Shown here: in pieces, positions 1 through 64,000 of the stretch
Position numbering within the stretch: position 1 is the first letter of the stretch
Layout of the letters: each line of letters begins with the position of its first letter
Source of the DNA: Lacinutrix sp. MedPE-SW
Lineage (GTDB): Bacteria > Bacteroidota > Bacteroidia > Flavobacteriales > Flavobacteriaceae
Assembly: GCF_001874145.1 (NCBI RefSeq)
Contig: NZ_MPCX01000003.1
Coordinates: 1 to 64,000 of the forward strand
Length of the DNA: 64,000 nt
Direction of reading: 5' to 3'
Notes under the pieces: model-generated
The model's input: the letters and a program-made list of their open reading frames with translations, nothing else
Database searches by the model: none
What the model was told of the DNA's origin: nothing
Program-made: the position numbers and the translations under genes

Positions 1-59
1 TAATCGCTTAAACGAAATAAAATGAATAAATTAGAGATCAGTTGCAATCCGAAAAGTTA

Positions 60-103
60 GTGAGTAAAACCCGCTACTTTTCATATACAAAACCGTTGTG
101 GTG
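60..103 (+). repeat. Cassette-array palindromic element R1 (right arm only)
   Basis: This is the right arm of the first member of the repeat family that separates the genes of the first 5 kb. Its AACCCGC...CATATACAAA..CGTTGTG layout aligns closely with the right arm of the element at 1946-2083. It ends in GTTGTGGTG (95-103), the exact reverse complement of CACCACAAC at 771-779, beyond the next gene. The left part of the element is not convincingly recognisable in positions 1-59 and may be diverged. The array could continue to the left of the window. Confidence 0.6.
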
Positions 104-113
104 CATACGAGAA

Positions 114-764
114 ATGACAAATCCAATTAAAATATCGTTTTTGATTTTACTGATTTTGACTTGTTTTAACTGTCATAATTCAGAAAGGAAAACAATTGAA
201 AAAATTGAAAAGAATTTTGGACTTTTTGAAAATGAAAACGACAGTATCGCAGTTGAATTAAAATTGACCGAATTTAAAAACTGGAATGACATACTCAAAC
301 GGACTGAACAAATCGTATGTAACGATAGTCTTCCAAAAATTACAATCGAAAATGACAGCACAATAAAAAGGGTTTATTTCAGAAATCCTTGTTGGGAGAA
401 TTTTGCTTGTATTTTAATCAAACAAAAGAATGTAATAGAAATACATAATGACACAATTAATAAACTAGACGAAAATTTTTATCCATTAGATAGTCTAATC
501 AAGATATTAAAAAGAGACTTGGAAAATAATGGCAAAAACCCAAGATTAAGTGACAATCCTGAAAAACTTCTGATTTATCTATCATATGACCAAAACGGAA
601 TTAAAAAATTACCAAAAACTCTGGATAAATTAATAAAGTCATTTGAACTAGTAACAGACAGAAAAGATTTGAAAATATGGCTGAATGAAAAAATTAATAT
701 TCCGCCACCACCACCGCCACCGAAAGAACCAGATGAAATCGAATTAATTGAAGATGAAAAATAA
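114..764 (+). CDS. Hypothetical exported protein, cassette gene 1
   Basis: A 216-residue protein of unknown function. I choose the ATG at 114 because the longer reading frame, opening with TTG at 42, would read its first 24 codons through repeat element R1. From 114 the N-terminus is a short basic stretch and a hydrophobic run (residues 6-16), followed by Cys17 and Cys20. That suggests an exported protein, possibly a lipoprotein with an atypical lipobox. The middle is rich in Lys, Asn, Asp and Glu. The C-terminus carries seven consecutive prolines followed by an acidic tail. The start codon lies only 10 bp after the R1 core, so there is no room for a private promoter. The gene ends 6 bp before the core of element R2. 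No family recognised. Confidence 0.6.
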   Translation: MTNPIKISFLILLILTCFNCHNSERKTIEKIEKNFGLFENENDSIAVELKLTEFKNWNDILKRTEQIVCNDSLPKITIENDSTIKRVYFRNPCWENFACILIKQKNVIEIHNDTINKLDENFYPLDSLIKILKRDLENNGKNPRLSDNPEKLLIYLSYDQNGIKKLPKTLDKLIKSFELVTDRKDLKIWLNEKINIPPPPPPPKEPDEIELIEDEK

Positions 765-770
765 GTACGA

Positions 771-905
771 CACCACAACAATGTATAACCGCAATTACGG
801 CGGATTCGACTACGTCCGAATCCACTCGGAATTGCTAACGCCAGTTCTAAACCGAAAATTAACGCATATTAACCCGTAACTGACGGTTATACGAGACCGT
901 TGTAC
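771..905 (+). repeat. Cassette-array palindromic element R2 (attC-like)
   Basis: An imperfect palindrome of about 135 bp between genes 1 and 2. Its outer stem pairs TATAACCG (784-791) with CGGTTATA (884-891) and TTACGG (795-800) with CCGTAA (874-879), with unpaired bases on one side only. An inner hairpin pairs GGATTCG (802-808) with CGAATCC (817-823). It begins CACCACAAC (771-779) and ends GTTGTAC (899-905). These variable flanks do not match each other, but each matches the far end of the neighbouring gene unit. The element is nearly identical to R3 (1346-1484). Confidence 0.85.
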
Positions 906-933
906 AACATTTGCCAAGAAAACTGAAAAAGGG

Positions 934-1335
934 ATGAAAATAAAATTAAACGAATCAGAAAACTCAATCGAAATCAAAGATGGACTAAAAAACCAATATC
1001 TGATTTTAAAAATTTTAATGATATTAAATTTAGCAAACGCAGTAATCCGAATATTTGGAAAACAAACAACTGAATATGGTTTTATTGAATATATCTGGAT
1101 TGGATTGGGAATTATTTCGTTAGTTGTTCTTTTTATGTTTTTGTTTAAAATGTCAACCGCGGAAAACATTCCCGTTGAACAAATAAGTCGACTAGAAGAA
1201 AAAACTGTGTTTGGAAAGAAAAGGTTTGCACTGGAATTGAAAAACGGAAAGAAAAGGAATTTGGGAAATTTCAAAACTCAATCTGACTTGATTAAAGTTC
1301 GCGAACTTTTTAAAATAATTGGAATCGCAAACTGA
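934..1335 (+). CDS. Hypothetical membrane protein, cassette gene 2
   Basis: A 133-residue protein of unknown function. Two hydrophobic segments (about residues 21-41 and 51-73) suggest two membrane passes. They are followed by a soluble, basic C-terminal part with alternating strand-like residues (roughly 83-130). The ATG at 934 comes 25 bp after the GTTGTACAAC core that ends element R2. The stop lies 10 bp before the matching GTTGTACAAC at 1346-1355. The whole unit is therefore bracketed by repeat elements and reads in the same direction as its neighbours. No family assigned. The opposite strand also has a 154-codon open frame here, judged to be a shadow. Confidence 0.6.
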   Translation: MKIKLNESENSIEIKDGLKNQYLILKILMILNLANAVIRIFGKQTTEYGFIEYIWIGLGIISLVVLFMFLFKMSTAENIPVEQISRLEEKTVFGKKRFALELKNGKKRNLGNFKTQSDLIKVRELFKIIGIAN

Positions 1336-1345
1336 ATAAAAAAAC

Positions 1346-1484
1346 GTTGTACAACAATGTATAACTGCAATTACGGCGGATTCGACTACGTCCGAATCCA
1401 CTCGGAATTGCTAAAGTCTATGCTAAACCGAAAATTAACGCATATTAACCCGTAACTGACGGTTATACCGAACCGTTGTAACCA
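1346..1484 (+). repeat. Cassette-array palindromic element R3 (attC-like)
   Basis: A near copy of R2 with roughly ten differences, mostly in the centre and ends. It keeps the inner hairpin GGATTCG (1378-1384) / CGAATCC (1393-1399) and the outer TATAAC...GGTTATA pairing. It begins GTTGTACAAC (1346-1355) and ends GTTGTAACCA (1475-1484). The second end matches TGGTTACAAC at 1946-1955, across gene 3. Confidence 0.85.
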
Positions 1485-1486
1485 AT

Positions 1487-1939
1487 TTGAGAAAAACCGA
1501 GTTCACATATAATCCAGAAGTAATTTTTGAATCTGATTTCAGCTCTGATTTGTTGAAATTTAACGGAATTGAAATCGGACAAAATTTGACTGAATTACCA
1601 ACCGAACTAATTTCTGAATTTTATGACAAAGAAGATAAAAGTCAAAATGCGGATATTAAGAATGGTTGGATTTTGACAAGTAACGGAATTCAATACGTAC
1701 TGAAAAATGGGATTGTGAAAATGATACGCGTTAAGGAAAACGGAATTACTAAACTGAACGGATTTGACAAAGTTTATGTGGAAAAACTGATTGGAAAACC
1801 GAATAAAATAAGTAATGATTCAATAACTTGGGTTTGGGACAATGTCGTTTATGCAAAAGTTCATCATTATAAAAAAAGAAAAACTAAAATTCACTTCTCA
1901 ACCGAAAACGGAAAAGTATGTGAATTAGAAATTGAATAA
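1487..1939 (+). CDS. Hypothetical protein, cassette gene 3 (TTG start)
   Basis: A 150-residue soluble protein of unknown function, rich in Lys, Asn and Glu, with repeated strand-like segments such as NGWILTSNGIQYVLKNGIVK. The only start near the beginning of the frame is TTG at 1487, two bases after the repeat core. The following TTGAGAAAAACCGA sequence closely resembles the untranslated leader of gene 4 (2087-2100), where an ATG follows. Either the coding region has been trimmed at its 5' end or the leader has become coding; I cannot tell which. No ATG occurs in frame until residue 79, too late to be the start. The stop is 6 bp before element R4. No signal peptide or membrane segment. Confidence 0.55.
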   Translation: MRKTEFTYNPEVIFESDFSSDLLKFNGIEIGQNLTELPTELISEFYDKEDKSQNADIKNGWILTSNGIQYVLKNGIVKMIRVKENGITKLNGFDKVYVEKLIGKPNKISNDSITWVWDNVVYAKVHHYKKRKTKIHFSTENGKVCELEIE

Positions 1940-1945
1940 AAAAAC

Positions 1946-2083
1946 TGGTTACAACACCGTATATAAAAAATTGCTGGTGTTGTGCTAAAACAAAGGTCGT
2001 TGCATGTTTGCTACGTCTGAATTTCCTTCGGAAATTCCTCGCACGCAAACCCGCAACTTTCCATATACAAACACGTTGTGCGT
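1946..2083 (+). repeat. Cassette-array palindromic element R4 (attC-like)
   Basis: An imperfect palindrome of about 138 bp. Its left arm (CAAC...GTATAT...ATTGC) pairs with the right arm (GCAAC...ATATAC...GTTG). A perfect 8-bp central hairpin lies at 2019-2026 / 2030-2037 with a 3-nt loop. The centre differs in sequence from R2 and R3 although the ends are alike. It begins TGGTTACAAC (1946-1955) and ends GTTGTGCGT (2075-2083). The latter is the exact complement of ACGCACAAC at 2716-2724, beyond gene 4. Confidence 0.8.
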
Positions 2084-2100
2084 CATTTGAGAAAACCGAA

Positions 2101-2739
2101 ATGCTAAAGATATTTAAGCGAAATATTAAATCTGAATATCAGGAAAGATTAAAAAAATCGTTTCCGAAAGAATTGCATTCGGACTTGAATGAAGTTTTGA
2201 AAATTTTACCGTTCGAAAATAATCAAGTCAAATTATGTAATGGACAAACTCACAAAGTTGACAATCTGATTCACGAATCGGAATTGAATATTGATTTTGA
2301 CAACGAAACTCTAATAATTCCCTACAGACTTTACTTTAACGAACCAAATCCAGAATTGGAAAAGTCTTTGACTAACAAACAAAAAGACATTTTAAATTGT
2401 ATTTATTTGCGTCATCACAATGGTTATTTAAGAGAAAAACGACTGAATTTAATATCTGATAGTTCAGAAAAATGGACTGTTCCATTTATAATCCAATTAA
2501 TTGGTGAATACGTTTATGAATTACTTCCAATAATTGACAAAAAAATAAACGAAAACACTTTGGATTATTACGCTAAATTTAGAGATGAAAACCCTAAATA
2601 TTGGCAACAGACCGAAAGTAGAATGATAAGCTATTGGAATGAATATTATAGATACAAATTTCCGAAACTGAAAGAATATTTGGGATTTGAAATTGTTAAC
2701 CGAATAAAAAAACGAACGCACAACAATGGCTATAAGTAA
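2101..2739 (+). CDS. Hypothetical protein, cassette gene 4
   Basis: A 212-residue soluble protein of unknown function. The ATG at 2101 is preferred over an upstream TTG at 2008, which would translate 31 codons of repeat element R4. The sequence is charged and likely alpha-helical with many aromatic residues in the C-terminal half (Tyr/Trp-rich around residues 145-190). No signal peptide or membrane segment. The last residues (NNGYK and the stop codon at 2737-2739) are encoded by the first bases of element R5, so gene and repeat overlap by about 24 bp. The start is 17 bp after the R4 core. No family recognised. Confidence 0.6.
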   Translation: MLKIFKRNIKSEYQERLKKSFPKELHSDLNEVLKILPFENNQVKLCNGQTHKVDNLIHESELNIDFDNETLIIPYRLYFNEPNPELEKSLTNKQKDILNCIYLRHHNGYLREKRLNLISDSSEKWTVPFIIQLIGEYVYELLPIIDKKINENTLDYYAKFRDENPKYWQQTESRMISYWNEYYRYKFPKLKEYLGFEIVNRIKKRTHNNGYK

Positions 2740-2862
2740 TTGCTTGTTCTCGCCTACTTAAAAAAATCCTCGCAGATTTTCTATTCGGTTTTTTTTTGCT
2801 AAATTAATTGTTGAAACACGCAACGAAATCATACACAAACACGTTAACTTTAATGCTAGAGC
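2716..2862 (+). repeat. Cassette-array palindromic element R5
   Basis: A diverged member of the same family. It begins ACGCACAAC (2716-2724), complementary to the end of R4 across gene 4. Its central hairpin is AAAATC (2763-2768) / GATTTT (2775-2780). The right arm keeps CACGCAACGAAATCATACACAAA-like sequence followed by CGTTAAC instead of CGTTGT. The inner part (CGCCTACTT...AATCCTC...CGGTTT...CTAAATTA.TTG) aligns with R6 (3340-3445). The right boundary is uncertain. Confidence 0.7.
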
Positions 2863-3085
2863 AAGTTTGCAGAAATGGATAAAGTTAGTTTATTTTCGGT
2901 TTTTTTTGTATTTTAAAAAAGTAAAAACCGAAAAACTATATTGCCAAAATTCGAAAACACGCTGAATTGAATTATGCCTGACTTTTTAGCTGGTTTACGG
3001 AATCGATATCTGAATTGAAAACTCGGATTTTTACTCAATCGGAACTTAGCAAATTGCGAAATTAAAAATTTTTAAAACTATTATT
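2863..3085. other. Non-coding stretch with a 12-bp inverted repeat
   Basis: Together with R5 this makes about 345 bp without a gene between cassette gene 4 and the small membrane protein at 3086. It contains a perfect 12-bp inverted repeat (TTTTCGGTTTTT ... AAAAACCGAAAA) within about 2893-2938, with a T/A-rich loop of 18 bp. Nothing else was recognised. It may be decayed cassette sequence, since the phrases CTGAATTGAA and CGGAATCGAT resemble text in the neighbouring cassette genes, but no open frame survives. Confidence 0.4.
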
Positions 3086-3307
3086 ATGGACAAAACAATT
3101 ACAGAATTTTCTTTAGGCTTATTTACTTGGCAAGCTTTAATAATAATTTCCATTGGACTTTGGATTTTTTGCCTAATAGATATTTTAAGAAACCAATTTC
3201 AGAAAAACGACAAAGTAATTTGGGCTTTAGTTGTTATATTACTTCCATTTATAGGTTCACTTTTATATTTATTTATTGGAAAAAGTAAAAAATTAAAACT
3301 GAATTAA
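3086..3307 (+). CDS. PLDc_N-type small membrane protein
   Basis: A 73-residue protein with two membrane segments (about residues 13-33 and 44-66) separated by a short basic loop (RNQFQKNDK). The order IDILRN...F..NDKVIWALVVILLPFIGSLLYLFIGK is typical of the short PLDc_N (phospholipase D-nuclease N-terminal) family found alone in many Bacteroidota. It has no catalytic domain and its role is not known; membrane anchoring or sensing is only a guess. It lies between elements R5 and R6 in the same orientation as the other cassette genes, but with an unusually long 5' leader. Confidence 0.7.
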   Translation: MDKTITEFSLGLFTWQALIIISIGLWIFCLIDILRNQFQKNDKVIWALVVILLPFIGSLLYLFIGKSKKLKLN

Positions 3308-3339
3308 TACCTTAAAAAAAACAAAAAAACACATAGCTA

Positions 3340-3445
3340 GCTCTAGCCTACTTGCAAAAATCCTCTCGGATATTCTATGCGGTTTGTATTTACTAAATTA
3401 GTTGCTAAACCAACGCAAAAAAGCATATAAAAAACCTTAGCGATA
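3340..3445 (+). repeat. Cassette-array palindromic element R6 (degenerate)
   Basis: This aligns with R5 over the inner part and the right arm (CTAAATTAGTTG..AAACCAACGCAAA...CATATAAAAAACC), but both ends have lost the ACAAC/GTTGT cores. GCTCTAGC (3340-3347) is complementary to GCTAGAGC (2855-2862) across the PLDc_N gene. Because it falls inside the element rather than at its edge, that match may be chance. The right boundary, near 3445, is approximate. Confidence 0.5.
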
Positions 3446-3457
3446 ATTAACCTAAAT

Positions 3458-4894
3458 ATGAAAACAGTAAAACGAATTCTTAAATTCATCCTTATAATTA
3501 TTGGAGCTTTGCTGGTATTTATCGCGGTGATGCTTCTAGTAGATAAACAAAGCACCAATTACTTAAATAGTAAAAATATTAAATCTGCTAATAATAATTC
3601 TTTCCTTATTACCAATGTTAATATAATTCCAATGAACCAAGACACTGTTTTAGTAAACAAAATGGTGTACATAAAAGATGGAATAATTCAAAAAATTGCA
3701 GATAGGATTGAAACAAATGGAGTTGAAACTCTTGATGCAAAAAACAAATATCTAACACCAGGTCTTATAGATATGCATGTTCATGTATGGGATAGATATG
3801 AACTTGGACTATATCTATCTAATGGAGTTACGGCAGTTCGAAATTTATGGGGTATGCCAATGCATCTAAGAATTAAAGAAGAAGTAAACAATAACGAAAT
3901 TATTTCACCTATATTTTTTACAACAGGACCTAAACTTACAGGTCCAGAATTTATAGGAGATGATAACTTAAATCTAAACAGTCCACATGAAGCTAAAGAA
4001 AAAGTAATCTCGTTTAAAAAAAGAGGTTACGATTTTATCAAAACTTACTATGGATTGGATAAAGAAATCTTTGATGCCGTGATTGAACAGGCAAGAGTTT
4101 CTAACATTGATATTGTTGCTCATCCATCTCAAAAAGTACCATATTCGTATCATTTTAATTCACAAATAAAATCTATAGAACATGCAGAGGAAATAATTCA
4201 ACAACCGCTAAACTACAACTTATTAGATACACTAAAATTAAAAGAAGTAGTTAACGATTTCTCAAAATCAAAACATAGTACTTTTAGTCCAACTTTAACA
4301 GTTTACAACAACATCTATCAAATGCTTATTGATGATAATATTTTAGAATTAGAACAACTTCAATTCATGAATCCGCTTATTAAAAGAATTGATAGTAAAG
4401 CACAATTTGACAGATGGCACAGCACTAAACTAAGAGATTCTTCAATTATTAAGGCTATAAAGAACCAGCATGATTTGCATATAAAAATCATTAAAAAATT
4501 ACATAAAGAAGGTGTTACTTTTATTTGCGGAACAGATGCTGGAATAGGAGTAACAATTCCTGGGTTTTCAATTCATAAAGAACTAGCATTCTATAAAGAA
4601 GCTGGACTTTCTAATTATGAAGTACTTAAAACAGCTACAATAAATGCTTCAAAAACTCATTCTATTATGAACAATATGGGAACCATTGAAGTTGGCAAAA
4701 TTGCGAACTTATTACTAACAGATAGCAATCCTTTGTTAGAATTATCTACATTAAAAAACCCATCAACCATTTTTATAAAGGGTAGAAAATTAAACAAAGA
4801 TTCTCTTGAAAATTTTGAAGAAAAAGCTAGGAACCGGAAAAACTTAATAGCATCCGCTGTAAGATATTTAGAGCACTTGATATTTGAAAAATAA
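3458..4894 (+). CDS. Membrane-anchored amidohydrolase family protein
   Basis: A 478-residue metal-dependent hydrolase of the amidohydrolase superfamily (imidazolonepropionase/prolidase-like branch). Residues 5-29 form a membrane anchor after a basic start, so the enzyme should face the periplasm. The beta-sandwich segment follows, then the metal motif HVH (His107, His109) in PGLIDMHVHVW, a putative carbamylated or bridging Lys in FIKTYYG, His in VAHPS and IEHAEE, and the catalytic Asp in GTDAGIG. The C-terminus returns to the sandwich domain (GTIEVGKIANLLLTDSNP). The substrate cannot be read from sequence. It is flanked by degenerate repeats R6 and R7, in the orientation of the small cassette genes, and may be the last unit of the array. 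Confidence 0.8.
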   Translation: MKTVKRILKFILIIIGALLVFIAVMLLVDKQSTNYLNSKNIKSANNNSFLITNVNIIPMNQDTVLVNKMVYIKDGIIQKIADRIETNGVETLDAKNKYLTPGLIDMHVHVWDRYELGLYLSNGVTAVRNLWGMPMHLRIKEEVNNNEIISPIFFTTGPKLTGPEFIGDDNLNLNSPHEAKEKVISFKKRGYDFIKTYYGLDKEIFDAVIEQARVSNIDIVAHPSQKVPYSYHFNSQIKSIEHAEEIIQQPLNYNLLDTLKLKEVVNDFSKSKHSTFSPTLTVYNNIYQMLIDDNILELEQLQFMNPLIKRIDSKAQFDRWHSTKLRDSSIIKAIKNQHDLHIKIIKKLHKEGVTFICGTDAGIGVTIPGFSIHKELAFYKEAGLSNYEVLKTATINASKTHSIMNNMGTIEVGKIANLLLTDSNPLLELSTLKNPSTIFIKGRKLNKDSLENFEEKARNRKNLIASAVRYLEHLIFEK

Positions 4895-4903
4895 ACCACC
4901 ACT

Positions 4904-5026
4904 AACAACGTGAATATTAATTGAATTAGCATGTTCTTAATTGGAAAATTACTAGTAAATTTTCTATTAAGTTTTTACTTGCTAAATATATACAAGAAAA
5001 GAAAATACAATATTCATAGAGACAAC
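4904..5026 (+). repeat. Cassette-array palindromic element R7 (terminal, degenerate)
   Basis: The last member of the repeat family. The outer arms pair TGAATATT (4911-4918) with AATATTCA (5009-5016). The central hairpin is AAAATT (4945-4950) / AATTTT (4958-4963). The CTAACAACGTG beginning recalls the ACAAC core and TTGCTAAAT in the right half recalls R5 and R6. No further copy is visible to the right, so this seems to end the array. Confidence 0.5.
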
Positions 5027-5030
5027 ACTA

Positions 5031-5060
5031 AAAAACCCGATTCATTTGAATCGGGTTTTT
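5031..5060. terminator. Bidirectional intrinsic terminator
   Basis: A perfect 14-bp inverted repeat with a 2-nt loop, AAAAACCCGATTCA paired with TGAATCGGGTTTTT. It has T runs on both strands. It lies between the convergent end of the cassette array (+) and metX (-) and should stop transcription from both sides. Confidence 0.9.
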
Positions 5061-5088
5061 GTTTTTACTTTTTCATATATATTATTAT

Positions 5089-6105
5089 CTAATCCTGCTC
5101 TAAAAGGCTTAACTCTTTAATTTTATTTGCATTTTTATTAATTTGAAAAATAGGTTTTAAAAAACCTGCTAATTGATTAAACTCTATTAAAAAAGCATCA
5201 TGACCGTGAATAGACTTTATTTCATGAATGTTTACATTTTCTTTTATTAATTTTAAGTCTACAAATGTATCCCAGTTTTCTTCAGCTTTAAAAAACATAT
5301 CTGAATTAATTGTTACTATGTGTATTGTAGCTTTAATTTTTGAAACCACTTCCTGTAATGTTCCTCGGTTTTTAGTAATATCAATAGTTCTTAAAACTTG
5401 ATTCATAAACTTATATGCTTTAAGCTTAAAACGTTTATTTAAGGCATTACCATGATAGCTTAACCAATTCTCTACATTAAACTCATGAATGTTATATTTA
5501 CTTCTGTTAAACTTTTTTGTTAACGATTCTGGCGTTCTATACAGAGTCATAGCATGCATTCTTGCGTCTTCTAATGGTTTTTTAGAATGATTTAAAATCG
5601 CATCTTGAATGTGACAATTTGCTATTAACCAATCTGTAGATTTCCAGTCTGTTGCCACAGGTATTAAATGCTCTATTAAATTTGGTTTTAAAGCTGCTAA
5701 TTCCCATGCAATTCCTCCACCAACCGATCCTCCAATAACCGCGTATAGTTTATTTATATTTAACTTTTTTAAAGCTAAAGCAAAAAGTTTTGCAACATCT
5801 CTAGCTATAAAATCTCTATAATTTTCAATTATGTTTTCATGTTTACCATCAAACCCATTTCCAGGAATATTAAATGCTAGTACCGTAAATTGCGTTGTAT
5901 CTATACATTTAAAATCACCAATTAAATCATTCCACCAGCCATTTTCTCCTGTTACTTTAGAGTTTCCTGTTAGCGCATGATTAACCATAACAATTGGTGC
6001 ACTATGTAAAGGTTTACCAAAAACCTGGTAAGACAAGTTTACATTTACAGCCTTACCAGATTTAGTTACATAATTAAGAATTTTTATGTAGCTTAAATTT
6101 TCCAT
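5089..6105 (-). CDS. metX: Homoserine O-acyltransferase, MetX-type
   Basis: A 338-residue alpha/beta-hydrolase-fold enzyme that most likely acylates homoserine, giving the substrate for the MetY sulfhydrylase encoded at the head of the same operon. The order is a HALTGNS oxyanion-type motif near residue 43, the nucleophile elbow GGSVGG with Ser127, a helical lid region (about 150-240) and the late motif IHGHDAFL with the catalytic His302. This order fits the homoserine acetyltransferase family, which runs about 330-380 residues. Acetyl versus succinyl donor cannot be decided by eye; acetyl is expected next to metY. Only 2 bp separate it from the upstream osmC-like gene, and it should share the SAM riboswitch. 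It ends about 30 bp before the shared terminator. Confidence 0.85.
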   Translation of the reverse strand: MENLSYIKILNYVTKSGKAVNVNLSYQVFGKPLHSAPIVMVNHALTGNSKVTGENGWWNDLIGDFKCIDTTQFTVLAFNIPGNGFDGKHENIIENYRDFIARDVAKLFALALKKLNINKLYAVIGGSVGGGIAWELAALKPNLIEHLIPVATDWKSTDWLIANCHIQDAILNHSKKPLEDARMHAMTLYRTPESLTKKFNRSKYNIHEFNVENWLSYHGNALNKRFKLKAYKFMNQVLRTIDITKNRGTLQEVVSKIKATIHIVTINSDMFFKAEENWDTFVDLKLIKENVNIHEIKSIHGHDAFLIEFNQLAGFLKPIFQINKNANKIKELSLLEQD

Positions 6106-6107
6106 AA

Positions 6108-6566
6108 CTAATTTTGCGATACATTATATTCTTTTTCTACAGCTATTTTTACAGGTGTTTTATTATACAAATTATCTCTTACCGGACATCTTTCTTCAAC
6201 AATCTGTAACCATTTTGTTAAAGTTTCAATTGACGCATTGGTTTCTGGAATTAAATTAATTTCTATAAACTTAAAACCTGCTCTTTCATTATTAGAACTT
6301 CCTAAAAAACGATTAGGATTTAATTCTCCTGATACTTCAATTTTTAAATTATTTATTTTAAACCCTAATTCTTTTGCTACCAATTGCCCAACAACATTTA
6401 TACAACCTGCAAATCCAGCTAAAATGTATTCTACAGGATTTGCATCGTCATCTGTACCACCTAAAGCTTCTGGCTCATCAACCACTAATGTAAATTGCCT
6501 GGTTTTACCAATAAATTTTGTTGCAGATGCACTTTCTCCAATAACACTAAATTTTAAATCACTCAT
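6108..6566 (-). CDS. OsmC family protein
   Basis: A 152-residue OsmC/Ohr-superfamily protein. The family includes thiol-dependent hydroperoxide reductases with two reactive cysteines. Here one Cys lies in the central helix (YILAGFAGCINVVG) and one in the late segment EERCPVRDNL, the usual arrangement. It sits between metY and metX with gaps of 12 and 2 bp, so it belongs to the same transcript. That position is common in Flavobacteriia and suggests a function tied to sulfur assimilation, perhaps protection from or handling of reactive sulfur or peroxide. This last point is inference; no substrate is known from the sequence. Confidence 0.85.
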   Translation of the reverse strand: MSDLKFSVIGESASATKFIGKTRQFTLVVDEPEALGGTDDDANPVEYILAGFAGCINVVGQLVAKELGFKINNLKIEVSGELNPNRFLGSSNNERAGFKFIEINLIPETNASIETLTKWLQIVEERCPVRDNLYNKTPVKIAVEKEYNVSQN

Positions 6567-6578
6567 AATTTCTTTTTT

Positions 6579-7871
6579 TTAAAGTGTTATTTTTTGTTTT
6601 ACAACCGCAAACGCCTCTTTTAAATCGGCTTTTAAATCTTCAACATTTTCAATGCCCACAGAAAGTCTTATTAAATCTTTTGTTACACCAGTGCTTTCTT
6701 GAGCCTCATCGCTTAATTGTTGATGTGTAGTACTTGCAGGATGAATTATTAATGATTTTGTATCGCCTATGTTCGCTAAAAGAGAGAACAGTTTTGTGGT
6801 ATCTGCAATTGTTTTTGCAGACTCGTAACCACCTTCTACTCCAAAAGTTACAATACCGCTTTGACCGTTTGGCAAGTATTTATCTGCTAAATTTTTATAG
6901 TCGCTTGTTTCTAAACCAGGATAATTTACCCAAGTAACTTCTTCTTGTTGCTTTAACCATTTTGCAAGTTCTAATGCATTTTGACTGTGTTTAGTTATTC
7001 GCAACTCTAATGTTTCTAATCCTTGAATAATTTGAAAGGCATTAAACGGGCTTAGCGCTCCTCCATAATCTCTTAATCCTTCAATTCTAATTTTTGCAAT
7101 AAATGCCGCCTCTCCAATAGCTTCACTATATACTAAACCATGATAACCTGGTGATGGCTCTGTAAACTCTGGAAACTTACCATTAGTCCAATCAAAATTT
7201 CCAGCATCAATAACTACACCACCTAAAGATGTACCATTACCATTAATGTATTTTGTTAAAGAATGAATTACAATATTTGCACCGTATTCAATTGGGTTTA
7301 ACAAATACGGCGTAGCTACAGTATTGTCTACAATTAAAGGCACTTTATGCGCTTTTGCGTGTTTAGAGATTGCTTCAATATCTAATACATCTAATTTAGG
7401 GTTTCCTAAAGATTCTACAAAAATTGCTCTTGTATTCTCTTGTGCTGCTGCTTCAAAATTTTCTGGATTTGAAGGATCTACAAACGTTGTTGTAATACCA
7501 TGTCTTGGCAGCGTTACACTTAATAAATTATACGTTCCGCCATACAAACTACTAGAAGCAACAATATGATCTCCAGCTTTTAAAAGCGTTAACAAGGTTG
7601 TAGAAATAGCTGCTGTTCCAGATGCTGTTGCTACTGCAGCAATTCCTCCTTCTAAAGCTGCTAATCGCTGCTCTAACACATCATTTGTTGGGTTGTTTAA
7701 TCTTGTGTAAATAAATCCTGGAACAGAAAGATTAAACCTTCCTGCCGCATCGTCTGAATCATCAAAAACATAAGCTGAAGATTGATAAATAGGAACTGCT
7801 CTTGTTCCTCCTGTTTGATTTACATCGTGTCCTGCGTGCAACGCTTTTGTTGCAAATTTTTGTGTACTCAT
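6579..7871 (-). CDS. metY: O-acetylhomoserine sulfhydrylase
   Basis: A 430-residue PLP enzyme of the Cys/Met metabolism family that makes homocysteine from O-acetylhomoserine and sulfide. Visible marks are the N-terminal ATKALHAGHDVNQTGGTRAVPIYQSSAYVF, the YTRLNNPTND motif, the PLP phosphate region SSSLYGGTYNL, the Asp in VDNTVATPYL and the Schiff-base lysine in HSLTKYINGNG. The length matches the family (about 425-435). It is the first gene of the operon, preceded by a 121-bp leader that follows the SAM-I aptamer and contains a terminator hairpin. High S-adenosylmethionine should therefore switch it off. The start ATG fits the family's usual beginning. Confidence 0.93.
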   Translation of the reverse strand: MSTQKFATKALHAGHDVNQTGGTRAVPIYQSSAYVFDDSDDAAGRFNLSVPGFIYTRLNNPTNDVLEQRLAALEGGIAAVATASGTAAISTTLLTLLKAGDHIVASSSLYGGTYNLLSVTLPRHGITTTFVDPSNPENFEAAAQENTRAIFVESLGNPKLDVLDIEAISKHAKAHKVPLIVDNTVATPYLLNPIEYGANIVIHSLTKYINGNGTSLGGVVIDAGNFDWTNGKFPEFTEPSPGYHGLVYSEAIGEAAFIAKIRIEGLRDYGGALSPFNAFQIIQGLETLELRITKHSQNALELAKWLKQQEEVTWVNYPGLETSDYKNLADKYLPNGQSGIVTFGVEGGYESAKTIADTTKLFSLLANIGDTKSLIIHPASTTHQQLSDEAQESTGVTKDLIRLSVGIENVEDLKADLKEAFAVVKQKITL

Positions 7872-7952
7872 TTTTCTAAGTTTTTTGAGTTAAATAAATT
7901 AAACCAAAAGTCAAATAAGCTTCGTTTGAAGCGTACTTAATAGAAAAATGTT

Positions 7953-7986
7953 AAAAAGAAAATGCTAATTGCAGATGGGCAATTAG
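7953..7986 (-). terminator. Riboswitch-controlled terminator hairpin
   Basis: On the minus strand an 8-bp stem CTAATTGC / GCAATTAG with a 6-nt loop (7965-7986) is followed by CATTTTCTTTTT. It begins seven bases after the P1 helix of the SAM aptamer, where the expression platform is expected. It is therefore the likely off-state terminator of the metY-osmC-metX transcript. I did not find an unambiguous antiterminator pairing by eye. Confidence 0.7.
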
Positions 7987-7992
7987 TCTTTA

Positions 7993-8112
7993 GTTATCTA
8001 TCCAATATTTCGATAAATGAATCGTAATATTAAGTAGAATTTAGCACCTTCTTAGTAAGTCTAAGGGTTGCTAAGGCTTCAGCGAGTCTATCTCTCCACC
8101 TTTCTTGATAAC
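7993..8112 (-). ncRNA. SAM-I (S-box) riboswitch aptamer
   Basis: Read on the minus strand, the core ATCAAGAAAGGTGGAGAGA, then GCTGAAGCCTTAGCAACC, then AAGGTGCTAAATTC matches the SAM-I consensus in order and spacing. P1 is formed by GTTATC (8112-8107) and GATAAC (7998-7993). P4 is formed by AATATT..CGAT / ATCG..AATATT just before the P1 3' strand. It lies upstream of metY and is the natural regulator of the operon, binding S-adenosylmethionine. Confidence 0.95.
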
Positions 8113-8143
8113 ATTTCAGTAAGTGTTTTGAACTTTGTGAGTA

Positions 8144-8175
8144 CAAATATTGCTTCACAAAAATTTAATATCCAA
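8144..8175 (-). promoter_or_regulatory. Candidate promoter for the metY transcript
   Basis: On the minus strand AATATTTG (8151-8144) resembles the Bacteroidota -7 box TAnnTTTG with one mismatch, and a TTG (8175-8173) lies 21 bp further upstream as a possible -33 element. Transcription would begin a few bases before or near the start of the riboswitch P1 helix, a sensible position. This is a pattern match only. Confidence 0.35.
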
Positions 8176-8217
8176 ATTATTTCAGGTTTTTATTATTTTT
8201 TTATGAAATTCTTAAAA

Positions 8218-9768
8218 TTAGAGATTGTTTTTTGCTAAATATTTATTTTTAATTACTTCGCCCACAGATTTGTTTTCAATTTTACTTTCTAACCAAGAAA
8301 TTATATCTAAATATAAAAACGCGCGTCTTTCATATGGATGATCTTCAAAAGCCTGTAACGTTTTATGAAGTTCTCTAAAAGCATTTTTTAAATCATGAGG
8401 GTAAATATCTTGTAATCCTCTAATAAATTTTATCATTTCTTTTTGTACTTCATGTAAGTCATTCATTTTAATTAAAAACTTATAAGTACTACGTAGTAAA
8501 GTCTCTAAGTGATAATCTAAACCGGCTTCGTAATGTGCCACAAGGTTTAAAACACGAGAAAAACACAATAAGTCTTCTCGCATAGAAAGCGATTTATTAG
8601 AAATAATTTTATCTAAATAAAAAATACAATTTTTATTATTTCCTGCACCAAAATGCATACTCGCGAACTTGTAGTAGAATATCATTTTATGATGTGGATC
8701 TATTCTTTCTTCAAAAGTTATTAAACCCTTTTCAATTTCTGGAATAACCTCTAAACCAGCTTTAAAACTTCCGTCTATAAAATACTGATTGATATTGTGA
8801 AAGTTAACATAAAGAAAAATTAAACTAGACACATTTTCATCTTTCACAAATTTTTGATTTGTTACCGTAGCCTTAAAAGCATTTAGTTTTTTTAAAAATT
8901 TTGGCTTATTACTTATAAAAAAAAGCGACTCTAATAAGTAGTTATTTCCTTTTAAAAAAAATACAGGATTAAGGTTTATCATACTCGGGTTTTGATAAAA
9001 CAAATCAACCCATTTAGATGCATATTTATAACAATTTAAAAAATCCTGAAGCAAAAAACTATACCACAAATGTGCCTTGTAAAACCATAATTTTTCTCTA
9101 AAACCTACTGTTGCTAAATTAATTTTTGGTAACCTATCATTAAAGTACTTAGTTACACGCAAACCTTCTTCTTGGTTTTTTACGTAACCTGTTTTTAAAA
9201 TAATACTATATAATTGCAGCGAAAGATTAGAAAGTTTACTTGCAATTACATTTTGAGAACTTAAGTCTTTTGCTTGTAATGCAAGCTCATCTGCTCGAGA
9301 ACTTATACTTCTGGTTATGTATTGAGATTCAATAATTTTTTCAAGCTCAACAATCTCAAAAGCCATATTTTTCTCTTCGTTAAGTATAGCTAATTCTTTG
9401 GCTTTATCTAATATTTTTAAACTCTGTTTATATAAACCCTTATGGTAAAGGATAGATGCAAAATCAAGCTGCTCTCGTATTTGAGAGCGAATGTTTTGAT
9501 GCGAAGGACTTAATTTTAAACTAATTAAAATTTGCTTATATAAGTGTGCTTTTACATTAGCTAATTGCTGTTTTTTAACAATTCCGCTTTTAATTATTAC
9601 AACCTCATCATAGGTTTTAGCTTTATCTAGAAGATTAAATAAATTTAAAAATTTAGAATCTGAGTTCACTCCAAGCCTTCCTACATAAAGCTTAAACTGT
9701 CTTTTTTCAGACTTTGTTAATGACTTTACCAGAGAAAATAAATTATCTTTTTGGTCTTTAGTTGTCAA
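8218..9768 (-). CDS. Conserved flavobacterial protein of unknown function, helical-repeat type
   Basis: A 516-residue, soluble, strongly helical protein with no signal peptide. The opening pattern LFSLVKSLTKSEKRQFKLYVGR is one I recognise from a protein conserved across Flavobacteriia, but no function is attached to it. The regular alternation of hydrophobic and charged segments and phrases such as ILYHKGLYKQSLKILDKAKELA suggest TPR-like helical repeats over most of the length, i.e. a scaffold or interaction protein. The only start in the N-terminal region is TTG at 9768 (minus strand); the family beginning fits it. It is divergent from leuA across a 144-bp gap and lies upstream of, but in a separate transcript from, the metY riboswitch. 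Confidence 0.75.
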   Translation of the reverse strand: MTTKDQKDNLFSLVKSLTKSEKRQFKLYVGRLGVNSDSKFLNLFNLLDKAKTYDEVVIIKSGIVKKQQLANVKAHLYKQILISLKLSPSHQNIRSQIREQLDFASILYHKGLYKQSLKILDKAKELAILNEEKNMAFEIVELEKIIESQYITRSISSRADELALQAKDLSSQNVIASKLSNLSLQLYSIILKTGYVKNQEEGLRVTKYFNDRLPKINLATVGFREKLWFYKAHLWYSFLLQDFLNCYKYASKWVDLFYQNPSMINLNPVFFLKGNNYLLESLFFISNKPKFLKKLNAFKATVTNQKFVKDENVSSLIFLYVNFHNINQYFIDGSFKAGLEVIPEIEKGLITFEERIDPHHKMIFYYKFASMHFGAGNNKNCIFYLDKIISNKSLSMREDLLCFSRVLNLVAHYEAGLDYHLETLLRSTYKFLIKMNDLHEVQKEMIKFIRGLQDIYPHDLKNAFRELHKTLQAFEDHPYERRAFLYLDIISWLESKIENKSVGEVIKNKYLAKNNL

Positions 9769-9912
9769 TTTAATTTTTTATTAAATTACTAATAATCAAG
9801 TATTTAAAACCTAAATTTTCGTTTGAACATCGTAATCTATAACAGAAACGCTAAGCCATTAAAAAATTCAAAATATAAATTCGTAAGACAATACTAAACT
9901 ATATTTTGATAA

Positions 9913-11088
9913 ATGTCAAATAACAACATTCAAATCTTTGATACAACACTTCGGGATGGAGAACAAGTTCCTGGCTGTAAATTAAACACAGAGCAAAAAG
10001 TAATTATTGCAAAACAGCTAGATTTACTTGGAGTAGATGTTATAGAAGCAGGATTTCCTGTGTCAAGTCCTGGTGATTTTAAATCTGTAGAAGAAATTTC
10101 GAAAATCGTAAAAAGTGCTACTGTTTGTGGTTTAACACGCTCTGTTGAAAATGACATAACTGTAGCTGCCCAAGCATTAAAATATGCAAAAAAACCAAGA
10201 ATACATACAGGTATTGGCACATCAGACTCACATATAATTCACAAATTTAAATCTAACAAAGAAGCTATATTAAAACGTGCTTATGCTGCTGTAAAATATG
10301 CAAAATCTTTTGTTGAAGATGTAGAGTTTTATGCAGAAGACGCAGGACGAACAGATAATGATTATTTAGCAAAAGTATGTGAAGCTGCTATAAAAGCTGG
10401 AGCTACAGTTTTAAACATTCCAGACACAACTGGCTATTGTTTACCTAGCGAATATGGTGCTAAAATTAAATATTTAAAAGAAAATGTAAAAGGCATAGAA
10501 AAGGCTACTTTATCTTGCCATTGCCACAACGATTTAGGTTTAGCAACAGCAAATTCTATTGAAGGCGTAATTAATGGCGCCAGACAGATTGAATGCACAA
10601 TTAACGGTATTGGAGAGCGCGCAGGCAATACTGCTTTAGAAGAAGTCGTCATGGTACTAAAACAGCACCCTTATTTAAATCTAGACACTAATATTAAAAC
10701 CGAAATGCTTTATGGAATGAGCCAACTTGTTTCAGACAGCATGGGTATTTACACACAACCAAATAAAGCGATAGTTGGCGCAAATGCTTTTGCGCACAGT
10801 TCTGGAATACATCAAGATGGTGTGATTAAAAACCGTGAAACCTACGAAATTATTAACCCTAAAGACGTTGGTGTTACAGAATCTGCCATTGTTTTAACCG
10901 CAAGAAGCGGAAGAGCTGCACTTGCATACAGAGCTAAAAACGTAGGTTACGAACTTACAAAACTTCAACTGGACGATGTTTACGCCAGTTTTTTAGTTTT
11001 TGCTGATAAAAAGAAAGAAATAAACGATAATGATATTCATCAAATTATTGAAACTAGTAATGTCTACCAACAAATAATCTCTGCTTAA
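9913..11088 (+). CDS. leuA: 2-isopropylmalate synthase (short form)
   Basis: A 391-residue member of the DRE-TIM metallolyase family, which condenses 2-oxoisovalerate and acetyl-CoA in the first committed step of leucine synthesis. Visible motifs are [13 protein letters not shown] (metal-binding Asp and catalytic Arg), the [15 protein letters not shown] metal histidines and NGIGERAGN. It starts the leu operon. At 391 residues it ends after the catalytic and linker domains and lacks the C-terminal LeuA regulatory (leucine-binding) domain found in enzymes of about 510 residues. Feedback inhibition by leucine may therefore work differently or be absent. Homocitrate or citramalate synthases are related alternatives, but the adjoining leuCDB genes favour LeuA. 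It abuts leuC with no spacer. Confidence 0.9.
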
Positions 11089-12471
11089 ATGAAAAAAACA
11101 CTATTCGACAAAGTCTGGGATGCACACGTTGTAGACACTATAAAAAATGGCCCACAAGTACTCTATATAGACAAACACTTAATACACGAAGTCACTAGTC
11201 CGCAAGCTTTTAATGAATTAGAAGATCGCGGAATTCCTGTTTTTAGACCAAAGCAAATTGTTGCTACTGCAGACCACAATACACCAACACAAAACCAAGA
11301 CCAACCAATAAAAGACGAGCTCTCTAGAAAACAACTAGAACAACTCTCTATAAATTGCAAAAAAAATAATATTACATTATACCAATTAGGCCATAAATAT
11401 AATGGCATTGTGCATGTTATGGCTCCAGAACTTGGTATAACCCAACCAGGAATGACAATGGTTTGTGGTGATAGCCATACCTCAACACACGGCGCTTTTG
11501 GTGCAATTGCCTTTGGCATTGGAACCAGCCAAGTTGCTCAAGTTTTTGCCAGCCAATGCTTACTACTTACCAAACCTAAAAGTCTACGTGTAAACGTAAA
11601 CGGAAAACTTAAAAAAGGGGTTTTACCAAAAGATGTAATTCTGTATATAATTTCTAAACTAGGCACAAATTCTGGTACTGGATATTTTTGTGAGTATGCT
11701 GGTAATGTTTTTGAAGAAATGAGTATGGAAGGCAGAATGACCGTTTGCAATATGAGCATAGAAATGGGAGCGCGTGGCGGCATGATTGCTCCAGACGAGA
11801 CTACTTTTAACTATGTAAAAGACAGACAATTTGCTCCTAAAGGCGAAGACTTTAATAAAAAAGTTGCCTATTGGAAAACACTACCAACAGATGAAGGTGC
11901 CACATTTGATAAAGAATACTCTTTTAATGCTGAAGACATTGAACCAATGATTACCTATGGTACTAATCCTGGAATGGGAATTAAAATTACAGAAAATATT
12001 CCTGTAGAAACCAACGCATCGTTTAAAAAATCTCTTGAATACATGAACTTTGAAGCAGGAGAAAGCCTAATAAACAAACCTATAAACTTTGTTTTTATTG
12101 GCAGTTGCACCAATTCTAGAATTGAAGATTTTAGAGTTGCCGCAAATTTTATAAAAGGAAAGCAAAAAGCTAAAAATGTTACTGCTTGGTTAGTACCTGG
12201 AAGCAAACAGGTGGAAACTCAAATTATTAACGAAGGTTTAAAAGCTGTTTTTGATGCTGCAGGATTTGAGCTTAGACAACCAGGTTGCTCTGCATGCTTA
12301 GCTATGAATGAAGATAAAATACCTCAAGGAGAATATTGTGTTTCTACATCTAACCGAAATTTTGAAGGCAGACAAGGTCAAGGTTCTAGAACCATTTTGG
12401 CGAGCCCATTAGTTGCAGCCGCAACTGCTGTAGAAGGAAAAATTATAGACATTACTAAACACCTTAATTAA
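11089..12471 (+). CDS. leuC: 3-isopropylmalate dehydratase large subunit
   Basis: A 460-residue aconitase-superfamily protein. With LeuD it isomerises 2-isopropylmalate to 3-isopropylmalate. The [4Fe-4S] ligands are seen as one Cys in [10 protein letters not shown] and two in the [13 protein letters not shown] motif. The opening [12 protein letters not shown] and the [20 protein letters not shown] motif are typical of LeuC. Its length matches the family (about 465). The start codon follows the leuA stop directly and leuD begins 1 bp after its stop, so the three genes are likely translationally coupled. Confidence 0.96.
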
Positions 12472-12472
12472 T

Positions 12473-13060
12473 ATGGAAAAGTTTACAACACTACATTCTA
12501 AAGCAATTCCTTTACAGATTGAAAACGTAGATACAGATCAAATTATTCCTGCCCGTTTTTTAAAAGCGACAGATAAACAAGGTTTTGGTGATAATGTTTT
12601 TAGAGATTGGAGATACAACAAGGACAACACACTAAATATTGATTTTGCACTTAATAATCCTAATTATTCTGGCTCTATTTTAGTTGCCGGTGATAATTTT
12701 GGTTGCGGTTCGAGTAGAGAACACGCGGCTTGGGCTTTAACTGGCTATGGTTTTAAGGTGGTTGTTTCTAGCTTTTTTGCAGATATTTTTAAGGGCAACG
12801 CCCTAAATAACGGCTTACTTCCTGTTCAAGTTTCTAAAGCTTTTTTAAACACTTTATTTAAAAGTATTAAAAAAGATCCAAACATTAACATAATTGTGAA
12901 TTTAGAAGCACAAACTATTGCTATTGAAAACACAGATCATGTAGCGCATTTTGAAATTAATAGTTATAAAAAAACCTGTTTAATTAATGGCTACGACGAT
13001 ATCGACTTTTTACTTAGTAAAAAAGCAAAAATTGAAGCTTTTGAAATTAGCCTTAATTAA
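12473..13060 (+). CDS. leuD: 3-isopropylmalate dehydratase small subunit
   Basis: A 195-residue swivel-domain subunit that pairs with LeuC. The motifs [15 protein letters not shown] near the N-terminus and the substrate-recognition loop [17 protein letters not shown] are clear. The length matches the bacterial family (about 195-205). It is third in the leu operon. The following 166-bp gap before leuB holds a REP-like palindrome (13066-13140), the only interruption in an otherwise tightly packed operon. Confidence 0.96.
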
Positions 13061-13065
13061 TAAAT

Positions 13066-13140
13066 GCGTTAGTGATTGAACGGTTTGTTTGAGCTCCTTG
13101 AAAAGAGCGAGTAGTGAAAGCACGACCTTTAGGTAACGCC
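13066..13140. repeat. Bacteroidota REP-like palindrome (GCGTTAGTGATTG family)
   Basis: A 75-bp element between leuD and leuB. It begins GCGTTAGTGATTGAA and ends GACCTTTAGGTAACGCC, with 6-bp outer arms GCGTTA (13066-13071) / TAACGC (13134-13139) and an inner GAGCTC...GAGCGAG part. I recognise this pattern as a dispersed intergenic repeat in many Flavobacteriaceae. A second hairpin, TTTCTG / CAGAAA, lies about 20 bp further on. It probably folds in the leu mRNA. Confidence 0.75.
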
Positions 13141-13226
13141 AAAAAAAAAATAAAATTTCTGCTTTGCCAGAAAAAAACAATAAGTATAAATTATAGGAAA
13201 CTATTCCTGTTTAAGAAGTAATAAAT

Positions 13227-14345
13227 ATGAAATTAAATATCGCAGTTTTACCAGGAGATGGCATTGGCCCAGAGGTTACTCAAGAGGCAATAAAAGCGCT
13301 ACAAGCTATTGCTCTAGAGTTTGACCACACGTTTTCGTTTGTTGAAGCTCCTGTTGGAGCAACCGCTATAGACCAAACAGGAAATCCTTTACCAGAAGAA
13401 ACCTTAGATGTTTGCGAGGCTTCGCATGCCATATTATTTGGCGCTATTGGCGACCCTAAATACGATAACAATCCCGAGGCTAAAGTGAGACCAGAACAAG
13501 GGTTACTTCGTTTAAGAAAATCTTTAGGCTTATTTGCTAATATTAGACCTGTAAAGGCTTATGATGCGCTTATTGAAAAATCGCCTTTAAAAAAGGATAT
13601 TATTCAAGGTACAGATATTAGTATTTATAGAGAGTTAACTGGTGGTATTTACTTTGGTGAAAAGCATTTAAGTGATGATGGTAATACTGCTTCAGATTTA
13701 TGTTTATACACTAAAACCGAAATTGAACGTATTGCACATTTAGCCTTTAAAGCTGCAAAATCTAGAAAAAATAAAGTAACTTTAGTGGATAAAGCAAATG
13801 TTTTAGAAAGTTCAAGACTTTGGCGAAAAGTGGTAACAAATATCGCGAAACAATATCCTGATGTTTCTTTAGACTTTTTGTTTGTTGATAACGCAGCCAT
13901 GCAAATGATTTTAAACCCTAATCAATTTGATGTTATTTTAACCGAAAATATGTTTGGAGATATTATTAGCGACGAAGCGAGTGTTATTGGTGGCTCTATT
14001 GGTTTACTTGCCTCTGCATCTGTTGGAGAAAAATATGCCATGTTTGAGCCTATTCATGGCTCTTATCCTCAAGCTACTGGAAAAAGCATAGCCAATCCAA
14101 TAGCATCAATATTATCTGCCGCCATGTTACTAGAACATTTTAATTTACATGCTGAAGCCGAACTAATTAAACTTGCTGTAGAAAAATCTTTAAAATTAAA
14201 TATTACTACACCAGACTTAAATAAAGACCATAACAATGTATCGACATCTAAGGTTGGCGATTTTATAGCCGATTTTATATCTAACCCTAACGACTCTAAC
14301 CTTAATTTTCACAACATACATTTAGGTCAATCTACAATTATATAA
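13227..14345 (+). CDS. leuB: 3-isopropylmalate dehydrogenase
   Basis: A 372-residue NAD-dependent beta-decarboxylating dehydrogenase making 4-methyl-2-oxopentanoate, the precursor of leucine. Evidence is the N-terminal AVLPGDGIGPEVT, the substrate-binding arginines in the region after GLLRLRKSLGLFANIRPV, the catalytic Tyr in YRELTGGIYFG and Lys in VDKANVL, the metal-binding Asp in LTENMFGDIISDEAS, and the NAD-loop motif EPIHGSYPQATGKSIANP. The length is normal. It is separated from leuD by a repeat-bearing gap and followed 3 bp later by ppc. Confidence 0.96.
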   Translation: MKLNIAVLPGDGIGPEVTQEAIKALQAIALEFDHTFSFVEAPVGATAIDQTGNPLPEETLDVCEASHAILFGAIGDPKYDNNPEAKVRPEQGLLRLRKSLGLFANIRPVKAYDALIEKSPLKKDIIQGTDISIYRELTGGIYFGEKHLSDDGNTASDLCLYTKTEIERIAHLAFKAAKSRKNKVTLVDKANVLESSRLWRKVVTNIAKQYPDVSLDFLFVDNAAMQMILNPNQFDVILTENMFGDIISDEASVIGGSIGLLASASVGEKYAMFEPIHGSYPQATGKSIANPIASILSAAMLLEHFNLHAEAELIKLAVEKSLKLNITTPDLNKDHNNVSTSKVGDFIADFISNPNDSNLNFHNIHLGQSTII

Positions 14346-14348
14346 TAT

Positions 14349-16928
14349 ATGCCTACACAGCCTAAACTCACTCGATTTAAACAAACTGTATTGTCTAAAT
14401 ACCAAATATACAATAGTATATTCATGACCTTACCTTTTGATTCTATTTCTAAAACAGGCGTTTTATTACCGCTTTTTCATGAAACCTGTAAAAACGGTTT
14501 TGAGAACGGAGATAACCCAACCGCAATTGTTAATACCTTTTTTAAAAAATACCAAGCTAGAAGGTCTAAAGAGAGCCAGATTGATTTATTGTTTCGCTTT
14601 ATTCAATATATAGAACGCCAAGTTGTATTATTTGATGCCATTGAAGATGCCGCTTTTCCTGTAGTTAACAACATGGATGGTATTGGTACTTTAAGAAGTT
14701 TAAAGGAAACTGCTACTTCTGAAAATAAATTAGAAAAACTACAACAATATTTAGAAGAATTTAAAGTAAGAATTGTTTTAACCGCGCATCCTACTCAATT
14801 TTATCCTGGTGCAGTTTTAGGTATTATAACAGATTTAACTGAAGCTGTAAAGGAAAACGACCTACTTACAATAAACGATTTATTAGCCCAACTTGGCAAA
14901 ACACCTTTTTTTAAACACAAAAAACCAACTCCGTACGACGAAGCCGTTAGTTTAATATGGTATTTAGAAAATGTATTTTATAAATCGTTTGGTAGTATTT
15001 ACGATTATATACAGCAAAACATTTTTGATGGTAAACATATTAATAACGATATTATTAATATTGGCTTTTGGCCTGGTGGAGATAGAGATGGAAATCCTTT
15101 TGTTACTCCAGAAATCACTTTAAATGTTGCAAACAGGTTACACGAAACCATTATTAAAAACTACTATAGAGATATACGTAAACTTAAAAGAAAACTAACG
15201 TTTAAAGATGTTGAAGAACGTGTTTTTAACTTAGAAACAGAGCTTTACAATATTATCTCACATGAAAAATCTACTTTAACATTAGAGCATTTTAGCTCAG
15301 AATTAGAAAACATAAAGCAAATTATAATTGATAAACATCAATCGCTTTATGCCGAAGAAATTAACAGCTTAATTAATAAAGTTCATCTCTTTGGCTTTCA
15401 TTTTGCTAATTTAGATATAAGGCAAGATAGCAGAAAGCATAATCAATTTTTTAATAATATGGTTGATGCTTTACTTGAAAACAAAAGTGAAATATTTCCA
15501 AAAAATTACCATGATTTAAACGAAAAAGAACAAGTTAAAATACTCTCTAAAGTAAAAGGAAACATAGACCTTTCCTTAATAAAGGACGAAGAAACTTTAA
15601 AGGCTTTAAACACTATGAAAGCCATTAAAACCATTCAAAACACTAATGGCGAAAAAGCAGCAAACCGTTATATTATAAGTAACAACCAAACTACGTTAAA
15701 CGTAATGCAATTATTTGCAATGTTAAAACTTGTTGCTTTTCAAGATGAGCTTACGGTAGATATCGGTCCGCTTTTTGAAACCATTACAGATTTAGAAAAT
15801 GCTCCTGCTGTAATGGAAGCACTTTACACTAATCCAGAATATGCAGCACATTTAAAATCTAGAGGAAACAAACAAACTATAATGCTTGGGTTTAGCGATG
15901 GTACAAAAGATGGTGGATATCTTATGGCAAATTGGGCTATTTATAAAGCAAAAGAAAATCTTACTGCAATTTCTAGAAAGTATGATGTTACCGCCATTTT
16001 CTTTGACGGTCGTGGCGGTCCACCAGCTCGTGGCGGAGGAAAAACACATAATTTCTATGCGTCGTTAGGACCAACAATTGAAGATAAAGAAGTACAACTT
16101 ACTATTCAAGGTCAAACTATTAGCTCTAATTTTGGAACATTGGATTCTTCTCAATACAATTTAGAACAACTAATAACTTCTGGTATTCATAATAGTTTTA
16201 GCGATAATGATTTAAGCATGCTTCCTGAAAACAGAGTCGTTATGGATGATATTGCAAACCTTAGTTACGAAGCTTATGTTGCGTTTAAAGCACATCCTAA
16301 ATTCATTTCCTATTTAGAACACATGAGTACATTAAAGTATTATGCTAAAACAAATATAGGAAGTCGCCCATCTAAAAGAGGAAAAGCTAAAGGTTTAGTT
16401 TTTGAAGACTTAAGAGCTATACCGTTTGTAGGCTCATGGAGCCAATTAAAACAAAATGTTCCAGGATTTTTTGGTGTTGGTACTGCTTTAAAAAAATATG
16501 AAGATGCAGGAGAGTTTGATAAAGCTCAACGCTTATTTAAAACATCGGATTTCTTTAAAACATTAATTGAAAACAGTATGATGTCTTTATCGAAATCATT
16601 TTTCGATTTAACAAAATACATGGCCGAAGATCCAGAATATGGTGCTTTTTGGAAAGTTATTTATAATGAATACGAAACCACAAAACGACTTATATTAAAG
16701 CTTACAGGATATAAAGAATTAATGCAAGAAGAACCTGCCGGAAAAGCATCTATAGCTGTTAGAGAGTCTATTGTACTACCTTTATTAACGATACAGCAAT
16801 ATGCTTTAAAAAAGATTCAGGAACTTGAAACAGCAGAAGTTAAAGACGAAGAGCAAATTAAAATATTTGAAAAAATAGTAACACGCTCTTTATTTGGAAA
16901 TATAAATGCAAGCCGAAATTCAGCTTAA
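14349..16928 (+). CDS. ppc: Phosphoenolpyruvate carboxylase
   Basis: An 859-residue enzyme that carboxylates phosphoenolpyruvate to oxaloacetate, replenishing the TCA cycle and supplying aspartate-family and other amino-acid synthesis. The catalytic His motif is seen as VLTAHPTQ near residue 145. GGDRDGNPFVTPE follows, then GFSDGTKDGGYLMANW, the glycine-rich loop FFDGRGGPPARGGG and the C-terminal SRNSA. Several of these differ slightly from the enterobacterial consensus (GRGGTVGRGGGP, QNTG), as is usual for the Bacteroidota branch. It starts 3 bp after leuB and is followed by a strong terminator, so it is the last gene of the leu transcript. Confidence 0.92.
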   Translation: MPTQPKLTRFKQTVLSKYQIYNSIFMTLPFDSISKTGVLLPLFHETCKNGFENGDNPTAIVNTFFKKYQARRSKESQIDLLFRFIQYIERQVVLFDAIEDAAFPVVNNMDGIGTLRSLKETATSENKLEKLQQYLEEFKVRIVLTAHPTQFYPGAVLGIITDLTEAVKENDLLTINDLLAQLGKTPFFKHKKPTPYDEAVSLIWYLENVFYKSFGSIYDYIQQNIFDGKHINNDIINIGFWPGGDRDGNPFVTPEITLNVANRLHETIIKNYYRDIRKLKRKLTFKDVEERVFNLETELYNIISHEKSTLTLEHFSSELENIKQIIIDKHQSLYAEEINSLINKVHLFGFHFANLDIRQDSRKHNQFFNNMVDALLENKSEIFPKNYHDLNEKEQVKILSKVKGNIDLSLIKDEETLKALNTMKAIKTIQNTNGEKAANRYIISNNQTTLNVMQLFAMLKLVAFQDELTVDIGPLFETITDLENAPAVMEALYTNPEYAAHLKSRGNKQTIMLGFSDGTKDGGYLMANWAIYKAKENLTAISRKYDVTAIFFDGRGGPPARGGGKTHNFYASLGPTIEDKEVQLTIQGQTISSNFGTLDSSQYNLEQLITSGIHNSFSDNDLSMLPENRVVMDDIANLSYEAYVAFKAHPKFISYLEHMSTLKYYAKTNIGSRPSKRGKAKGLVFEDLRAIPFVGSWSQLKQNVPGFFGVGTALKKYEDAGEFDKAQRLFKTSDFFKTLIENSMMSLSKSFFDLTKYMAEDPEYGAFWKVIYNEYETTKRLILKLTGYKELMQEEPAGKASIAVRESIVLPLLTIQQYALKKIQELETAEVKDEEQIKIFEKIVTRSLFGNINASRNSA

Positions 16929-16950
16929 AAATCACAAAAAGTTTATATTA

Positions 16951-16985
16951 AAAAACCTCGATACGTTATGTATCGAGGTTTTTTT
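16951..16985. terminator. Bidirectional intrinsic terminator
   Basis: A 13-bp inverted repeat AAAACCTCGATAC / GTATCGAGGTTTT around a 5-nt loop, with A and T runs on the two sides. It lies between the convergent genes ppc (+) and the PII gene (-). Confidence 0.9.
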
Positions 16986-17044
16986 CTAACTAACTAATTT
17001 AGCGAGCAATTACAATACTCACTAAATATTTTATATACTTTTAG

Positions 17045-17386
17045 TTATCTTAATGTTTTCTTTCCTTTTTCTTTGGTTCTAATTTTATAAGCTTCATCAA
17101 TAGTGGAAATAAAAATTCTACCATCACCTATTGCTCCAGTAGAAGCAGACTCTAATATTGCTTTTATTGTTACAGCTTTAAAATCGTCGTTTACAATTAT
17201 TGATAAGTAACATTTTTTACTGTTTTCTTTATTTGCTTCAGAAGAGATTAAATCTAACACATCTTGATTTTCATTATCAATACTAATCACATCCCAATGG
17301 GTAAAAAAGTTTACACCTACGCTTTGCAATGCTTCCTGAACAACTGAAAATTTTGATTTTCTAATAATAGCTTCTACTTTTTTCAT
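17045..17386 (-). CDS. Divergent PII family nitrogen regulator
   Basis: A 113-residue PII (GlnB/GlnK) fold protein encoded after amtB, where such proteins usually gate the ammonium channel. The first strand and helix (MKKVEAIIRKSKFSVVQEAL) and the B-loop TGAIGDGRIFI (residues 83-93) are conserved, as is IRT near the C-terminus. The T-loop is not. In place of the usual GRGxxKG...YRG segment, residues 36-58 read SIDNENQDVLDLISSEAN and on, and have no tyrosine. The Tyr51 uridylylation site is therefore absent. The C-loop RTGE is RTKE. The protein may still bind effector nucleotides, but its signalling to AmtB must differ or be lost. The gap to amtB is 82 bp. Confidence 0.85.
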   Translation of the reverse strand: MKKVEAIIRKSKFSVVQEALQSVGVNFFTHWDVISIDNENQDVLDLISSEANKENSKKCYLSIIVNDDFKAVTIKAILESASTGAIGDGRIFISTIDEAYKIRTKEKGKKTLR

Positions 17387-17468
17387 TTCAACTTAAAATT
17401 AAAGACATTATAGTTCTTAAAACAAATGTCTTAAGAACTATAATATTTAGAGTTAATACACTACTAAT

Positions 17469-18773
17469 CTATCCTCTATCTCTTTTTCCTGGATATGCTA
17501 TTTCACCATGTTCAGACAAGTCTAAACCTACTCTTTCTTCTTCTTCAGTTACACGAAGTCCAATTGTAGATTTTAATATTTTAAAGACTATAAATGATAA
17601 CACAATAGACCAAACAGCATAAGCTAAAACTCCAATAGCTTGAGAGCCTAATTGACTAGCGCCACCACCATTAAACAATCCTATTCCCGCATCACCATCT
17701 ATTCCCCAAAGACCAATTACTAAGGTTCCCCAAGCACCAGCGACACCGTGTACAGAAACAGCTCCAATGGCATCATCAATTTTTAATTTTTTCTCTATAA
17801 ATTCTATTGAAAAAACAACTATAATTCCTCCAATTAAACCTGCAAAGACAGCGCCAATTGCAGACATGTTTCCACATCCTGCAGTTATACTTACTAAACC
17901 AGCTAAAGCACCATTTAAGGTTTGAGGCAAATTAGGTTTACCGTACCAGATCCAGGTTGTAATTAAAGCACCCAACCCTCCAGCAGCAGCAGCTAAATTT
18001 GTAATTAAAACTACATTAGATGCTCCTATAGCATCTGCGCCACCCCAAGCAAGTTGAGATCCTCCGTTAAAACCAAACCAACCTAACCAAAGTACAAATA
18101 CTCCTAAGGTCGCTAATATTTGATTGTGTCCTGGAATTGGCAACACTTTTCCATCTACATATTTTCCAATTCTTGGTCCTACCATATATGCAGCTACTAA
18201 TGCTGCCCAACCACCAACTGAATGTACAATTGAAGATCCTGCAAAATCAATAAATTCTAATTCGGTTAACCAACCAGAACCTTGCCATTGCCAACCTCCA
18301 GCTATTGGATAAATTAAAGCAGTCATTACAACTGAAAATATTGCGTAAGTAGAATACTTTGTTCTTCCTGCTATGGCTCCAGAAACAATTGTTGCTGCTG
18401 TTGCCGCAAACATGGTTTGGAAAAATAAATCTGCACCTTCACCTTGCATTAATCCACTCCAGAAAAACCATCCGTTAGATGTGTCTCCATACATTAATGA
18501 GTAACCTACTAACCAATAGGTTAATGAACCTACACAAATATCTAGCAAGTTTTTCATGGCAATATTTGCTGCATTTTTAGAACGCGTCATTCCTGTTTCG
18601 ACTAAAGTAAATCCTGCCTGCATAAAAAATACTAGAATCCCTGAAAGTAACATCCAGAGCATTCCTAAATCTCCATTTATTGCATTTACAGCATTTTCAA
18701 CATCTTTTGTAGTAGCAGCTACAGTTTCTTGAACTGCTATAAAATTTGGTAAAATTGATAAAAAATTATCCAT
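17469..18773 (-). CDS. amtB: Ammonium transporter
   Basis: A 434-residue Amt/Mep/Rh-family channel with about eleven hydrophobic segments that moves ammonium across the inner membrane. The family signature region FFMQAGFTLVETGMTRSKNAANIAMKN is present near residue 49. Both pore histidines can be seen, in SIVHSVGGWAALVAAY and in SVHGVAGAWGTLV. The C-terminal cytoplasmic tail (EEERVGLDLSEHGEIAYP) is the usual PII-contact region. It lies between the outer-membrane barrel gene (41 bp upstream) and the PII gene, all in one direction. No separate promoter was recognised in the short gaps. Confidence 0.96.
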   Translation of the reverse strand: MDNFLSILPNFIAVQETVAATTKDVENAVNAINGDLGMLWMLLSGILVFFMQAGFTLVETGMTRSKNAANIAMKNLLDICVGSLTYWLVGYSLMYGDTSNGWFFWSGLMQGEGADLFFQTMFAATAATIVSGAIAGRTKYSTYAIFSVVMTALIYPIAGGWQWQGSGWLTELEFIDFAGSSIVHSVGGWAALVAAYMVGPRIGKYVDGKVLPIPGHNQILATLGVFVLWLGWFGFNGGSQLAWGGADAIGASNVVLITNLAAAAGGLGALITTWIWYGKPNLPQTLNGALAGLVSITAGCGNMSAIGAVFAGLIGGIIVVFSIEFIEKKLKIDDAIGAVSVHGVAGAWGTLVIGLWGIDGDAGIGLFNGGGASQLGSQAIGVLAYAVWSIVLSFIVFKILKSTIGLRVTEEEERVGLDLSEHGEIAYPGKRDRG

Positions 18774-18814
18774 AATATGTAATTATTGTTAGTTTATAGT
18801 TAGTTATTATTTTA

Positions 18815-19801
18815 TTAAAATTTATAAATGGCAGCAACAACAAAAGATCCTAAGCTTTTAGTCGCCATTAAATCGGTATCGATAAAAATATCTTCAGAGC
18901 CACTATCAAATCTAAATTCTGGTTTTATAATTAAATCTTCTACAGTATAACTTCCTGTTAATGTTACAGCAACAACACTTAAATCATCTTCTACAAATTC
19001 ACTTTGCTCTTGAAAATACTCTCCTCTAAGACCTAATGAAAATGAGTCACTAAAACTATATTGCGGGTATAAGTCCGCACCATAAAATCCTTCTCCGTCA
19101 TTATCTGCATAAGCAGCATTTATTCCTAAAAAGAAATTATCAGACACATCAAAACCTCCAGTATAATCTACTTCAAAACCTAAACCAGCATCGTCATACA
19201 AGAAGTTTAAATATTGACCACTATATCCTAGTTGTGCACCTACAGCGTAGCTTCCATTAGGATTAAACTCGGTAACATCTGTTTGGTTAAACACGCCAAG
19301 CATTAAGCTAAAATCTTCAGATAAAGTAAAATCTGCTTTTAAACCTGTGTGAGAAAACGGACCATTTGAAAACAGATATGATGTACTGTAATTAAAATTT
19401 CCAACTGGAGATATTACTTCGTAACCCAAATAAGTATTAAACTTTCCTAAGGTTAATTTTGTGTTTTCACTAATATTGTAAAAAGCAAAAAGCTGATTTA
19501 AAACTGTAGCACTTGCAGCTTCTCCTCGTGGCCCAAACACTAAATCTGCCACAGCTCCTACTTTTCCTTTTTCATAAGAGGCGATTATATTTCCCATTCC
19601 TAAAGAAAATCCTGCTGTATCTGCAAAAGATGTTCCTGGAGCAATATGGTTTTCATCATTGGGAGCAGTAAAATTAGTTCGATAGTAGGTATCTACGCTT
19701 CCTTCAAAAGCAAATTTTTTCTCTGATGAATTAGAATTTTCTTCTTGAGCTATTAAAGTTACAGATAGCAATAAAAGCAATAGGGTAAACAAATGTTTCA
19801 T
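18815..19801 (-). CDS. Outer-membrane beta-barrel protein (porin-like)
   Basis: A 328-residue protein with a clear signal peptide (residues 2-18, cleavage after IAQ). A chain of amphipathic strands rich in alternating aromatic and polar residues follows, ending in a terminal ...VVAAIYKF strand with the C-terminal Phe typical of outer-membrane barrels. It resembles the flavobacterial 'outer membrane beta-barrel / OmpL-like' porins. It is the first gene of the porin-amtB-PII group, suggesting a role in passage of a small nitrogen compound across the outer membrane. That is inference from position alone. The upstream 439-bp region is shared with gltB and contains two AACCC...GGGTT inverted repeats nearest to this gene. 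Confidence 0.8.
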   Translation of the reverse strand: MKHLFTLLLLLLSVTLIAQEENSNSSEKKFAFEGSVDTYYRTNFTAPNDENHIAPGTSFADTAGFSLGMGNIIASYEKGKVGAVADLVFGPRGEAASATVLNQLFAFYNISENTKLTLGKFNTYLGYEVISPVGNFNYSTSYLFSNGPFSHTGLKADFTLSEDFSLMLGVFNQTDVTEFNPNGSYAVGAQLGYSGQYLNFLYDDAGLGFEVDYTGGFDVSDNFFLGINAAYADNDGEGFYGADLYPQYSFSDSFSLGLRGEYFQEQSEFVEDDLSVVAVTLTGSYTVEDLIIKPEFRFDSGSEDIFIDTDLMATKSLGSFVVAAIYKF

Positions 19802-20240
19802 AAAAATGATATTTTGGTTAATAAACCCTTCAAATCTATGTTAAAAAATTGTTAACCCACAAATTAATAGGGTTGATATAGTCATTTTTACGATTATTTA
19901 AAATTTAACCCTATTTTTTTTAGGGTATAAAAATTAAAAATCGTTTTTTTATTAAATTCACACCTAATGAAATTAAATAAATACCAATAAATTTTAATTT
20001 TACTAAATATTTTATAATTTATTAAGAGTTTCGAAAACGTTTTCGTAAAATAAATTAAAATTTAATAAACTTTTCCTATTGCGATTTTCTTAAAAAATTA
20101 GCTAAATATTAATTTAAAAGAAATTTAAAATGAACAAAATCAGAATTCCTAAAAAGTGAACTTGCCGTTTTTTAAATTAGTTCTTAGCATGTATCTTGAG
20201 TAAAAATTAAGGCAAAAAAGCCTTTAAAATTTTACTTATT
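19802..20240. promoter_or_regulatory. Divergent control region between the porin-amtB-PII group and gltBD
   Basis: 439 bp without a gene. It contains two related inverted repeats, AACCC..GGGTT (19854-19874) and ACCCTA..TAGGGT (19908-19926). A perfect 14-bp palindrome CGAAAACGTTTTCG lies at 20032-20045, and a small AAGGC/GCCTT hairpin (20209-20224) ends 17 bp before the gltB start. Divergent nitrogen-assimilation genes on either side make shared regulation likely. No confident promoter boxes were found. Confidence 0.5.
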
Positions 20241-23200
20241 ATGCTTAAAAAACAAGGACTTTATTTACCAGAATTTGAACACGATAATTGTGGTGCAGGA
20301 TTTATTTGCAGTTTAACAGGAAAACGTTCTAATGACATTATACATAAAGCGCTTGAAATATTAGTAAAATTAGAGCATCGTGGTGCAGTAAGTTCTGATG
20401 GTATTACTGGTGACGGAGCAGGAATTCTTATAGACATCCCTCATAAATTTTTCAAGATTTTCTGTGAATTTGAACTACCGGAAGCTGGAGAATATGCTGT
20501 AAGCAACGTGTTTCTCCCTCAAAAGGAAAATCAACGTCGATTTTGTATCGAAGTTTTTGAGAAAGAAATAGAAAATCAAGGTCTTAAATTAATAGGCTGG
20601 AGAGACGTACCTATTAATAGTGAAGTTTTAGGTAAAGTAGCTAGAGAAACCGAACCTTTTGTTAAGCAAATATTTATAGGTAAAGCTAATAAAGAACAAA
20701 CCGAAAGAGAATTTAATATAAAATTATATGCTGCGCGTAAAATTGCAGAACATACTATATACGACTCTAAACTATCAGAATCTAAGTATTTTTATCTTCC
20801 TAGTTTATCTACAAAAATCATCATTTTTAAAGGCTTATTAATGCCAGAACATATTAATGAGTATTATTTAGATTTATTCAATTCTGCTCTTGATACGCGT
20901 TTAGCACTAGTACACCAACGCTTTTCTACCAACACATTCCCTACTTGGGATTTAGCACAACCGTTTAGATACATCTGTCATAATGGTGAAATAAATACAG
21001 TAAGAGGTAATGTGTCTAGAATGTTTTCTCGCGAAGAAATCATGGAAAGCCCATTATTTGGTGACGATATTAAAAAGATTATACCAACCGTTTTAAAAGG
21101 AAAATCAGATTCTGCAACCTTAGATATGGTTGTCGAGTTATTATTAATGACTGGTCGTTCACTTCCTGAAGCTATGATGATGTTAGTTCCTGAAGCTTGG
21201 GAGAAAAACCCAAACATGTCTGACGCTAAAAAAGCATTTTACGAATACAATTCCTGCCTAATGGAACCTTGGGATGGACCAGCTTCCATACCTTTTACAG
21301 ATGGTAATTTTATTGGTGCAGTTTTAGACCGAAACGGATTGCGTCCTTCACGCTACACAGTAACTAAACTCGGCAATGTTATTATGTCTTCAGAAACTGG
21401 AGTAGTAGACATTAAACCTGAAAATGTAGAATATCATGGTCGTTTAGAACCAGGAAAAATGTTTCTGGTAAACATGAATGAAGGCAGAATTGTTAACGAC
21501 GAAGAAATAAAAGAAGAAATAGCCTCTAAACACCCTTACAGAAAATGGTTAAACGAAAACCTGATACATTTAAGAGACATTGAAGCCAAACAAGGACCTA
21601 TTCAGTACGACGAAATAGACCTTAAAAAACGTGAGGTTATTTTCGGATATACACAAGAAGATTTCAACACTATTATTCGTCCTATGGCGCAATTAGCTAA
21701 AGAGCCAATTGGCTCCATGGGAAGTGATACGCCTATTGCAATCTTATCAGAAAAACCACAGTTAATTTACAACTATTTTAAGCAAATTTTTGCCCAAGTT
21801 ACCAATCCACCTTTAGATGGTATTCGTGAAGAGTTAATTACAGACATCAGTTTAACCTTAGGAAGCGATGTTAATATTTTCGATATTAATGCTGACCATT
21901 GTAAAAAGCTAAAAATTCAGAATCCAGTAATCTCAAAACATGATTTAGACAAAATTAGAGATTACGATACCAATCCAGATTTCAAAGTCGAATCTATTTC
22001 CATGTTATACGAAGTAAACCGTGGACTAAACGAATTAGAAGTCGCTCTTGAAAACTTAGTAAACAAAGCGTCAAAAGCAATTGATAATGGAGCAAATATC
22101 ATTATTCTTTCAGATAGATTTGTAAACGAAAATCATGCACCAATTCCAGCGCTTTTAGCTTGTTCTTATGTAAATCATGCGCTTCATAAATTAAAAAAAC
22201 GTTCAAAAATCAGCTTAATTATTGAATCTGCAGAACCTCGTGAAGTTCATCATTTTGCCTTACTATTTGGTTATGGAGCAAGTGCTGTAAATCCTTATAT
22301 AGTTAATGAGATTGTTCAGAAACAAATCGAAAACCAAGACGTCACAGATTTAGAATATTTAACTGCAATTAAAAATTATAATAAAGCGGTAGGAAAAGGC
22401 ATTTTGAAGGTTATGAACAAAATCGGAATCTCAACCTTAAACTCTTACAGAGGATCTCAACTTTTTGAATGTATCGGAATAAAATCGTCTACAGTCGAAA
22501 AATATTTCCCAAATACAACCACTCGTATTCAAGGTATTGGCTTAAGAGAAATTGAACAAGAAATTGTAAAACGTCACAAAAAAGCATTCCATAAAAATAT
22601 AGAGCCAACTATTGAAGTTGGAGGTGATTATAGATGGCGACGCGGACAAGAAAAACACATGTTCAACCCATTAACAGTTGCTAAACTTCAAGAATCGGTA
22701 AGAACCAATAAAGCCTCTACTTTTAAGGAGTATTCAGAGTTAGTAAACAACCAATCTAAAAGTTTAATGACCATTAGAGGTTTGTTTGAGTTTGATCAAT
22801 TTGATCCTATTCCGTTAGATGAAGTAGAACCTTGGACAGAAATTGTAAAGCGTTTTAAAACAGGAGCCATGTCTTATGGTTCTATTAGTAAAGAAGCGCA
22901 TGAAAATTTAGCTGTAGCCATGAATAGAATTGGAGGAAAATCTAATTCTGGTGAAGGTGGAGAAGATCAAGAACGTTTTTACAAAAGCTCTCAAGGTGAT
23001 TGGAGAAACTCTGCAATAAAACAAGTGGCTTCTGGTCGTTTTGGTGTAACTTCAAATTATTTAACTAGTGCCAATGAAATTCAAATAAAAATAGCACAAG
23101 GTGCAAAACCTGGTGAAGGCGGACAATTACCTGGACCAAAAGTAAATCGTGAAATTGCAAAAACCAGAAACTCTACACCTTACGTAGGTTTAATTTCTCC

Positions 23201-24737
23201 ACCACCACATCACGATATTTATTCTATTGAAGATTTATCGCAATTAATTTACGATGTAAAATGCGCTAATCGCGAAGCTAGAATCAATGTTAAATTAGTG
23301 TCAGAAGTTGGTGTTGGTACAGTTGCTGCAGGAGTTGCTAAAGCTAAAGCAGATGTTATTTTAGTGTCTGGTTTTGATGGTGGTACAGGAGCTTCTCCTT
23401 TAACATCTTTACGTCATGCAGGACTACCTTGGGAACTTGGTATTGCAGAAGCACAACAAACTTTAGTAATGAACGATCTTAGAAATCGTGTAGTTTTAGA
23501 ATGTGACGGACAATTAAAAACGGGTCGTGATGTAGCTATTGCTTGTTTATTAGGAGCAGAAGAGTTTGGTTTTGCTACTGCGCCTTTAGTAGCATCTGGC
23601 TGTATCATGATGCGTGTTTGCCACTTAAACACCTGTCCTGTTGGAATTGCAACTCAAAATCCAGAACTACGTAAAAAGTTTAAAGGAAAACCAGAACACG
23701 TAGTAAACTACATGTATTTTGTAGCTCAAGAATTACGTGAAATCATGGCTAAATTAGGATTCAGAACCATAAATGAAATGGTTGGTCAATCTCAAAAACT
23801 AAATAGAAATAAAGCTATAGATCATTATAAATCTTCAGGAATTGACTTAACACCAATTCTTCACAAAGTAAAAGTTGGCGAAGATGTAAAACTATTCAAC
23901 ACCTATTGTCAAGACCACAATTTAAATGTGCATTTAGACTTCAAAATTGTTAAACAAGCACACCAAGCATTGTTCAGAAGACAAAAAACACATTTCGAAT
24001 TACCCATAACAAATATTGACAGAGCAGTTGGTGCCATTGTTAGCAATGAAATCTCAAAAATTTATGGTGCAGATGGTCTACCAGAAGACACTATTGATAT
24101 TGATTTTCATGGTTCTGCAGGACAAAGTTTTGGAGCATTTGCAACCAAAGGACTAAAATTTACAGTTCACGGAAACACCAATGACTACTTAGGAAAAGGT
24201 TTATCTGGAGGGAAATTAATTATTAAAGTGCCTGAAAAATGCACCATAGTTCCAGAAGATAATATCATCACTGGAAACGTAACATTATATGGAGCAACCT
24301 CTGGTGAAGTATATATTAACGGAAAAGCTGGAGAGCGTTTTTGCGTTAGAAACTCTGGTGCAAAAGCAGTTGTAGAAGGTATTGGTGATCATGGTTGCGA
24401 ATATATGACTGGTGGTGTTGCTGTAATTCTTGGCGCTGTAGGTAGAAACTTTGGTGCAGGAATGAGTGGTGGAGTTGCTTATGTTTTTGATGAAAAAGAA
24501 ACCTTTAAGCAACACTGTAATTCAGACGATTTAAATATTGATCCAGTTGAAAACGTTAAAGATCAATTACAACTAGAACAGCTTATTGAAAATCACTCCC
24601 TTGCAACTGGAAGTCCTTTAGCAAGACGCATTTTAGATAACTGGAAAAACTACCTTCCAAAATTCAAAAAAGTATTACCAGAAGAATATAGACAAGCATT
24701 ATTAAGATTAGAACAAGAAGAATTAGAATTAGCGTAA
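20241..24737 (+). CDS. gltB: Glutamate synthase, large (alpha) subunit
   Basis: A 1498-residue enzyme that moves the amide nitrogen of glutamine to 2-oxoglutarate. It begins with a 16-residue propeptide before the glutamine-amidotransferase nucleophile Cys17 (NCGAGF). The class II amidotransferase domain has [12 protein letters not shown] and [11 protein letters not shown]. The central domain is followed by the FMN-binding synthase barrel ([34 protein letters not shown]). The 3Fe-4S cysteines fall in [16 protein letters not shown], with spacings of 6 and 5. The C-terminal GXGXG beta-helix has repeated glycine motifs. gltD follows after 3 bp. The leader hairpin at 20209-20224 may influence expression. 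Confidence 0.96.
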
Positions 24738-24740
24738 ATT

Positions 24741-26207
24741 ATGGGAAAGACAACAGGATTTTTAGAGTTTAAGCGCCAAGACGAAAGTTATATTGAGCCT
24801 AAAAAACGAATTGAAAACTATAACGAATTTACGGTTCCTCTAAAAGAAGAAAAGTTAAAAGATCAAGGTGCACGTTGTATGGATTGCGGCATTCCGTTTT
24901 GTCATAGTGGTTGCCCACTTGGTAATTTAATTCCAGATTTTAACGACAAAGTTTACAAAGGAAAATGGAAAGAAGCTGCCGAAATTTTACATAAAACCAA
25001 TAATTTCCCAGAGTTTACAGGAAGATTATGTCCGGCGCCTTGTGAAGAAGCATGTGTTTTAGGTATCAATGAAGACCCAGTAACTATTGAAAATATTGAA
25101 AAAAATATTGTTGAACAAGCTTTCGCTGAAGGCTGGATTACTGCACAACCACCAAAAGTTAGAACCGAAAAAACAGTTGCTGTTATAGGTTCTGGACCTG
25201 CTGGTCTAGCTGCTGCACAACAATTAAATCGTGCAGGACACACAGTTACTGTTTTTGAACGCGATGAAAAAGTGGGTGGCTTATTACGTTACGGAATTCC
25301 AGATTTTAAAATGGAAAAACATGTTATTGACAGACGTATTGCTGTTTTAGAAGAAGAAGGAATCACTTTTAAAACCAATGCACATGTTGGTGTAAACATA
25401 GACGCAAACCAACTTAAAAACGATTTTGACGCAGTAGTTTTATGTGGTGGAGCAACGGTAAGAAGAAGCATTCCTATTCCTGGAGCTGATTTAAAAGGTG
25501 TGACTCAAGCAATGGATTTCTTAAAGTTAAACAATCAATATGTAGATGGCTTAGTAGAGTTTAAAGACATTATTTCTGCAAAAGGAAAAGACGTCATTGT
25601 AATTGGTGGTGGAGACACAGGAAGTGATTGTATTGGAACCTCTAATCGTCATGGAGCAACTTCGGTTACCAATTTTGAAATTTTAAGTAAACCAACCGAA
25701 GGTCGTCCTGCACATCAACCTTGGCCGTATTGGCCTATGAAGCTAAAAACAACCTCATCACATCAAGAAGGTGTAGAACGTTTTTTTAGTATTTCTACTA
25801 AAGAATTTTTAGGAAATAAAGAAGGCAATTTAACAGGATTAAAAACCGTTGAAGTCGAATGGGTTTTTAAAGCTGGTGAAAGACCGCAACTTAAAGAAGT
25901 AGAAGGCACTGAAAAAGAATGGAAATGCGACTTAGCACTATTAGCACTTGGTTTTACAGGAGCTGAAAAAACCTTAGCAGATCAATTTGGATTAAACATG
26001 GATTTTAGAACCAATATTGAAGCATCTACCAAAGATTACAAAACGAACATTCCTGGTGTTTTTGCTGCTGGAGATATGCGTCGTGGACAATCTTTAATTG
26101 TTTGGGCAATTTCTGAAGGAAGACAAGCTGCTTATCACATTGACACGTATTTAATGGGAGAATCTTGCTTACCATTAAAAGACGATAGTGATTTGCCAAG
26201 AGTATAA
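24741..26207 (+). CDS. gltD: Glutamate synthase, small (beta) subunit
   Basis: A 488-residue FAD/NADPH-dependent subunit that supplies electrons to GltB. The N-terminal cysteine-rich domain, with CMDCGIPFCHSGCPLGN and LCPAPCEEACVLG, binds 4Fe-4S clusters. Two Rossmann motifs follow, VAVIGSGPAGLAAAQQL for FAD and VIVIGGGDTGSDCIGTS for NADPH. The late FAD motif is FAAGDMRRGQSLIVWAI. The length is typical (about 480). It starts 3 bp after gltB, so the pair is co-translated, and it is followed by a short palindrome and a strong terminator. Confidence 0.96.
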   Translation: MGKTTGFLEFKRQDESYIEPKKRIENYNEFTVPLKEEKLKDQGARCMDCGIPFCHSGCPLGNLIPDFNDKVYKGKWKEAAEILHKTNNFPEFTGRLCPAPCEEACVLGINEDPVTIENIEKNIVEQAFAEGWITAQPPKVRTEKTVAVIGSGPAGLAAAQQLNRAGHTVTVFERDEKVGGLLRYGIPDFKMEKHVIDRRIAVLEEEGITFKTNAHVGVNIDANQLKNDFDAVVLCGGATVRRSIPIPGADLKGVTQAMDFLKLNNQYVDGLVEFKDIISAKGKDVIVIGGGDTGSDCIGTSNRHGATSVTNFEILSKPTEGRPAHQPWPYWPMKLKTTSSHQEGVERFFSISTKEFLGNKEGNLTGLKTVEVEWVFKAGERPQLKEVEGTEKEWKCDLALLALGFTGAEKTLADQFGLNMDFRTNIEASTKDYKTNIPGVFAAGDMRRGQSLIVWAISEGRQAAYHIDTYLMGESCLPLKDDSDLPRV

Positions 26208-26210
26208 ATA

Positions 26211-26230
26211 ATTCCTGCACAGACAGGAAT
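26211..26230. repeat. Short palindrome of the ATTCCTG/CAGGAAT family
   Basis: ATTCCTG and CAGGAAT separated by 6 bp, just after the gltD stop codon. Related copies stand at 30532-30549 and 35397-35416. Such short palindromes are widespread between genes in Flavobacteriaceae. This one may add to the neighbouring terminator. Confidence 0.65.
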
Positions 26231-26240
26231 CTTATAAAGT

Positions 26241-26272
26241 AAAAAAGCACCTTGAGGAAGGTGCTTTTTTTA
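26241..26272. terminator. Bidirectional intrinsic terminator
   Basis: An inverted repeat AAAGCACCTT / AAGGTGCTTT with a 4-nt loop, flanked by A and T runs. It lies between the convergent ends of gltD (+) and argH (-). Confidence 0.88.
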
Positions 26273-26288
26273 TTTCTTAACTAAATGC

Positions 26289-27563
26289 TTATTCAGGAAA
26301 CTTTCTTCGTATTTCCTCTAAACACAAATTACCAATACTACCAACATGTGTATGTTTCTTAGAAGTATCTGGCGTATACGTTCCGTTTTCTACTTCTCCT
26401 CCAATTTTTTGATACGCTTCTCTAAAAGGCATACCTTCCACTACTAAAGTATTAATATTATCTACCGTAAATAAGTATTGGTATTTCGCATCGTTCAAGT
26501 CTATTTCTTTTACAATGACTTGCTGAATCGCATAATTAAAAATGTCTAACAAATCTTTTACATCTTCAATAGCAGCAATTATATTTTCCTTTAGCAACTG
26601 AAAATCCCTATGGTAACCACTTGGTAAATTATTAGTGATTAATACCATTTCATGATGTAAGGCTTGAATTTTATTTGCTTTCCCTCTAATCAATTCAAAC
26701 ACATCCGGATTCTTTTTATGTGGCATAATGCTACTTCCTGTTGTTAATTCATCTGGAAAGGCAATAAAGCCAAAATTCTGACTATTATACACACAAATAT
26801 CCATTGCAAAACGCGCTAAGGTATTACAAACACTTCCTAACGCTAAAGCAATAGTACGCTCACTTTTTCCTCTACTCATTTGTGCAGCAACGACGTTATA
26901 TTTTAAGGTTGAAAAGTTTAATTCTTTGGCAGTTAATTCTCTATCGATAGGAAAAGAACTACCATATCCAGCAGCGGAACCTAACGGATTTTGATCAACC
27001 GTTTTTAAAGCTGCTTTTAACAAATATACATCATCAATTAAAACCTCTGCATAGGCAGAAAACCACAAACCGAAAGAAGAAGGCATTGCGACTTGTAAAT
27101 GTGTATAGCCTGGAAGTAAAGCTTCTTTATGTGTTTCCGCTAAACCTAACAACGTATTGAAAAAGACTTCAGTCTTATCTTTAATCAGCCTTAGGCTGTC
27201 TTTATAATATAACTGAAGTGCAACTAAAACCTGATCGTTTCTTGAACGTGCTGTGTGGATTTTTTTCCCAACGTCTCCTAAGGTTTTTGTTAGTTCATAT
27301 TCAATTTTAGAATGGACATCTTCAAAAGAAGCTTCTATAATAAACGTTCCGTTTTCTATGGTTTCAGCAATTGCATTTAAACCACTTTTTAATTCCTTCA
27401 ATTCTTCTGAAGAAATGATTCCAATGGATTCTAACATGATTGCATGTGCTAAGGATGCTTGCACGTCGTATTTTGCAATGTGTAAGTCAATCTCTCTATC
27501 GTTTCCAACAGTAAATTGTTCTATTTTTTTATCGATACTAATTCCTTTGTCCCAGAGTTTCAT
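26289..27563 (-). CDS. argH: Argininosuccinate lyase
   Basis: A 424-residue fumarase/aspartase-superfamily enzyme that splits argininosuccinate into arginine and fumarate, the last step of the pathway. The signature GSSIMPHKKNPD is clear. The early HTARSRNDQVLVALQLY and LPGYTHLQVAMPSSFG segments are the usual substrate-binding regions. At 424 residues it is shorter than the typical 460, with the reduction at the C-terminal end, which is common in this phylum. It is the last gene of the arginine operon. It is separated from argE by a 100-bp gap holding a REP-like palindrome and ends before a terminator. Confidence 0.94.
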   Translation of the reverse strand: MKLWDKGISIDKKIEQFTVGNDREIDLHIAKYDVQASLAHAIMLESIGIISSEELKELKSGLNAIAETIENGTFIIEASFEDVHSKIEYELTKTLGDVGKKIHTARSRNDQVLVALQLYYKDSLRLIKDKTEVFFNTLLGLAETHKEALLPGYTHLQVAMPSSFGLWFSAYAEVLIDDVYLLKAALKTVDQNPLGSAAGYGSSFPIDRELTAKELNFSTLKYNVVAAQMSRGKSERTIALALGSVCNTLARFAMDICVYNSQNFGFIAFPDELTTGSSIMPHKKNPDVFELIRGKANKIQALHHEMVLITNNLPSGYHRDFQLLKENIIAAIEDVKDLLDIFNYAIQQVIVKEIDLNDAKYQYLFTVDNINTLVVEGMPFREAYQKIGGEVENGTYTPDTSKKHTHVGSIGNLCLEEIRRKFPE

Positions 27564-27579
27564 AATTTAATTTTTTATT

Positions 27580-27651
27580 GTTATTGCGAGGAAGAATAAC
27601 GAAGCAATCTGTTCCTTAATCATGAGATTGCTTCACTATGTTCGCAATGAC
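27580..27651. repeat. REP-like palindrome A in the arginine operon
   Basis: A 72-bp imperfect palindrome in the argE-argH gap. The left arm (ATTGCGAG..., GAAGCAATCT) pairs with the right arm (AGATTGCTTC..., CGCAATGAC). It belongs to the widespread ATTGCGAGGAA...GAAGCAATCT class of bacterial interspersed palindromes. Sister copies lie at 29510-29587 and 32500-32565. Confidence 0.8.
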
Positions 27652-27663
27652 GTTTCTCTTTTT

Positions 27664-28725
27664 TTACAACACTTTTTCTAATAATTCTATATAAATTCTA
27701 ATACCTTCTTCAATTTCATTTACATAAATAAATTCATCAGCACTATGTGATCTCGTGCTATCGCCTGGCCCTAACTTTAAAGATGGACAACTCAAAACTG
27801 CTTGATCTGACAAAGTAGGTGAACCATAGGTGCTTCTTCCTATTTCTATTCCTGCAATAACCAATGGATGATCTATTGGTATAGATGACGAATTTAGTTT
27901 TGTGCTTCTCGGAGCGATACTATCACAAGGTGCTTCTTTTTGCAAAATAGCTACAATGTCTTGATTTGAATATTTATCGTTTACACGAACATCTACTACC
28001 AATTTTACCTCTGCTGGCACTGCATTATGTTGCTTACCAGCATTAATTTGTGTGACAGTTAGTTTTACATCTCCTAAAGCTTCAGACGTTTTATCGAATT
28101 TGTGATTTTTAAACCATTCTAAAACGGAAATCGAATTATAAATGGCATTATTGTTATTTGGATGTGCTGCATGACTTGGCGTTCCTTTTACAATTGCATC
28201 AAACACAACTAAGCCTTTTTCGGCAACTGCTAAATTCATTAATGTTGGTTCTCCAACAATAGCGACGTCTACCTTTGGAATCACACTTAGCATACTATTT
28301 AAACCGTTTTCTCCACTACTTTCTTCTTCAGCTGAAGCCACAATTACTAAATTATACTTTAAATTTTCTTGATTGTAGAAATATGCAAAAGTCGCTAATA
28401 AACTCACCAAACAACCACCTGCATCATTACTACCCAAACCATATAATTTACCATCTTCTACAATGGCTTTAAAAGGATCTTTGGTGTAGCCATTATTAGG
28501 TTTTACTGTGTCGTGATGCGAATTTAATAACAAGGTTGGCTTGCTATCGTCAAAATGTTTATTGGTTGCCCAAACGTTATGTTTGGTCCTTTTGAAAGGA
28601 ATATTTTGATTGGTAAACCATTGCTCAATATGCGCAGCAGTTGGGCCTTCCTCAGAAGAAAACGACTGCGTTTCTATTAATTGTTTTAACAATGCAATTG
28701 CTCTTGTTGTAAGTTTTTCTATCAT
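27664..28725 (-). CDS. argE: N-acyl-ornithine/N-acyl-citrulline deacylase, M20 family
   Basis: A 353-residue zinc peptidase-fold amidase of the M20 family. Metal-binding motifs are visible: HHDTVKPNNG (first His/Asp), GSNDAGGC (bridging Asp), AEEESSGENG (general base and metal Glu) and VGEPT. In pathways that use an ArgF'-type carbamoyltransferase, the deacylase acts on N-acyl-citrulline rather than N-acyl-ornithine; here that is inferred from the neighbouring argF'. Acetyl and succinyl forms cannot be separated from the sequence by eye. The start overlaps the argB stop by 4 bp, indicating translational coupling. A REP-like palindrome follows before argH. Confidence 0.88.
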   Translation of the reverse strand: MIEKLTTRAIALLKQLIETQSFSSEEGPTAAHIEQWFTNQNIPFKRTKHNVWATNKHFDDSKPTLLLNSHHDTVKPNNGYTKDPFKAIVEDGKLYGLGSNDAGGCLVSLLATFAYFYNQENLKYNLVIVASAEEESSGENGLNSMLSVIPKVDVAIVGEPTLMNLAVAEKGLVVFDAIVKGTPSHAAHPNNNNAIYNSISVLEWFKNHKFDKTSEALGDVKLTVTQINAGKQHNAVPAEVKLVVDVRVNDKYSNQDIVAILQKEAPCDSIAPRSTKLNSSSIPIDHPLVIAGIEIGRSTYGSPTLSDQAVLSCPSLKLGPGDSTRSHSADEFIYVNEIEEGIRIYIELLEKVL

Positions 28726-29498
28726 TTTGTAATGGTTGTGTGTTTATTATTTACGTTAAAAAGCATGCTAGATTTACCAATACAAACTTTTTGAACCTTA
28801 TGATGTATAGCGTGAAAACAGTTATTTAATTTAGGAAGCATGCCTTCAAAAATTACTTTATTTTCCACTAATGTTTTATAGGTAGCTGTGTTGATATTTT
28901 CTATTACAGAATCGTCGTCTTCTACATTTTCTAAAACACCATTTTTCTCGAAACAATAATATAGTTCTGTTTTAAAAATAGATGCAAAACCTATTGCTAA
29001 TTCGGAAGCAATCGTATCTGCATTGGTATTTAATAATTGCCCGTTTTTATCATGAGTAATGGCGCAAAACACAGGTGTAATTTCATTATTTAAAAGAATT
29101 TCTAAGGTTTCAGTATTTACCTTTTTGACGTCTCCAGCAAATCCATAATCGATAGGTTTTGATGGTCTTAAATCCGAAACTATCGTGTTGCCATCCGCTC
29201 CAGAAAAACCAATTGCATTGCAATTATTGGCTTGTAATTGAGCCACTATGTTTTTATTGATTTTTCCAGCATAGACCATCGTGATAATATCTAAAGTATC
29301 TGCATCTGTAATACGTCTTCCATCCACCATTTTAACCTCAACTTTCATTTGTTGCGCTAATTTAGTTGCTAGTTTTCCGCCTCCATGAACTAATAATTTT
29401 GGTTCTTTTATTGTTGCAAAATCTTTTAGAAACTGCTGTAAAGCTTCATCATTATCGATGATATTTCCTCCTATTTTTATGACTTTTAGTGTTTTCAT
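28722..29498 (-). CDS. argB: N-acyl-glutamate kinase
   Basis: A 258-residue amino-acid-kinase-family protein that phosphorylates N-acetyl- (or N-succinyl-) glutamate, the second step of arginine synthesis. The glycine loops VIKIGGNIID and LVHGGGKLATKLA and the late NADTIASELAIGF motif mark the ATP and substrate sites. It lacks the N-terminal helix of the arginine-sensitive hexameric ArgB enzymes, so direct feedback inhibition is not expected; this is inferred from length. Its stop overlaps the argE start. The 91-bp gap to argF' contains REP-like palindrome B. Confidence 0.92.
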   Translation of the reverse strand: MKTLKVIKIGGNIIDNDEALQQFLKDFATIKEPKLLVHGGGKLATKLAQQMKVEVKMVDGRRITDADTLDIITMVYAGKINKNIVAQLQANNCNAIGFSGADGNTIVSDLRPSKPIDYGFAGDVKKVNTETLEILLNNEITPVFCAITHDKNGQLLNTNADTIASELAIGFASIFKTELYYCFEKNGVLENVEDDDSVIENINTATYKTLVENKVIFEGMLPKLNNCFHAIHHKVQKVCIGKSSMLFNVNNKHTTITK

Positions 29499-29509
29499 AT
29501 TTCATTGTT

Positions 29510-29587
29510 GTCATTACGAGGAATTTATGACGAAGTAATCTGTTTCAATTTAAAAGATTGCTTCAATCGTAACTCTTTCGTAATGAC
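29510..29587. repeat. REP-like palindrome B in the arginine operon
   Basis: A 78-bp imperfect palindrome in the argF'-argB gap with a perfect 10-bp outer stem, GTCATTACGA (29510-29519) / TCGTAATGAC (29578-29587). The inner arms are GAAGTAATCTG / AAGATTGCTTC. It is the same family as the copies at 27580-27651 and 32500-32565. Confidence 0.82.
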
Positions 29588-29589
29588 GA

Positions 29590-30525
29590 TTATAATTTTT
29601 CCAATATCTGCTTCAACACAATTTGCGCTGAAAATGTCCTGTTATTGGCTTGTTGCATTACCACAGATTGTTCGCTATCTAAAACTGCATCTTCTACAAT
29701 TACATTTCTTCTAACAGGTAAACAATGCATGAATTTTGCAGCTCCAAGTTTGGTCTTGGTCATCATCCAGTTTTCATCTTGACTTAATATTTTTCCATAA
29801 TCTTTATAGCTACTCCAGTTTTTCACATACACAAAATCTACATCCTTTAAAGCTTCTTCTTGGTTTAGATTTACTGGTGTGTTTTTAACGACATCTTTAT
29901 TTAGTTCATACCCTTCGGGATGCGTAATAATTAAATCAACATCCATATTTTGCATCATTTCTACAAACGAATTTGCAACTGCCTGTGGCAATGCTTTAGG
30001 GTGTGGCGCCCAAGACAAAACGACTTTAGGCTTTGCTTTTTCTGTTAATTCGGTAATGGTAATTGCATCTGCTAATGCTTGTAAAGGATGTGCTGTAGCA
30101 CTTTCCATATTCACAATTGGAACTGTTGCATATTTTATGAAACTATTCATTACAAACTCACTTTCATCTTTTTTCTTATCGGTTAAACTAGGAAAAGCTC
30201 TAACCGCAATCACATCTGCATACTGCGAAATAATTGCTGCAGCTTCTTTTATATGTTCTGAAGTATTTGCATTCATGATGGTACCATCTTCAAACTCTAG
30301 ATTCCAAGCGTCATTTACGTTTAAAACCATAACGTTCATACCCAGGTTTTTTGCTGCTTTTTCTGTGCTTAGCCTTGTTCTTAAACTGGCATTAAAGAAA
30401 AGCATGACTAAGGTTTTATTTTTTCCTAATTCCTGAAACTCAAAAGGATTCTTTTTCAATAAAATGGCCTCCTTAATGGTTTCCTGAAGATTAGATATAT
30501 CTTTTATATTGGTGTATTTTTTCAT
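29590..30525 (-). CDS. argF': N-acyl-ornithine carbamoyltransferase (ArgF' type)
   Basis: A 311-residue transcarbamylase that belongs with the N-acetyl/N-succinyl-ornithine enzymes rather than classical ornithine carbamoyltransferase. The carbamoyl-phosphate motif appears as SLRTR (residues 47-51) in FFNASLRTRLST, as in the Bacteroides N-succinylornithine enzyme. WAPHPKALPQAVANSF and FMHCLPVRRN are also present. At the loop position reported to separate succinyl (Pro) from acetyl (Glu) substrates, this protein has Ser89 (NTSEHIKEA), so the acyl group is unresolved. It lies between argD and argB and is separated from both by short palindromic gaps. Confidence 0.9.
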   Translation of the reverse strand: MKKYTNIKDISNLQETIKEAILLKKNPFEFQELGKNKTLVMLFFNASLRTRLSTEKAAKNLGMNVMVLNVNDAWNLEFEDGTIMNANTSEHIKEAAAIISQYADVIAVRAFPSLTDKKKDESEFVMNSFIKYATVPIVNMESATAHPLQALADAITITELTEKAKPKVVLSWAPHPKALPQAVANSFVEMMQNMDVDLIITHPEGYELNKDVVKNTPVNLNQEEALKDVDFVYVKNWSSYKDYGKILSQDENWMMTKTKLGAAKFMHCLPVRRNVIVEDAVLDSEQSVVMQQANNRTFSAQIVLKQILEKL

Positions 30526-30531
30526 GTTTAC

Positions 30532-30549
30532 TTCCTGCGAAAACAGGAA
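30532..30549. repeat. Short palindrome of the TTCCTG/CAGGAA family
   Basis: TTCCTG and CAGGAA separated by 6 bp, inside the 34-bp gap between argD and argF', with a run of T next to it on the plus strand. It is related to copies at 26211-26230 and 35397-35416. Confidence 0.6.
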
Positions 30550-30559
30550 TCTTTTTTAA

Positions 30560-31687
30560 TTAATTTAGTTCGTTTTTTAAAGCTTCAAAAAAAACATCAA
30601 TATGTTCTTTTTTAATGGTTAAAGGCGGAAGAATCCGTAATAAATTTGGATTTTTAGCACTTCCTGTAAATATCTTATGTTCAAAAATTAACTTTTTACG
30701 AAGGTCTGCTATTGGAAAATCAAACTCCAACCCTAACATTAATCCACGACCTTTTATATTTTTTATTTCTGAAATGGTTTCAGCTTTTTCCATAAAATAA
30801 GCAGACATCTCTTTAGCATTTTGCATTAAGTTTTCTTCTTCAATCACTTCTAAAACAGTAGAAGAGGCAACACAAGCTAGATGGTTTCCACCAAAAGTGG
30901 TTCCTAATAAACCAAAAGACGCTGTAATATTAGGATGAATTAAAATACCTCCAATCGGAAAGCCATTTCCCATTCCTTTTGCAATTGAAATAATGTCTGG
31001 AGTGATGTTATATTTTTGAAAAGCGAAAAAATCTCCAGTTCTACCAAAACCAGACTGCACCTCATCTGCAATAAAACATACATTGTATTTTTTACACAAG
31101 GCATCAACGCCTTCGTAAAATTCTGCAGTACTTTCATCTAAACCACCAACACCTTGAATACATTCTATAATTACTGCACAAACATCGTTATTAGCTAGTG
31201 CTTTTTCCACACCTTCTAAGTCACCTAATTCTAGAATTTCTACTTCTTGCTGGGCATTAATTGGTGCAATAATTTTTGCATTATCTGTTGCAGCAACTGC
31301 AGCAGATGTACGACCATGAAAACCGTTTTTAAAAGCTAAAACTTTTTTCTTTTTAGTATGAAAGGAGGATAATTTTAAAGCATTCTCATTCGCTTCTGCT
31401 CCAGAATTACACAAAAACAATGTATAATCTATACAGCCTGAAAAAGCGACTATTTTTTTAGCCAAAGCGACTTGTAAGGGATTCTGAATCGAGTTACTAT
31501 AAAATCCTATTTTAGAAACTTGCTCTGAGATAGCAGACACATATTTTGGATGCGAATGTCCAATAGAAATCACAGCATGTCCACCATACAAATCTAAATA
31601 CTTGGTATTGTTTTCATCAAAAACAAAGACATCTTCTGCCTTTACAGGAGTGATATCAAACAAAGGATAGACGTTAAACAAACTCAT
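30560..31687 (-). CDS. argD: N-acyl-ornithine aminotransferase
   Basis: A 375-residue class III PLP aminotransferase converting N-acyl-glutamate semialdehyde to N-acyl-ornithine. Visible features are YLDLYGGHAVISIGHSHP at the start, CNSGAEANENALKL (phosphate loop), FHGRTSAAVAATDN, the Asp in FIADEVQSGFGRTG and the PLP lysine in ISIAKGMGNGFPIG. The length is slightly short for the family (about 390-400). The start overlaps the proC stop by 4 bp, so the two are coupled. It is followed by argF' after a small palindrome. Confidence 0.92.
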   Translation of the reverse strand: MSLFNVYPLFDITPVKAEDVFVFDENNTKYLDLYGGHAVISIGHSHPKYVSAISEQVSKIGFYSNSIQNPLQVALAKKIVAFSGCIDYTLFLCNSGAEANENALKLSSFHTKKKKVLAFKNGFHGRTSAAVAATDNAKIIAPINAQQEVEILELGDLEGVEKALANNDVCAVIIECIQGVGGLDESTAEFYEGVDALCKKYNVCFIADEVQSGFGRTGDFFAFQKYNITPDIISIAKGMGNGFPIGGILIHPNITASFGLLGTTFGGNHLACVASSTVLEVIEEENLMQNAKEMSAYFMEKAETISEIKNIKGRGLMLGLEFDFPIADLRKKLIFEHKIFTGSAKNPNLLRILPPLTIKKEHIDVFFEALKNELN

Positions 31688-32484
31688 ATCTGTTCTTTTT
31701 TAATATTATTAATTTTATTAAACGATGCAATCATTCCTTGAATTAAAGACGAGCTCAACCCTTTATGTTCCATTTCATTTAAACCTTCAATCGTACAACC
31801 TTTTGGTGTGGTAACTCTGTCAATTTCTTCTTCAGGATGGTTTCCATTGGTAATCAACAAACTTGCAGCTCCTTCACTGGTATACATGGCTAATTCTTGT
31901 GCTTCTTTGGCATCAAAACCTAACTGAATTGCTGCTTGTGTTGTTGCTCTAATTAATCGCATCCAAAAGGCAACACCACTTGCGCAAACTACTGTTGCTG
32001 CTTGCATTTGACTTTCCGGAATACTCAACGAATGTCCTAAACGGTTAAAAATAGCTTCAGCAATTTTAATGCGTTTCGCTCCTTGCTCATTACTACACAA
32101 ACACGTCATAGATTTACCAACAGCAATCGCTGTGTTTGGCATCGCACGAATGATAAATTTATCCGAACCAACTTGCGCTTCAATCTTAGGAATTAGAAAA
32201 CCTGTAATAGTCGAAATCAAGACGTGTTTCTCTGTTAATTCCGGCTTAATGTCATTCAATATTTGCTCAAAATGTGCTGGTTGCACTGCAAAAATGATGA
32301 TATCAGATTGCCTTACAGCCTCAATATTATCCGTTGTTAAATGCACATTTTTATAACCTTCAAACTCTTGAATTTCTTCTAAGTTACGTTTAGTTAAATA
32401 CAAACTTGTAATGGCATTATTAGTAATTAAACCTTTTGCTATAGATTTCCCTAAATTCCCTGTTCCTATAATTGCTATTTTCAT
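31684..32484 (-). CDS. proC: Pyrroline-5-carboxylate reductase
   Basis: A 266-residue NAD(P)H-dependent enzyme for the last step of proline synthesis. The Rossmann motif IAIIGTGNLGKSIAKGL opens the protein. IIFAVQPAHFEQIL is next, and the family signature region ATTQAAIQLGFDAKEAQELA, with EIDRVTTPKGCTIEGL, lies near the C-terminus. It is embedded between argC and argD, with a 4-bp overlap to argD, rather than with proA/proB. This links proline output to the arginine operon, perhaps by way of glutamate semialdehyde or ornithine-derived pyrroline. REP-like palindrome C lies between argC and this gene. Confidence 0.93.
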   Translation of the reverse strand: MKIAIIGTGNLGKSIAKGLITNNAITSLYLTKRNLEEIQEFEGYKNVHLTTDNIEAVRQSDIIIFAVQPAHFEQILNDIKPELTEKHVLISTITGFLIPKIEAQVGSDKFIIRAMPNTAIAVGKSMTCLCSNEQGAKRIKIAEAIFNRLGHSLSIPESQMQAATVVCASGVAFWMRLIRATTQAAIQLGFDAKEAQELAMYTSEGAASLLITNGNHPEEEIDRVTTPKGCTIEGLNEMEHKGLSSSLIQGMIASFNKINNIKKEQI

Positions 32485-32499
32485 GTACTATCTTTTTTT

Positions 32500-32565
32500 G
32501 TCATTACGAAGGAAGTATGACTGAAGTAACCTCTTTAAACAGATTGCTTCGTTCCTCGCAATGAC
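32500..32565. repeat. REP-like palindrome C in the arginine operon
   Basis: A 66-bp imperfect palindrome in the argC-proC gap, opening GTCATTACGAAGGAAG and closing CTTCGTTCCTCGCAATGAC, with inner GAAGTAACCT / AGATTGCTTC. It is shorter in the loop than copies A and B. Confidence 0.8.
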
Positions 32566-32571
32566 AGTGTG

Positions 32572-33549
32572 TTAAAAATAAGTTGCTTTCAGTTTTAAAC
32601 CTTCCGTTTCTTCAAAACCATACATTAAATTCATGTTTTGCACCGCTGCTCCAGAAGCTCCTTTTAATAAATTATCAATGGTACTTGTGATTAATAATTT
32701 ATTGCCATGTTTTTCAAGACTAATTATACACTTATTGGTATTTACCACTTGTTTTAAAAAGATACTTTCATCTGAAATTACTGTAAATACAGCATCTTTA
32801 TAATACGCTTTGTACATTGCTTTTGCTTCTTCAACTGTACCATCAAACTTTGTGTATGTTGTAGCAAAAATTCCTCTAGAAAAATCGCCTCTATTTGGCA
32901 TAAAGTTGATTTCGGAATTAAAGTCGCTCTGCAACTGTTTTACTGTCTGATTAATTTCACCTAAATGCTGATGATTAAATGCTTTGTAATGCGAAAAATT
33001 ATTATCTCTCCACGTAAAATGCGTTGTGGCAGACAAGGAGGTTCCTGCTCCAGTTGCTCCAGTTACTGCATTTATATGCACATCATTAGTAAGCAAGCTA
33101 TTTGCAGCTAAAGGCAAAATTGCTAATTGTAATGCTGTTGCAAAACAACCAGGATTTGCAATGTAATTGGCTGTTTTAATCGCTTCTTTATCTAATTCTG
33201 CTAAACCATATACAAATTCTTTTCCTTGAAAATTCTTATTTGCAAGCAATCTAAAATCGTTACTTAAATCTATAATTTTAGTAGTATCTGAAAAGGTATT
33301 TTTTTCTAAAAAAGCAGTGGAATTTCCATGACCTAAACACAAGAAAAGCAGATCAATTTCTGAATTAATCGTATTCGAAAATTCTAACTCAGTTGTACCA
33401 ATTAAATCTTGATGTACTTGATATACTTTATTTCCTGCATTAGATGTACTATAAATAAAATTAATATTTGCTTTTGGATGATTTAACAACAACCTAATTA
33501 ATTCTCCTGCTGTGTAACCAGCACCTCCAATGATTCCTACTTGTATCAT
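32572..33549 (-). CDS. argC: N-acyl-gamma-glutamyl-phosphate reductase
   Basis: A 325-residue dehydrogenase that reduces N-acyl-glutamyl phosphate to the semialdehyde. The nucleotide-binding motif GIIGGAGYTAGELIRLL is at the N-terminus and the active-site Cys is in IANPGCFATALQLAI. GATGAGTSLSATTHFTWRDNN is the substrate region and the catalytic His is in FNHQHLGEI. The length fits the short (type 2) form. The start overlaps the argG stop by 4 bp. The 87-bp gap to proC holds REP-like palindrome C. Confidence 0.94.
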   Translation of the reverse strand: MIQVGIIGGAGYTAGELIRLLLNHPKANINFIYSTSNAGNKVYQVHQDLIGTTELEFSNTINSEIDLLFLCLGHGNSTAFLEKNTFSDTTKIIDLSNDFRLLANKNFQGKEFVYGLAELDKEAIKTANYIANPGCFATALQLAILPLAANSLLTNDVHINAVTGATGAGTSLSATTHFTWRDNNFSHYKAFNHQHLGEINQTVKQLQSDFNSEINFMPNRGDFSRGIFATTYTKFDGTVEEAKAMYKAYYKDAVFTVISDESIFLKQVVNTNKCIISLEKHGNKLLITSTIDNLLKGASGAAVQNMNLMYGFEETEGLKLKATYF

Positions 33550-34733
33550 AATTCTGAATTTACTTGTTGATAAATTTTATTCTGATTTCCAATAATCTTA
33601 ATAAATCCTTTGGCGTCATCTGCTGTCCAAGCTTTATTTTCTTCACCATAGGTACTAAATGCACTAGACATTAAATCGTGATCTGAAACAATACCATCTA
33701 AAGAAAAATGATAAGGCTTTAAAGTGACCACAACATTACCAGACACCATTTTTTGTGAGCTTTGTAAAAAAGCTTCCGTATCACGCATTACAGGATCTAA
33801 GTACTGTCCTTCATGCAAATGCATTCCGTAAAAACTAGACAGATACTCTTTATGTTGTAATTGCCATTTTGTAAGCGTATGTTTTTCTAATAAATGATGT
33901 GCCTTTATGGTGATTAAAGCTGCAGCAGCTTCAAAACCAACTCTTCCTTTGGTACCAACAATAGTATCTCCAACATGAATATCTCTTCCAATAGCATATG
34001 CAGAAGCAATAGTGTTTAGGTTTTCAATATTGACTTCTGGTGCATTTTCTTGTCCGTTTAAAGCAACAAACTCCCCGTTTTTAAAGGTTAATGTCACTTT
34101 TTCTTCGCCTTCTTTTTCTAATGGAGAAGGATAGGCTTCGCTTGGCAAAGGTTTTTCAGACTTTAAAGTTTCTACACCACCAACACTAGTTCCCCAAAGT
34201 CCTTTGTTCACAGAATATTTAGATTTTTCCCAAGACATATCAACACCTTCAGATTTTAGATAATCTATCTCTTCTTCTCTAGTCAGTTTTTGATCTCTAA
34301 TAGGTGTTATAATTTTAATACCAGGAGCCAAAGTTTGAAAAATCATATCAAAACGTACCTGATCGTTTCCTGCTCCTGTACTTCCATGCGCGATATACTC
34401 TGCATCAATACTTTTAGCATATTCTATAATTTCTATGGCTTGGATAATACGTTCTGCACTTACTGATAAAGGATACGTACTATTTTTCAATACATTCCCG
34501 AAGATTAAATACTTGACTACTTTAGTATAAAAAGTAGCAACTGCATCAATGTTTTTATACGTAGAAACACCCATTTTATAGGCATTACTTTCTATTTTCT
34601 TAATCTCTTCCGCAGTGAAACCTCCTGTATTTACACTTACTGCATGTACATCATAATCTTTAGATAAACTTACTGCGCAATACGATGTATCTAAACCTCC
34701 ACTATATGCTATAACTAATTTTTTATTACTCAT
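33546..34733 (-). CDS. argG: Argininosuccinate synthase
   Basis: A 395-residue ATP-pyrophosphatase-fold enzyme that joins citrulline and aspartate. The P-loop AYSGGLDTSYCAVSL is at the start. GSTGAGNDQVRFD and YSVNKGLWGTSVGG mark substrate and ATP contacts. The length is typical. It overlaps both neighbours (8 bp with the GNAT gene, 4 bp with argC), so three genes are likely translated together. Being second in the operon, ahead of the early-pathway genes, is the usual Bacteroidota order. Confidence 0.95.
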   Translation of the reverse strand: MSNKKLVIAYSGGLDTSYCAVSLSKDYDVHAVSVNTGGFTAEEIKKIESNAYKMGVSTYKNIDAVATFYTKVVKYLIFGNVLKNSTYPLSVSAERIIQAIEIIEYAKSIDAEYIAHGSTGAGNDQVRFDMIFQTLAPGIKIITPIRDQKLTREEEIDYLKSEGVDMSWEKSKYSVNKGLWGTSVGGVETLKSEKPLPSEAYPSPLEKEGEEKVTLTFKNGEFVALNGQENAPEVNIENLNTIASAYAIGRDIHVGDTIVGTKGRVGFEAAAALITIKAHHLLEKHTLTKWQLQHKEYLSSFYGMHLHEGQYLDPVMRDTEAFLQSSQKMVSGNVVVTLKPYHFSLDGIVSDHDLMSSAFSTYGEENKAWTADDAKGFIKIIGNQNKIYQQVNSEL

Positions 34734-35349
34734 TTTTATCTTTTTTTAGAAATCTTGTTTGCTTAATGCTTTTTAATCTGGTCCACACTTTTTTATCGTA
34801 TTTGTGTTCTTCAACAGGCTTAGCCTCTTTTGATGGGTCATACAACATGCCTGTACATAAGCACATTGTTTGCTCTGTTCTGGTTAAAACGTCAAAATTC
34901 TTACAGGTTTGGCAACCGTTCCAAAAGGTTTGATCTTTAGTTAATTCTGAAAACGTAACAGGCTTATACCCTAAATCACTATTCATTTTCATAACAGCCA
35001 ATCCTGTAGTTATACTAAATACTTTAGCATTTGGATACTTGGTCCTAGAATGGTCGAAAATGACTTTCTTTATTTTTTTTGCAAGTCCTAAATTTCTAAA
35101 ATCAGGATGTACAATTAAGCCAGAGTTGGCAACAAACTTACCATGACTCCATTTTTCGATATAGCAAAAACCTGCAAATTTTTCGCCATCTAAAGCGATT
35201 ACCGCATTACCATTTTCCATTTTGGTAATTATATATTCTGGTTTACGTTTTGCAATACCTGTTCCTCTAACTTGAGCAGCGTCTGCAATAGTTTGGCAAA
35301 TAATATCTGCGTAAACACTATGTGACTTATCAGCAATAACAATTTTCAT
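34726..35349 (-). CDS. GNAT family acetyltransferase heading the arginine operon
   Basis: A 207-residue GNAT-fold protein. The acetyl-CoA loop is seen as RNLGLAKKI (residues 85-93) after the strand LIVHPDF. The C-terminal third carries four cysteines as C-x2-C (146, 149) and C-x-C (163, 165), a likely metal site not typical of GNAT enzymes. No ArgA, ArgJ or other N-acylglutamate synthase gene is present in this otherwise complete operon. This first gene is therefore the natural candidate to acylate glutamate; that is inference from position and fold. The stop overlaps the argG start by 8 bp. Its upstream region (35350-35811) should carry the operon promoter, but I could not identify it. Confidence 0.75.
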   Translation of the reverse strand: MKIVIADKSHSVYADIICQTIADAAQVRGTGIAKRKPEYIITKMENGNAVIALDGEKFAGFCYIEKWSHGKFVANSGLIVHPDFRNLGLAKKIKKVIFDHSRTKYPNAKVFSITTGLAVMKMNSDLGYKPVTFSELTKDQTFWNGCQTCKNFDVLTRTEQTMCLCTGMLYDPSKEAKPVEEHKYDKKVWTRLKSIKQTRFLKKDKNE

Positions 35350-35811
35350 TGTAATTGATTTATATAATTAAAAAATATTGATTTTGTTTTTTTGAGATTC
35401 CTGACTTTGCAGGAATAGAGAACCGGACTCACCTAAGTTCTAAAATAGACGTACACCCTTAAGGGCGTCGACGTAAAATGGGACGCACAACAATCCTGTT
35501 ATTATTTCTAATAACTGTATTTGGAAAAGTAAATATTTGTGATGTGTGGTTCAATGTTAAAAAATAAAAAACGGTTAACTAAAGTGCTTTTAAAGTAGGA
35601 GCATTAGCGACGTCGTCTGCGCGCAGGCAAACTTGAGGGTCTTTCGTTTTTATTTTGTGTTTTTAACATGGTGTAAAACTAGGCATTAAATTAATACGAC
35701 ACTGTTTTTTATTTCTTTTTTAGTGAATTTTTATGAATTCGTTAAAAAAAGCAACTCAAAATTATTTAATAATCAACTGAAAACCAGATTTCTAAAAATA
35801 TTAGTTATCAA
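35350..35811. other. Intergenic region upstream of the arginine operon, rich in small palindromes
   Basis: 462 bp without a gene between ilvA (3' end) and the arginine operon. It holds the short palindrome ATTCCTG/CAGGAAT (35397-35416) and GACG...CCCTTAAGGG..CGTC (35448-35469). It also has a GC-rich patch with CGACGTCG (35608-35615) and CTGCGCGCAG (35617-35626) that stands out against the AT-rich surroundings. The arginine-operon promoter must lie here, but no convincing boxes or ArgR-type site were recognised. No clear terminator for the ilv operon was seen. Confidence 0.5.
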
Positions 35812-37077
35812 TTAGACTAAAAATTGAAACAAATCGGGCTTATCATTTAAATAATCTCCAAAAAAATTATTCAATTTCATCTTAGTAATTAAAGGTTCTA
35901 AATCCTGTGGTGATTTCAACTCTAAACCAACCACAGCAACATCATTTTCGCGGTTTACTTTTTTTGTGTATTCAAAATGCGTAATATCATCTGATGGTCC
36001 TAAAATATCTACAACAAATTCACGTAAAGCACCTGCGCGCTGTGGAAACTTAACAATAAAATAGTGTTTTAAATTGGCATGCAATAACGCTCGTTCTTTA
36101 ATTTCTGGAGTACGCGTGATATCGTTATTGCTACCGCTTACAAGGCAAATTACATTTTTACCTTTTATTTCTTCTTTGTACTGATCTAAAGCAGCAATAC
36201 TTAGTGCTCCTGCAGGTTCTACAACAACAGCGTCTATGTTGTATAATTCTAAAATGGTTTGACAAACTTTGCCTTCGTCTACCGTAATCATAGCACTTAA
36301 ATTTTGCTGACAAATTGCAAAGTTTAAATCACCAACACGTTTTACTGCTGCGCCATCAACAAAGTTTTCGATATTTTTTAATTCGGTGTTTTGTTTTCGT
36401 CTTAAAGACGTAGACATAGATGGTGCTCCAGTAGGTTCTACTCCTATTATTTTTGTGTTTGGAGATAATAATTTGAACACTGAAGACAATCCTGCAGACA
36501 ATCCGCCACCACCAACAGGAACAAATACATAATGGATTGGATGCTGCGCTTGATCTATAATTTCTAGTCCAACGGTTGCTTGACCTTCAATAACTTTTTC
36601 GTCATTAAAAGGATGAATAAATGTTTTGTTTAATGCTTCACTTTGTTGCATTGCTGCATGATAAGCATCATCAAAAGTATCGCCAATTAATACGACTTCA
36701 ATATACTCTTCGCCAAACATTTTTACCTGTTCCACCTTTTGATTAGGTGTTGGAGAAGGCATAAAAATAGTGCCTTTTATTTTTAATAATTTACACGATA
36801 ACGCCACACCTTGTGCATGATTTCCTGCACTTGCACATACAATTCCGTTTTCAATTTCTATTTGACTTAAAGACGACATTTTATTGTAAGCGCCTCTAAT
36901 TTTATAGGAACGTACTTGCTGTAAATCCTCACGTTTAAATAGGATATTAGCGTCGAATTGCTTAGAGTAATTTCTGTTAGACATTAAAGGAGTTACAGAG
37001 GCAACTCCTTTTAATTTTTCTGCAGCAGCCTCAACAGATGCTAATGTTGGCTTGTATATTGTTGTGGTGTTTTCCAT
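35812..37077 (-). CDS. ilvA: Threonine dehydratase
   Basis: A 421-residue PLP enzyme that deaminates threonine to 2-oxobutanoate, the entry to isoleucine. The PLP lysine is in SYKIRGAYNKM, the glycine phosphate loop is PVGGGGLSAGL and the Ser/Asn contact is LVSGSNNDI. After about residue 330 comes a single ACT-like regulatory domain (KHYFIVKFPQRAGALREFV), which gives a shorter protein than the 514-residue E. coli enzyme with two such domains. Its place as the last gene of the ilv operon supports the biosynthetic role. The 41-bp gap to ilvC contains a small ATCC...GGAT palindrome. Confidence 0.93.
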   Translation of the reverse strand: MENTTTIYKPTLASVEAAAEKLKGVASVTPLMSNRNYSKQFDANILFKREDLQQVRSYKIRGAYNKMSSLSQIEIENGIVCASAGNHAQGVALSCKLLKIKGTIFMPSPTPNQKVEQVKMFGEEYIEVVLIGDTFDDAYHAAMQQSEALNKTFIHPFNDEKVIEGQATVGLEIIDQAQHPIHYVFVPVGGGGLSAGLSSVFKLLSPNTKIIGVEPTGAPSMSTSLRRKQNTELKNIENFVDGAAVKRVGDLNFAICQQNLSAMITVDEGKVCQTILELYNIDAVVVEPAGALSIAALDQYKEEIKGKNVICLVSGSNNDITRTPEIKERALLHANLKHYFIVKFPQRAGALREFVVDILGPSDDITHFEYTKKVNRENDVAVVGLELKSPQDLEPLITKMKLNNFFGDYLNDKPDLFQFLV

Positions 37078-37118
37078 GTTTTATGAGATCCCGAAATTAA
37101 TTCAGGATGACAATAGAT

Positions 37119-38621
37119 TTAAGCTAAAACTGATTCTTCTGATTTTACATCAGATTTTATAATTTTCATTGCGGTCATTGCTGCTCTTAATCGCTTACCA
37201 ACCGTTTCGATTGGATGATTTCTAATCGCATCGTTTACTGCAATTAATTCTACATTGTCCACTCCTGTTGATGCTGAAAATGGTTTGCCAATAATATCTG
37301 TATCTACGGTTTTCATGAAATCGGTTAATAAAGGTTTGCAAGCATGATCAAATAAATAGCAACCATATTCTGCAGTGTCTGAAATGACTCTGTTCATTTC
37401 AAATAATTTCTTTCTAGCAATTGTATTGGCAATTAGTGGTAATTCGTGAAGTGATTCGTAATACGCAGAATCTTCAATAATTCCTGCACTTACCATGGTT
37501 TCGTAAGCTAGCTCAACACCAGATTTTACAAATGCTACTAGTAATGTTCCATGATCAAAATATTCTTGTTCAGAAATATGATCTGTTGTTAACGTTGTTT
37601 TTTCGAATGCAGTTTCACCTGTTTCTGCTCTCCATTTTAAAAGGTTTACATCATCATTTGCCCAATCTTCCATCATGGTTTTTGAGAAGTGACCTGAGAT
37701 AATATCGTCCATATGTTTCTCGAATAAAGGACGCATGATATCTTTTAATTCTTCAGACAATTGGAATGCTTTAATTTTTGCTGGATTAGATAAACGATCC
37801 ATCATGTTTGTAATTCCTCCGTGTTTTAGGGCTTCAGTAATGGTTTCCCAACCAAACTGAATTAATTTTGCAGCATAACCTGGCTCAATACCTTCGGCTA
37901 CCATTTTATCAAACGATAAAATTGCACCTGTTTGTAACAAACCACATAATATGGTTTGCTCACCCATTAAATCACTTTTAACCTCAGCCACAAAAGACGA
38001 TTCTAAAACACCTGCACGATGACCTCCAGTTGCAGCTGCATAAGCTTTTGCTTGAGCCCAACCTTTATTTTCTGGATCATTTTCTGGGTGTACAGCAATT
38101 AATGTTGGCACACCAAAACCACGTTTATATTCTTCACGCACTTCGGTTCCTGGACATTTTGGAGCAACCATAATTACAGTAATATCTTCTCTTATTTTAG
38201 TGCCTTCTTCAACAATATTAAATCCGTGAGAATAACTTAGCGTAGCACCTTTTTTCATTAAAGGCATTACTGCTTTTACAACGTTTGTGTGTTGCTTGTC
38301 TGGTGTTAAGTTTAATACTAAATCTGCTGTAGGAATTAAATCGTCATAAGTACCTACATTAAATTCGTTATCGGTAGCATTTTTATAAGAAGTACGCTTC
38401 TCATCGATAGCTTCTTGCCTTAATGCATATGAAATATCTAAACCTGAATCACGCATGTTTAGTCCTTGATTTAAGCCTTGTGCACCACAACCAATAATTA
38501 CAATTTTTTTGCCTTTTAATGCATTAACACCATCTTCAAACTCTGAAGCATCCATGAATCTACATTTACCTAATTGATCTAATTGGTTTCTTAATGATAA
38601 TGTGTTGAAATAATTTGACAT
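37119..38621 (-). CDS. ilvC: Ketol-acid reductoisomerase, class II
   Basis: A 500-residue enzyme performing the alkyl migration and NADPH-dependent reduction of acetolactate and acetohydroxybutyrate. The Rossmann loop is [20 protein letters not shown]. The length and the sequence ([62 protein letters not shown]) put it in the long, plant/enterobacterial class II with a duplicated C-terminal domain. Most bacteria have the short class I form of about 330 residues. It lies between ilvN and ilvA in the operon with small gaps. Confidence 0.95.
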
Positions 38622-38643
38622 TGTCTTATATTTTAATTGTTGG

Positions 38644-39174
38644 TTATGCTTGAAAAGCTTCTAGCATTGTTGATATTTTCATTTCGTCTTTAGTAACAGC
38701 AATACGTCCTGAGCGCGTAAATTGCATGATTCCAAAAGCACTTAATTCTCTATATATTAATTCTATTTCTTCTTTACGTCCAGATTTTTCTATTACAAAA
38801 AAGTCACGATTTACAGTTACAATTCTAGCATTACTTTCTTTAATAATATTTTGAATTTGTCGTTCTTCAAACAATAAATCAGACTTCATCTTAAAGATGC
38901 AAGACTCTTGATAAATAGTACCTTCATCTGTATGAAAGTAAGCCTTAATAACTTCGACTTGTTTTTCAATTTGACCAATTATTTTTTTCATTTGGTCTTC
39001 CGTTACAATTACAACTATGGTAAATTTTGAAACACCTTCAATTTCTGAAACCGAAGAATTTATACTTTCAATATTTATATGTCTACGTTGAAATATTGCC
39101 GAAATACGATTTAATAATCCTATATTATTTTCGGTGTAAACCGAAACAGTGTATATGTTTTTTTCTGCTTCCAT
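38644..39174 (-). CDS. ilvN: Acetolactate synthase, small (regulatory) subunit
   Basis: A 176-residue regulatory partner of IlvB. The N-terminal ACT domain ([31 protein letters not shown]) matches the valine-binding part of the family. The C-terminal half (residues about 80-170) is the second domain that contacts the catalytic subunit. The length is between short (about 95) and standard (about 160-170) forms, i.e. full size. It starts 1 bp after the ilvB stop, so the subunits should be made in step. Confidence 0.93.
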
Positions 39175-39175
39175 A

Positions 39176-40909
39176 TTATTCTAATCTTACGTCTGAAACT
39201 GATGCACCTGTTGGTATCATTGGAAACACATTGTCTTCCTTTTCTACACAAACTTCTAAAAAGTATGGTCCATCTGTGTTTATCATTTTAGCGACTGCTT
39301 CCTTTAAATCTTCACGCTTAGTTACTTTTTCAGCTTCTATAAAATAGCCTTTTGCAATGGCTACAAAATCTGGATTGGTCATTTCTGTAGACGCATAACG
39401 TTTATCAAAAAATAGTTGTTGCCATTGGCGAACCATACCTAAAAACTCGTTGTTTAAAACCACAATTTTTACAGGTACTTTTTGCTGAAAAATGGTGCCC
39501 AATTCTTGAATAGTCATTTGATAACCACCATCACCAGAAATTGATATAACTTCTCGATTTGGAGCAGCCATTTTTGCTCCAATTGCAGCAGGTAAACCAA
39601 AGCCCATTGTGCCTAATCCACCAGACGTTATATTACTTCTTGTTTTATTAAAATTAGCATAACGACAGGCTATCATTTGATGTTGACCAACGTCTGTTAC
39701 AATTGCTGCATCACCTTTAGTTTGCGAATTAATTTCTTTTAAAACTTCACCCATTGTTAAACCTTCTTTTGTAGGATGAATGTCATTTTTTATTACTTTT
39801 TCATATTCAATAGCATATAAATCCTTAAAATTTTGATGCCATTCTGGATATGATTTTTCATCTAAAAGCGGAAGTAAGGCAGCTAAACTTTCTTTTGCAT
39901 CACCTAAAACTGCCACATCTGTTTTAACGTTTTTATCAATTTCGGCTGGATCAATTTCAAAATGAATCACTTTTGCCTGTTTAGCGTATGTAGATAAATT
40001 TCCGGTTACACGATCATCGAAACGCATGCCAATTGCAATTAAAAGGTCGCACTCATTAGTCAACACATTTGGCGCATAATTACCATGCATACCAACCATA
40101 CCAATATTTAAAGGATGAGATGTTGGTATTGCTCCTGCACCTAAAATGGTCCAAGCAGATGGGATTCCTGCTTTTTCAACAACCGCTTTAAATTCGGTTT
40201 CAGCCTGACCTAATGATACACCTTGTCCCCAAACAATCATTGGTTTTTTAGCCTCATTAATTAATTTTGCAGCAGCTTCAACCTCATTATGATTTAACTT
40301 TGGAATCGCGTTATAACTTCTAACTCCTTTACATTTTTTGTATTTAAAATCGAATTCTTCAAACTGAGCATCTTTTGTAATATCAATTAAAACAGGACCT
40401 GGACGCCCACTTTTAGCGATATAAAAGGCTTTAGCCATAACTTCCGGAATCTCTGACGCTTTTGTTATTTGACAATTCCACTTTGTAACTGGTGTAGAAA
40501 TACCAACAATATCTGTTTCCTGAAACGCATCACTACCTAATAAGTGCGAAGCGACCTGACCTGTAATACAAACCATTGGTGTACTATCTATTTGTGCATC
40601 TGCAATACCCGTTATTAAATTGGTTGCTCCTGGACCTGACGTTGCAATTGCGACACCAACTTTACCAGAAATACGTGCGTAACCTTGAGCCGAATGTGTT
40701 GCACCTTGCTCGTGACGTGTTAACACATGATGAATTTTATCTTGGTACTTATAAAGCTCATCATATACTGGCATAATTGCTCCTCCAGGATATCCGTAAA
40801 GAACATCTACACCTTCTGCTAACAAACATTTTATAATGGCCTCACTACCAGAGATACGCTCTGTAATTTGCGTTTTGTTTGTTTCTTTTTTTAAAGTTTT
40901 TGTATCCAT
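39176..40909 (-). CDS. ilvB: Acetolactate synthase, large (catalytic) subunit
   Basis: A 577-residue thiamine-diphosphate enzyme that makes acetolactate and acetohydroxybutyrate. The N-terminal TPP domain shows GYPGGAIMPVYDEL and the conserved activating Glu in RHEQGATHSAQGYAR. The middle FAD-type domain follows. The C-terminal TPP/Mg motif is GDGGYQMTIQELGTIFQQ...VLNN. The length is standard. It is second in the ilv operon, after ilvD with a 30-bp gap. Confidence 0.96.
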   Translation of the reverse strand: MDTKTLKKETNKTQITERISGSEAIIKCLLAEGVDVLYGYPGGAIMPVYDELYKYQDKIHHVLTRHEQGATHSAQGYARISGKVGVAIATSGPGATNLITGIADAQIDSTPMVCITGQVASHLLGSDAFQETDIVGISTPVTKWNCQITKASEIPEVMAKAFYIAKSGRPGPVLIDITKDAQFEEFDFKYKKCKGVRSYNAIPKLNHNEVEAAAKLINEAKKPMIVWGQGVSLGQAETEFKAVVEKAGIPSAWTILGAGAIPTSHPLNIGMVGMHGNYAPNVLTNECDLLIAIGMRFDDRVTGNLSTYAKQAKVIHFEIDPAEIDKNVKTDVAVLGDAKESLAALLPLLDEKSYPEWHQNFKDLYAIEYEKVIKNDIHPTKEGLTMGEVLKEINSQTKGDAAIVTDVGQHQMIACRYANFNKTRSNITSGGLGTMGFGLPAAIGAKMAAPNREVISISGDGGYQMTIQELGTIFQQKVPVKIVVLNNEFLGMVRQWQQLFFDKRYASTEMTNPDFVAIAKGYFIEAEKVTKREDLKEAVAKMINTDGPYFLEVCVEKEDNVFPMIPTGASVSDVRLE

Positions 40910-40939
40910 ATTAATCTGATTTGGATAATTATTTTTTGT

Positions 40940-42616
40940 TTAAAACTCGTCAGTTACACAACCCTTTGAAGCAGATGATACGGTTTTAGCATATTTGTAT
41001 AACACACCACGTTTAAACTTTAAATCTGGTGCTTGCCATTCCTGTCTTCTTTTTTGCAATTCTTCTTCTGTAACTTCTAAAACAATGGAGTTTGTTTCGG
41101 CATCAATGGTAATCATATCGCCATCTTTTACTAAAGCTATATTACCACCTTCTTGAGCTTCTGGAGTAATGTGCCCAACTACGAAACCGTGCGTTCCTCC
41201 AGAGAAACGACCATCTGTAATTAATGCCACATCTTTACCTAAACCTGCTCCCATAATTGCAGCAGTTGGTTTTAGCATTTCTGGCATTCCTGGTCCTCCT
41301 TTTGGACCTTCATAACGAATGACGACAACATCTCCTTTTTCAACTAATCCATCACGAATACCATCATTTGCAGCATATTCGCCTTCAAACACTTTTGCTT
41401 TACCAATAAACTTTAAACCTTCTTTTCCTGTAATTTTAGCAACAGAACCTTCCGTAGCAAGATTACCATAAAGCATTCTTAAATGACCTGATATTTTTAT
41501 TGGTTCTTCAATTGGTTTTATTACATCTTGACCTTCAGTTAAATCTTCAACATCCAATAAATTCTCTGCAATTGTTTTTCCTGTAACAGTTAAACAATCG
41601 CCATGAATTAATCCTTTTTTCAATAAATATTTTAGAACCGCAGGAATTCCGCCAACAGCGTGAACATCTTCCATTAGGTATTTTCCGCTAGGCTTTAAGT
41701 CAGCTAAAAACGGTGTATTATCGCTTATATCCTGAAAATCTTTTAAAGTGAAATCGATATCTGCTGCTCTTGCAATTGCTAAAAAGTGAAGTACCGCATT
41801 TGTAGAACCACCTAAAATAGTAACTAATCGTACTGCGTTTTCTAGAGATTTACGCGTAATAATATCTGAAGGTTTAATATCCTTTTCTAATAACACACGC
41901 ATGGCTTCTCCAGCTTTAACAGACTCTTCTTTTTTAGCATCACTTAATGCTGGGTTAGACGAGTTAAATGGTAAAGTCATCCCTAAAGCTTCAATAGCTG
42001 AAGCCATAGTATTTGCAGTATACATACCACCACAAGCTCCTGCTCCCGGACATGCTTTTTCAACTATATTTTGATATTCTGTTTCTTCCATGGTTCCAGC
42101 AACTTTGCTTCCCCAAGCTTCAAAAGCAGATACGACATCTAATTTTTTTCCGTTATGGCAACCAGAATCAATGGTGCCACCATACACTAAAATACTTGGA
42201 CGATTTAGTCTAATCATTGCCATTAATGCTCCTGGCATATTTTTATCACAACCTACTACTGTAATTAAACCATCATAACTCATAGCTTGTACTACGGTTT
42301 CCATAGAATCTGCAATAATATCTCGAGAAGGTAAAGAGTAGCGCATTCCAGGAGTTCCCATAGAAATACCATCACTTACTCCAATAGTATTGAAAATAAG
42401 CCCAACAATAGCTTCGTTTTTAGTTCCTTTTTTAGCCAATTTAGCCAAATCATTAAGGTGCATGTTGCATGGGTTACCTTCGTATCCTGTACTTGCAATA
42501 CCAATAATAGGTTTAAAAAAATCTTCTTTTGTTAGCCCAATTGCATGCAACATGGCTTGTGCTGCTGGTTGGGTTGGATCTTGAGTAACGGTTTTACTGT
42601 ATTTGTTTAATTCCAT
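40940..42616 (-). CDS. ilvD: Dihydroxy-acid dehydratase
   Basis: A 558-residue iron-sulfur dehydratase acting on the products of IlvC. The Cys-containing motifs [12 protein letters not shown] and [14 protein letters not shown], plus the early [11 protein letters not shown], carry the cluster ligands. The late [19 protein letters not shown] is also typical. It is the first gene of the operon. An imperfect inverted repeat (42624-42663) ends 7 bp before the start codon, so it lies in the leader or overlaps the promoter. Confidence 0.96.
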
Positions 42617-42958
42617 TGACTGGTCAAATTCTATTTAAATATTAATCTAAATTAGAAATTTGACATTGGGAAGAATTTAATAATCTATAATAGAGACTAA
42701 ATTCAGAAAAGAATAAGCGTTTTTAAATATCTGTTTTTCAGAGTGTTAACTTTTATTGTTTCTGATGTTCAAACGTTAAAAAGAAGTGTAAAAAGTTTAC
42801 GAACAATATCTTAATAATAGAAAATTTGAATGAAAAAATTGATTAGATATTTGCTGCACCTAATCTTTTCTTTAACAAAACTTTAGCCTTAATATAATTA
42901 TATATTCACTATACTAATATATTAAAATTATAAATTTGTTCTCTTTATAAATTCAAAT
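42617..42958. promoter_or_regulatory. Divergent control region between ilvD and tamB
   Basis: 342 bp without a gene. Next to ilvD is the imperfect inverted repeat TCAAATTCTA (42624-42633) / TAGAAATTTGA (42653-42663), with one bulged base, a possible operator or mRNA hairpin. Towards tamB there is a 6-bp hairpin GATTAG / CTAATC overlapping a candidate promoter (42825-42853). No leader peptide rich in Ile, Leu or Val codons, and no T-box, was recognised upstream of ilvD. Confidence 0.45.
42825..42853 (+). promoter_or_regulatory. Candidate promoter for tamB
   Basis: TTTG (42825-42828), 17 bp, then GATATTTG (42846-42853) resembles the Bacteroidota TTTG / TAnnTTTG promoter with one mismatch in the -7 box. 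It lies about 105 bp before the tamB start. Pattern match only. Confidence 0.35.
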
Positions 42959-45900
42959 TTGGAAGCCTCGAAAACTAATAATAAAATAAAAACTAAAAAG
43001 TACCGCATTCTTAAAATAATGGGTAAAACATTTTTAGTTATTCTTACCCTATTAATTTTATTAATTCTATTTATACGCAGCCCTTTTGGTCAAGATATAA
43101 TTGTAAATAAAGTAACAAATTTTGTTTCCAATAAAACGAATACCATAGTTGAAGTAGAAAAGTTATTTATCACTTTTGATGGTGATATTAAACTTGACGG
43201 TTTATACCTTGAGGATAAAACCGGAGACACACTAGTATATTCTAAATCACTAGAAGCCAATATACCGCTATGGAAAATGATAAACGGTGAAGCAATTGGT
43301 ATTGATGCTTTAGACTGGAATGGTTTACGTGCTAATGTTATAAGAAAAGATACTGTAAACGGCTTTAATTTTCAGTTTTTAATAGATGCTTTTGCAACTA
43401 CCCAAGCAACTGTAGACACAACAACTACAAGTCCTTTAAATATTGTTTTAGGCGATTTAAATTTTAGAAATTTTGATGTTGTTTATACAGATGCTGTTGC
43501 TGGAATTGATAGTCGATTCGATTTTAAAAAAATGAAATTAGATGTTAATACCATTGATTTAAAAACAATGGCATTTAATATCGCTGATGCAGAATTAAAA
43601 GACGCTAAAATTAAATTCTTTCAAAGTGAAGTTGCAAGCGACCCTAATACAGAAGCAACTCCTTTACCAAAAATAGTTGCCGATAAATTAAGCTTAACAA
43701 ATGTAGTCGCAAATTATAAATCGCAAGCAGATGATATTACAGCAAATATTAATATTGGTAATTTTTATACTGAAATTCCCAATGCAGATTTATCAAACAA
43801 CAGGATAGCGATAAACACATTAGATTTAAAAAATTCGAATATTCAAATTCATACTAAAACAGAAGAGAATATTGTTAAAGATGAAGCAAATCAAGATTTA
43901 AATAATTTTATCTGGCCCAATTTAGAACTTAATTTAGGTAATATAAATTTAGAAAATAATGCTTTGGGTTATTTTGTGAATAACACAAAGCCAAGCGTAA
44001 ATAAATTTAACCCAAATGCAATTGCTTTAAACAACTTAAATTTAAAAGCTAATACAATTACGCTAAAAGATAAAAATGGAAATTTAAATATTGAGACTTT
44101 CAATTTTAATGAAACCTCAGGATTAAATTTAAAGAATTTAGCATTTCAATTTAACATTTCGGACCAAAAACTTAATATTGAAAATCTAAAGCTTCTTTTA
44201 AACGACAATGCCATTGCAGGAGATTTAGAATTAAATTACAATTCTATTTCATCTTTATTAACTTCACCAGAAACGTCTAAAATAACTTTAAATCTACCAG
44301 ACTTTAAAATTAGCTTAGATGAAGTTTTTAAATTTCAGCCAGAATTAAAATCAAATACTTACTTACAAACACTAAGTAAAAAACAAATTCAAGGTTCAAT
44401 AAATACAACTGGATATTTATCAAACATTAAATTAAATAATGCCTTTATTAATTGGGGAAATAGCACAAGAATTTCAGCTAATGGAACAATACAAAACATA
44501 ACCAATCCAGATAATCTTAAATTAAATATTCCATCATTTTCTGCCGAAACAATAAAATCTGATTTAACTCAATTTATAGATGAAAAATCTTTAAGCGTTT
44601 CGATGCCTCAGGATATAAAAATTGCAGGAACAGTTAATGGTGGTTTAGATAATATATCTACAAATTCTAAAATTTCAACCTCTCAAGGAATAGCAACAAT
44701 AAATGGTAATTTTAAAAACAAAAATACCATAGCTTTTGATGCTAACGTAGCAATAACAGATTATAAATTAAGTGAATTACTACAAAACGAAACCCTAGGA
44801 AATTTAACTTTAAACCTAGAAACTAAAGGTAGTGGCAAATCTATAAACACTTTAAATGCCAATATTGAAGCTATTGTTTCAAGTTTTGGTTATAATAATT
44901 ATGCTATTAAAGATTTAAAATTAAACGGAAACATTAAAGATGGGAAAGGCAATATACTATCTAAATATAGAGATGACAATATTAATTTAAACCTGGATGC
45001 TTTAGTTGTTTTAGATTCTATTGCTCCAGAAGCAAAAATTAATCTTGACCTTATTGGCGCTAATTTACAAGGCTTAGGCTTAATAGACAGAGATGTAAGA
45101 ACGGGTTTAAAACTTAAAGCTAATTTTAAAGGAAACAGTGAAAAATATAAGTTTGATGCTAATATTGAAGATGGCGTAGTTGTTTACGATAGAAAAACTT
45201 ACTTATTAGGCGGCATTGACGCTTCTGGCTTTGTAAGAAACGACACAACATCGGTTAAATTTAAAAACAAGTTAGTAGATTTAGATTTACAATCTAATAC
45301 AGACCCACAAACGTTTTCTAAAGCTTTACAAAAACATATAAATAGCTATTTCTACAGAGATATTGTTGTTAAAGACTCTTTAGCAAAACCTGTTAATATG
45401 ACACTTAAAGGTCACATTGCACAATCTCCACTTTTAAACGATGTATTATTAGTAAATGTAAAAGATTTAGATACGGTTTCTATTGCTGTAGATTTTAAGC
45501 AGGCAGAACGTAAACTAGTTGCAGGTATTACTGCACCGCATATAAATTATAGCGGCTATGAATTAGACAGTTTAGCATTTAATATGAATACAAATAAAAC
45601 CGACTTAAATTTCGATTTTGGTTTTAATGCCTTTAAAGCCGGACCAATAGACATACAGCGAACAAAAATTTCTGGTGATCAAAAAAACAACGAAATGCTG
45701 CTTACAATAACAGCATATAACAAAGATGAAAAGCTAATAAATGTGCTCTCGCAAATTACAGGAAACAGAGACGAACTTACATTTAAAGTACTACAAGACA
45801 ACCTTACTTTTAACCAAGAACCATGGCTAGTTCCTGCAAACAACAAAATGGTTTATACAGGCAACAGCCTTAATTTCACCAATTTTAAAATTAGTAATGG

Positions 45901-48019
45901 CAATCAATCTGTAGAATTAACAGATAGCTTACAAAACATCACAAAAGAACACGTAGCTATAGACTTTAAACGTTTTAATCTGGCCGATTTTTTAAGTTAC
46001 TTTAATACAGAATCTAAACTAGCTTCTGGAACAATAAATGGTGATTTTATTTTAGAAGAACCTTTTAAAGACACAGGAATTTTAGCCGATTTAGAAATTA
46101 ATACACTTGAAATTTTAAAAGCAAATTTAGGAACACTTGCTATTACAGGAAGATCTCTTGGCGGAAACAATTACGCATTTAATTCAACACTTAAAGGTGG
46201 TGATATAGATTTAGATTTAGTTGGCGATTATGGTGCAAATAAAACTGGAGCTAATCTAGATTTACGCTTAGACATTAATGCCTTTAAAATGCAAGCTTTA
46301 GAAAAATTCTCTCAAGGCTATCTAAAAAATACTAGTGGTGATTTTTCTGGTAATTTTAAATTAAGCGGCACAAGCACAAACCCTATCTATCAAGGTAAGC
46401 TAGATTTTAATGCCGCTAAGTTTAACATTGCTATGTTTAATGCCGCATTTACTTTAGAAAATGAAACTTTAAGCGCCAATAACAAAGGCATTACTCTATC
46501 TAATTTCACAATTAAAGATGATAACAATAACAACCTTATAGTTTCTGGAGATATTGGTACAGAAACATTTATTAACCCAACTTTTAATTTAGAAATTGAC
46601 GCCAAAGACTTTCAGTTTTTAAATGCTTCTAAAGAAGACAACGACTTTTTATATGGCACTGCAAGTTTTGATGCAGATGCGAAGCTAACCGGCGACTTAC
46701 AAATACCTAAATTAAGTGCTAACGCGACAATTAACTCTAATACAGATGTTACTTATGTTATGCCTTCTGCAACAGTAAACATAGAAAAACGCGATGGTGT
46801 TGTAGTGTTTGTAAATAGAGAAAATCCAGATGCTATTTTAACGCAAACCGAAGAAAAAACAGCAACTATTAAAGGTTTCGATATTAAAACATTTTTAAAA
46901 GTTGGAGATAAAGCAACAGTCACAATAATTATAGACGAAGATACTGGAGACTATTTTAAAGTTTCTGGCCATGGTGATTTTGATTTTACAATGAAACCAA
47001 ACGGACGCATGAACCTTGTTGGAACTTACAATGTAGATGCTGGCCTGTATGAAATGAATTTATACAACATAGTTAATCGTAAATTCGAGTTAGCACCAAG
47101 TAGTAAAGTGACTTGGTCTGGTGATCCATTTGATGCCAAATTAGATGTAAGAGCAATTTATAATTTAAAAGCTTCGGCTTCGCCTTTAATGGCACCACAA
47201 CTTTCTGGCGCAGACCCATCAGTTAGAAGTAAATACCGTCAAGTTTTACCTTTTTATGTCTATTTAAATATCGATGGCGAATTACTTCAACCTAAAATAT
47301 CTTTTAAATTAGATATGCCAGAAGACGAACAAGGCGCTATTAGTGGTCAAGTTTATGGTCGTGTACAACAAGTTAATCAACAAGAAGGCGAATTAAATCG
47401 TCAGGTATTTTCATTATTAGTATTAAATCGTTTCTATCCAGAACCAGGAAGCGATGGTAGTACCGGAGGTTTTGCAACAGTAGCTAGAGACAATTTAAAC
47501 GATGCCGTTTCAGACCAATTAAATGTATTTTCAAACAAACTTTTAGGTGACTCTGGTTTCGAACTCGATTTTGGTTTAGATAGTTTTACAGATTACCAAG
47601 GCGATACACCACAAGACAGAACACAACTAAATGTAGCTGCTCAAAAACGCCTATTTGACGATCGTTTAGTAGTACGTGTTGGTAGTGAAGTAGATTTACA
47701 AGGCAGTAGCTCTACAGGAGAATCTACACCTTTAATTGGAAACGTAAGTCTAGAATATTTACTCACAAAAAACGGACGCTATAAATTAAAAGGATTTAGA
47801 CGAAATGAATTTGAAAACGTTATCGACGGACAAACAATAGTTAGTGGTATTGGTCTTATTTTTACTCAAGAATTTAATAAATTTAGCGAACTATGGGAAG
47901 CTATACTTTACAATGAAACTAAAGCCGAAAAGCTTGAAAGAGATCGTTTAAAAAAAGAACAAAAATTAAAAGACAAAGAAAAAATAGATCCTGAAAACGA
48001 AGATATAAACAAAAATTAG
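42959..48019 (+). CDS. tamB: TamB-type translocation/assembly module protein
   Basis: A 1686-residue AsmA/TamB-superfamily protein. A single N-terminal membrane anchor (about residues 23-42) is followed by a very long beta-rich periplasmic region. The C-terminal TamB (DUF490) domain contains GRMNLVGTYNVDAGLYEMNLYN and FELAPSSKVTWSGDPFDAKLDV. Such proteins bridge the envelope and help insert outer-membrane proteins or move lipids. The frame opens with TTG at 42959; an ATG at 43019 (residue 21), directly before the anchor, is an equally good start. The C-terminal residues (KKEQKLKDKEKIDPENEDINKN) are a charged tail beyond the usual end. The stop overlaps the start of the tamL gene by 1 bp. Confidence 0.9.
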   Translation: MEASKTNNKIKTKKYRILKIMGKTFLVILTLLILLILFIRSPFGQDIIVNKVTNFVSNKTNTIVEVEKLFITFDGDIKLDGLYLEDKTGDTLVYSKSLEANIPLWKMINGEAIGIDALDWNGLRANVIRKDTVNGFNFQFLIDAFATTQATVDTTTTSPLNIVLGDLNFRNFDVVYTDAVAGIDSRFDFKKMKLDVNTIDLKTMAFNIADAELKDAKIKFFQSEVASDPNTEATPLPKIVADKLSLTNVVANYKSQADDITANINIGNFYTEIPNADLSNNRIAINTLDLKNSNIQIHTKTEENIVKDEANQDLNNFIWPNLELNLGNINLENNALGYFVNNTKPSVNKFNPNAIALNNLNLKANTITLKDKNGNLNIETFNFNETSGLNLKNLAFQFNISDQKLNIENLKLLLNDNAIAGDLELNYNSISSLLTSPETSKITLNLPDFKISLDEVFKFQPELKSNTYLQTLSKKQIQGSINTTGYLSNIKLNNAFINWGNSTRISANGTIQNITNPDNLKLNIPSFSAETIKSDLTQFIDEKSLSVSMPQDIKIAGTVNGGLDNISTNSKISTSQGIATINGNFKNKNTIAFDANVAITDYKLSELLQNETLGNLTLNLETKGSGKSINTLNANIEAIVSSFGYNNYAIKDLKLNGNIKDGKGNILSKYRDDNINLNLDALVVLDSIAPEAKINLDLIGANLQGLGLIDRDVRTGLKLKANFKGNSEKYKFDANIEDGVVVYDRKTYLLGGIDASGFVRNDTTSVKFKNKLVDLDLQSNTDPQTFSKALQKHINSYFYRDIVVKDSLAKPVNMTLKGHIAQSPLLNDVLLVNVKDLDTVSIAVDFKQAERKLVAGITAPHINYSGYELDSLAFNMNTNKTDLNFDFGFNAFKAGPIDIQRTKISGDQKNNEMLLTITAYNKDEKLINVLSQITGNRDELTFKVLQDNLTFNQEPWLVPANNKMVYTGNSLNFTNFKISNGNQSVELTDSLQNITKEHVAIDFKRFNLADFLSYFNTESKLASGTINGDFILEEPFKDTGILADLEINTLEILKANLGTLAITGRSLGGNNYAFNSTLKGGDIDLDLVGDYGANKTGANLDLRLDINAFKMQALEKFSQGYLKNTSGDFSGNFKLSGTSTNPIYQGKLDFNAAKFNIAMFNAAFTLENETLSANNKGITLSNFTIKDDNNNNLIVSGDIGTETFINPTFNLEIDAKDFQFLNASKEDNDFLYGTASFDADAKLTGDLQIPKLSANATINSNTDVTYVMPSATVNIEKRDGVVVFVNRENPDAILTQTEEKTATIKGFDIKTFLKVGDKATVTIIIDEDTGDYFKVSGHGDFDFTMKPNGRMNLVGTYNVDAGLYEMNLYNIVNRKFELAPSSKVTWSGDPFDAKLDVRAIYNLKASASPLMAPQLSGADPSVRSKYRQVLPFYVYLNIDGELLQPKISFKLDMPEDEQGAISGQVYGRVQQVNQQEGELNRQVFSLLVLNRFYPEPGSDGSTGGFATVARDNLNDAVSDQLNVFSNKLLGDSGFELDFGLDSFTDYQGDTPQDRTQLNVAAQKRLFDDRLVVRVGSEVDLQGSSSTGESTPLIGNVSLEYLLTKNGRYKLKGFRRNEFENVIDGQTIVSGIGLIFTQEFNKFSELWEAILYNETKAEKLERDRLKKEQKLKDKEKIDPENEDINKN

Positions 48020-50322
48020 TGATTAAAAAAAACACATATAAAACAGCCATAAAACTCAACAGCTTACTTGCTATAATAACTTTTATATTTATAGCACAGT
48101 CCTGTGCTGTAAAAAAATACATTCCGGAAGGCGAACTACTATACACAGGTGCTAAAATTGAAATAAAAGCAGATAGTTTAGTAGAAAATCCCGAAGATTT
48201 AAAACCAGTTCTAGAGGCAACTCTTAGCCCAGAACCAAACTCTAAATTTTTAGGGCTAAGACCCGGTTTGCATTATTACTATAAAATGCAACAAGAAAAC
48301 CCAGGCTTTTTAAACCGTTGGTTATTTAAACAATTTGGAGAAGAACCCGTTTATCAAAGTGATGTAGAATCTTTTCAAGTAGAAGATGTTTTAGTAAATA
48401 AATTAGAAAACAATGGCTTTTTTTATAGCCGTGCAACTTCAAGTTTTACCGAAGACAAAAAAAATAAAGAAGCTCACATAACCTATTCTGTTACCGTACC
48501 AACACCATATAAAATTGAAACGTACCAAGTAGACTCCTTAGCTTCTCCTTTATATGAAGAATTAAAAAGCACCGCAGAAAACTCTAATTTTAAAAAAGGT
48601 ATTCGTTTTGATTTAGAAAGTATGAAACTAGAAAGACAACGATTAGATGCCACACTTAAAAGCAAAGGCTACTATAATTTTAATCCAGACTTTTTAATTT
48701 TTGAAGCAGATAGTAATAGGTACGACAATAAGCGTATTGATTTATTTTTAAAACTTAAAAACAATGTTCCCGAAAAAGCAATTATTCCATATAAGTTAGG
48801 TAAAGTAAATATTTATCCTGATTACGAGTTGCCTAAAGACTCTAAGGTTTATGACAGTGAACGCTACAATAATAAAACCTACATACAAGACCCTAAGTTT
48901 TTTCGTCCAGATCGTTTAGATCCTTTTATTACATTAAGCGAAGGACAACTTTACAATCCTCAAACCTCAAAAAATACAGCAAGAAGACTTTCTACAATTG
49001 GCGCTTATAAATTTGTGAATATTCAGTACAAAGAAACAGATTCTATAGCAGATAATGGTATAGGTGTTTTAGAAACAAACATTTATTTATCACCATTAAA
49101 TAAAAGAGCTGTTCGTGCAGAAATTCAAGCAGTAACAAAATCTAATAGTTTTGCTGGTCCTGCATTAATACTAACATATAGCAACAGAAATTTGTTTCAA
49201 GGTGGAGAAACATTAAACATTAGCACCAAGGCAGCATACGAAACGCAAATTGCAAGTGGCAACCAAGCAGGATTAAGCAGTTTAGAACTAGGTTTTGAAA
49301 CCGAACTTATTTTTCCGCGTGTATTATTTCCTATTAAAATTAGCGATAATTATTTTGAGTATTCCATACCTAAAACAAAAACATCACTTGGATTCGATTA
49401 TTTAAACCGAAGCCAATTATACACACTACTATCTGCAAAAGCAAGATTTGGTTACGTTTGGGATGCCAATAAATATGTAACACATGTTATTAACCCTATT
49501 TCTACAAACTACACAAAACTCTCTAATACTACAGATGAGTTTCAAACTATTTTAAACGATAATCCTTTTTTAGAGCGTAGTTTTGACCAAGAATTTATAT
49601 CTGGACTAACGTATTCTTTTACTTATAACGAATTAGTTAATAACACTAAAACACATCAAATTTATGCTAACTTTAATTTTGACGTTGCAGGAAACTCTAT
49701 TAGCCTTTTAGGTAAAGAAAAAGAAACAGGAGAAGCAAAACAGTTTCTTGGTTTAGAGTATGCACAATATGCCAAAGCAGATGTCGATTTTAGATATCAT
49801 TTTAATTTTGGTAAAGAACAAAAAATAGCCACTCGCCTATTTGCTGGTTATGGCTTAGCTTATGGAAATTCAGATGTATTACCATTTACAAAGCAATACT
49901 ATTCTGGAGGTCCATACAGTGTAAGAGCTTTTAGAATTCAATCACTTGGACCAGGTACTTATAACGAGTTAGGCACAGAAAACGGAACCTTTTTCGACCA
50001 AACAGGTAATATAAGATTAGAGGCAAATGTAGAATACCGCTTTCCTATATTTAGTTATTTTAAAGGTGCCGTATTTGCCGATGCCGGTAATGTTTGGAAT
50101 TCTGAAGAAAATCCTGCACTACCAGGAGGAAAATTTTCAAGTGATTTTTTAAGTGAATTAGGAATGGGTGCTGGCGTAGGTTTACGTGTCGATGTTCAAG
50201 GTTTTGTAATTAGATTTGATTTAGCGGCACCATTTCATGATCCTTCATTAGACGAAAGGGAACGTTTTAACTTTGAAATAGACGAACCTATATTAAATTT
50301 TGCAATTGGATACCCTTTTTAA
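48019..50322 (+). CDS. tamL: Lipidated TamA/BamA-family outer-membrane protein (TamL)
   Basis: A 767-residue Omp85-superfamily protein. The GTG start overlaps the tamB stop by one base. The N-terminus is a lipoprotein signal with lipobox AQSC (Cys29), as in the Bacteroidota-specific lipidated TamA homologues called TamL. POTRA-like segments (about residues 40-350) come next, with FQVEDVLVNKLENNGFFYSR as one example. The C-terminal barrel includes the Omp85 motif GGPYSVRAFR and a final strand ending in ...NFAIGYPF. With TamB it should form an envelope-spanning module for outer-membrane biogenesis. Confidence 0.9.
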   Translation: MIKKNTYKTAIKLNSLLAIITFIFIAQSCAVKKYIPEGELLYTGAKIEIKADSLVENPEDLKPVLEATLSPEPNSKFLGLRPGLHYYYKMQQENPGFLNRWLFKQFGEEPVYQSDVESFQVEDVLVNKLENNGFFYSRATSSFTEDKKNKEAHITYSVTVPTPYKIETYQVDSLASPLYEELKSTAENSNFKKGIRFDLESMKLERQRLDATLKSKGYYNFNPDFLIFEADSNRYDNKRIDLFLKLKNNVPEKAIIPYKLGKVNIYPDYELPKDSKVYDSERYNNKTYIQDPKFFRPDRLDPFITLSEGQLYNPQTSKNTARRLSTIGAYKFVNIQYKETDSIADNGIGVLETNIYLSPLNKRAVRAEIQAVTKSNSFAGPALILTYSNRNLFQGGETLNISTKAAYETQIASGNQAGLSSLELGFETELIFPRVLFPIKISDNYFEYSIPKTKTSLGFDYLNRSQLYTLLSAKARFGYVWDANKYVTHVINPISTNYTKLSNTTDEFQTILNDNPFLERSFDQEFISGLTYSFTYNELVNNTKTHQIYANFNFDVAGNSISLLGKEKETGEAKQFLGLEYAQYAKADVDFRYHFNFGKEQKIATRLFAGYGLAYGNSDVLPFTKQYYSGGPYSVRAFRIQSLGPGTYNELGTENGTFFDQTGNIRLEANVEYRFPIFSYFKGAVFADAGNVWNSEENPALPGGKFSSDFLSELGMGAGVGLRVDVQGFVIRFDLAAPFHDPSLDERERFNFEIDEPILNFAIGYPF

Positions 50323-50456
50323 AGGTTTTTAAATATTTTTTTAGTATTTTTTTGAGCTATATAAGTAATAAATAGCGCAATAGTAATATTTTATGATTCC
50401 TTTAATATAAAATTGATTTCTATTTTTTACTTTTAACAAATTAAATTTTAACACAT

Positions 50457-50681
50457 ATGGAAACCCTACTAGTTGAAGCTCAAGAATTTGAGGATATGAA
50501 AATGAGTCACATGTCTACTAGCGATCGCGTAGAAGCATCAAGAAAAGCAAAAACAATTATTTTAGGTTTAAACGAATTCTACAAAAAAACTAAAGATTCT
50601 AGCATCATGGATGTTATGAAACGCGTTACAGAAAAAAAGAAAAAGATTGAAAAACGTCTTAACGGAAGACCTACAGTTTAA
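50457..50681 (+). CDS. Small conserved protein of unknown function
   Basis: A 74-residue, highly charged, helical, cytoplasmic protein with acidic beginning (METLLVEAQEFEDM) and basic end (KRVTEKKKKIEKRLNGRPTV). I recognise similar short proteins in other Flavobacteriia but know no function. The C-terminal lysine cluster could bind nucleic acid; that is a guess. It stands alone, 134 bp after tamL, and is followed by a strong terminator (50702-50748), so it is probably its own transcription unit. Confidence 0.75.
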   Translation: METLLVEAQEFEDMKMSHMSTSDRVEASRKAKTIILGLNEFYKKTKDSSIMDVMKRVTEKKKKIEKRLNGRPTV

Positions 50682-50701
50682 TGAAATTATAAATTTTTGT
50701 A

Positions 50702-50748
50702 TAATGGGTTTAGTATTGCTTTGCAGTATTAAATCCATTATTTTTTTT
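50702..50748 (+). terminator. Strong intrinsic terminator
   Basis: An 18-bp stem with a 3-nt loop (TAATGGGTTTAGTATTGC paired with GCAGTATTAAATCCATTA, allowing G-U pairs in RNA) followed by nine T residues. It ends the transcript of the 74-residue protein gene and lies 8 bp before the next start codon. Confidence 0.88.
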
Positions 50749-50755
50749 TAAATAA

Positions 50756-51178
50756 ATGAATAAAAAGAAAAAACCAGATAATATTGTTTTTAATGAAGAG
50801 ACACAACAATACGATGCCTCTTTAAAACCTTATGCAACAAATGTTGGTGCGCCAGCTATTACTGCAACAGAGAATATTACTTGGAAAAATAAAAATATAT
50901 TAAAAGCCAATAAACAAATTGAAGCTAAATATCTTGAACTACAAGCAGAGTACAAGAAAATGATGCAAGAACTAGAATACAATAATCTAGTATATAACGC
51001 TAAATTTAATTTCGAACCAATTATTGGTAATACTTACCATTTATATAGAGACAAAAAAAAACAACCTTTTTTATCTATAATCCCACCAAACGAATGTAAT
51101 TTCGATTTTATTGGTAGCTTTTATTTGAATTCCGAATTAATCTGGAAAAAAACAAATAATACAAAAGCTATAAATTAA
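50756..51178 (+). CDS. DUF2452 family protein
   Basis: A 140-residue soluble protein. The N-terminal part (KKPDNIVFNEETQQYDASLKPYATNVGAPAI) and the C-terminal GNTYHLYRDKKKQPFLSIIPPNEC match the DUF2452 family, found in Bacteroidota and some eukaryotes. A helical segment with coiled-coil character (about residues 50-78, KQIEAKYLELQAEYKKMMQELEY) separates them. No catalytic residues are known for the family. It begins 8 bp after the terminator of the preceding gene, so its promoter would have to overlap that hairpin, or it depends on read-through. Confidence 0.8.
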   Translation: MNKKKKPDNIVFNEETQQYDASLKPYATNVGAPAITATENITWKNKNILKANKQIEAKYLELQAEYKKMMQELEYNNLVYNAKFNFEPIIGNTYHLYRDKKKQPFLSIIPPNECNFDFIGSFYLNSELIWKKTNNTKAIN

Positions 51179-51268
51179 ATACTAAAATAAATCTTTCACC
51201 TGTTAAGAAATCTATTTACTTCCGACTATAAATTCTAGAGTTATATCTTAGCATAAATTCAAACTACA

Positions 51269-51604
51269 ATGAGTAAAACATATTACGATCCTGCAGACCT
51301 TAGAAAATTTGGAAAAATTAGCGAATGGAATCAGGAGTTAGGTGACAAATTCTTTGATTACTACGGTAAAGTTTTTGAAGAAGGTTCACTAACTGCAAGA
51401 GAAAAATCTTTAATTGCATTAGCAGTAGCACACACAGAGCAATGTCCATATTGTATAGACGCCTATACAAAAGATGGCTTGCAACGTGGTATTACAAAAG
51501 AAGAAATGATGGAAGCACTACATGTTGGAGCAGCTATAAAAAGTGGAGCAACTTTAGTTCATGGTGTTCAAATGATGAATAAAGTGAACAAATTAGAAAT
51601 GTAA
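51269..51604 (+). CDS. AhpD-like (carboxymuconolactone decarboxylase fold) protein of arsenosugar loci
   Basis: A 111-residue protein of the AhpD/CMD superfamily with the redox motif CPYC (Cys59, Cys62) in LAVAHTEQCPYCIDAYTKDG. The downstream GITKEEMMEALHVGAAIKSGATLVHGVQM is typical of the subfamily annotated as arsenosugar biosynthesis-associated peroxidase-like protein. Its position just before arsS supports this. It may reduce arsenical or peroxide species with its two thiols; the exact reaction is not known. The gene is 157 bp upstream of arsS, so the two could be transcribed separately. Confidence 0.85.
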   Translation: MSKTYYDPADLRKFGKISEWNQELGDKFFDYYGKVFEEGSLTAREKSLIALAVAHTEQCPYCIDAYTKDGLQRGITKEEMMEALHVGAAIKSGATLVHGVQMMNKVNKLEM

Positions 51605-51761
51605 TTTAAGCAAGCATTTATATTTTACTATATAATAAAGTACATTTAAAGATTACAGAAGTAATTGTAAATCAACTTTAAATTTTATAATCTTTAAATT
51701 CCTCAAAATCCACAAAACTAATCACAGTAATTTTACGTAAACATTACAGTAAAACTAAATA

Positions 51762-52826
51762 ATGGGTAAACTAAAAACACAATCGCTACAAAAAAGAGAT
51801 AGTGATTTAGCAAATAGTAATAGACAATTAGAAATTTTATCTAATGGTATTTTTGGTAGTGGAGAATTACCAACTTTTAAAACTAAAATTGCTGAAACCA
51901 ATCAATTTCCTTTAAAAGCAAAAAAACTTGAAATCCTTCAAATAAATGTTGGGTATATGTGTAATCAAGTTTGTGAGCATTGCCACGTAGACGCAGGACC
52001 AGACAGAAAAGAAATAATGACGCGTGAAACTATGCAACAAATTCTAGATGTTATAAAAGTCACTGGTGCACATACTTTAGATTTAACTGGTGGCGCTCCA
52101 GAAATGAACCCAAATTTTAGATGGTTTGTTGAAGAAGCTGCAAAAGTTGGTGTTAAAGATTTTATTGTACGCTCTAACTTAACCATTATTAGAGCCAATA
52201 AAAAATATTACGATTTACCAGATTTCTTTAAAAAACACAACATTCATGTTGTATCCTCTATGCCACACTGGACCAGAGGAAAAACAGATAAGCAACGTGG
52301 TGAAGGTGTTTTTGACATGTCTATTAAAGCCTTGCAAGAATTAAACGATCGTGGATATGGCATGCCAGATAGCGACTTAAAACTAGACTTAGTTTACAAC
52401 CCTAATGGCGCCTATTTACCAGGAGATCAAGCAACCATGGAAAAGGACTTTAAAAAAGCCTTAATGGAAGATTTTGGTATTAGTTTTCATAATTTATTTG
52501 CCATAACTAATTTACCAATTTCTCGCTTTTTAGATTATTTAATTGCTAGTGAAAACTACGAAGATTATATGTATGCTTTAGTAGAAGCTTATAATCCTGC
52601 TGCTGTAGAAAATGTAATGTGTACAAACACTTTATCTGTAAGTTGGGATGGTTATTTATTTGACTGTGATTTTAACCAAATGTTAGACTTACCAGTTAAT
52701 AGTAAAGCAAAACATATTAGTGAATATAAAGAAGAATTATTAGAAGGTAGAAACATTGTTATCTCACAACATTGCTACGGTTGTACTGCTGGTGCAGGAA
52801 GTAGTTGTCAAGGTGTTGTAGCATAA
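51762..52826 (+). CDS. arsS: Arsenosugar biosynthesis radical SAM protein
   Basis: A 354-residue radical S-adenosylmethionine enzyme. The cluster motif is C-x3-C-x2-C at Cys67, Cys71 and Cys74 (CNQVCEHCHVDAGPDR). LDLTGGAPEMNPNF is a GGE-like SAM motif. The C-terminal part has more conserved cysteines (FDCDFNQMLDLP; HCYGCTAGAGSSCQG) that may hold an auxiliary cluster. Family knowledge: ArsS joins the 5'-deoxyadenosyl group of SAM to dimethylarsenic, giving a dimethylarsinoyl adenosine on the way to arsenosugars. All key cysteines are Cys here, not selenocysteine. The neighbours fit the same pathway. Confidence 0.93.
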   Translation: MGKLKTQSLQKRDSDLANSNRQLEILSNGIFGSGELPTFKTKIAETNQFPLKAKKLEILQINVGYMCNQVCEHCHVDAGPDRKEIMTRETMQQILDVIKVTGAHTLDLTGGAPEMNPNFRWFVEEAAKVGVKDFIVRSNLTIIRANKKYYDLPDFFKKHNIHVVSSMPHWTRGKTDKQRGEGVFDMSIKALQELNDRGYGMPDSDLKLDLVYNPNGAYLPGDQATMEKDFKKALMEDFGISFHNLFAITNLPISRFLDYLIASENYEDYMYALVEAYNPAAVENVMCTNTLSVSWDGYLFDCDFNQMLDLPVNSKAKHISEYKEELLEGRNIVISQHCYGCTAGAGSSCQGVVA

Positions 52827-52864
52827 ATTAAATCCACTTTTTTTTGTAATTACGAAAACAATAA

Positions 52865-53554
52865 ATGAGGCAAAAAACAGCAATATTAATATTTGCAAAT
52901 TCTGCAAAAGCTGAAGGTTTAAATAAACCTTTTAAAAAGTCTACTGTCTTATTTAACGCTTTAAATTCTCAAATTAAAAATAAAGTAAAACAAACCAATT
53001 TACCATATTTTATAATTACAGAAAAAGAGCAAATTGGCGATACTTTTGGATCTCGTTTTACAAACGCCATACAATTTGTTTTTAATAAAGGATTCGATAA
53101 TATTATTACCGTAGGTAATGATACGCCACATTTACAAAAAAAACATATACTAGAAGCTAATAGAAAACTTAAAAGCAATAATAATAGCTTGGTTTTAGGT
53201 CCATCTCAAGATGGTGGTTTCTATTTAATGGCAATAAAAAAATCTTTATTCAATTCTAAAGATTTTTTAAATCTACCATGGCAAACTGCTTCGTTAAATA
53301 ATAGAATATTAAAATTAATAGGGCTTAAAAAAGTTAAAATCTCATTATTAGAGAGTTTAATAGATATTGACTCTACTAAGGATGCGAGTACTATTTTAAA
53401 TAGTTTTAGAAATCTGCCTGTATTAATAAAAAATATTTTATTTCAAATTATTGCTTCAGCTAAAACTATAGCAAATTTTCAGTTTCAGTTTTTTAAAACA
53501 ATAAAAAACACATCAAATTACAATAAAGGCTCACCGTTTATATTTTCAACATAA
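52865..53554 (+). CDS. DUF2064 / CofC-like glycosyltransferase-family protein, diverged copy
   Basis: A 229-residue protein related to the TIGR04282-type 'arsenosugar biosynthesis glycosyltransferase' family. It keeps the central motifs VGNDTPHLQKKHI and GPSQDGGFYLMAIK and the late LIDIDSTKD. The N-terminal nucleotide-sugar loop, which in the second copy (61043) reads NPELGKCKTRLA, is here SAKAEGLNKPFKKS, without the KTRLA motif. It may therefore have lost or changed nucleotide binding. The C-terminal tail after residue 190 is basic and hydrophobic and does not resemble the family. The gene starts 38 bp after arsS. Confidence 0.8.
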   Translation: MRQKTAILIFANSAKAEGLNKPFKKSTVLFNALNSQIKNKVKQTNLPYFIITEKEQIGDTFGSRFTNAIQFVFNKGFDNIITVGNDTPHLQKKHILEANRKLKSNNNSLVLGPSQDGGFYLMAIKKSLFNSKDFLNLPWQTASLNNRILKLIGLKKVKISLLESLIDIDSTKDASTILNSFRNLPVLIKNILFQIIASAKTIANFQFQFFKTIKNTSNYNKGSPFIFST

Positions 53555-53616
53555 AATAAGAAACACTACCAAAACTGTTTCTAAAACAAACTAATTTGAA
53601 AATATAAACTAATTAA

Positions 53617-56600
53617 ATGAAACACATTTACATATGTGCCTTGCTACTAATTTCAAGTTTTAGCTTTGCACAAACTACAATTACGGGTACTGTTACCAGT
53701 GCTAACAGTGGAGAAACTCTACCGTTTGTAAATATTATTACAGCAAACAATCAAGGAACAATCACTAACGAAAATGGAAAATATTCTATTATTGTTGACG
53801 ATAATACAAACTTAATTCAATTCTCTTTTTTAGGTTATAAAACACAAGTTATACCTATTGAAAACAAAACAATAATTAATGTTGAACTTGAAGAAGATGC
53901 CTCGGCATTAGACGAAGTTGTTATTACAGCATTAGGTCTAGAACGTGAAAGAAAAGAATTAGGCTACGTTGTACAATCACTAAAATCTGAAGGTATAAAT
54001 GAAGTTAAGTCTGTTAATTTTTTAGATAATTTAGCTGGAAAACTAGCTGGTGTAACAGTATCTCAAGGCGCTACAGGTGTTGGTTCTTCTTCTAAAATCA
54101 CCATTCGTGGTGAAGCTTCATTTTCTAACAACAATCCATTATTTGTTGTAGATGGCATACCTATAAATAACAATACTGTATTTAATTTTACAAATGAAGC
54201 CGCTGCAGGTTTTCAAGAAATAGATTTTGGAAATGGTGCTATGGAAGTTAATGCAGACGATATTGAAGAAGTTTCGGTTTTAAAAGGACCAAGTGCTGCC
54301 GCACTGTATGGTACAAGAGCTTCAAATGGTGTAATTGTTATTACTACTAAAGACGGTAAAAAAACTAAAGGTTTAGGCATTAGCATAAATTCATCATTAT
54401 TTATAGACACGGCATTTAGACTGCCAGATTTTCAAAACTCATACGGTCAAGGTAACTCTGGTATGTTTGAGTTTGTAGATGGTCTTGGCGGAGGCACAAA
54501 TGATAACATAAGCTATTCTTGGGGTCCAAGGTTAGATGCAGGAATATTTGTTCCTCAATTTGATAGTCCTGTACTTTTAGAAAACGGAAACATTGTTCGT
54601 GGTGGTGATACTGCATTATATAATGGTGCAATGATTACTCCAACCGAATTTAAATCAAACCCTGACAACCTTAAAGATTTTTACGAAACTGGTGTTACTA
54701 CCATAAATAATATTGCTATTGCAAATGGTTTTGAAAATGGTGATTATAGGTTGTCTTTTACAGATTTAAGAAGCGAATCTATAATTCCAGGTGTTAATTT
54801 AGATAGACAAACTGTTGCTGTAAAATTAAATTTTCAACCTACAGAAAAAACAACCTTTTCATCATCTATTGCTTATACTAATTCAAGTAGTGACAATAGA
54901 CCTTCAAATGGTTATGGTAGTGAAAACGTAAACTACTCTCTTGTTGCTTGGGGACCGCGAAGCTTAAATATTAATAACCTAAAAAATTATTGGCAACCTG
55001 GACTAGAAAATGTACAACAATACTCGTTTAATTATACTTTTTTCGATAATCCATACTTTATTTTATACGAAAATCGAAACGCTTTTAACCGTGATCGTGT
55101 ATTTGGAAACATTGCTTTAAAACACAATTTCACTAACAATTTAAGCTTGCAAGTAAGAACCGGCATGGACTACTCTAGTGAAAAAAGAGAACTGCGTCGT
55201 GCTTTTTCAAGCAACCGCTTTAAAAATGGTGCTTACGCAGAGCATGATGTTAACTACAGAGAGATTAACACAGACTTTTTACTAAATTATAATACATTTT
55301 TTGGCGATTTTAAAATAGATGTTTCTTTAGGTGGTAACCGCTTAGACCAAACTGCATCTACAAAACAAACACAAACAGTTAATTTAGCACAACCAGGTAT
55401 ATTTAGTTTAAATAATGCCGCATCACCAATAGAAGTGTTTCAATACAAATCTAAAAAACGAATTAACTCATTATATGGTATTGCTAAATTTGGCTACAAA
55501 GATTATTTGTTTTTAGATATTACTGGCCGTAACGATTGGTCTAGTGCATTAGCAACACCTTTTTCGGCAAATCAAACTTCATTTTTCTATCCTTCGGTTT
55601 CAGCAAGTTTTATTTTATCTAATGTAACCATGTTACCAGAAAGCATTTCATTTGTAAAACTAAGAGCGAGTGTTGCACAAGTTGGTAACGATACTGGCGC
55701 TTACCAAACTTCTGGTGCATTTGTATCACAAACGCCGTTTAATAGCGAACCTACATTTAGTAATCAAAACTTTATACCAAATAGTAATTTAAAACCAGAA
55801 AGCACAACGTCTTACGAGTTTGGTGCAGATTTACGCTTTTTAAACGATAGGTTTAGAATTGACTTTACATATTATAATGCAATTACTAAAGATCAAATAA
55901 TTTCTTTACCAATTCCTATTTCTTCTGGTTATGCTCAACAAGTTGTAAATGGTGGTAAAGTAACCTCTAAAGGTGTAGAAATTATTGCCGGATTAACACC
56001 TATTAAAAGCAATAACTTCACTTGGAATACAACGTTTAATTTCGCTACAAATACAGCTACTATTACAGAGTTACCTCAGGCAGATGGCCGTTTAACTTTA
56101 GCTTATAGCAGGATTTACGATTCTCAAAACCAAACCGTTTGGTTTCAAGTTGAAGAAGGCGGACGTATTGGTGATTTTTATGGTACAGGTTATTTAAAAA
56201 ATGAAAATGGAGATTTTATAATAGATGATAACGGAAACTATATTGCAGATAACAACTTACAAAAACTAGGTAATTACAACCCAGACTTTACCTTAGGATG
56301 GAATAACGATTTTAAATATAAAAATTGGACCGCTAGTTTTTTATTCGATTGGAGACAAGGCGGCGAATTAGTTTCTAGAACAAGTGCTTTAGGTAATGTT
56401 GGTGGCCAATTAGCCGAAACAGAATACAGACCTGAAGAAGGTATTATTGCGCAAGGTGTTACCCAAACCGGAGAACCTAATACTGTCGCTATTTCTGCCG
56501 AAAGTTATTACAGACAATTTTACGATAGAAATCATGAAGAAAATAATGTATATGATGCTTCATACTTAAAATTACGTCAATTTTCAATTGGTTATGGTTT

Positions 56601-56808
56601 TAAACTAAGCGATGGCTTTTTAGGGTTAAAAGAAGGTGGCACCATAGATTTATCTTTAATAGGAAGAAACCTTTTTGTAATAACAGAAAATCCACATTTT
56701 GACCCAGAACAATTGGCTGTACAAGGCAATGGTTTTATTAGTGGTGTTGAAGATATGAGCTATGCAACTTCACGTAGTTTTGGATTAAAAGCTAGTTTAA
56801 ATTTTTAA
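53617..56808 (+). CDS. SusC/RagA family TonB-linked outer-membrane receptor
   Basis: A 1063-residue receptor. A signal peptide (about residues 1-18, ending FAQ) is followed by a carboxypeptidase-regulatory-like domain (TITGTVTSANSGETLPFVNIITANNQGT). Next come a TonB-box/plug entry (LDEVVITALG), a plug with IRGEASFSNNNPLFVVDGIP and the SusC motif LKGPSAAALYGTRASNGVIVITTK, then a large barrel ending in ...SFGLKASLNF. It works with the SusD-like lipoprotein encoded 40 bp downstream to import a bulky substrate. A small hairpin, GAAACA / TGTTTC, lies in its 62-bp leader. The substrate is unknown; the surrounding arsenosugar genes give the only hint. Confidence 0.94.
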   Translation: MKHIYICALLLISSFSFAQTTITGTVTSANSGETLPFVNIITANNQGTITNENGKYSIIVDDNTNLIQFSFLGYKTQVIPIENKTIINVELEEDASALDEVVITALGLERERKELGYVVQSLKSEGINEVKSVNFLDNLAGKLAGVTVSQGATGVGSSSKITIRGEASFSNNNPLFVVDGIPINNNTVFNFTNEAAAGFQEIDFGNGAMEVNADDIEEVSVLKGPSAAALYGTRASNGVIVITTKDGKKTKGLGISINSSLFIDTAFRLPDFQNSYGQGNSGMFEFVDGLGGGTNDNISYSWGPRLDAGIFVPQFDSPVLLENGNIVRGGDTALYNGAMITPTEFKSNPDNLKDFYETGVTTINNIAIANGFENGDYRLSFTDLRSESIIPGVNLDRQTVAVKLNFQPTEKTTFSSSIAYTNSSSDNRPSNGYGSENVNYSLVAWGPRSLNINNLKNYWQPGLENVQQYSFNYTFFDNPYFILYENRNAFNRDRVFGNIALKHNFTNNLSLQVRTGMDYSSEKRELRRAFSSNRFKNGAYAEHDVNYREINTDFLLNYNTFFGDFKIDVSLGGNRLDQTASTKQTQTVNLAQPGIFSLNNAASPIEVFQYKSKKRINSLYGIAKFGYKDYLFLDITGRNDWSSALATPFSANQTSFFYPSVSASFILSNVTMLPESISFVKLRASVAQVGNDTGAYQTSGAFVSQTPFNSEPTFSNQNFIPNSNLKPESTTSYEFGADLRFLNDRFRIDFTYYNAITKDQIISLPIPISSGYAQQVVNGGKVTSKGVEIIAGLTPIKSNNFTWNTTFNFATNTATITELPQADGRLTLAYSRIYDSQNQTVWFQVEEGGRIGDFYGTGYLKNENGDFIIDDNGNYIADNNLQKLGNYNPDFTLGWNNDFKYKNWTASFLFDWRQGGELVSRTSALGNVGGQLAETEYRPEEGIIAQGVTQTGEPNTVAISAESYYRQFYDRNHEENNVYDASYLKLRQFSIGYGFKLSDGFLGLKEGGTIDLSLIGRNLFVITENPHFDPEQLAVQGNGFISGVEDMSYATSRSFGLKASLNF

Positions 56809-56848
56809 AATAATTTTCGGGTAAAACGAAAAACTAAAATTCACAATA

Positions 56849-58294
56849 ATGAAAAACACATTATATATATTCAGTCTTTTTATACTTGCTTTTACAACAA
56901 GCTGTACAAAAGATTTCGAAGACATAAATACCAATCCCAATGCTCCAAACACTGTACAACCTAGTTTATTATTACGTCAAGTAATATATAATTTTGGAGA
57001 CGAAATGAGCTATGAAGGTTTTGTAGCTGGCGATTTATTATCACAACATAGAACGGCTTTAGATTTTAATTTATTTGATCGTCATGCCTTAAAATCACCT
57101 CAATTAGGTGGAAATCCTTGGCCAATTTTTTATACCAACTTAAGAGATAATGAGATTATTTTAAACCAATCAAGAAGCATTTCTACATTTCAAGTTTACG
57201 AAGGTCCTGCATTAATTTTAAAAGCATACATGGCTGCAGGATTAACAGATTTGTTTGGAGATGTGCCATATTTTGAAGCGTTTAACGGTATTAATGGTAC
57301 AGTAACACCGGTTTACGATAGCCAAGAGTCTATTTACACAGAAGATAATGGTATCCTACAAAATTTAGATAATGGTATTGCTGCAATACAAAACTATTCT
57401 CAAAACATTCCTTTAGAAGGCGACATATTATTTAATGGCGATTTAAATGCGTGGGTGAAATTTGCAAATGCATTAAAGATTAAAGCTTTACTTAGAATTT
57501 CAGATAAAATAGACGTAGCTACAGAAATGCAAACCATAGTAAGTGAAGGAAACTATATAACCACTAATGATGAAAATGCTGTTTTTAACTTCACAAATTC
57601 AGATCCTAACAGCTTCCGTTTAGCACAATTACGAATTGGAGACTTTAATAATTTTGTGTTATCTGAAACTATGGAAAATATTCTTTTAGATTATAGTGAT
57701 TCAAGAATAAGTACTTTTTTTAGACCATTTGCAAATTCAAATTCAGAAGAATTTAATGGGCTAATTAATGGTATTGATGCCTCTTCAACCTCTATTGCTT
57801 TAGCCGATTATTCTTTAGCAGGAACAGCTTTTAGAGAAGATACTTCGGTTTTAGATGCTAATTTTATTACCGCCTGGGAAGTACAATTTGCACTTGCCGA
57901 AGCTGCCCAAAAAGGATTAATAACAGCCAACGCAGAAGAATTATATAATAACGGAGTCGCTCTTGCTTTTGAGTATTGGCAAACCGAAATGCCTACAGAT
58001 TATTTAACAGGAAATGCTGCATTTAATGCTCCAGGAACAACGCCGCTACAACAAATTATTACTCAAAAATGGATTGCCAATTTAATAAATGGTTACGAAG
58101 GTTGGATAGAATATCGCCGTACAGGATTTCCAGAACTTAACCCAATTTCGGCAAGTTTAAACAACAATTTAATTCCGGTAAGAATGCCTTATCCTGCAGA
58201 GGAAGAAGCTTTAAATGCAGAAAACTACCAAGCAGCAGCAAGCGCAACAAACGACAACAGTATTAACTTCCCAGTTTGGTGGGACGAAAATTAA
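56849..58294 (+). CDS. SusD/RagB family substrate-binding lipoprotein
   Basis: A 481-residue lipoprotein with lipobox TTSC (Cys19) followed by the typical DFEDINTNPNAPN. The helical TPR-like body and the C-terminal QKWIANLINGYEGWIEYRRTGFPEL motif mark the SusD-like family (SusD/RagB, SusD-2 type). It forms the lid of the SusC receptor encoded just upstream. The symporter gene starts 3 bp after its stop, joining outer- and inner-membrane uptake in one transcript. Confidence 0.93.
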   Translation: MKNTLYIFSLFILAFTTSCTKDFEDINTNPNAPNTVQPSLLLRQVIYNFGDEMSYEGFVAGDLLSQHRTALDFNLFDRHALKSPQLGGNPWPIFYTNLRDNEIILNQSRSISTFQVYEGPALILKAYMAAGLTDLFGDVPYFEAFNGINGTVTPVYDSQESIYTEDNGILQNLDNGIAAIQNYSQNIPLEGDILFNGDLNAWVKFANALKIKALLRISDKIDVATEMQTIVSEGNYITTNDENAVFNFTNSDPNSFRLAQLRIGDFNNFVLSETMENILLDYSDSRISTFFRPFANSNSEEFNGLINGIDASSTSIALADYSLAGTAFREDTSVLDANFITAWEVQFALAEAAQKGLITANAEELYNNGVALAFEYWQTEMPTDYLTGNAAFNAPGTTPLQQIITQKWIANLINGYEGWIEYRRTGFPELNPISASLNNNLIPVRMPYPAEEEALNAENYQAAASATNDNSINFPVWWDEN

Positions 58295-58297
58295 AAT

Positions 58298-59632
58298 ATG
58301 AGTACAGAAATATGGCAATGGGTTTTAGTAGTAGGATCAAGTTTAATCTTGTTCCTACTTTCGCCATTGGCAAAAACCAGCGACTCTTTTTTTAAAGCAA
58401 ACCATAATAAAAAATCACCAAATGTATTAGTACTTACTGGAAGTTTAATTATCTCATGGATTTTTGCCAAAAGTATTACTAATGCTGCTAATTTAGGTTT
58501 AGACTTTGGTTTAGTTGGTGGTATTGCTTACGCTGGTTATTACTTAAGTTTTGCAGTTGCTGGTGTTTTAATTTATAAACTAAGAACTAAAGGTGGTTTT
58601 AATAGTATTCATGAATTTTTAACCAGTAAATATGGGCGTCGTGCAGTTGCATTATTTTCAATATTAATAATCATTCGTTTGTTTAATGAAGTTTGGAGTA
58701 ATACTATGGTTATTGGCTCATACTTTGGTGTGCAAGGTTCTACACCTTACTTTACTGCTATTATTGTATTTACATTATTAACATTAGCCTATGCTATTAA
58801 AGGAGGTTTAAGCAGCTCTATTTTTACAGATGTTATACAAATGGTGTTGTTTTCAATTTTATTAATAATTATTTTATATAGTATTTTTTCTGTAGAAAAT
58901 TTTTCGGCAAGCCAAGTAATTTCATCAGGAACTTGGAGTTTTGAGTTAGGCTTAAACCTCTTTTTTGCAGCCATTTTACAATCGTTTAGCTATCCTTTTC
59001 ATGATCCTGTTTTAACAGATCGTGCATTTATAAGTACACCTAAAGTGACTTTAAAAAGTTTTCTTTGGGCAAGCGTTCTAGGTGGTTTGTGTATTATATT
59101 ATTTAGCATTATTGGTATTTATGCGCAAACACAAGGTTTTAAAGGTCAAGCCGCTGTAGAGGTTGGCAAAGCTTTTGGTGTTGTTATTTTATTAGTTATT
59201 AATTTTATAATGATAACTTCTGCTGCATCAACATTAGACTCTACATTTTCATCATTTTCAAAATTATTAGCAGTAGATTTAGGCTTCGGAAAAAACATTT
59301 CTTTTGGTAGGCTAGCCATGGTAGCAATTGCTATTTTAGGTACTATTCCAATATTTTTTAATGCCGAAATCCTTTCAGCAACTACAATTTCAGGAACAAT
59401 GGTTATTGGCTTAACTCCAATATTTCTGTTTTGGAATGTAAATGTTCCAAGGTTAAGCTTCTATTTAAGTGTGGTTTGTGGTCTTGTTTTTGGTTTTTTA
59501 TTAGTATTTAATGCTTTTCCAGAATCTTTAATTTTTACAACAGGTAAATATGCACAATTATTGTGGGTAAATATTTGGGGTATTTTAAGTTGTATCGTAT
59601 TATACTTTTTGCCAAAAGCTTTTTTAAAATAA
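58298..59632 (+). CDS. Sodium:solute symporter family transporter
   Basis: A 444-residue inner-membrane protein with about twelve hydrophobic segments. It resembles the sodium:solute symporter (SSS) family, for example YAIKGGLSSSIFTDVIQMVLF and the later ASTLDSTFSSFSKLLAVD, where the family's Na+-contact Ser/Thr residues lie. It is short for the family (usually 480-550). It follows the susD-like gene by 3 bp, so it probably moves the same unknown solute from the periplasm into the cell. Confidence 0.88.
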   Translation: MSTEIWQWVLVVGSSLILFLLSPLAKTSDSFFKANHNKKSPNVLVLTGSLIISWIFAKSITNAANLGLDFGLVGGIAYAGYYLSFAVAGVLIYKLRTKGGFNSIHEFLTSKYGRRAVALFSILIIIRLFNEVWSNTMVIGSYFGVQGSTPYFTAIIVFTLLTLAYAIKGGLSSSIFTDVIQMVLFSILLIIILYSIFSVENFSASQVISSGTWSFELGLNLFFAAILQSFSYPFHDPVLTDRAFISTPKVTLKSFLWASVLGGLCIILFSIIGIYAQTQGFKGQAAVEVGKAFGVVILLVINFIMITSAASTLDSTFSSFSKLLAVDLGFGKNISFGRLAMVAIAILGTIPIFFNAEILSATTISGTMVIGLTPIFLFWNVNVPRLSFYLSVVCGLVFGFLLVFNAFPESLIFTTGKYAQLLWVNIWGILSCIVLYFLPKAFLK

Positions 59633-59662
59633 TAAACTTTCTGTTTTATAGCAGAATTATAT

Positions 59663-60490
59663 ATGAATAAAAAAATAAACAACATAGGAACATTAAAAGG
59701 TAAAGTATTACTTTTTGGTGGCGTTTACAGTAATCTTCAAGCACTTGAAGCATTAAAAGCAATTGCCGAAAAAGAAGAAATTCCTGCCGAAAACTGTATT
59801 TGCACAGGAGATATAGTTGGCTATTGCGCACAACCTGAAGAAACCGTACAGTTATTTAAACTTTGGAAAGCTAATAGTATTTTAGGTAATGTAGAAATAC
59901 AATTAATTGAAAATGCTGAAGATTGTGGTTGCGATTTTACCGAAGGCTCTCGATGCGATGGCTTTTCAAAATTATGGTATCCTTACGCACAAAGTTTACT
60001 TTCTAAAAGTTCTATAAACCATCTTGAAACTTTCCCAGATCACATTGTTTTTGAATATGCTGGCAAAAAAATCAGCGTTGTACATGGTGATTACTTTAAT
60101 GTTTCGGAATTTATATTTAAATCTACTTCTTGGCAAAAAAAAGAAGAGACCTTTAATGCAACCCAAAGCGATGTTATAGTTGCTGGACACTGTGGTTTGC
60201 CTTTTTATCATGAAGAAAACAATAAGTTATGGCTAAATCCAGGTGTTATTGGTATGCCTGCTAACGATGGTTCGCCTCAAGTTTGGTATGCTATTTTAGA
60301 TGACACTAACGGAGATTTGAAATTTAAACACCATAACCTCGACTATAATTATAAGCTTACTAATAAGCTTATGCAAAACGGTTTATTACCAGAAGAATAT
60401 GCCCGAACTATTGTTACAGGAATTTGGGATAATACCGAAATTTTACCAGCAGTAGAAAGTGGTTTGCAAGGTTTTGGCATCACACTTTAA
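59663..60490 (+). CDS. Metallophosphoesterase-fold protein with altered metal site
   Basis: A 275-residue calcineurin-like phosphoesterase fold. It retains CTGDIVGYC (Asp50), VVHGDY (His141) and VAGHCGLP (His176). The first metal motif DxH is replaced by Gly20-Val-Tyr22 (LLFGGVYSNLQAL) and the GNH[DE] motif by GNVE (residues 75-78), removing two usual metal or catalytic histidines and an aspartate. It has a cysteine-rich insert DCGCDFTEGSRCD (Cys88, 90, 98). I recall similar GG-x-YSN / DCGC proteins in proteobacteria, so this is a conserved subfamily rather than a damaged gene. In this locus it might act on a sugar phosphate or bind an arsenical through the thiols; both are speculation. It has only a 30-bp gap after the symporter gene. 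Confidence 0.8.
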   Translation: MNKKINNIGTLKGKVLLFGGVYSNLQALEALKAIAEKEEIPAENCICTGDIVGYCAQPEETVQLFKLWKANSILGNVEIQLIENAEDCGCDFTEGSRCDGFSKLWYPYAQSLLSKSSINHLETFPDHIVFEYAGKKISVVHGDYFNVSEFIFKSTSWQKKEETFNATQSDVIVAGHCGLPFYHEENNKLWLNPGVIGMPANDGSPQVWYAILDDTNGDLKFKHHNLDYNYKLTNKLMQNGLLPEEYARTIVTGIWDNTEILPAVESGLQGFGITL

Positions 60491-60509
60491 TTGATTAAAT
60501 TACAGTACC

Positions 60510-61040
60510 ATGAAACACGTTATACTTATACTAATTGCTTTATTTTCTGTAGAATTATCTGCACAAAAAACTATAGACGATTTGCTAAAACAGTACAACG
60601 ATAATGGTGTACCATATATAAGTGTAGAAGAATTAGCAATGCCTAAAACCAATGCTATTATTTTTGATACACGTGAACCAAAAGAATATGAAGTCAGCCA
60701 TTTAAAAAATGCTGTTTGCGTTGGTTACGATAATTTTGATTTGGCTTCAATTGAAAAAAAATACCCTAATAAATCCGAAAAAATAGTAGTCTATTGTTCG
60801 CTTGGTATTCGCTCTGAAACTATAGGCGAAAAACTAAAAAAAGCAGGATACACAAATGTTTATAATTTATACGGTGGTATTTTTGAATGGAAAAATAAAG
60901 ATTTTACTGTTATAGATTCTCAAAATAACGAAACAGAAAACATACATACTTTTAGCAAAACGTGGAGTAAATGGCTTAAAAAAGGTAAAAAAGTGTTTAA
61001 AAAAGATGAAAAACAACCTAAAAACTCTAAAAAGCAATAA
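60510..61040 (+). CDS. Exported rhodanese-like domain protein
   Basis: A 176-residue protein with a signal peptide (residues 1-18, ending LSAQ) and one rhodanese domain (about 35-135). The active-site loop CSLGIRS has Cys96 and the domain also shows the usual IIFDTREPKEYEVSHLKNA. The last 40 residues are basic and disordered-looking (WSKWLKKGKKVFKKDEKQPKNSKKQ). It probably acts in the periplasm, moving sulfane sulfur or binding an oxyanion. It lies between the phosphoesterase-fold gene (19 bp) and the glycosyltransferase gene (2 bp). Confidence 0.88.
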   Translation: MKHVILILIALFSVELSAQKTIDDLLKQYNDNGVPYISVEELAMPKTNAIIFDTREPKEYEVSHLKNAVCVGYDNFDLASIEKKYPNKSEKIVVYCSLGIRSETIGEKLKKAGYTNVYNLYGGIFEWKNKDFTVIDSQNNETENIHTFSKTWSKWLKKGKKVFKKDEKQPKNSKKQ

Positions 61041-61042
61041 AA

Positions 61043-61654
61043 ATGCGTAAGAATCTTATAATAACCTTTACACGTAATCCAGAGTTAGGAAAATGTAAAA
61101 CACGTTTAGCAAAAACTATTGGAGACGAAGCAGCATTACGAGTTTACAAATATCTTTTACAGCATACAGAACAGGTTATTAAACAAGTTGATGCAGATAA
61201 AGCAGTCTATTATTCTGTAAAAATTAGAGAGAACGATTTATGGGATGCTTCAGTATTTCAAAAATACCAGCAAGTTGGAGACGATTTAGGTATTAGAATG
61301 CAAAACGCATTTAAAAATGGATTTGACAACAACTACCAAAAAATAGTAATTGTTGGTAGCGATTTATTTCATTTACAACCGCAACATATAGAAGACGCTT
61401 TTAAAGCCTTAGATAGTAATGATGTTGTAATTGGTCCAGCAGAAGATGGCGGTTATTATCTATTAGGCATGAAAACATTACACACTTCGGTTTTTAAAAA
61501 TAAAAATTGGGGAACAGAAACTGTTTTTAGCGATACAATTTCTAACTTAACAAACCAAAAAATTCATTTATTAGAAACATTAAATGATATAGATTTATAC
61601 GAAGATTTAGAACATATTAAACCACTACAAAATATTATAAAAAACAATGATTAA
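61043..61654 (+). CDS. DUF2064 / TIGR04282-type glycosyltransferase of arsenosugar loci
   Basis: A 203-residue GT-A-like protein of the CofC-related family annotated as arsenosugar biosynthesis glycosyltransferase. It has the full N-terminal nucleotide-binding loop FTRNPELGKCKTRLAKTIGD, the VGSDLFHLQPQHI metal/donor motif and GPAEDGGYYLLGMK. It may attach the arsenic-bearing ribose to its aglycone; this is family knowledge plus context. It is a paralogue of the gene at 52865, which lacks the KTRLA loop. It overlaps the start of the purine nucleoside phosphorylase gene by 8 bp. Confidence 0.87.
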   Translation: MRKNLIITFTRNPELGKCKTRLAKTIGDEAALRVYKYLLQHTEQVIKQVDADKAVYYSVKIRENDLWDASVFQKYQQVGDDLGIRMQNAFKNGFDNNYQKIVIVGSDLFHLQPQHIEDAFKALDSNDVVIGPAEDGGYYLLGMKTLHTSVFKNKNWGTETVFSDTISNLTNQKIHLLETLNDIDLYEDLEHIKPLQNIIKNND

Positions 61655-62459
61655 ATACATAAAAAAAACAGTAGAATACTTAAAAGAGAAAGGTTTTAAT
61701 AATCCTGAAGTTGGTATTATTCTAGGTACTGGTTTAAGTAAAATTACAGATGAGCTTGAGGTTATTGAAGAGGTAAGTTACAACCACATTCCACATTTTC
61801 CAACTGCTACTGTAGAGTTTCATAAAGGAAAACTTATTTATGGTAAACTAGAAGGTAAAACTGTAATTGTTATGCAAGGTAGGTTTCATATTTACGAAGG
61901 TTACACCTTACAAGATGTAACATATCCTGTGCGTGTAATGGAAAAACTTGGCATAAAAACGCTGTTAGTTTCAAACGCATCTGGTGCAATAAATTTAGAC
62001 TTCAAAAAAGGTGAATTAATGTTAATTGACGACCATATTAACTTACAAGGTAGTTCGCCATTAGCATTTAAAGGTGTTGAAAAACTTGGAGAACGTTTTA
62101 CAGATATGAGTGCGCCTTATGATGCAGAAATAAATTCAAAATTTGAAGCCATTGCAAAAGCCAATAATATTAAACTTCATAAAGGTGTTTATGCTAGTGT
62201 TGTTGGACCTCAACTTGAAACCAGAGCAGAATATAGAATGCTAAAAATTATTGGTGCAGATGCTGTGGGCATGAGTACGGTTCCCGAAATTATTGTTGCC
62301 AACCATTTAAACTTAAAAGTTGCTGCCGTTTCTGTATTAACAGACGAGTGCGACCCTGAAAACTTAAAGCCAGTAAATATTGAAGAGATTATTGCTATGG
62401 CAACAAAGGCAGAACCTAATATGATTACATTATTTAAAGAATTAATTAAAAGCTTGTAA
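61647..62459 (+). CDS. Purine nucleoside phosphorylase (trimeric family)
   Basis: A 270-residue PNP/MTAP-family enzyme that cleaves purine nucleosides with phosphate. Motifs in order are GIILGTGLSK (phosphate), GRFHIYEGY, VSNASGAIN, VGPQLETRAEYRML (Glu192 contacts the base), ADAVGMSTVPEI and VSVLTDECDP. The residue that is Asn in 6-oxopurine-specific trimeric PNPs is Asp233 here, as in methylthioadenosine phosphorylase, suggesting acceptance of 6-aminopurines such as adenosine derivatives. Overlapping the glycosyltransferase gene, it is well placed to release adenine from the arsenic-bearing adenosine made by ArsS. That link is inference; a general salvage role remains possible. Confidence 0.9.
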   Translation: MIKYIKKTVEYLKEKGFNNPEVGIILGTGLSKITDELEVIEEVSYNHIPHFPTATVEFHKGKLIYGKLEGKTVIVMQGRFHIYEGYTLQDVTYPVRVMEKLGIKTLLVSNASGAINLDFKKGELMLIDDHINLQGSSPLAFKGVEKLGERFTDMSAPYDAEINSKFEAIAKANNIKLHKGVYASVVGPQLETRAEYRMLKIIGADAVGMSTVPEIIVANHLNLKVAAVSVLTDECDPENLKPVNIEEIIAMATKAEPNMITLFKELIKSL

Positions 62460-62521
62460 GTAGATAGACATAAATGCGTCGAAACTAACACAGCTTAATT
62501 TGCTATGATCTTTAGTGATAT

Positions 62522-63409
62522 ATGAAAAGATATATAGATATAATAAAAAATGCGTATTCTGGTTATTGGAATTATCTTAAAAACGAGATTATAACCATTA
62601 ACCATTGGGATAACTTTTTTTATGGCCTAATTGTAATTTCAATTCTAGTTTGGATATTAGAAATTGCATTTCCATGGCGTAAAGACCAATCTATTTTTAG
62701 AAAAGATTTTTGGTTAGATACGTTCTATATGTTCTTTAACTTTTTTCTTTTAAATTTAATAGTACTCATCGCATTAACAGATACTGCTGCAAACTTTTTT
62801 GATGATATTTTAGGCTTAGTTGGACTCTCTATTGCTAACTTTCAATTGTTTGATGTAGACGAGTTACCATTGTGGTTAGGCTTACTTATCTTTTTTATAG
62901 TTAGCGATTTCACACAATGGAATACGCATAGACTACTGCATCGTGTTCCGTTTTTATGGAACTTTCATAAAGTACATCATAGCGTAAAAGAAATGGGCTT
63001 TGCTGCACACTTACGCTACCACTGGATGGAGCCAATAGTTTATAAATCTTTACTCTACATACCAATTGCAATAATTGGTGGTTTTGACGCTAAACACGTG
63101 GCTATTGTTCACTTTTTTAGCATAACCATTGGACACTTAAACCATGCTAATCTAGGTTGGGATTATGGTGTTTTAAAATACGTATTTAATAACCCAAAAA
63201 TGCACATTTGGCATCACGCAAGAGAATTGCCTAAAAAAGGAAGTTACGGTGTGAATTTTGGCTTAACTTTAAGTCTATGGGATTATTTATTTAACACAAA
63301 TTACGTACCTTATAATGGTAAGGATATTGAGTTAGGATTTCATGGAGATGAAGACTTCCCAAAGGATTTTGTTAGTCAGGAATTGTATCCTATAAAATTT
63401 AAAAAATAA
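62522..63409 (+). CDS. Fatty acid hydroxylase / sterol desaturase superfamily protein
   Basis: A 295-residue membrane di-iron oxygenase-type protein with about four to five hydrophobic segments. The histidine boxes are visible as HRLLH, FHKVHHS, HLNHAN and HIWHHARE, in the usual spacing of the superfamily (sterol desaturases, carotene hydroxylases, alkylglycerol monooxygenase-like). The substrate, probably a lipid, is not known. It is 62 bp after the phosphorylase gene and 8 bp before the DUF547 gene, in the same direction. Its role in an arsenosugar locus, for example making an arsenolipid, is an untested idea. Confidence 0.88.
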   Translation: MKRYIDIIKNAYSGYWNYLKNEIITINHWDNFFYGLIVISILVWILEIAFPWRKDQSIFRKDFWLDTFYMFFNFFLLNLIVLIALTDTAANFFDDILGLVGLSIANFQLFDVDELPLWLGLLIFFIVSDFTQWNTHRLLHRVPFLWNFHKVHHSVKEMGFAAHLRYHWMEPIVYKSLLYIPIAIIGGFDAKHVAIVHFFSITIGHLNHANLGWDYGVLKYVFNNPKMHIWHHARELPKKGSYGVNFGLTLSLWDYLFNTNYVPYNGKDIELGFHGDEDFPKDFVSQELYPIKFKK

Positions 63410-63417
63410 ATCTATTT

Positions 63418-64000
63418 ATGAAAAAGTTACTTTTTTTAGCTTGTGTTGCTTTAACCTTAAACAGTTGTTTTTCGGCTAAAGGTTTACCAGTAAAAACAGT
63501 GGATACTGTAAGTAAAAATTCACAAACAGAAAGCACAAAAACTACACAAACAGTAGATCATGCTCAGTTTGATGCTTTGCTAAAAAAATACGTCGCTAAA
63601 ATTGGCGATGTAGATTACAAAGGTTTTAAAAATGATAGCGATAAATTAAACAGTTATATTAATTACCTGGAACAACAAACACCGTCTAAAGCTTGGAGTG
63701 TAGAAACACAACTAGCTTATTTTATTAATGTTTACAATGCCAATACCATAAAACTTATAATAGAAAACTATCCTACAGAAAGCATTAAGGATATTGACAA
63801 ACCATGGTTAAAAAACAGATTTAAAATAGGTGATAATGAATTTTCTTTAGCGGGATTAGAAAATGGAATTTTACGTAAAATGAATGAACCTAGAATACAT
63901 TTTGCTATTAATTGCGCATCAACCTCATGCCCAAAATTATTAGATGAAGCTTATACTGAAGCTAATGTCATGGCATTAATGGAGCGTGCCACAAAAGAAT
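63418..64000 (+). CDS. DUF547 family lipoprotein (truncated by window end)
   Basis: An open frame from ATG 63418 to the end of the window (194 codons, no stop), so the 3' end is missing. It begins with a lipoprotein signal, LNSC lipobox (Cys17), a short Thr/Ser/Lys-rich linker, then the DUF547 domain with LLKKYVAKIGDVDYKGFK, LAYFINVYNANTIKLI and the family's INCASTSCPKL. The family is of unknown function and often found beside fatty-acid-hydroxylase-like and arsenosugar genes. Its start is 8 bp after the preceding stop. Confidence 0.88.
   Translation, partial: MKKLLFLACVALTLNSCFSAKGLPVKTVDTVSKNSQTESTKTTQTVDHAQFDALLKKYVAKIGDVDYKGFKNDSDKLNSYINYLEQQTPSKAWSVETQLAYFINVYNANTIKLIIENYPTESIKDIDKPWLKNRFKIGDNEFSLAGLENGILRKMNEPRIHFAINCASTSCPKLLDEAYTEANVMALMERATKE

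What the first reader, a model, noticed from the sequence alone, without database searches (positions are those of the whole stretch)
1..5026. Integron-like gene cassette array without a visible integrase, in a flavobacterium
Seen: six + strand genes, mostly small unknowns, are each separated by one member of a family of seven imperfect-palindrome elements (60-103, 771-905, 1346-1484, 1946-2083, 2716-2862, 3340-3445, 4904-5026). Each full element is about 105-150 bp with bulged outer stems and a variable central hairpin, always in one orientation relative to the genes. Known: this one-gene-one-site layout is how integron gene cassettes and attC sites are arranged; clusters lacking an integrase are called CALINs. 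Inference: this may be a Bacteroidota branch of such a system with its own core sequence (GTTGT/ACAAC instead of GTTRRRY/RYYYAAC). Integrons are rarely reported from this phylum.
Basis: partly seen in the sequence, partly recalled or inferred. Interest (0 to 1): 0.9.

Follow-up and report, generated by a model that had tools for sequence, protein, structure and literature searches.

The report
Flavobacterial integrons with an unusual recombinase
This bacterium carries a gene-collecting system that works like an integron; its sites turn up in most sampled genera of its family, and its likely recombinase lacks the part thought to define integron enzymes.

Summary
The array is real and part of a larger system. 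The window is the truncated start of contig C16; the genome shows 42 such elements on 11 contigs. A mobile unit runs from the TT after one element's G to the G of the next. In most units the first 9 nt are the reverse complement of the last 9, with a unit-specific 7-nt tag: 124 of 154 cassette families against a shuffled mean of 6, repeated in other genera, 49 of 62 against 3. Identical units sit in different arrays, similarity dropping at G|TT. A tyrosine recombinase ('IntX', my name) heads the array on contig C19 beside an attI-like site. Of 149 sampled genomes of the family, 132 have elements and 97 have IntX. Predicted strand energies and G.T wobbles favour folding of the bottom strand, as in attC. 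IntX lacks the 42-residue insertion of integron integrases and forms its own clade. So it works like an integron but fails the IntI membership test: a new variant of a known kind. Seven searches of open-access papers found no description. Recombination is inferred, not assayed.

The parts
1..104 (+). Element 1, 5' end lost at the contig start; crossover G|TT at 95/96
   Evidence: by eye aligns with L027:4170-4315
96..899 (+). Cassette 1 (gene about 114-764, 216 aa, no Pfam match). Start tag GTGGTGC; the end tag matches by eye with a 1-nt insertion
766..912 (+). Element 2 (attC-like site), AAC at 777, G|TT at 899/900
900..1475 (+). Cassette 2 (gene 934-1335, 133 aa, no Pfam match); first 9 nt are the reverse complement of the last 9
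1341..1488 (+). Element 3, G|TT at 1475/1476
1476..2075 (+). Cassette 3 (gene about 1487-1939, no Pfam match); 9 of 9 end complementarity
1941..2088 (+). Element 4, G|TT at 2075/2076
2076..2843 (+). Cassette 4 (gene 2101-2706, 201 aa, no Pfam match); first 8 nt complementary to the end
2710..2856 (+). Element 5, G|TT at 2843/2844. Close identity with the sister genome begins at this G|TT
2844..3436 (+). Cassette 5 (gene 3086-3307, 73 aa, PLDc_N domain), DNA shared with sister genome G091; right border approximate
3318..3449 (+). Element 6, decayed
   Evidence: E 3e-7
3437..5026 (+). Cassette 6 (gene 3458-4894, amidohydrolase), shared with G091; borders approximate
4896..5026 (+). Element 7, decayed last site, not listed by the model

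Best explanation
This is the distal, old end of one of several cassette arrays of an integron-like system of Flavobacteriaceae. SHOWN by sequence: most units are a gene plus one attC-like element, running from |TT to G|; their two ends carry the same 7-nt tag in inverted form; whole units occur at other places with similarity ending at G|TT; a tyrosine recombinase (IntX) heads arrays, with an attI-like site ending in the same G|TT. INFERRED: IntX excises a unit as a circle. In the circle the unit's own start and end meet and rebuild a long hairpin on the bottom strand (GTT + 7-nt tag + a G.T wobble + 3 more pairs, then an unpaired spacer and an inner stem). IntX recombines that folded strand at G|TT with attI or another element. 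The tag is kept because the hairpin must close, not because its sequence is read. A conserved A.C mismatch on the top strand is G.T on the bottom strand, so only the bottom strand pairs fully and the gene enters in one orientation. Older cassettes drift to the far end and their elements decay, as in the window.
For: Tag match: 153 of 197 cassettes at 6 or 7 of 7 (200 shuffles: mean 7.7, maximum 15; two arms of one element 17 of 230). By families: 124 of 154 (1000 shuffles: mean 6.1, maximum 15); among those 124, 71 distinct tags. Other genomes: 49 of 62 (mean 3.3, maximum 9). Mobility: in G014 units of 558-1418 bp are 100% identical at other sites with flanks at background identity. Sister genomes: at the IntX locus homology stops at attI G|TT; at the window locus close identity starts at element 5's G|TT. 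Strand: rebuilt sites fold better on the bottom strand in 120 of 124, gene segments in 25 of 124; G.T pairs 5.3 against 0.8. Recombinase: 12 of 13 IntX genes with room on the expected side have an array there; the next 40 in rank: 29 of 31 by covariance model (tallied by eye), 25 of 31 by HMM, 9 without room, 79 elements on the expected side and strand, 1 not. Elements and IntX co-occur: both 94, elements only 38, IntX only 3, neither 14; p=3e-5. attI-like sequence ends G|TT by eye in 12 of 13 readable loci of 14 printed.
Against: No recombination assay. IntX lacks the domain reported as necessary for integron recombination. 44 of 197 cassettes lack a clear tag match (missed elements, decay or wrong boundaries; not separated). 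38 of 132 element-bearing genomes have no IntX at the cut-off, so another recombinase could act there. Misses in adjacency: the G047 copy on C72 has no element within 10 kb on the side its sub-group predicts, and L215 and L232 have none. Some adjacent hits are weak (L087 E 1e-4; L218, L221, L230, L231 E 2e-5 to 1e-4). Of 18 nearest loci in named genomes (L145-L162) 5 show arrays, 6 lack room by assumed orientation, 6 have none and 1 has one weak hit, so R1 or the association fails farther out. One attI region (Aquimarina, L154) lacks GTT. Pair types were counted only in tag-matched families. Energies come from a nearest-neighbour model; 13 of the 15 bottom-type wobbles outside position 10 sit at one position. 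Cassettes are related by descent, so counts are not fully independent. Genome size confounds co-occurrence: 12 of 17 element-free genomes are under 2 Mb.
Confidence: 0.86

Rival explanations
1. The cassettes are moved by the host's ordinary XerC/XerD or another recombinase, and IntX merely lives beside the arrays.
For: 38 of 132 element-bearing genomes lack IntX at the cut-off. The own genome has other tyrosine recombinases, two of them Xer-like. A third recombinase lineage lies beside elements in L141 and L142.
Against: IntX sits at the leading end of an array in 12 of 13 and 29 of 31 loci with room, with the same polarity within each sub-group, and the attI-like site ends at the shared crossover G|TT.
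Confidence: 0.1
2. Double-stranded site-specific recombination: the elements are ordinary dif/lox-like sites and the inverted tags only give two half-sites.
For: Tyrosine recombinases usually bind two inverted arms on double-stranded DNA (established knowledge); IntX lacks the IntI insertion.
Against: The arms covary instead of keeping one sequence: 71 distinct tags in 124 families. Mismatches are strand-asymmetric (A.C on top = G.T on bottom) and the bottom strand is more stable in 120 of 124.
Confidence: 0.08
3. Canonical integron remnants: arrays built by a normal IntI that has since been lost or lives on plasmids.
For: Canonical IntI is common elsewhere in the phylum (105 of 395). One R1-type element lies 1 kb from a true IntI (L123).
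Against: None of the 107 IntI-matching genomes is of this family. 13 of 14 IntI loci fetched show no R1-type element (L123-L135 and L139). Only 12 of 231 R' boxes fit GTTRRRY.
Confidence: 0.05
4. The elements are ends of a transposon or insertion sequence, or ordinary terminators or repeats with no recombination role.
For: They are palindromic, intergenic and follow genes.
Against: Whole units, gene included, recur with unrelated flanks, and the tag at one element matches the next element, not the other arm of its own element (17 of 230). Neither a terminal repeat nor a terminator predicts this.
Confidence: 0.02

Closest known systems
Integrons with IntI (class 1 and chromosomal integrons) and their attC sites
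   Same: Gene-plus-site units; AAC/GTT borders; crossover at G|TT; 9-11 nt complementary ends; bottom-strand folding; attI beside the recombinase; mostly one gene orientation. The attC features are those of PMC2727003 (passages read).
   Different: The recombinase lacks the IntI additional domain and scores 186 bits against a 265 cut-off. R' rarely fits GTTRRRY (12 of 231). A conserved A.C mismatch at position 10 of the arm. The recombinase points away from the array in the own genus and along it in most other genomes examined.
CALIN (cluster of attC sites lacking an integrase)
   Same: The window array and others have elements but no recombinase in view.
   Different: A recombinase is present elsewhere in the genome, and the window array is cut by the contig start, so its head cannot be seen.
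Xer recombinases (XerC/XerD, archaeal XerA)
   Same: Best NCBIfam match NF040815 at 203 bits (cut-off 220); best fold matches by E-value are XerA 5hxy and IntI4 2a3v.
   Different: IntX lies outside the Xer clade (support 100/100) and next to cassette arrays.
'Integron-like' subgroup of tyrosine recombinases (PMC8138268)
   Different: The passages I read describe no cassette arrays or sites for members without the insertion.

Membership tests
Integron | IntI-type recombinase with the additional domain near patch III | tested here: not met
   64-65 residues between the conserved Lys and His in 16 of 16 IntX, 106 in 13 of 13 IntI, 68-72 in 4 Xer; below the TIGR02249 cut-off
Integron | attI site beside the recombinase, receiving cassettes at G|TT | tested here: met
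   own and sister genome share the region up to G|TT and then carry different cassettes
Integron | attC sites with AAC/GTT borders and complementary ends of the cassette | tested here: met
Integron | R' box consensus GTTRRRY (recalled consensus) | tested here: not met
   12 of 231
Integron | Folded bottom strand is the substrate | tested here: inconclusive
   predicted bias in 120 of 124; no assay
Integron | Cassettes hold one gene in a fixed orientation | tested here: met
   of 153 tag-matched cassettes the longest ORF is forward in 126, reverse in 7, under 40 aa in 20
Integron | Cassettes move as units | tested here: met
   identical units at different sites; comparative, not experimental
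Integron | Promoter driving the array from the recombinase end | not tested
   no promoter scan was run; the tool covers sigma-70-type sites only
IntI family | Falls in the IntI clade | tested here: not met
   IntI clade 100/100, IntX clade 99/93 separate; root at midpoint
XerC/XerD | Falls in the Xer clade and passes Xer cut-offs | tested here: not met
CALIN | No integrase near the array | tested here: inconclusive
   the window starts at a contig end; in G091 the same locus begins with an attI-like copy and no IntX-like ORF is found in the 20 kb fetched
Transposon or insertion sequence | Constant terminal repeats and target-site duplication | tested here: not met
   tags differ between cassettes (71 in 124 families) and are inverted within one cassette; duplications were not searched for separately

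The most novel reading that the evidence does not exclude
A second class of integrons: folded-single-strand cassette exchange carried out by a recombinase lineage that never had, or has lost, the IntI additional domain. Its sites are near-universal in one bacterial family and occur on plasmids and on virus-like contigs, one of which carries its own IntX-like recombinase. It would show that the domain thought essential for reading attC hairpins is dispensable or was solved another way.
Probability: 0.6. Interest if true: 0.95.

Novelty: new variant of a known kind. Interest (0 to 1): 0.87.

Why it matters
Reviews list Bacteroidota among phyla with integrons (PMC8618304), but the IntegronFinder 2.0 passages I read name one complete integron in Bacteroidetes proper, in Salinibacter. 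Here 132 of 149 sampled genomes of one family carry the sites, at least 102 in one genome. If IntX is the enzyme, integron recombination does not need the IntI domain, and how hairpin sites are recognised becomes testable with a smaller enzyme. The cassettes are also a large pool of small genes, some of them defence- or immunity-like. That the family matters as degraders in sea and soil is general knowledge, not from a call.

Tried and rejected
Rfam scan of the window: only a SAM riboswitch. RNAalifold on alignment A2 found 8 pairs only; the tag pairs only when a cassette's own two ends are compared. A search for canonical attC by GTTRRRY in five true IntI loci gave nothing clean and was dropped. 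Phage records: no match. The breakpoint at window 2703 first looked off-site; realignment showed family-level likeness left of G|TT and near-identity right of it. The C22 array's shared cassette and distal border gave no clean border and are not counted. Alignment A5 only served to scan 108 cassette proteins. On checking, my first tally of 12 of 12 arrays beside IntX became 12 of 13: G047 had been excused for lack of room on the wrong side.

Literature: (search listings) showed no description of these arrays; the library is open-licence PubMed Central without preprints, so absence is weak evidence. Passages only were read of PMC9024848, PMC8618304, PMC9668308, PMC2727003, PMC8138268 and PMC2426708.
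Full report
THE OBSERVATION. The window is contig C16:1-64000 of a 3.04 Mb genome in 22 contigs. Its first 5 kb hold six plus-strand genes with related palindromes between them. Element 1 is cut by the contig start; elements 2-5 are intact; element 6 is decayed; element 7 is not listed by the model. A model built from 16 elements (A2, R1) finds 42 at E<1e-4 in the genome, on C1, C4, C5, C7, C8, C16, C17, C19, C20, C21 and C22; 16 of the 42 are its training rows, and 150 of 2645 candidates were scored. Several lie at contig ends, as expected of repeats that break assembly. The family is unnamed in the tool (f1); I take it as Flavobacteriaceae because the closest named relatives of the recombinase are Lacinutrix and Nonlabens.

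THE UNIT. When the base after an element's G is taken as the start of a cassette, the first 9 nt (TT plus a 7-nt tag) are usually the reverse complement of the 9 nt ending at the next element's AA. In the first 12 cassettes 11 matched over 8 or 9 nt; the twelfth spanned an element missed by the pattern, and both halves then matched. Of 197 cassettes in the 35 loci searched, 153 match at 6 or 7 of 7 tag positions; random pairing gives 7.7 on average and 15 at most in 200 shuffles; the two arms of one element match in 17 of 230. Grouped into 154 families by shared sequence of at least 250 bp, 124 match (1000 shuffles: mean 6.1, maximum 15), with 71 distinct tags among the 124. A second set of 45 loci from genomes not used before, chosen for their recombinase and not for tags, gives 49 of 62 cassettes against a mean of 3.3 and a maximum of 9 (17 locus strands contributed). 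Among the 124 matched families, position 10 is A facing C in 108, A facing G in 13 and A-T in 3, and positions 11-13 covary.

MOBILITY. In G014, a single-contig genome, several units are identical at different places: 1418 of 1418 bp (L088/L093), 741 (L088/L092) and 765 (L089/L093), in two arrays about 500 kb apart, and 704 (L088/L090) within one array region. Bodies were cut at G|TT beforehand, so the evidence for the border is that identity falls from 100% to about 50% in the 40 nt before TT (family background) and to about 35% after G (output cut in the middle). One 558-bp cassette occurs many times. Some of the 133 pairs share only part of a unit or share a neighbour as well; these are not used as evidence.

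SISTER GENOME. G091 is of the same genus and 97% identical at the window flank. At the window locus the two share the DNA of cassettes 5-6 and the core genes; to the left the elements are only family-alike and the cassettes differ, the switch lying at element 5's G|TT. No gene-body match to cassettes 1-4 was found in G091, only 20 element-sized matches, with 40 of 153 candidates scored. At the recombinase locus 10.8 kb is shared (88% overall, 97% in the 1.8 kb next to the border) up to attI ...AATAG|TT / ...AATTG|TT, and then the first cassettes differ, both starting TT-tag-ATTT.

THE RECOMBINASE. On C19 a 279-aa tyrosine recombinase (IntX) faces away from a three-element array; its start codon is about 95 bp from the first cassette, whose two ends carry the same tag. 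By protein search at E<=1e-60, 16 of 149 family genomes have it; by profile at E<=1e-75, 97 of 149. Elements occur in 132 of 149 at E<=1e-6 with 21 candidates scored per genome. Both 94, elements only 38, IntX only 3, neither 14 (Fisher p=3e-5). Of the 16 genomes I fetched 14 neighbourhoods besides the own one, leaving out G016. Twelve show an array at the leading side (5 divergent, 7 pointing along the array; the one element of L087 is weak, E 1e-4). G010 and G030 have 229 bp before the contig end on the divergent side. G047 has no element although there are 10 kb on the side its sub-group predicts, so it counts as a miss: 12 of 13. For the next 40 hits: 29 of 31 with at least 500 bp of room by covariance model (tallied by eye), 25 of 31 by HMM, 9 with no room; 79 elements as expected and 1 not. 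Loci in named genomes with an adjacent array: Lacinutrix venerupis, L. mariniflava, Aureitalea sp. L0-47, Aquimarina sp. U1-2 and a Flavobacteriaceae MAG. Of the other 13 among L145-L162, 6 lack room by assumed orientation, 6 show none and 1 has one weak hit; L163-L169 are more distant recombinases.

WHAT KIND OF RECOMBINASE. NCBIfam gives 203 bits to NF040815 (cut-off 220) and 186 to the integron integrase model (cut-off 265). Between the conserved Lys and His, 16 of 16 IntX have 64-65 residues, 13 of 13 IntI of the phylum 106 and four Xer 68-72 (one search shows the alignment). A tree of 58 proteins puts the Xer side apart (100/100), the 13 IntI in one clade (100/100) and the IntX family in another (99/93); three proteins of a further lineage join IntI weakly (90/67). 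The midpoint root does not say whether IntX is older than IntI. A predicted structure of the L. venerupis protein (mean pLDDT 85, pTM 0.62) matches XerA and IntI4 best by E-value, with moderate TM-scores (0.56, 0.63) and large rmsd (14 and 9). The additional domain is described as necessary for integron recombination (PMC9668308) and as not fully conserved in the integron-like subgroup (PMC8138268). Catalytic positions are invariant in the 16 rows except the first Arg, which is Ser in L067 (which residues are catalytic is recalled).

WHICH STRAND. For 124 rebuilt circular sites the bottom strand is more stable in 120 and the top in 4; 121 of 124 are more stable rebuilt than in the array. Gene segments of equal length show the opposite bias, bottom more stable in 25 and top in 96 of 124. 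Bottom-strand folds hold 5.3 G.T pairs on average, top-strand folds 0.8. Outside position 10 the arm wobbles are 15 bottom-type to 1 top-type, 13 of the 15 at position 9. This is what selection on a folded bottom strand would leave, as for attC.

KNOWN OR NEW. attC sites have only AAC and GTT fixed, pair over 9-11 nt and are cut between C and A of the bottom R' box (PMC2727003); these elements do the same in the features I could test. They depart in the R' consensus (12 of 231 fit GTTRRRY) and in the enzyme. I therefore call it integron-like, not an IntI integron.

SPREAD AND CARGO. Phylum-wide, 48 of 395 genomes have elements at E<=1e-8 with only 7 candidates scored per genome, so this is a lower bound. 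Plasmid records with a match to one element: Tenacibaculum finnmarkense 2, Persicobacter 2, Flagellimonas 1. The 108 cassette proteins scanned hit 58 Pfam families, of which 25 are shown, 18 of those by one protein each; they include restriction, immunity-like and toxin-antitoxin types; HerA and PtuA models match one protein each in PADLOC. The tool does not say how many proteins had no match; of the six window genes four had none.

Noticed in passing
L171:4746-9388 (IMG/VR contig of 70 kb): A virus-like contig carries five element matches and a divergent IntX-like recombinase of 266 aa; one cassette shows, by eye, the tag, the A.C mismatch and matching positions 11-13. Neighbouring proteins have no PHROGs function, so its viral nature rests on IMG/VR.
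   Followed up: partly
L170: A second virus-like contig has seven element matches at E<=0.01.
   Followed up: no
L123:11858-14249: One R1-type element lies about 1 kb from a true IntI, and a repeat beside the IntI occurs twice around it; IntI may be able to capture such cassettes.
   Followed up: partly
L141:1263-18487 and L142:11189-12993: A further tyrosine recombinase lineage: four ORF matches in L141, each with an element on the other strand just upstream (one of these weak, E 0.05); L142 has one beside an array.
   Followed up: no
L109:6949-7021: A copy of the attI-like sequence starts the window-locus array in the sister genome, with no IntX-like ORF in the 20 kb fetched.
   Followed up: partly
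L067:1387-2316: The IntX of one genome (G127) has Ser where the others have the first catalytic Arg, and that genome's elements are weak; possible decay.
   Followed up: no
window:7991-8114: SAM riboswitch on the minus strand ahead of the minus-strand gene 6579-7871, unrelated to the array.
   Followed up: no
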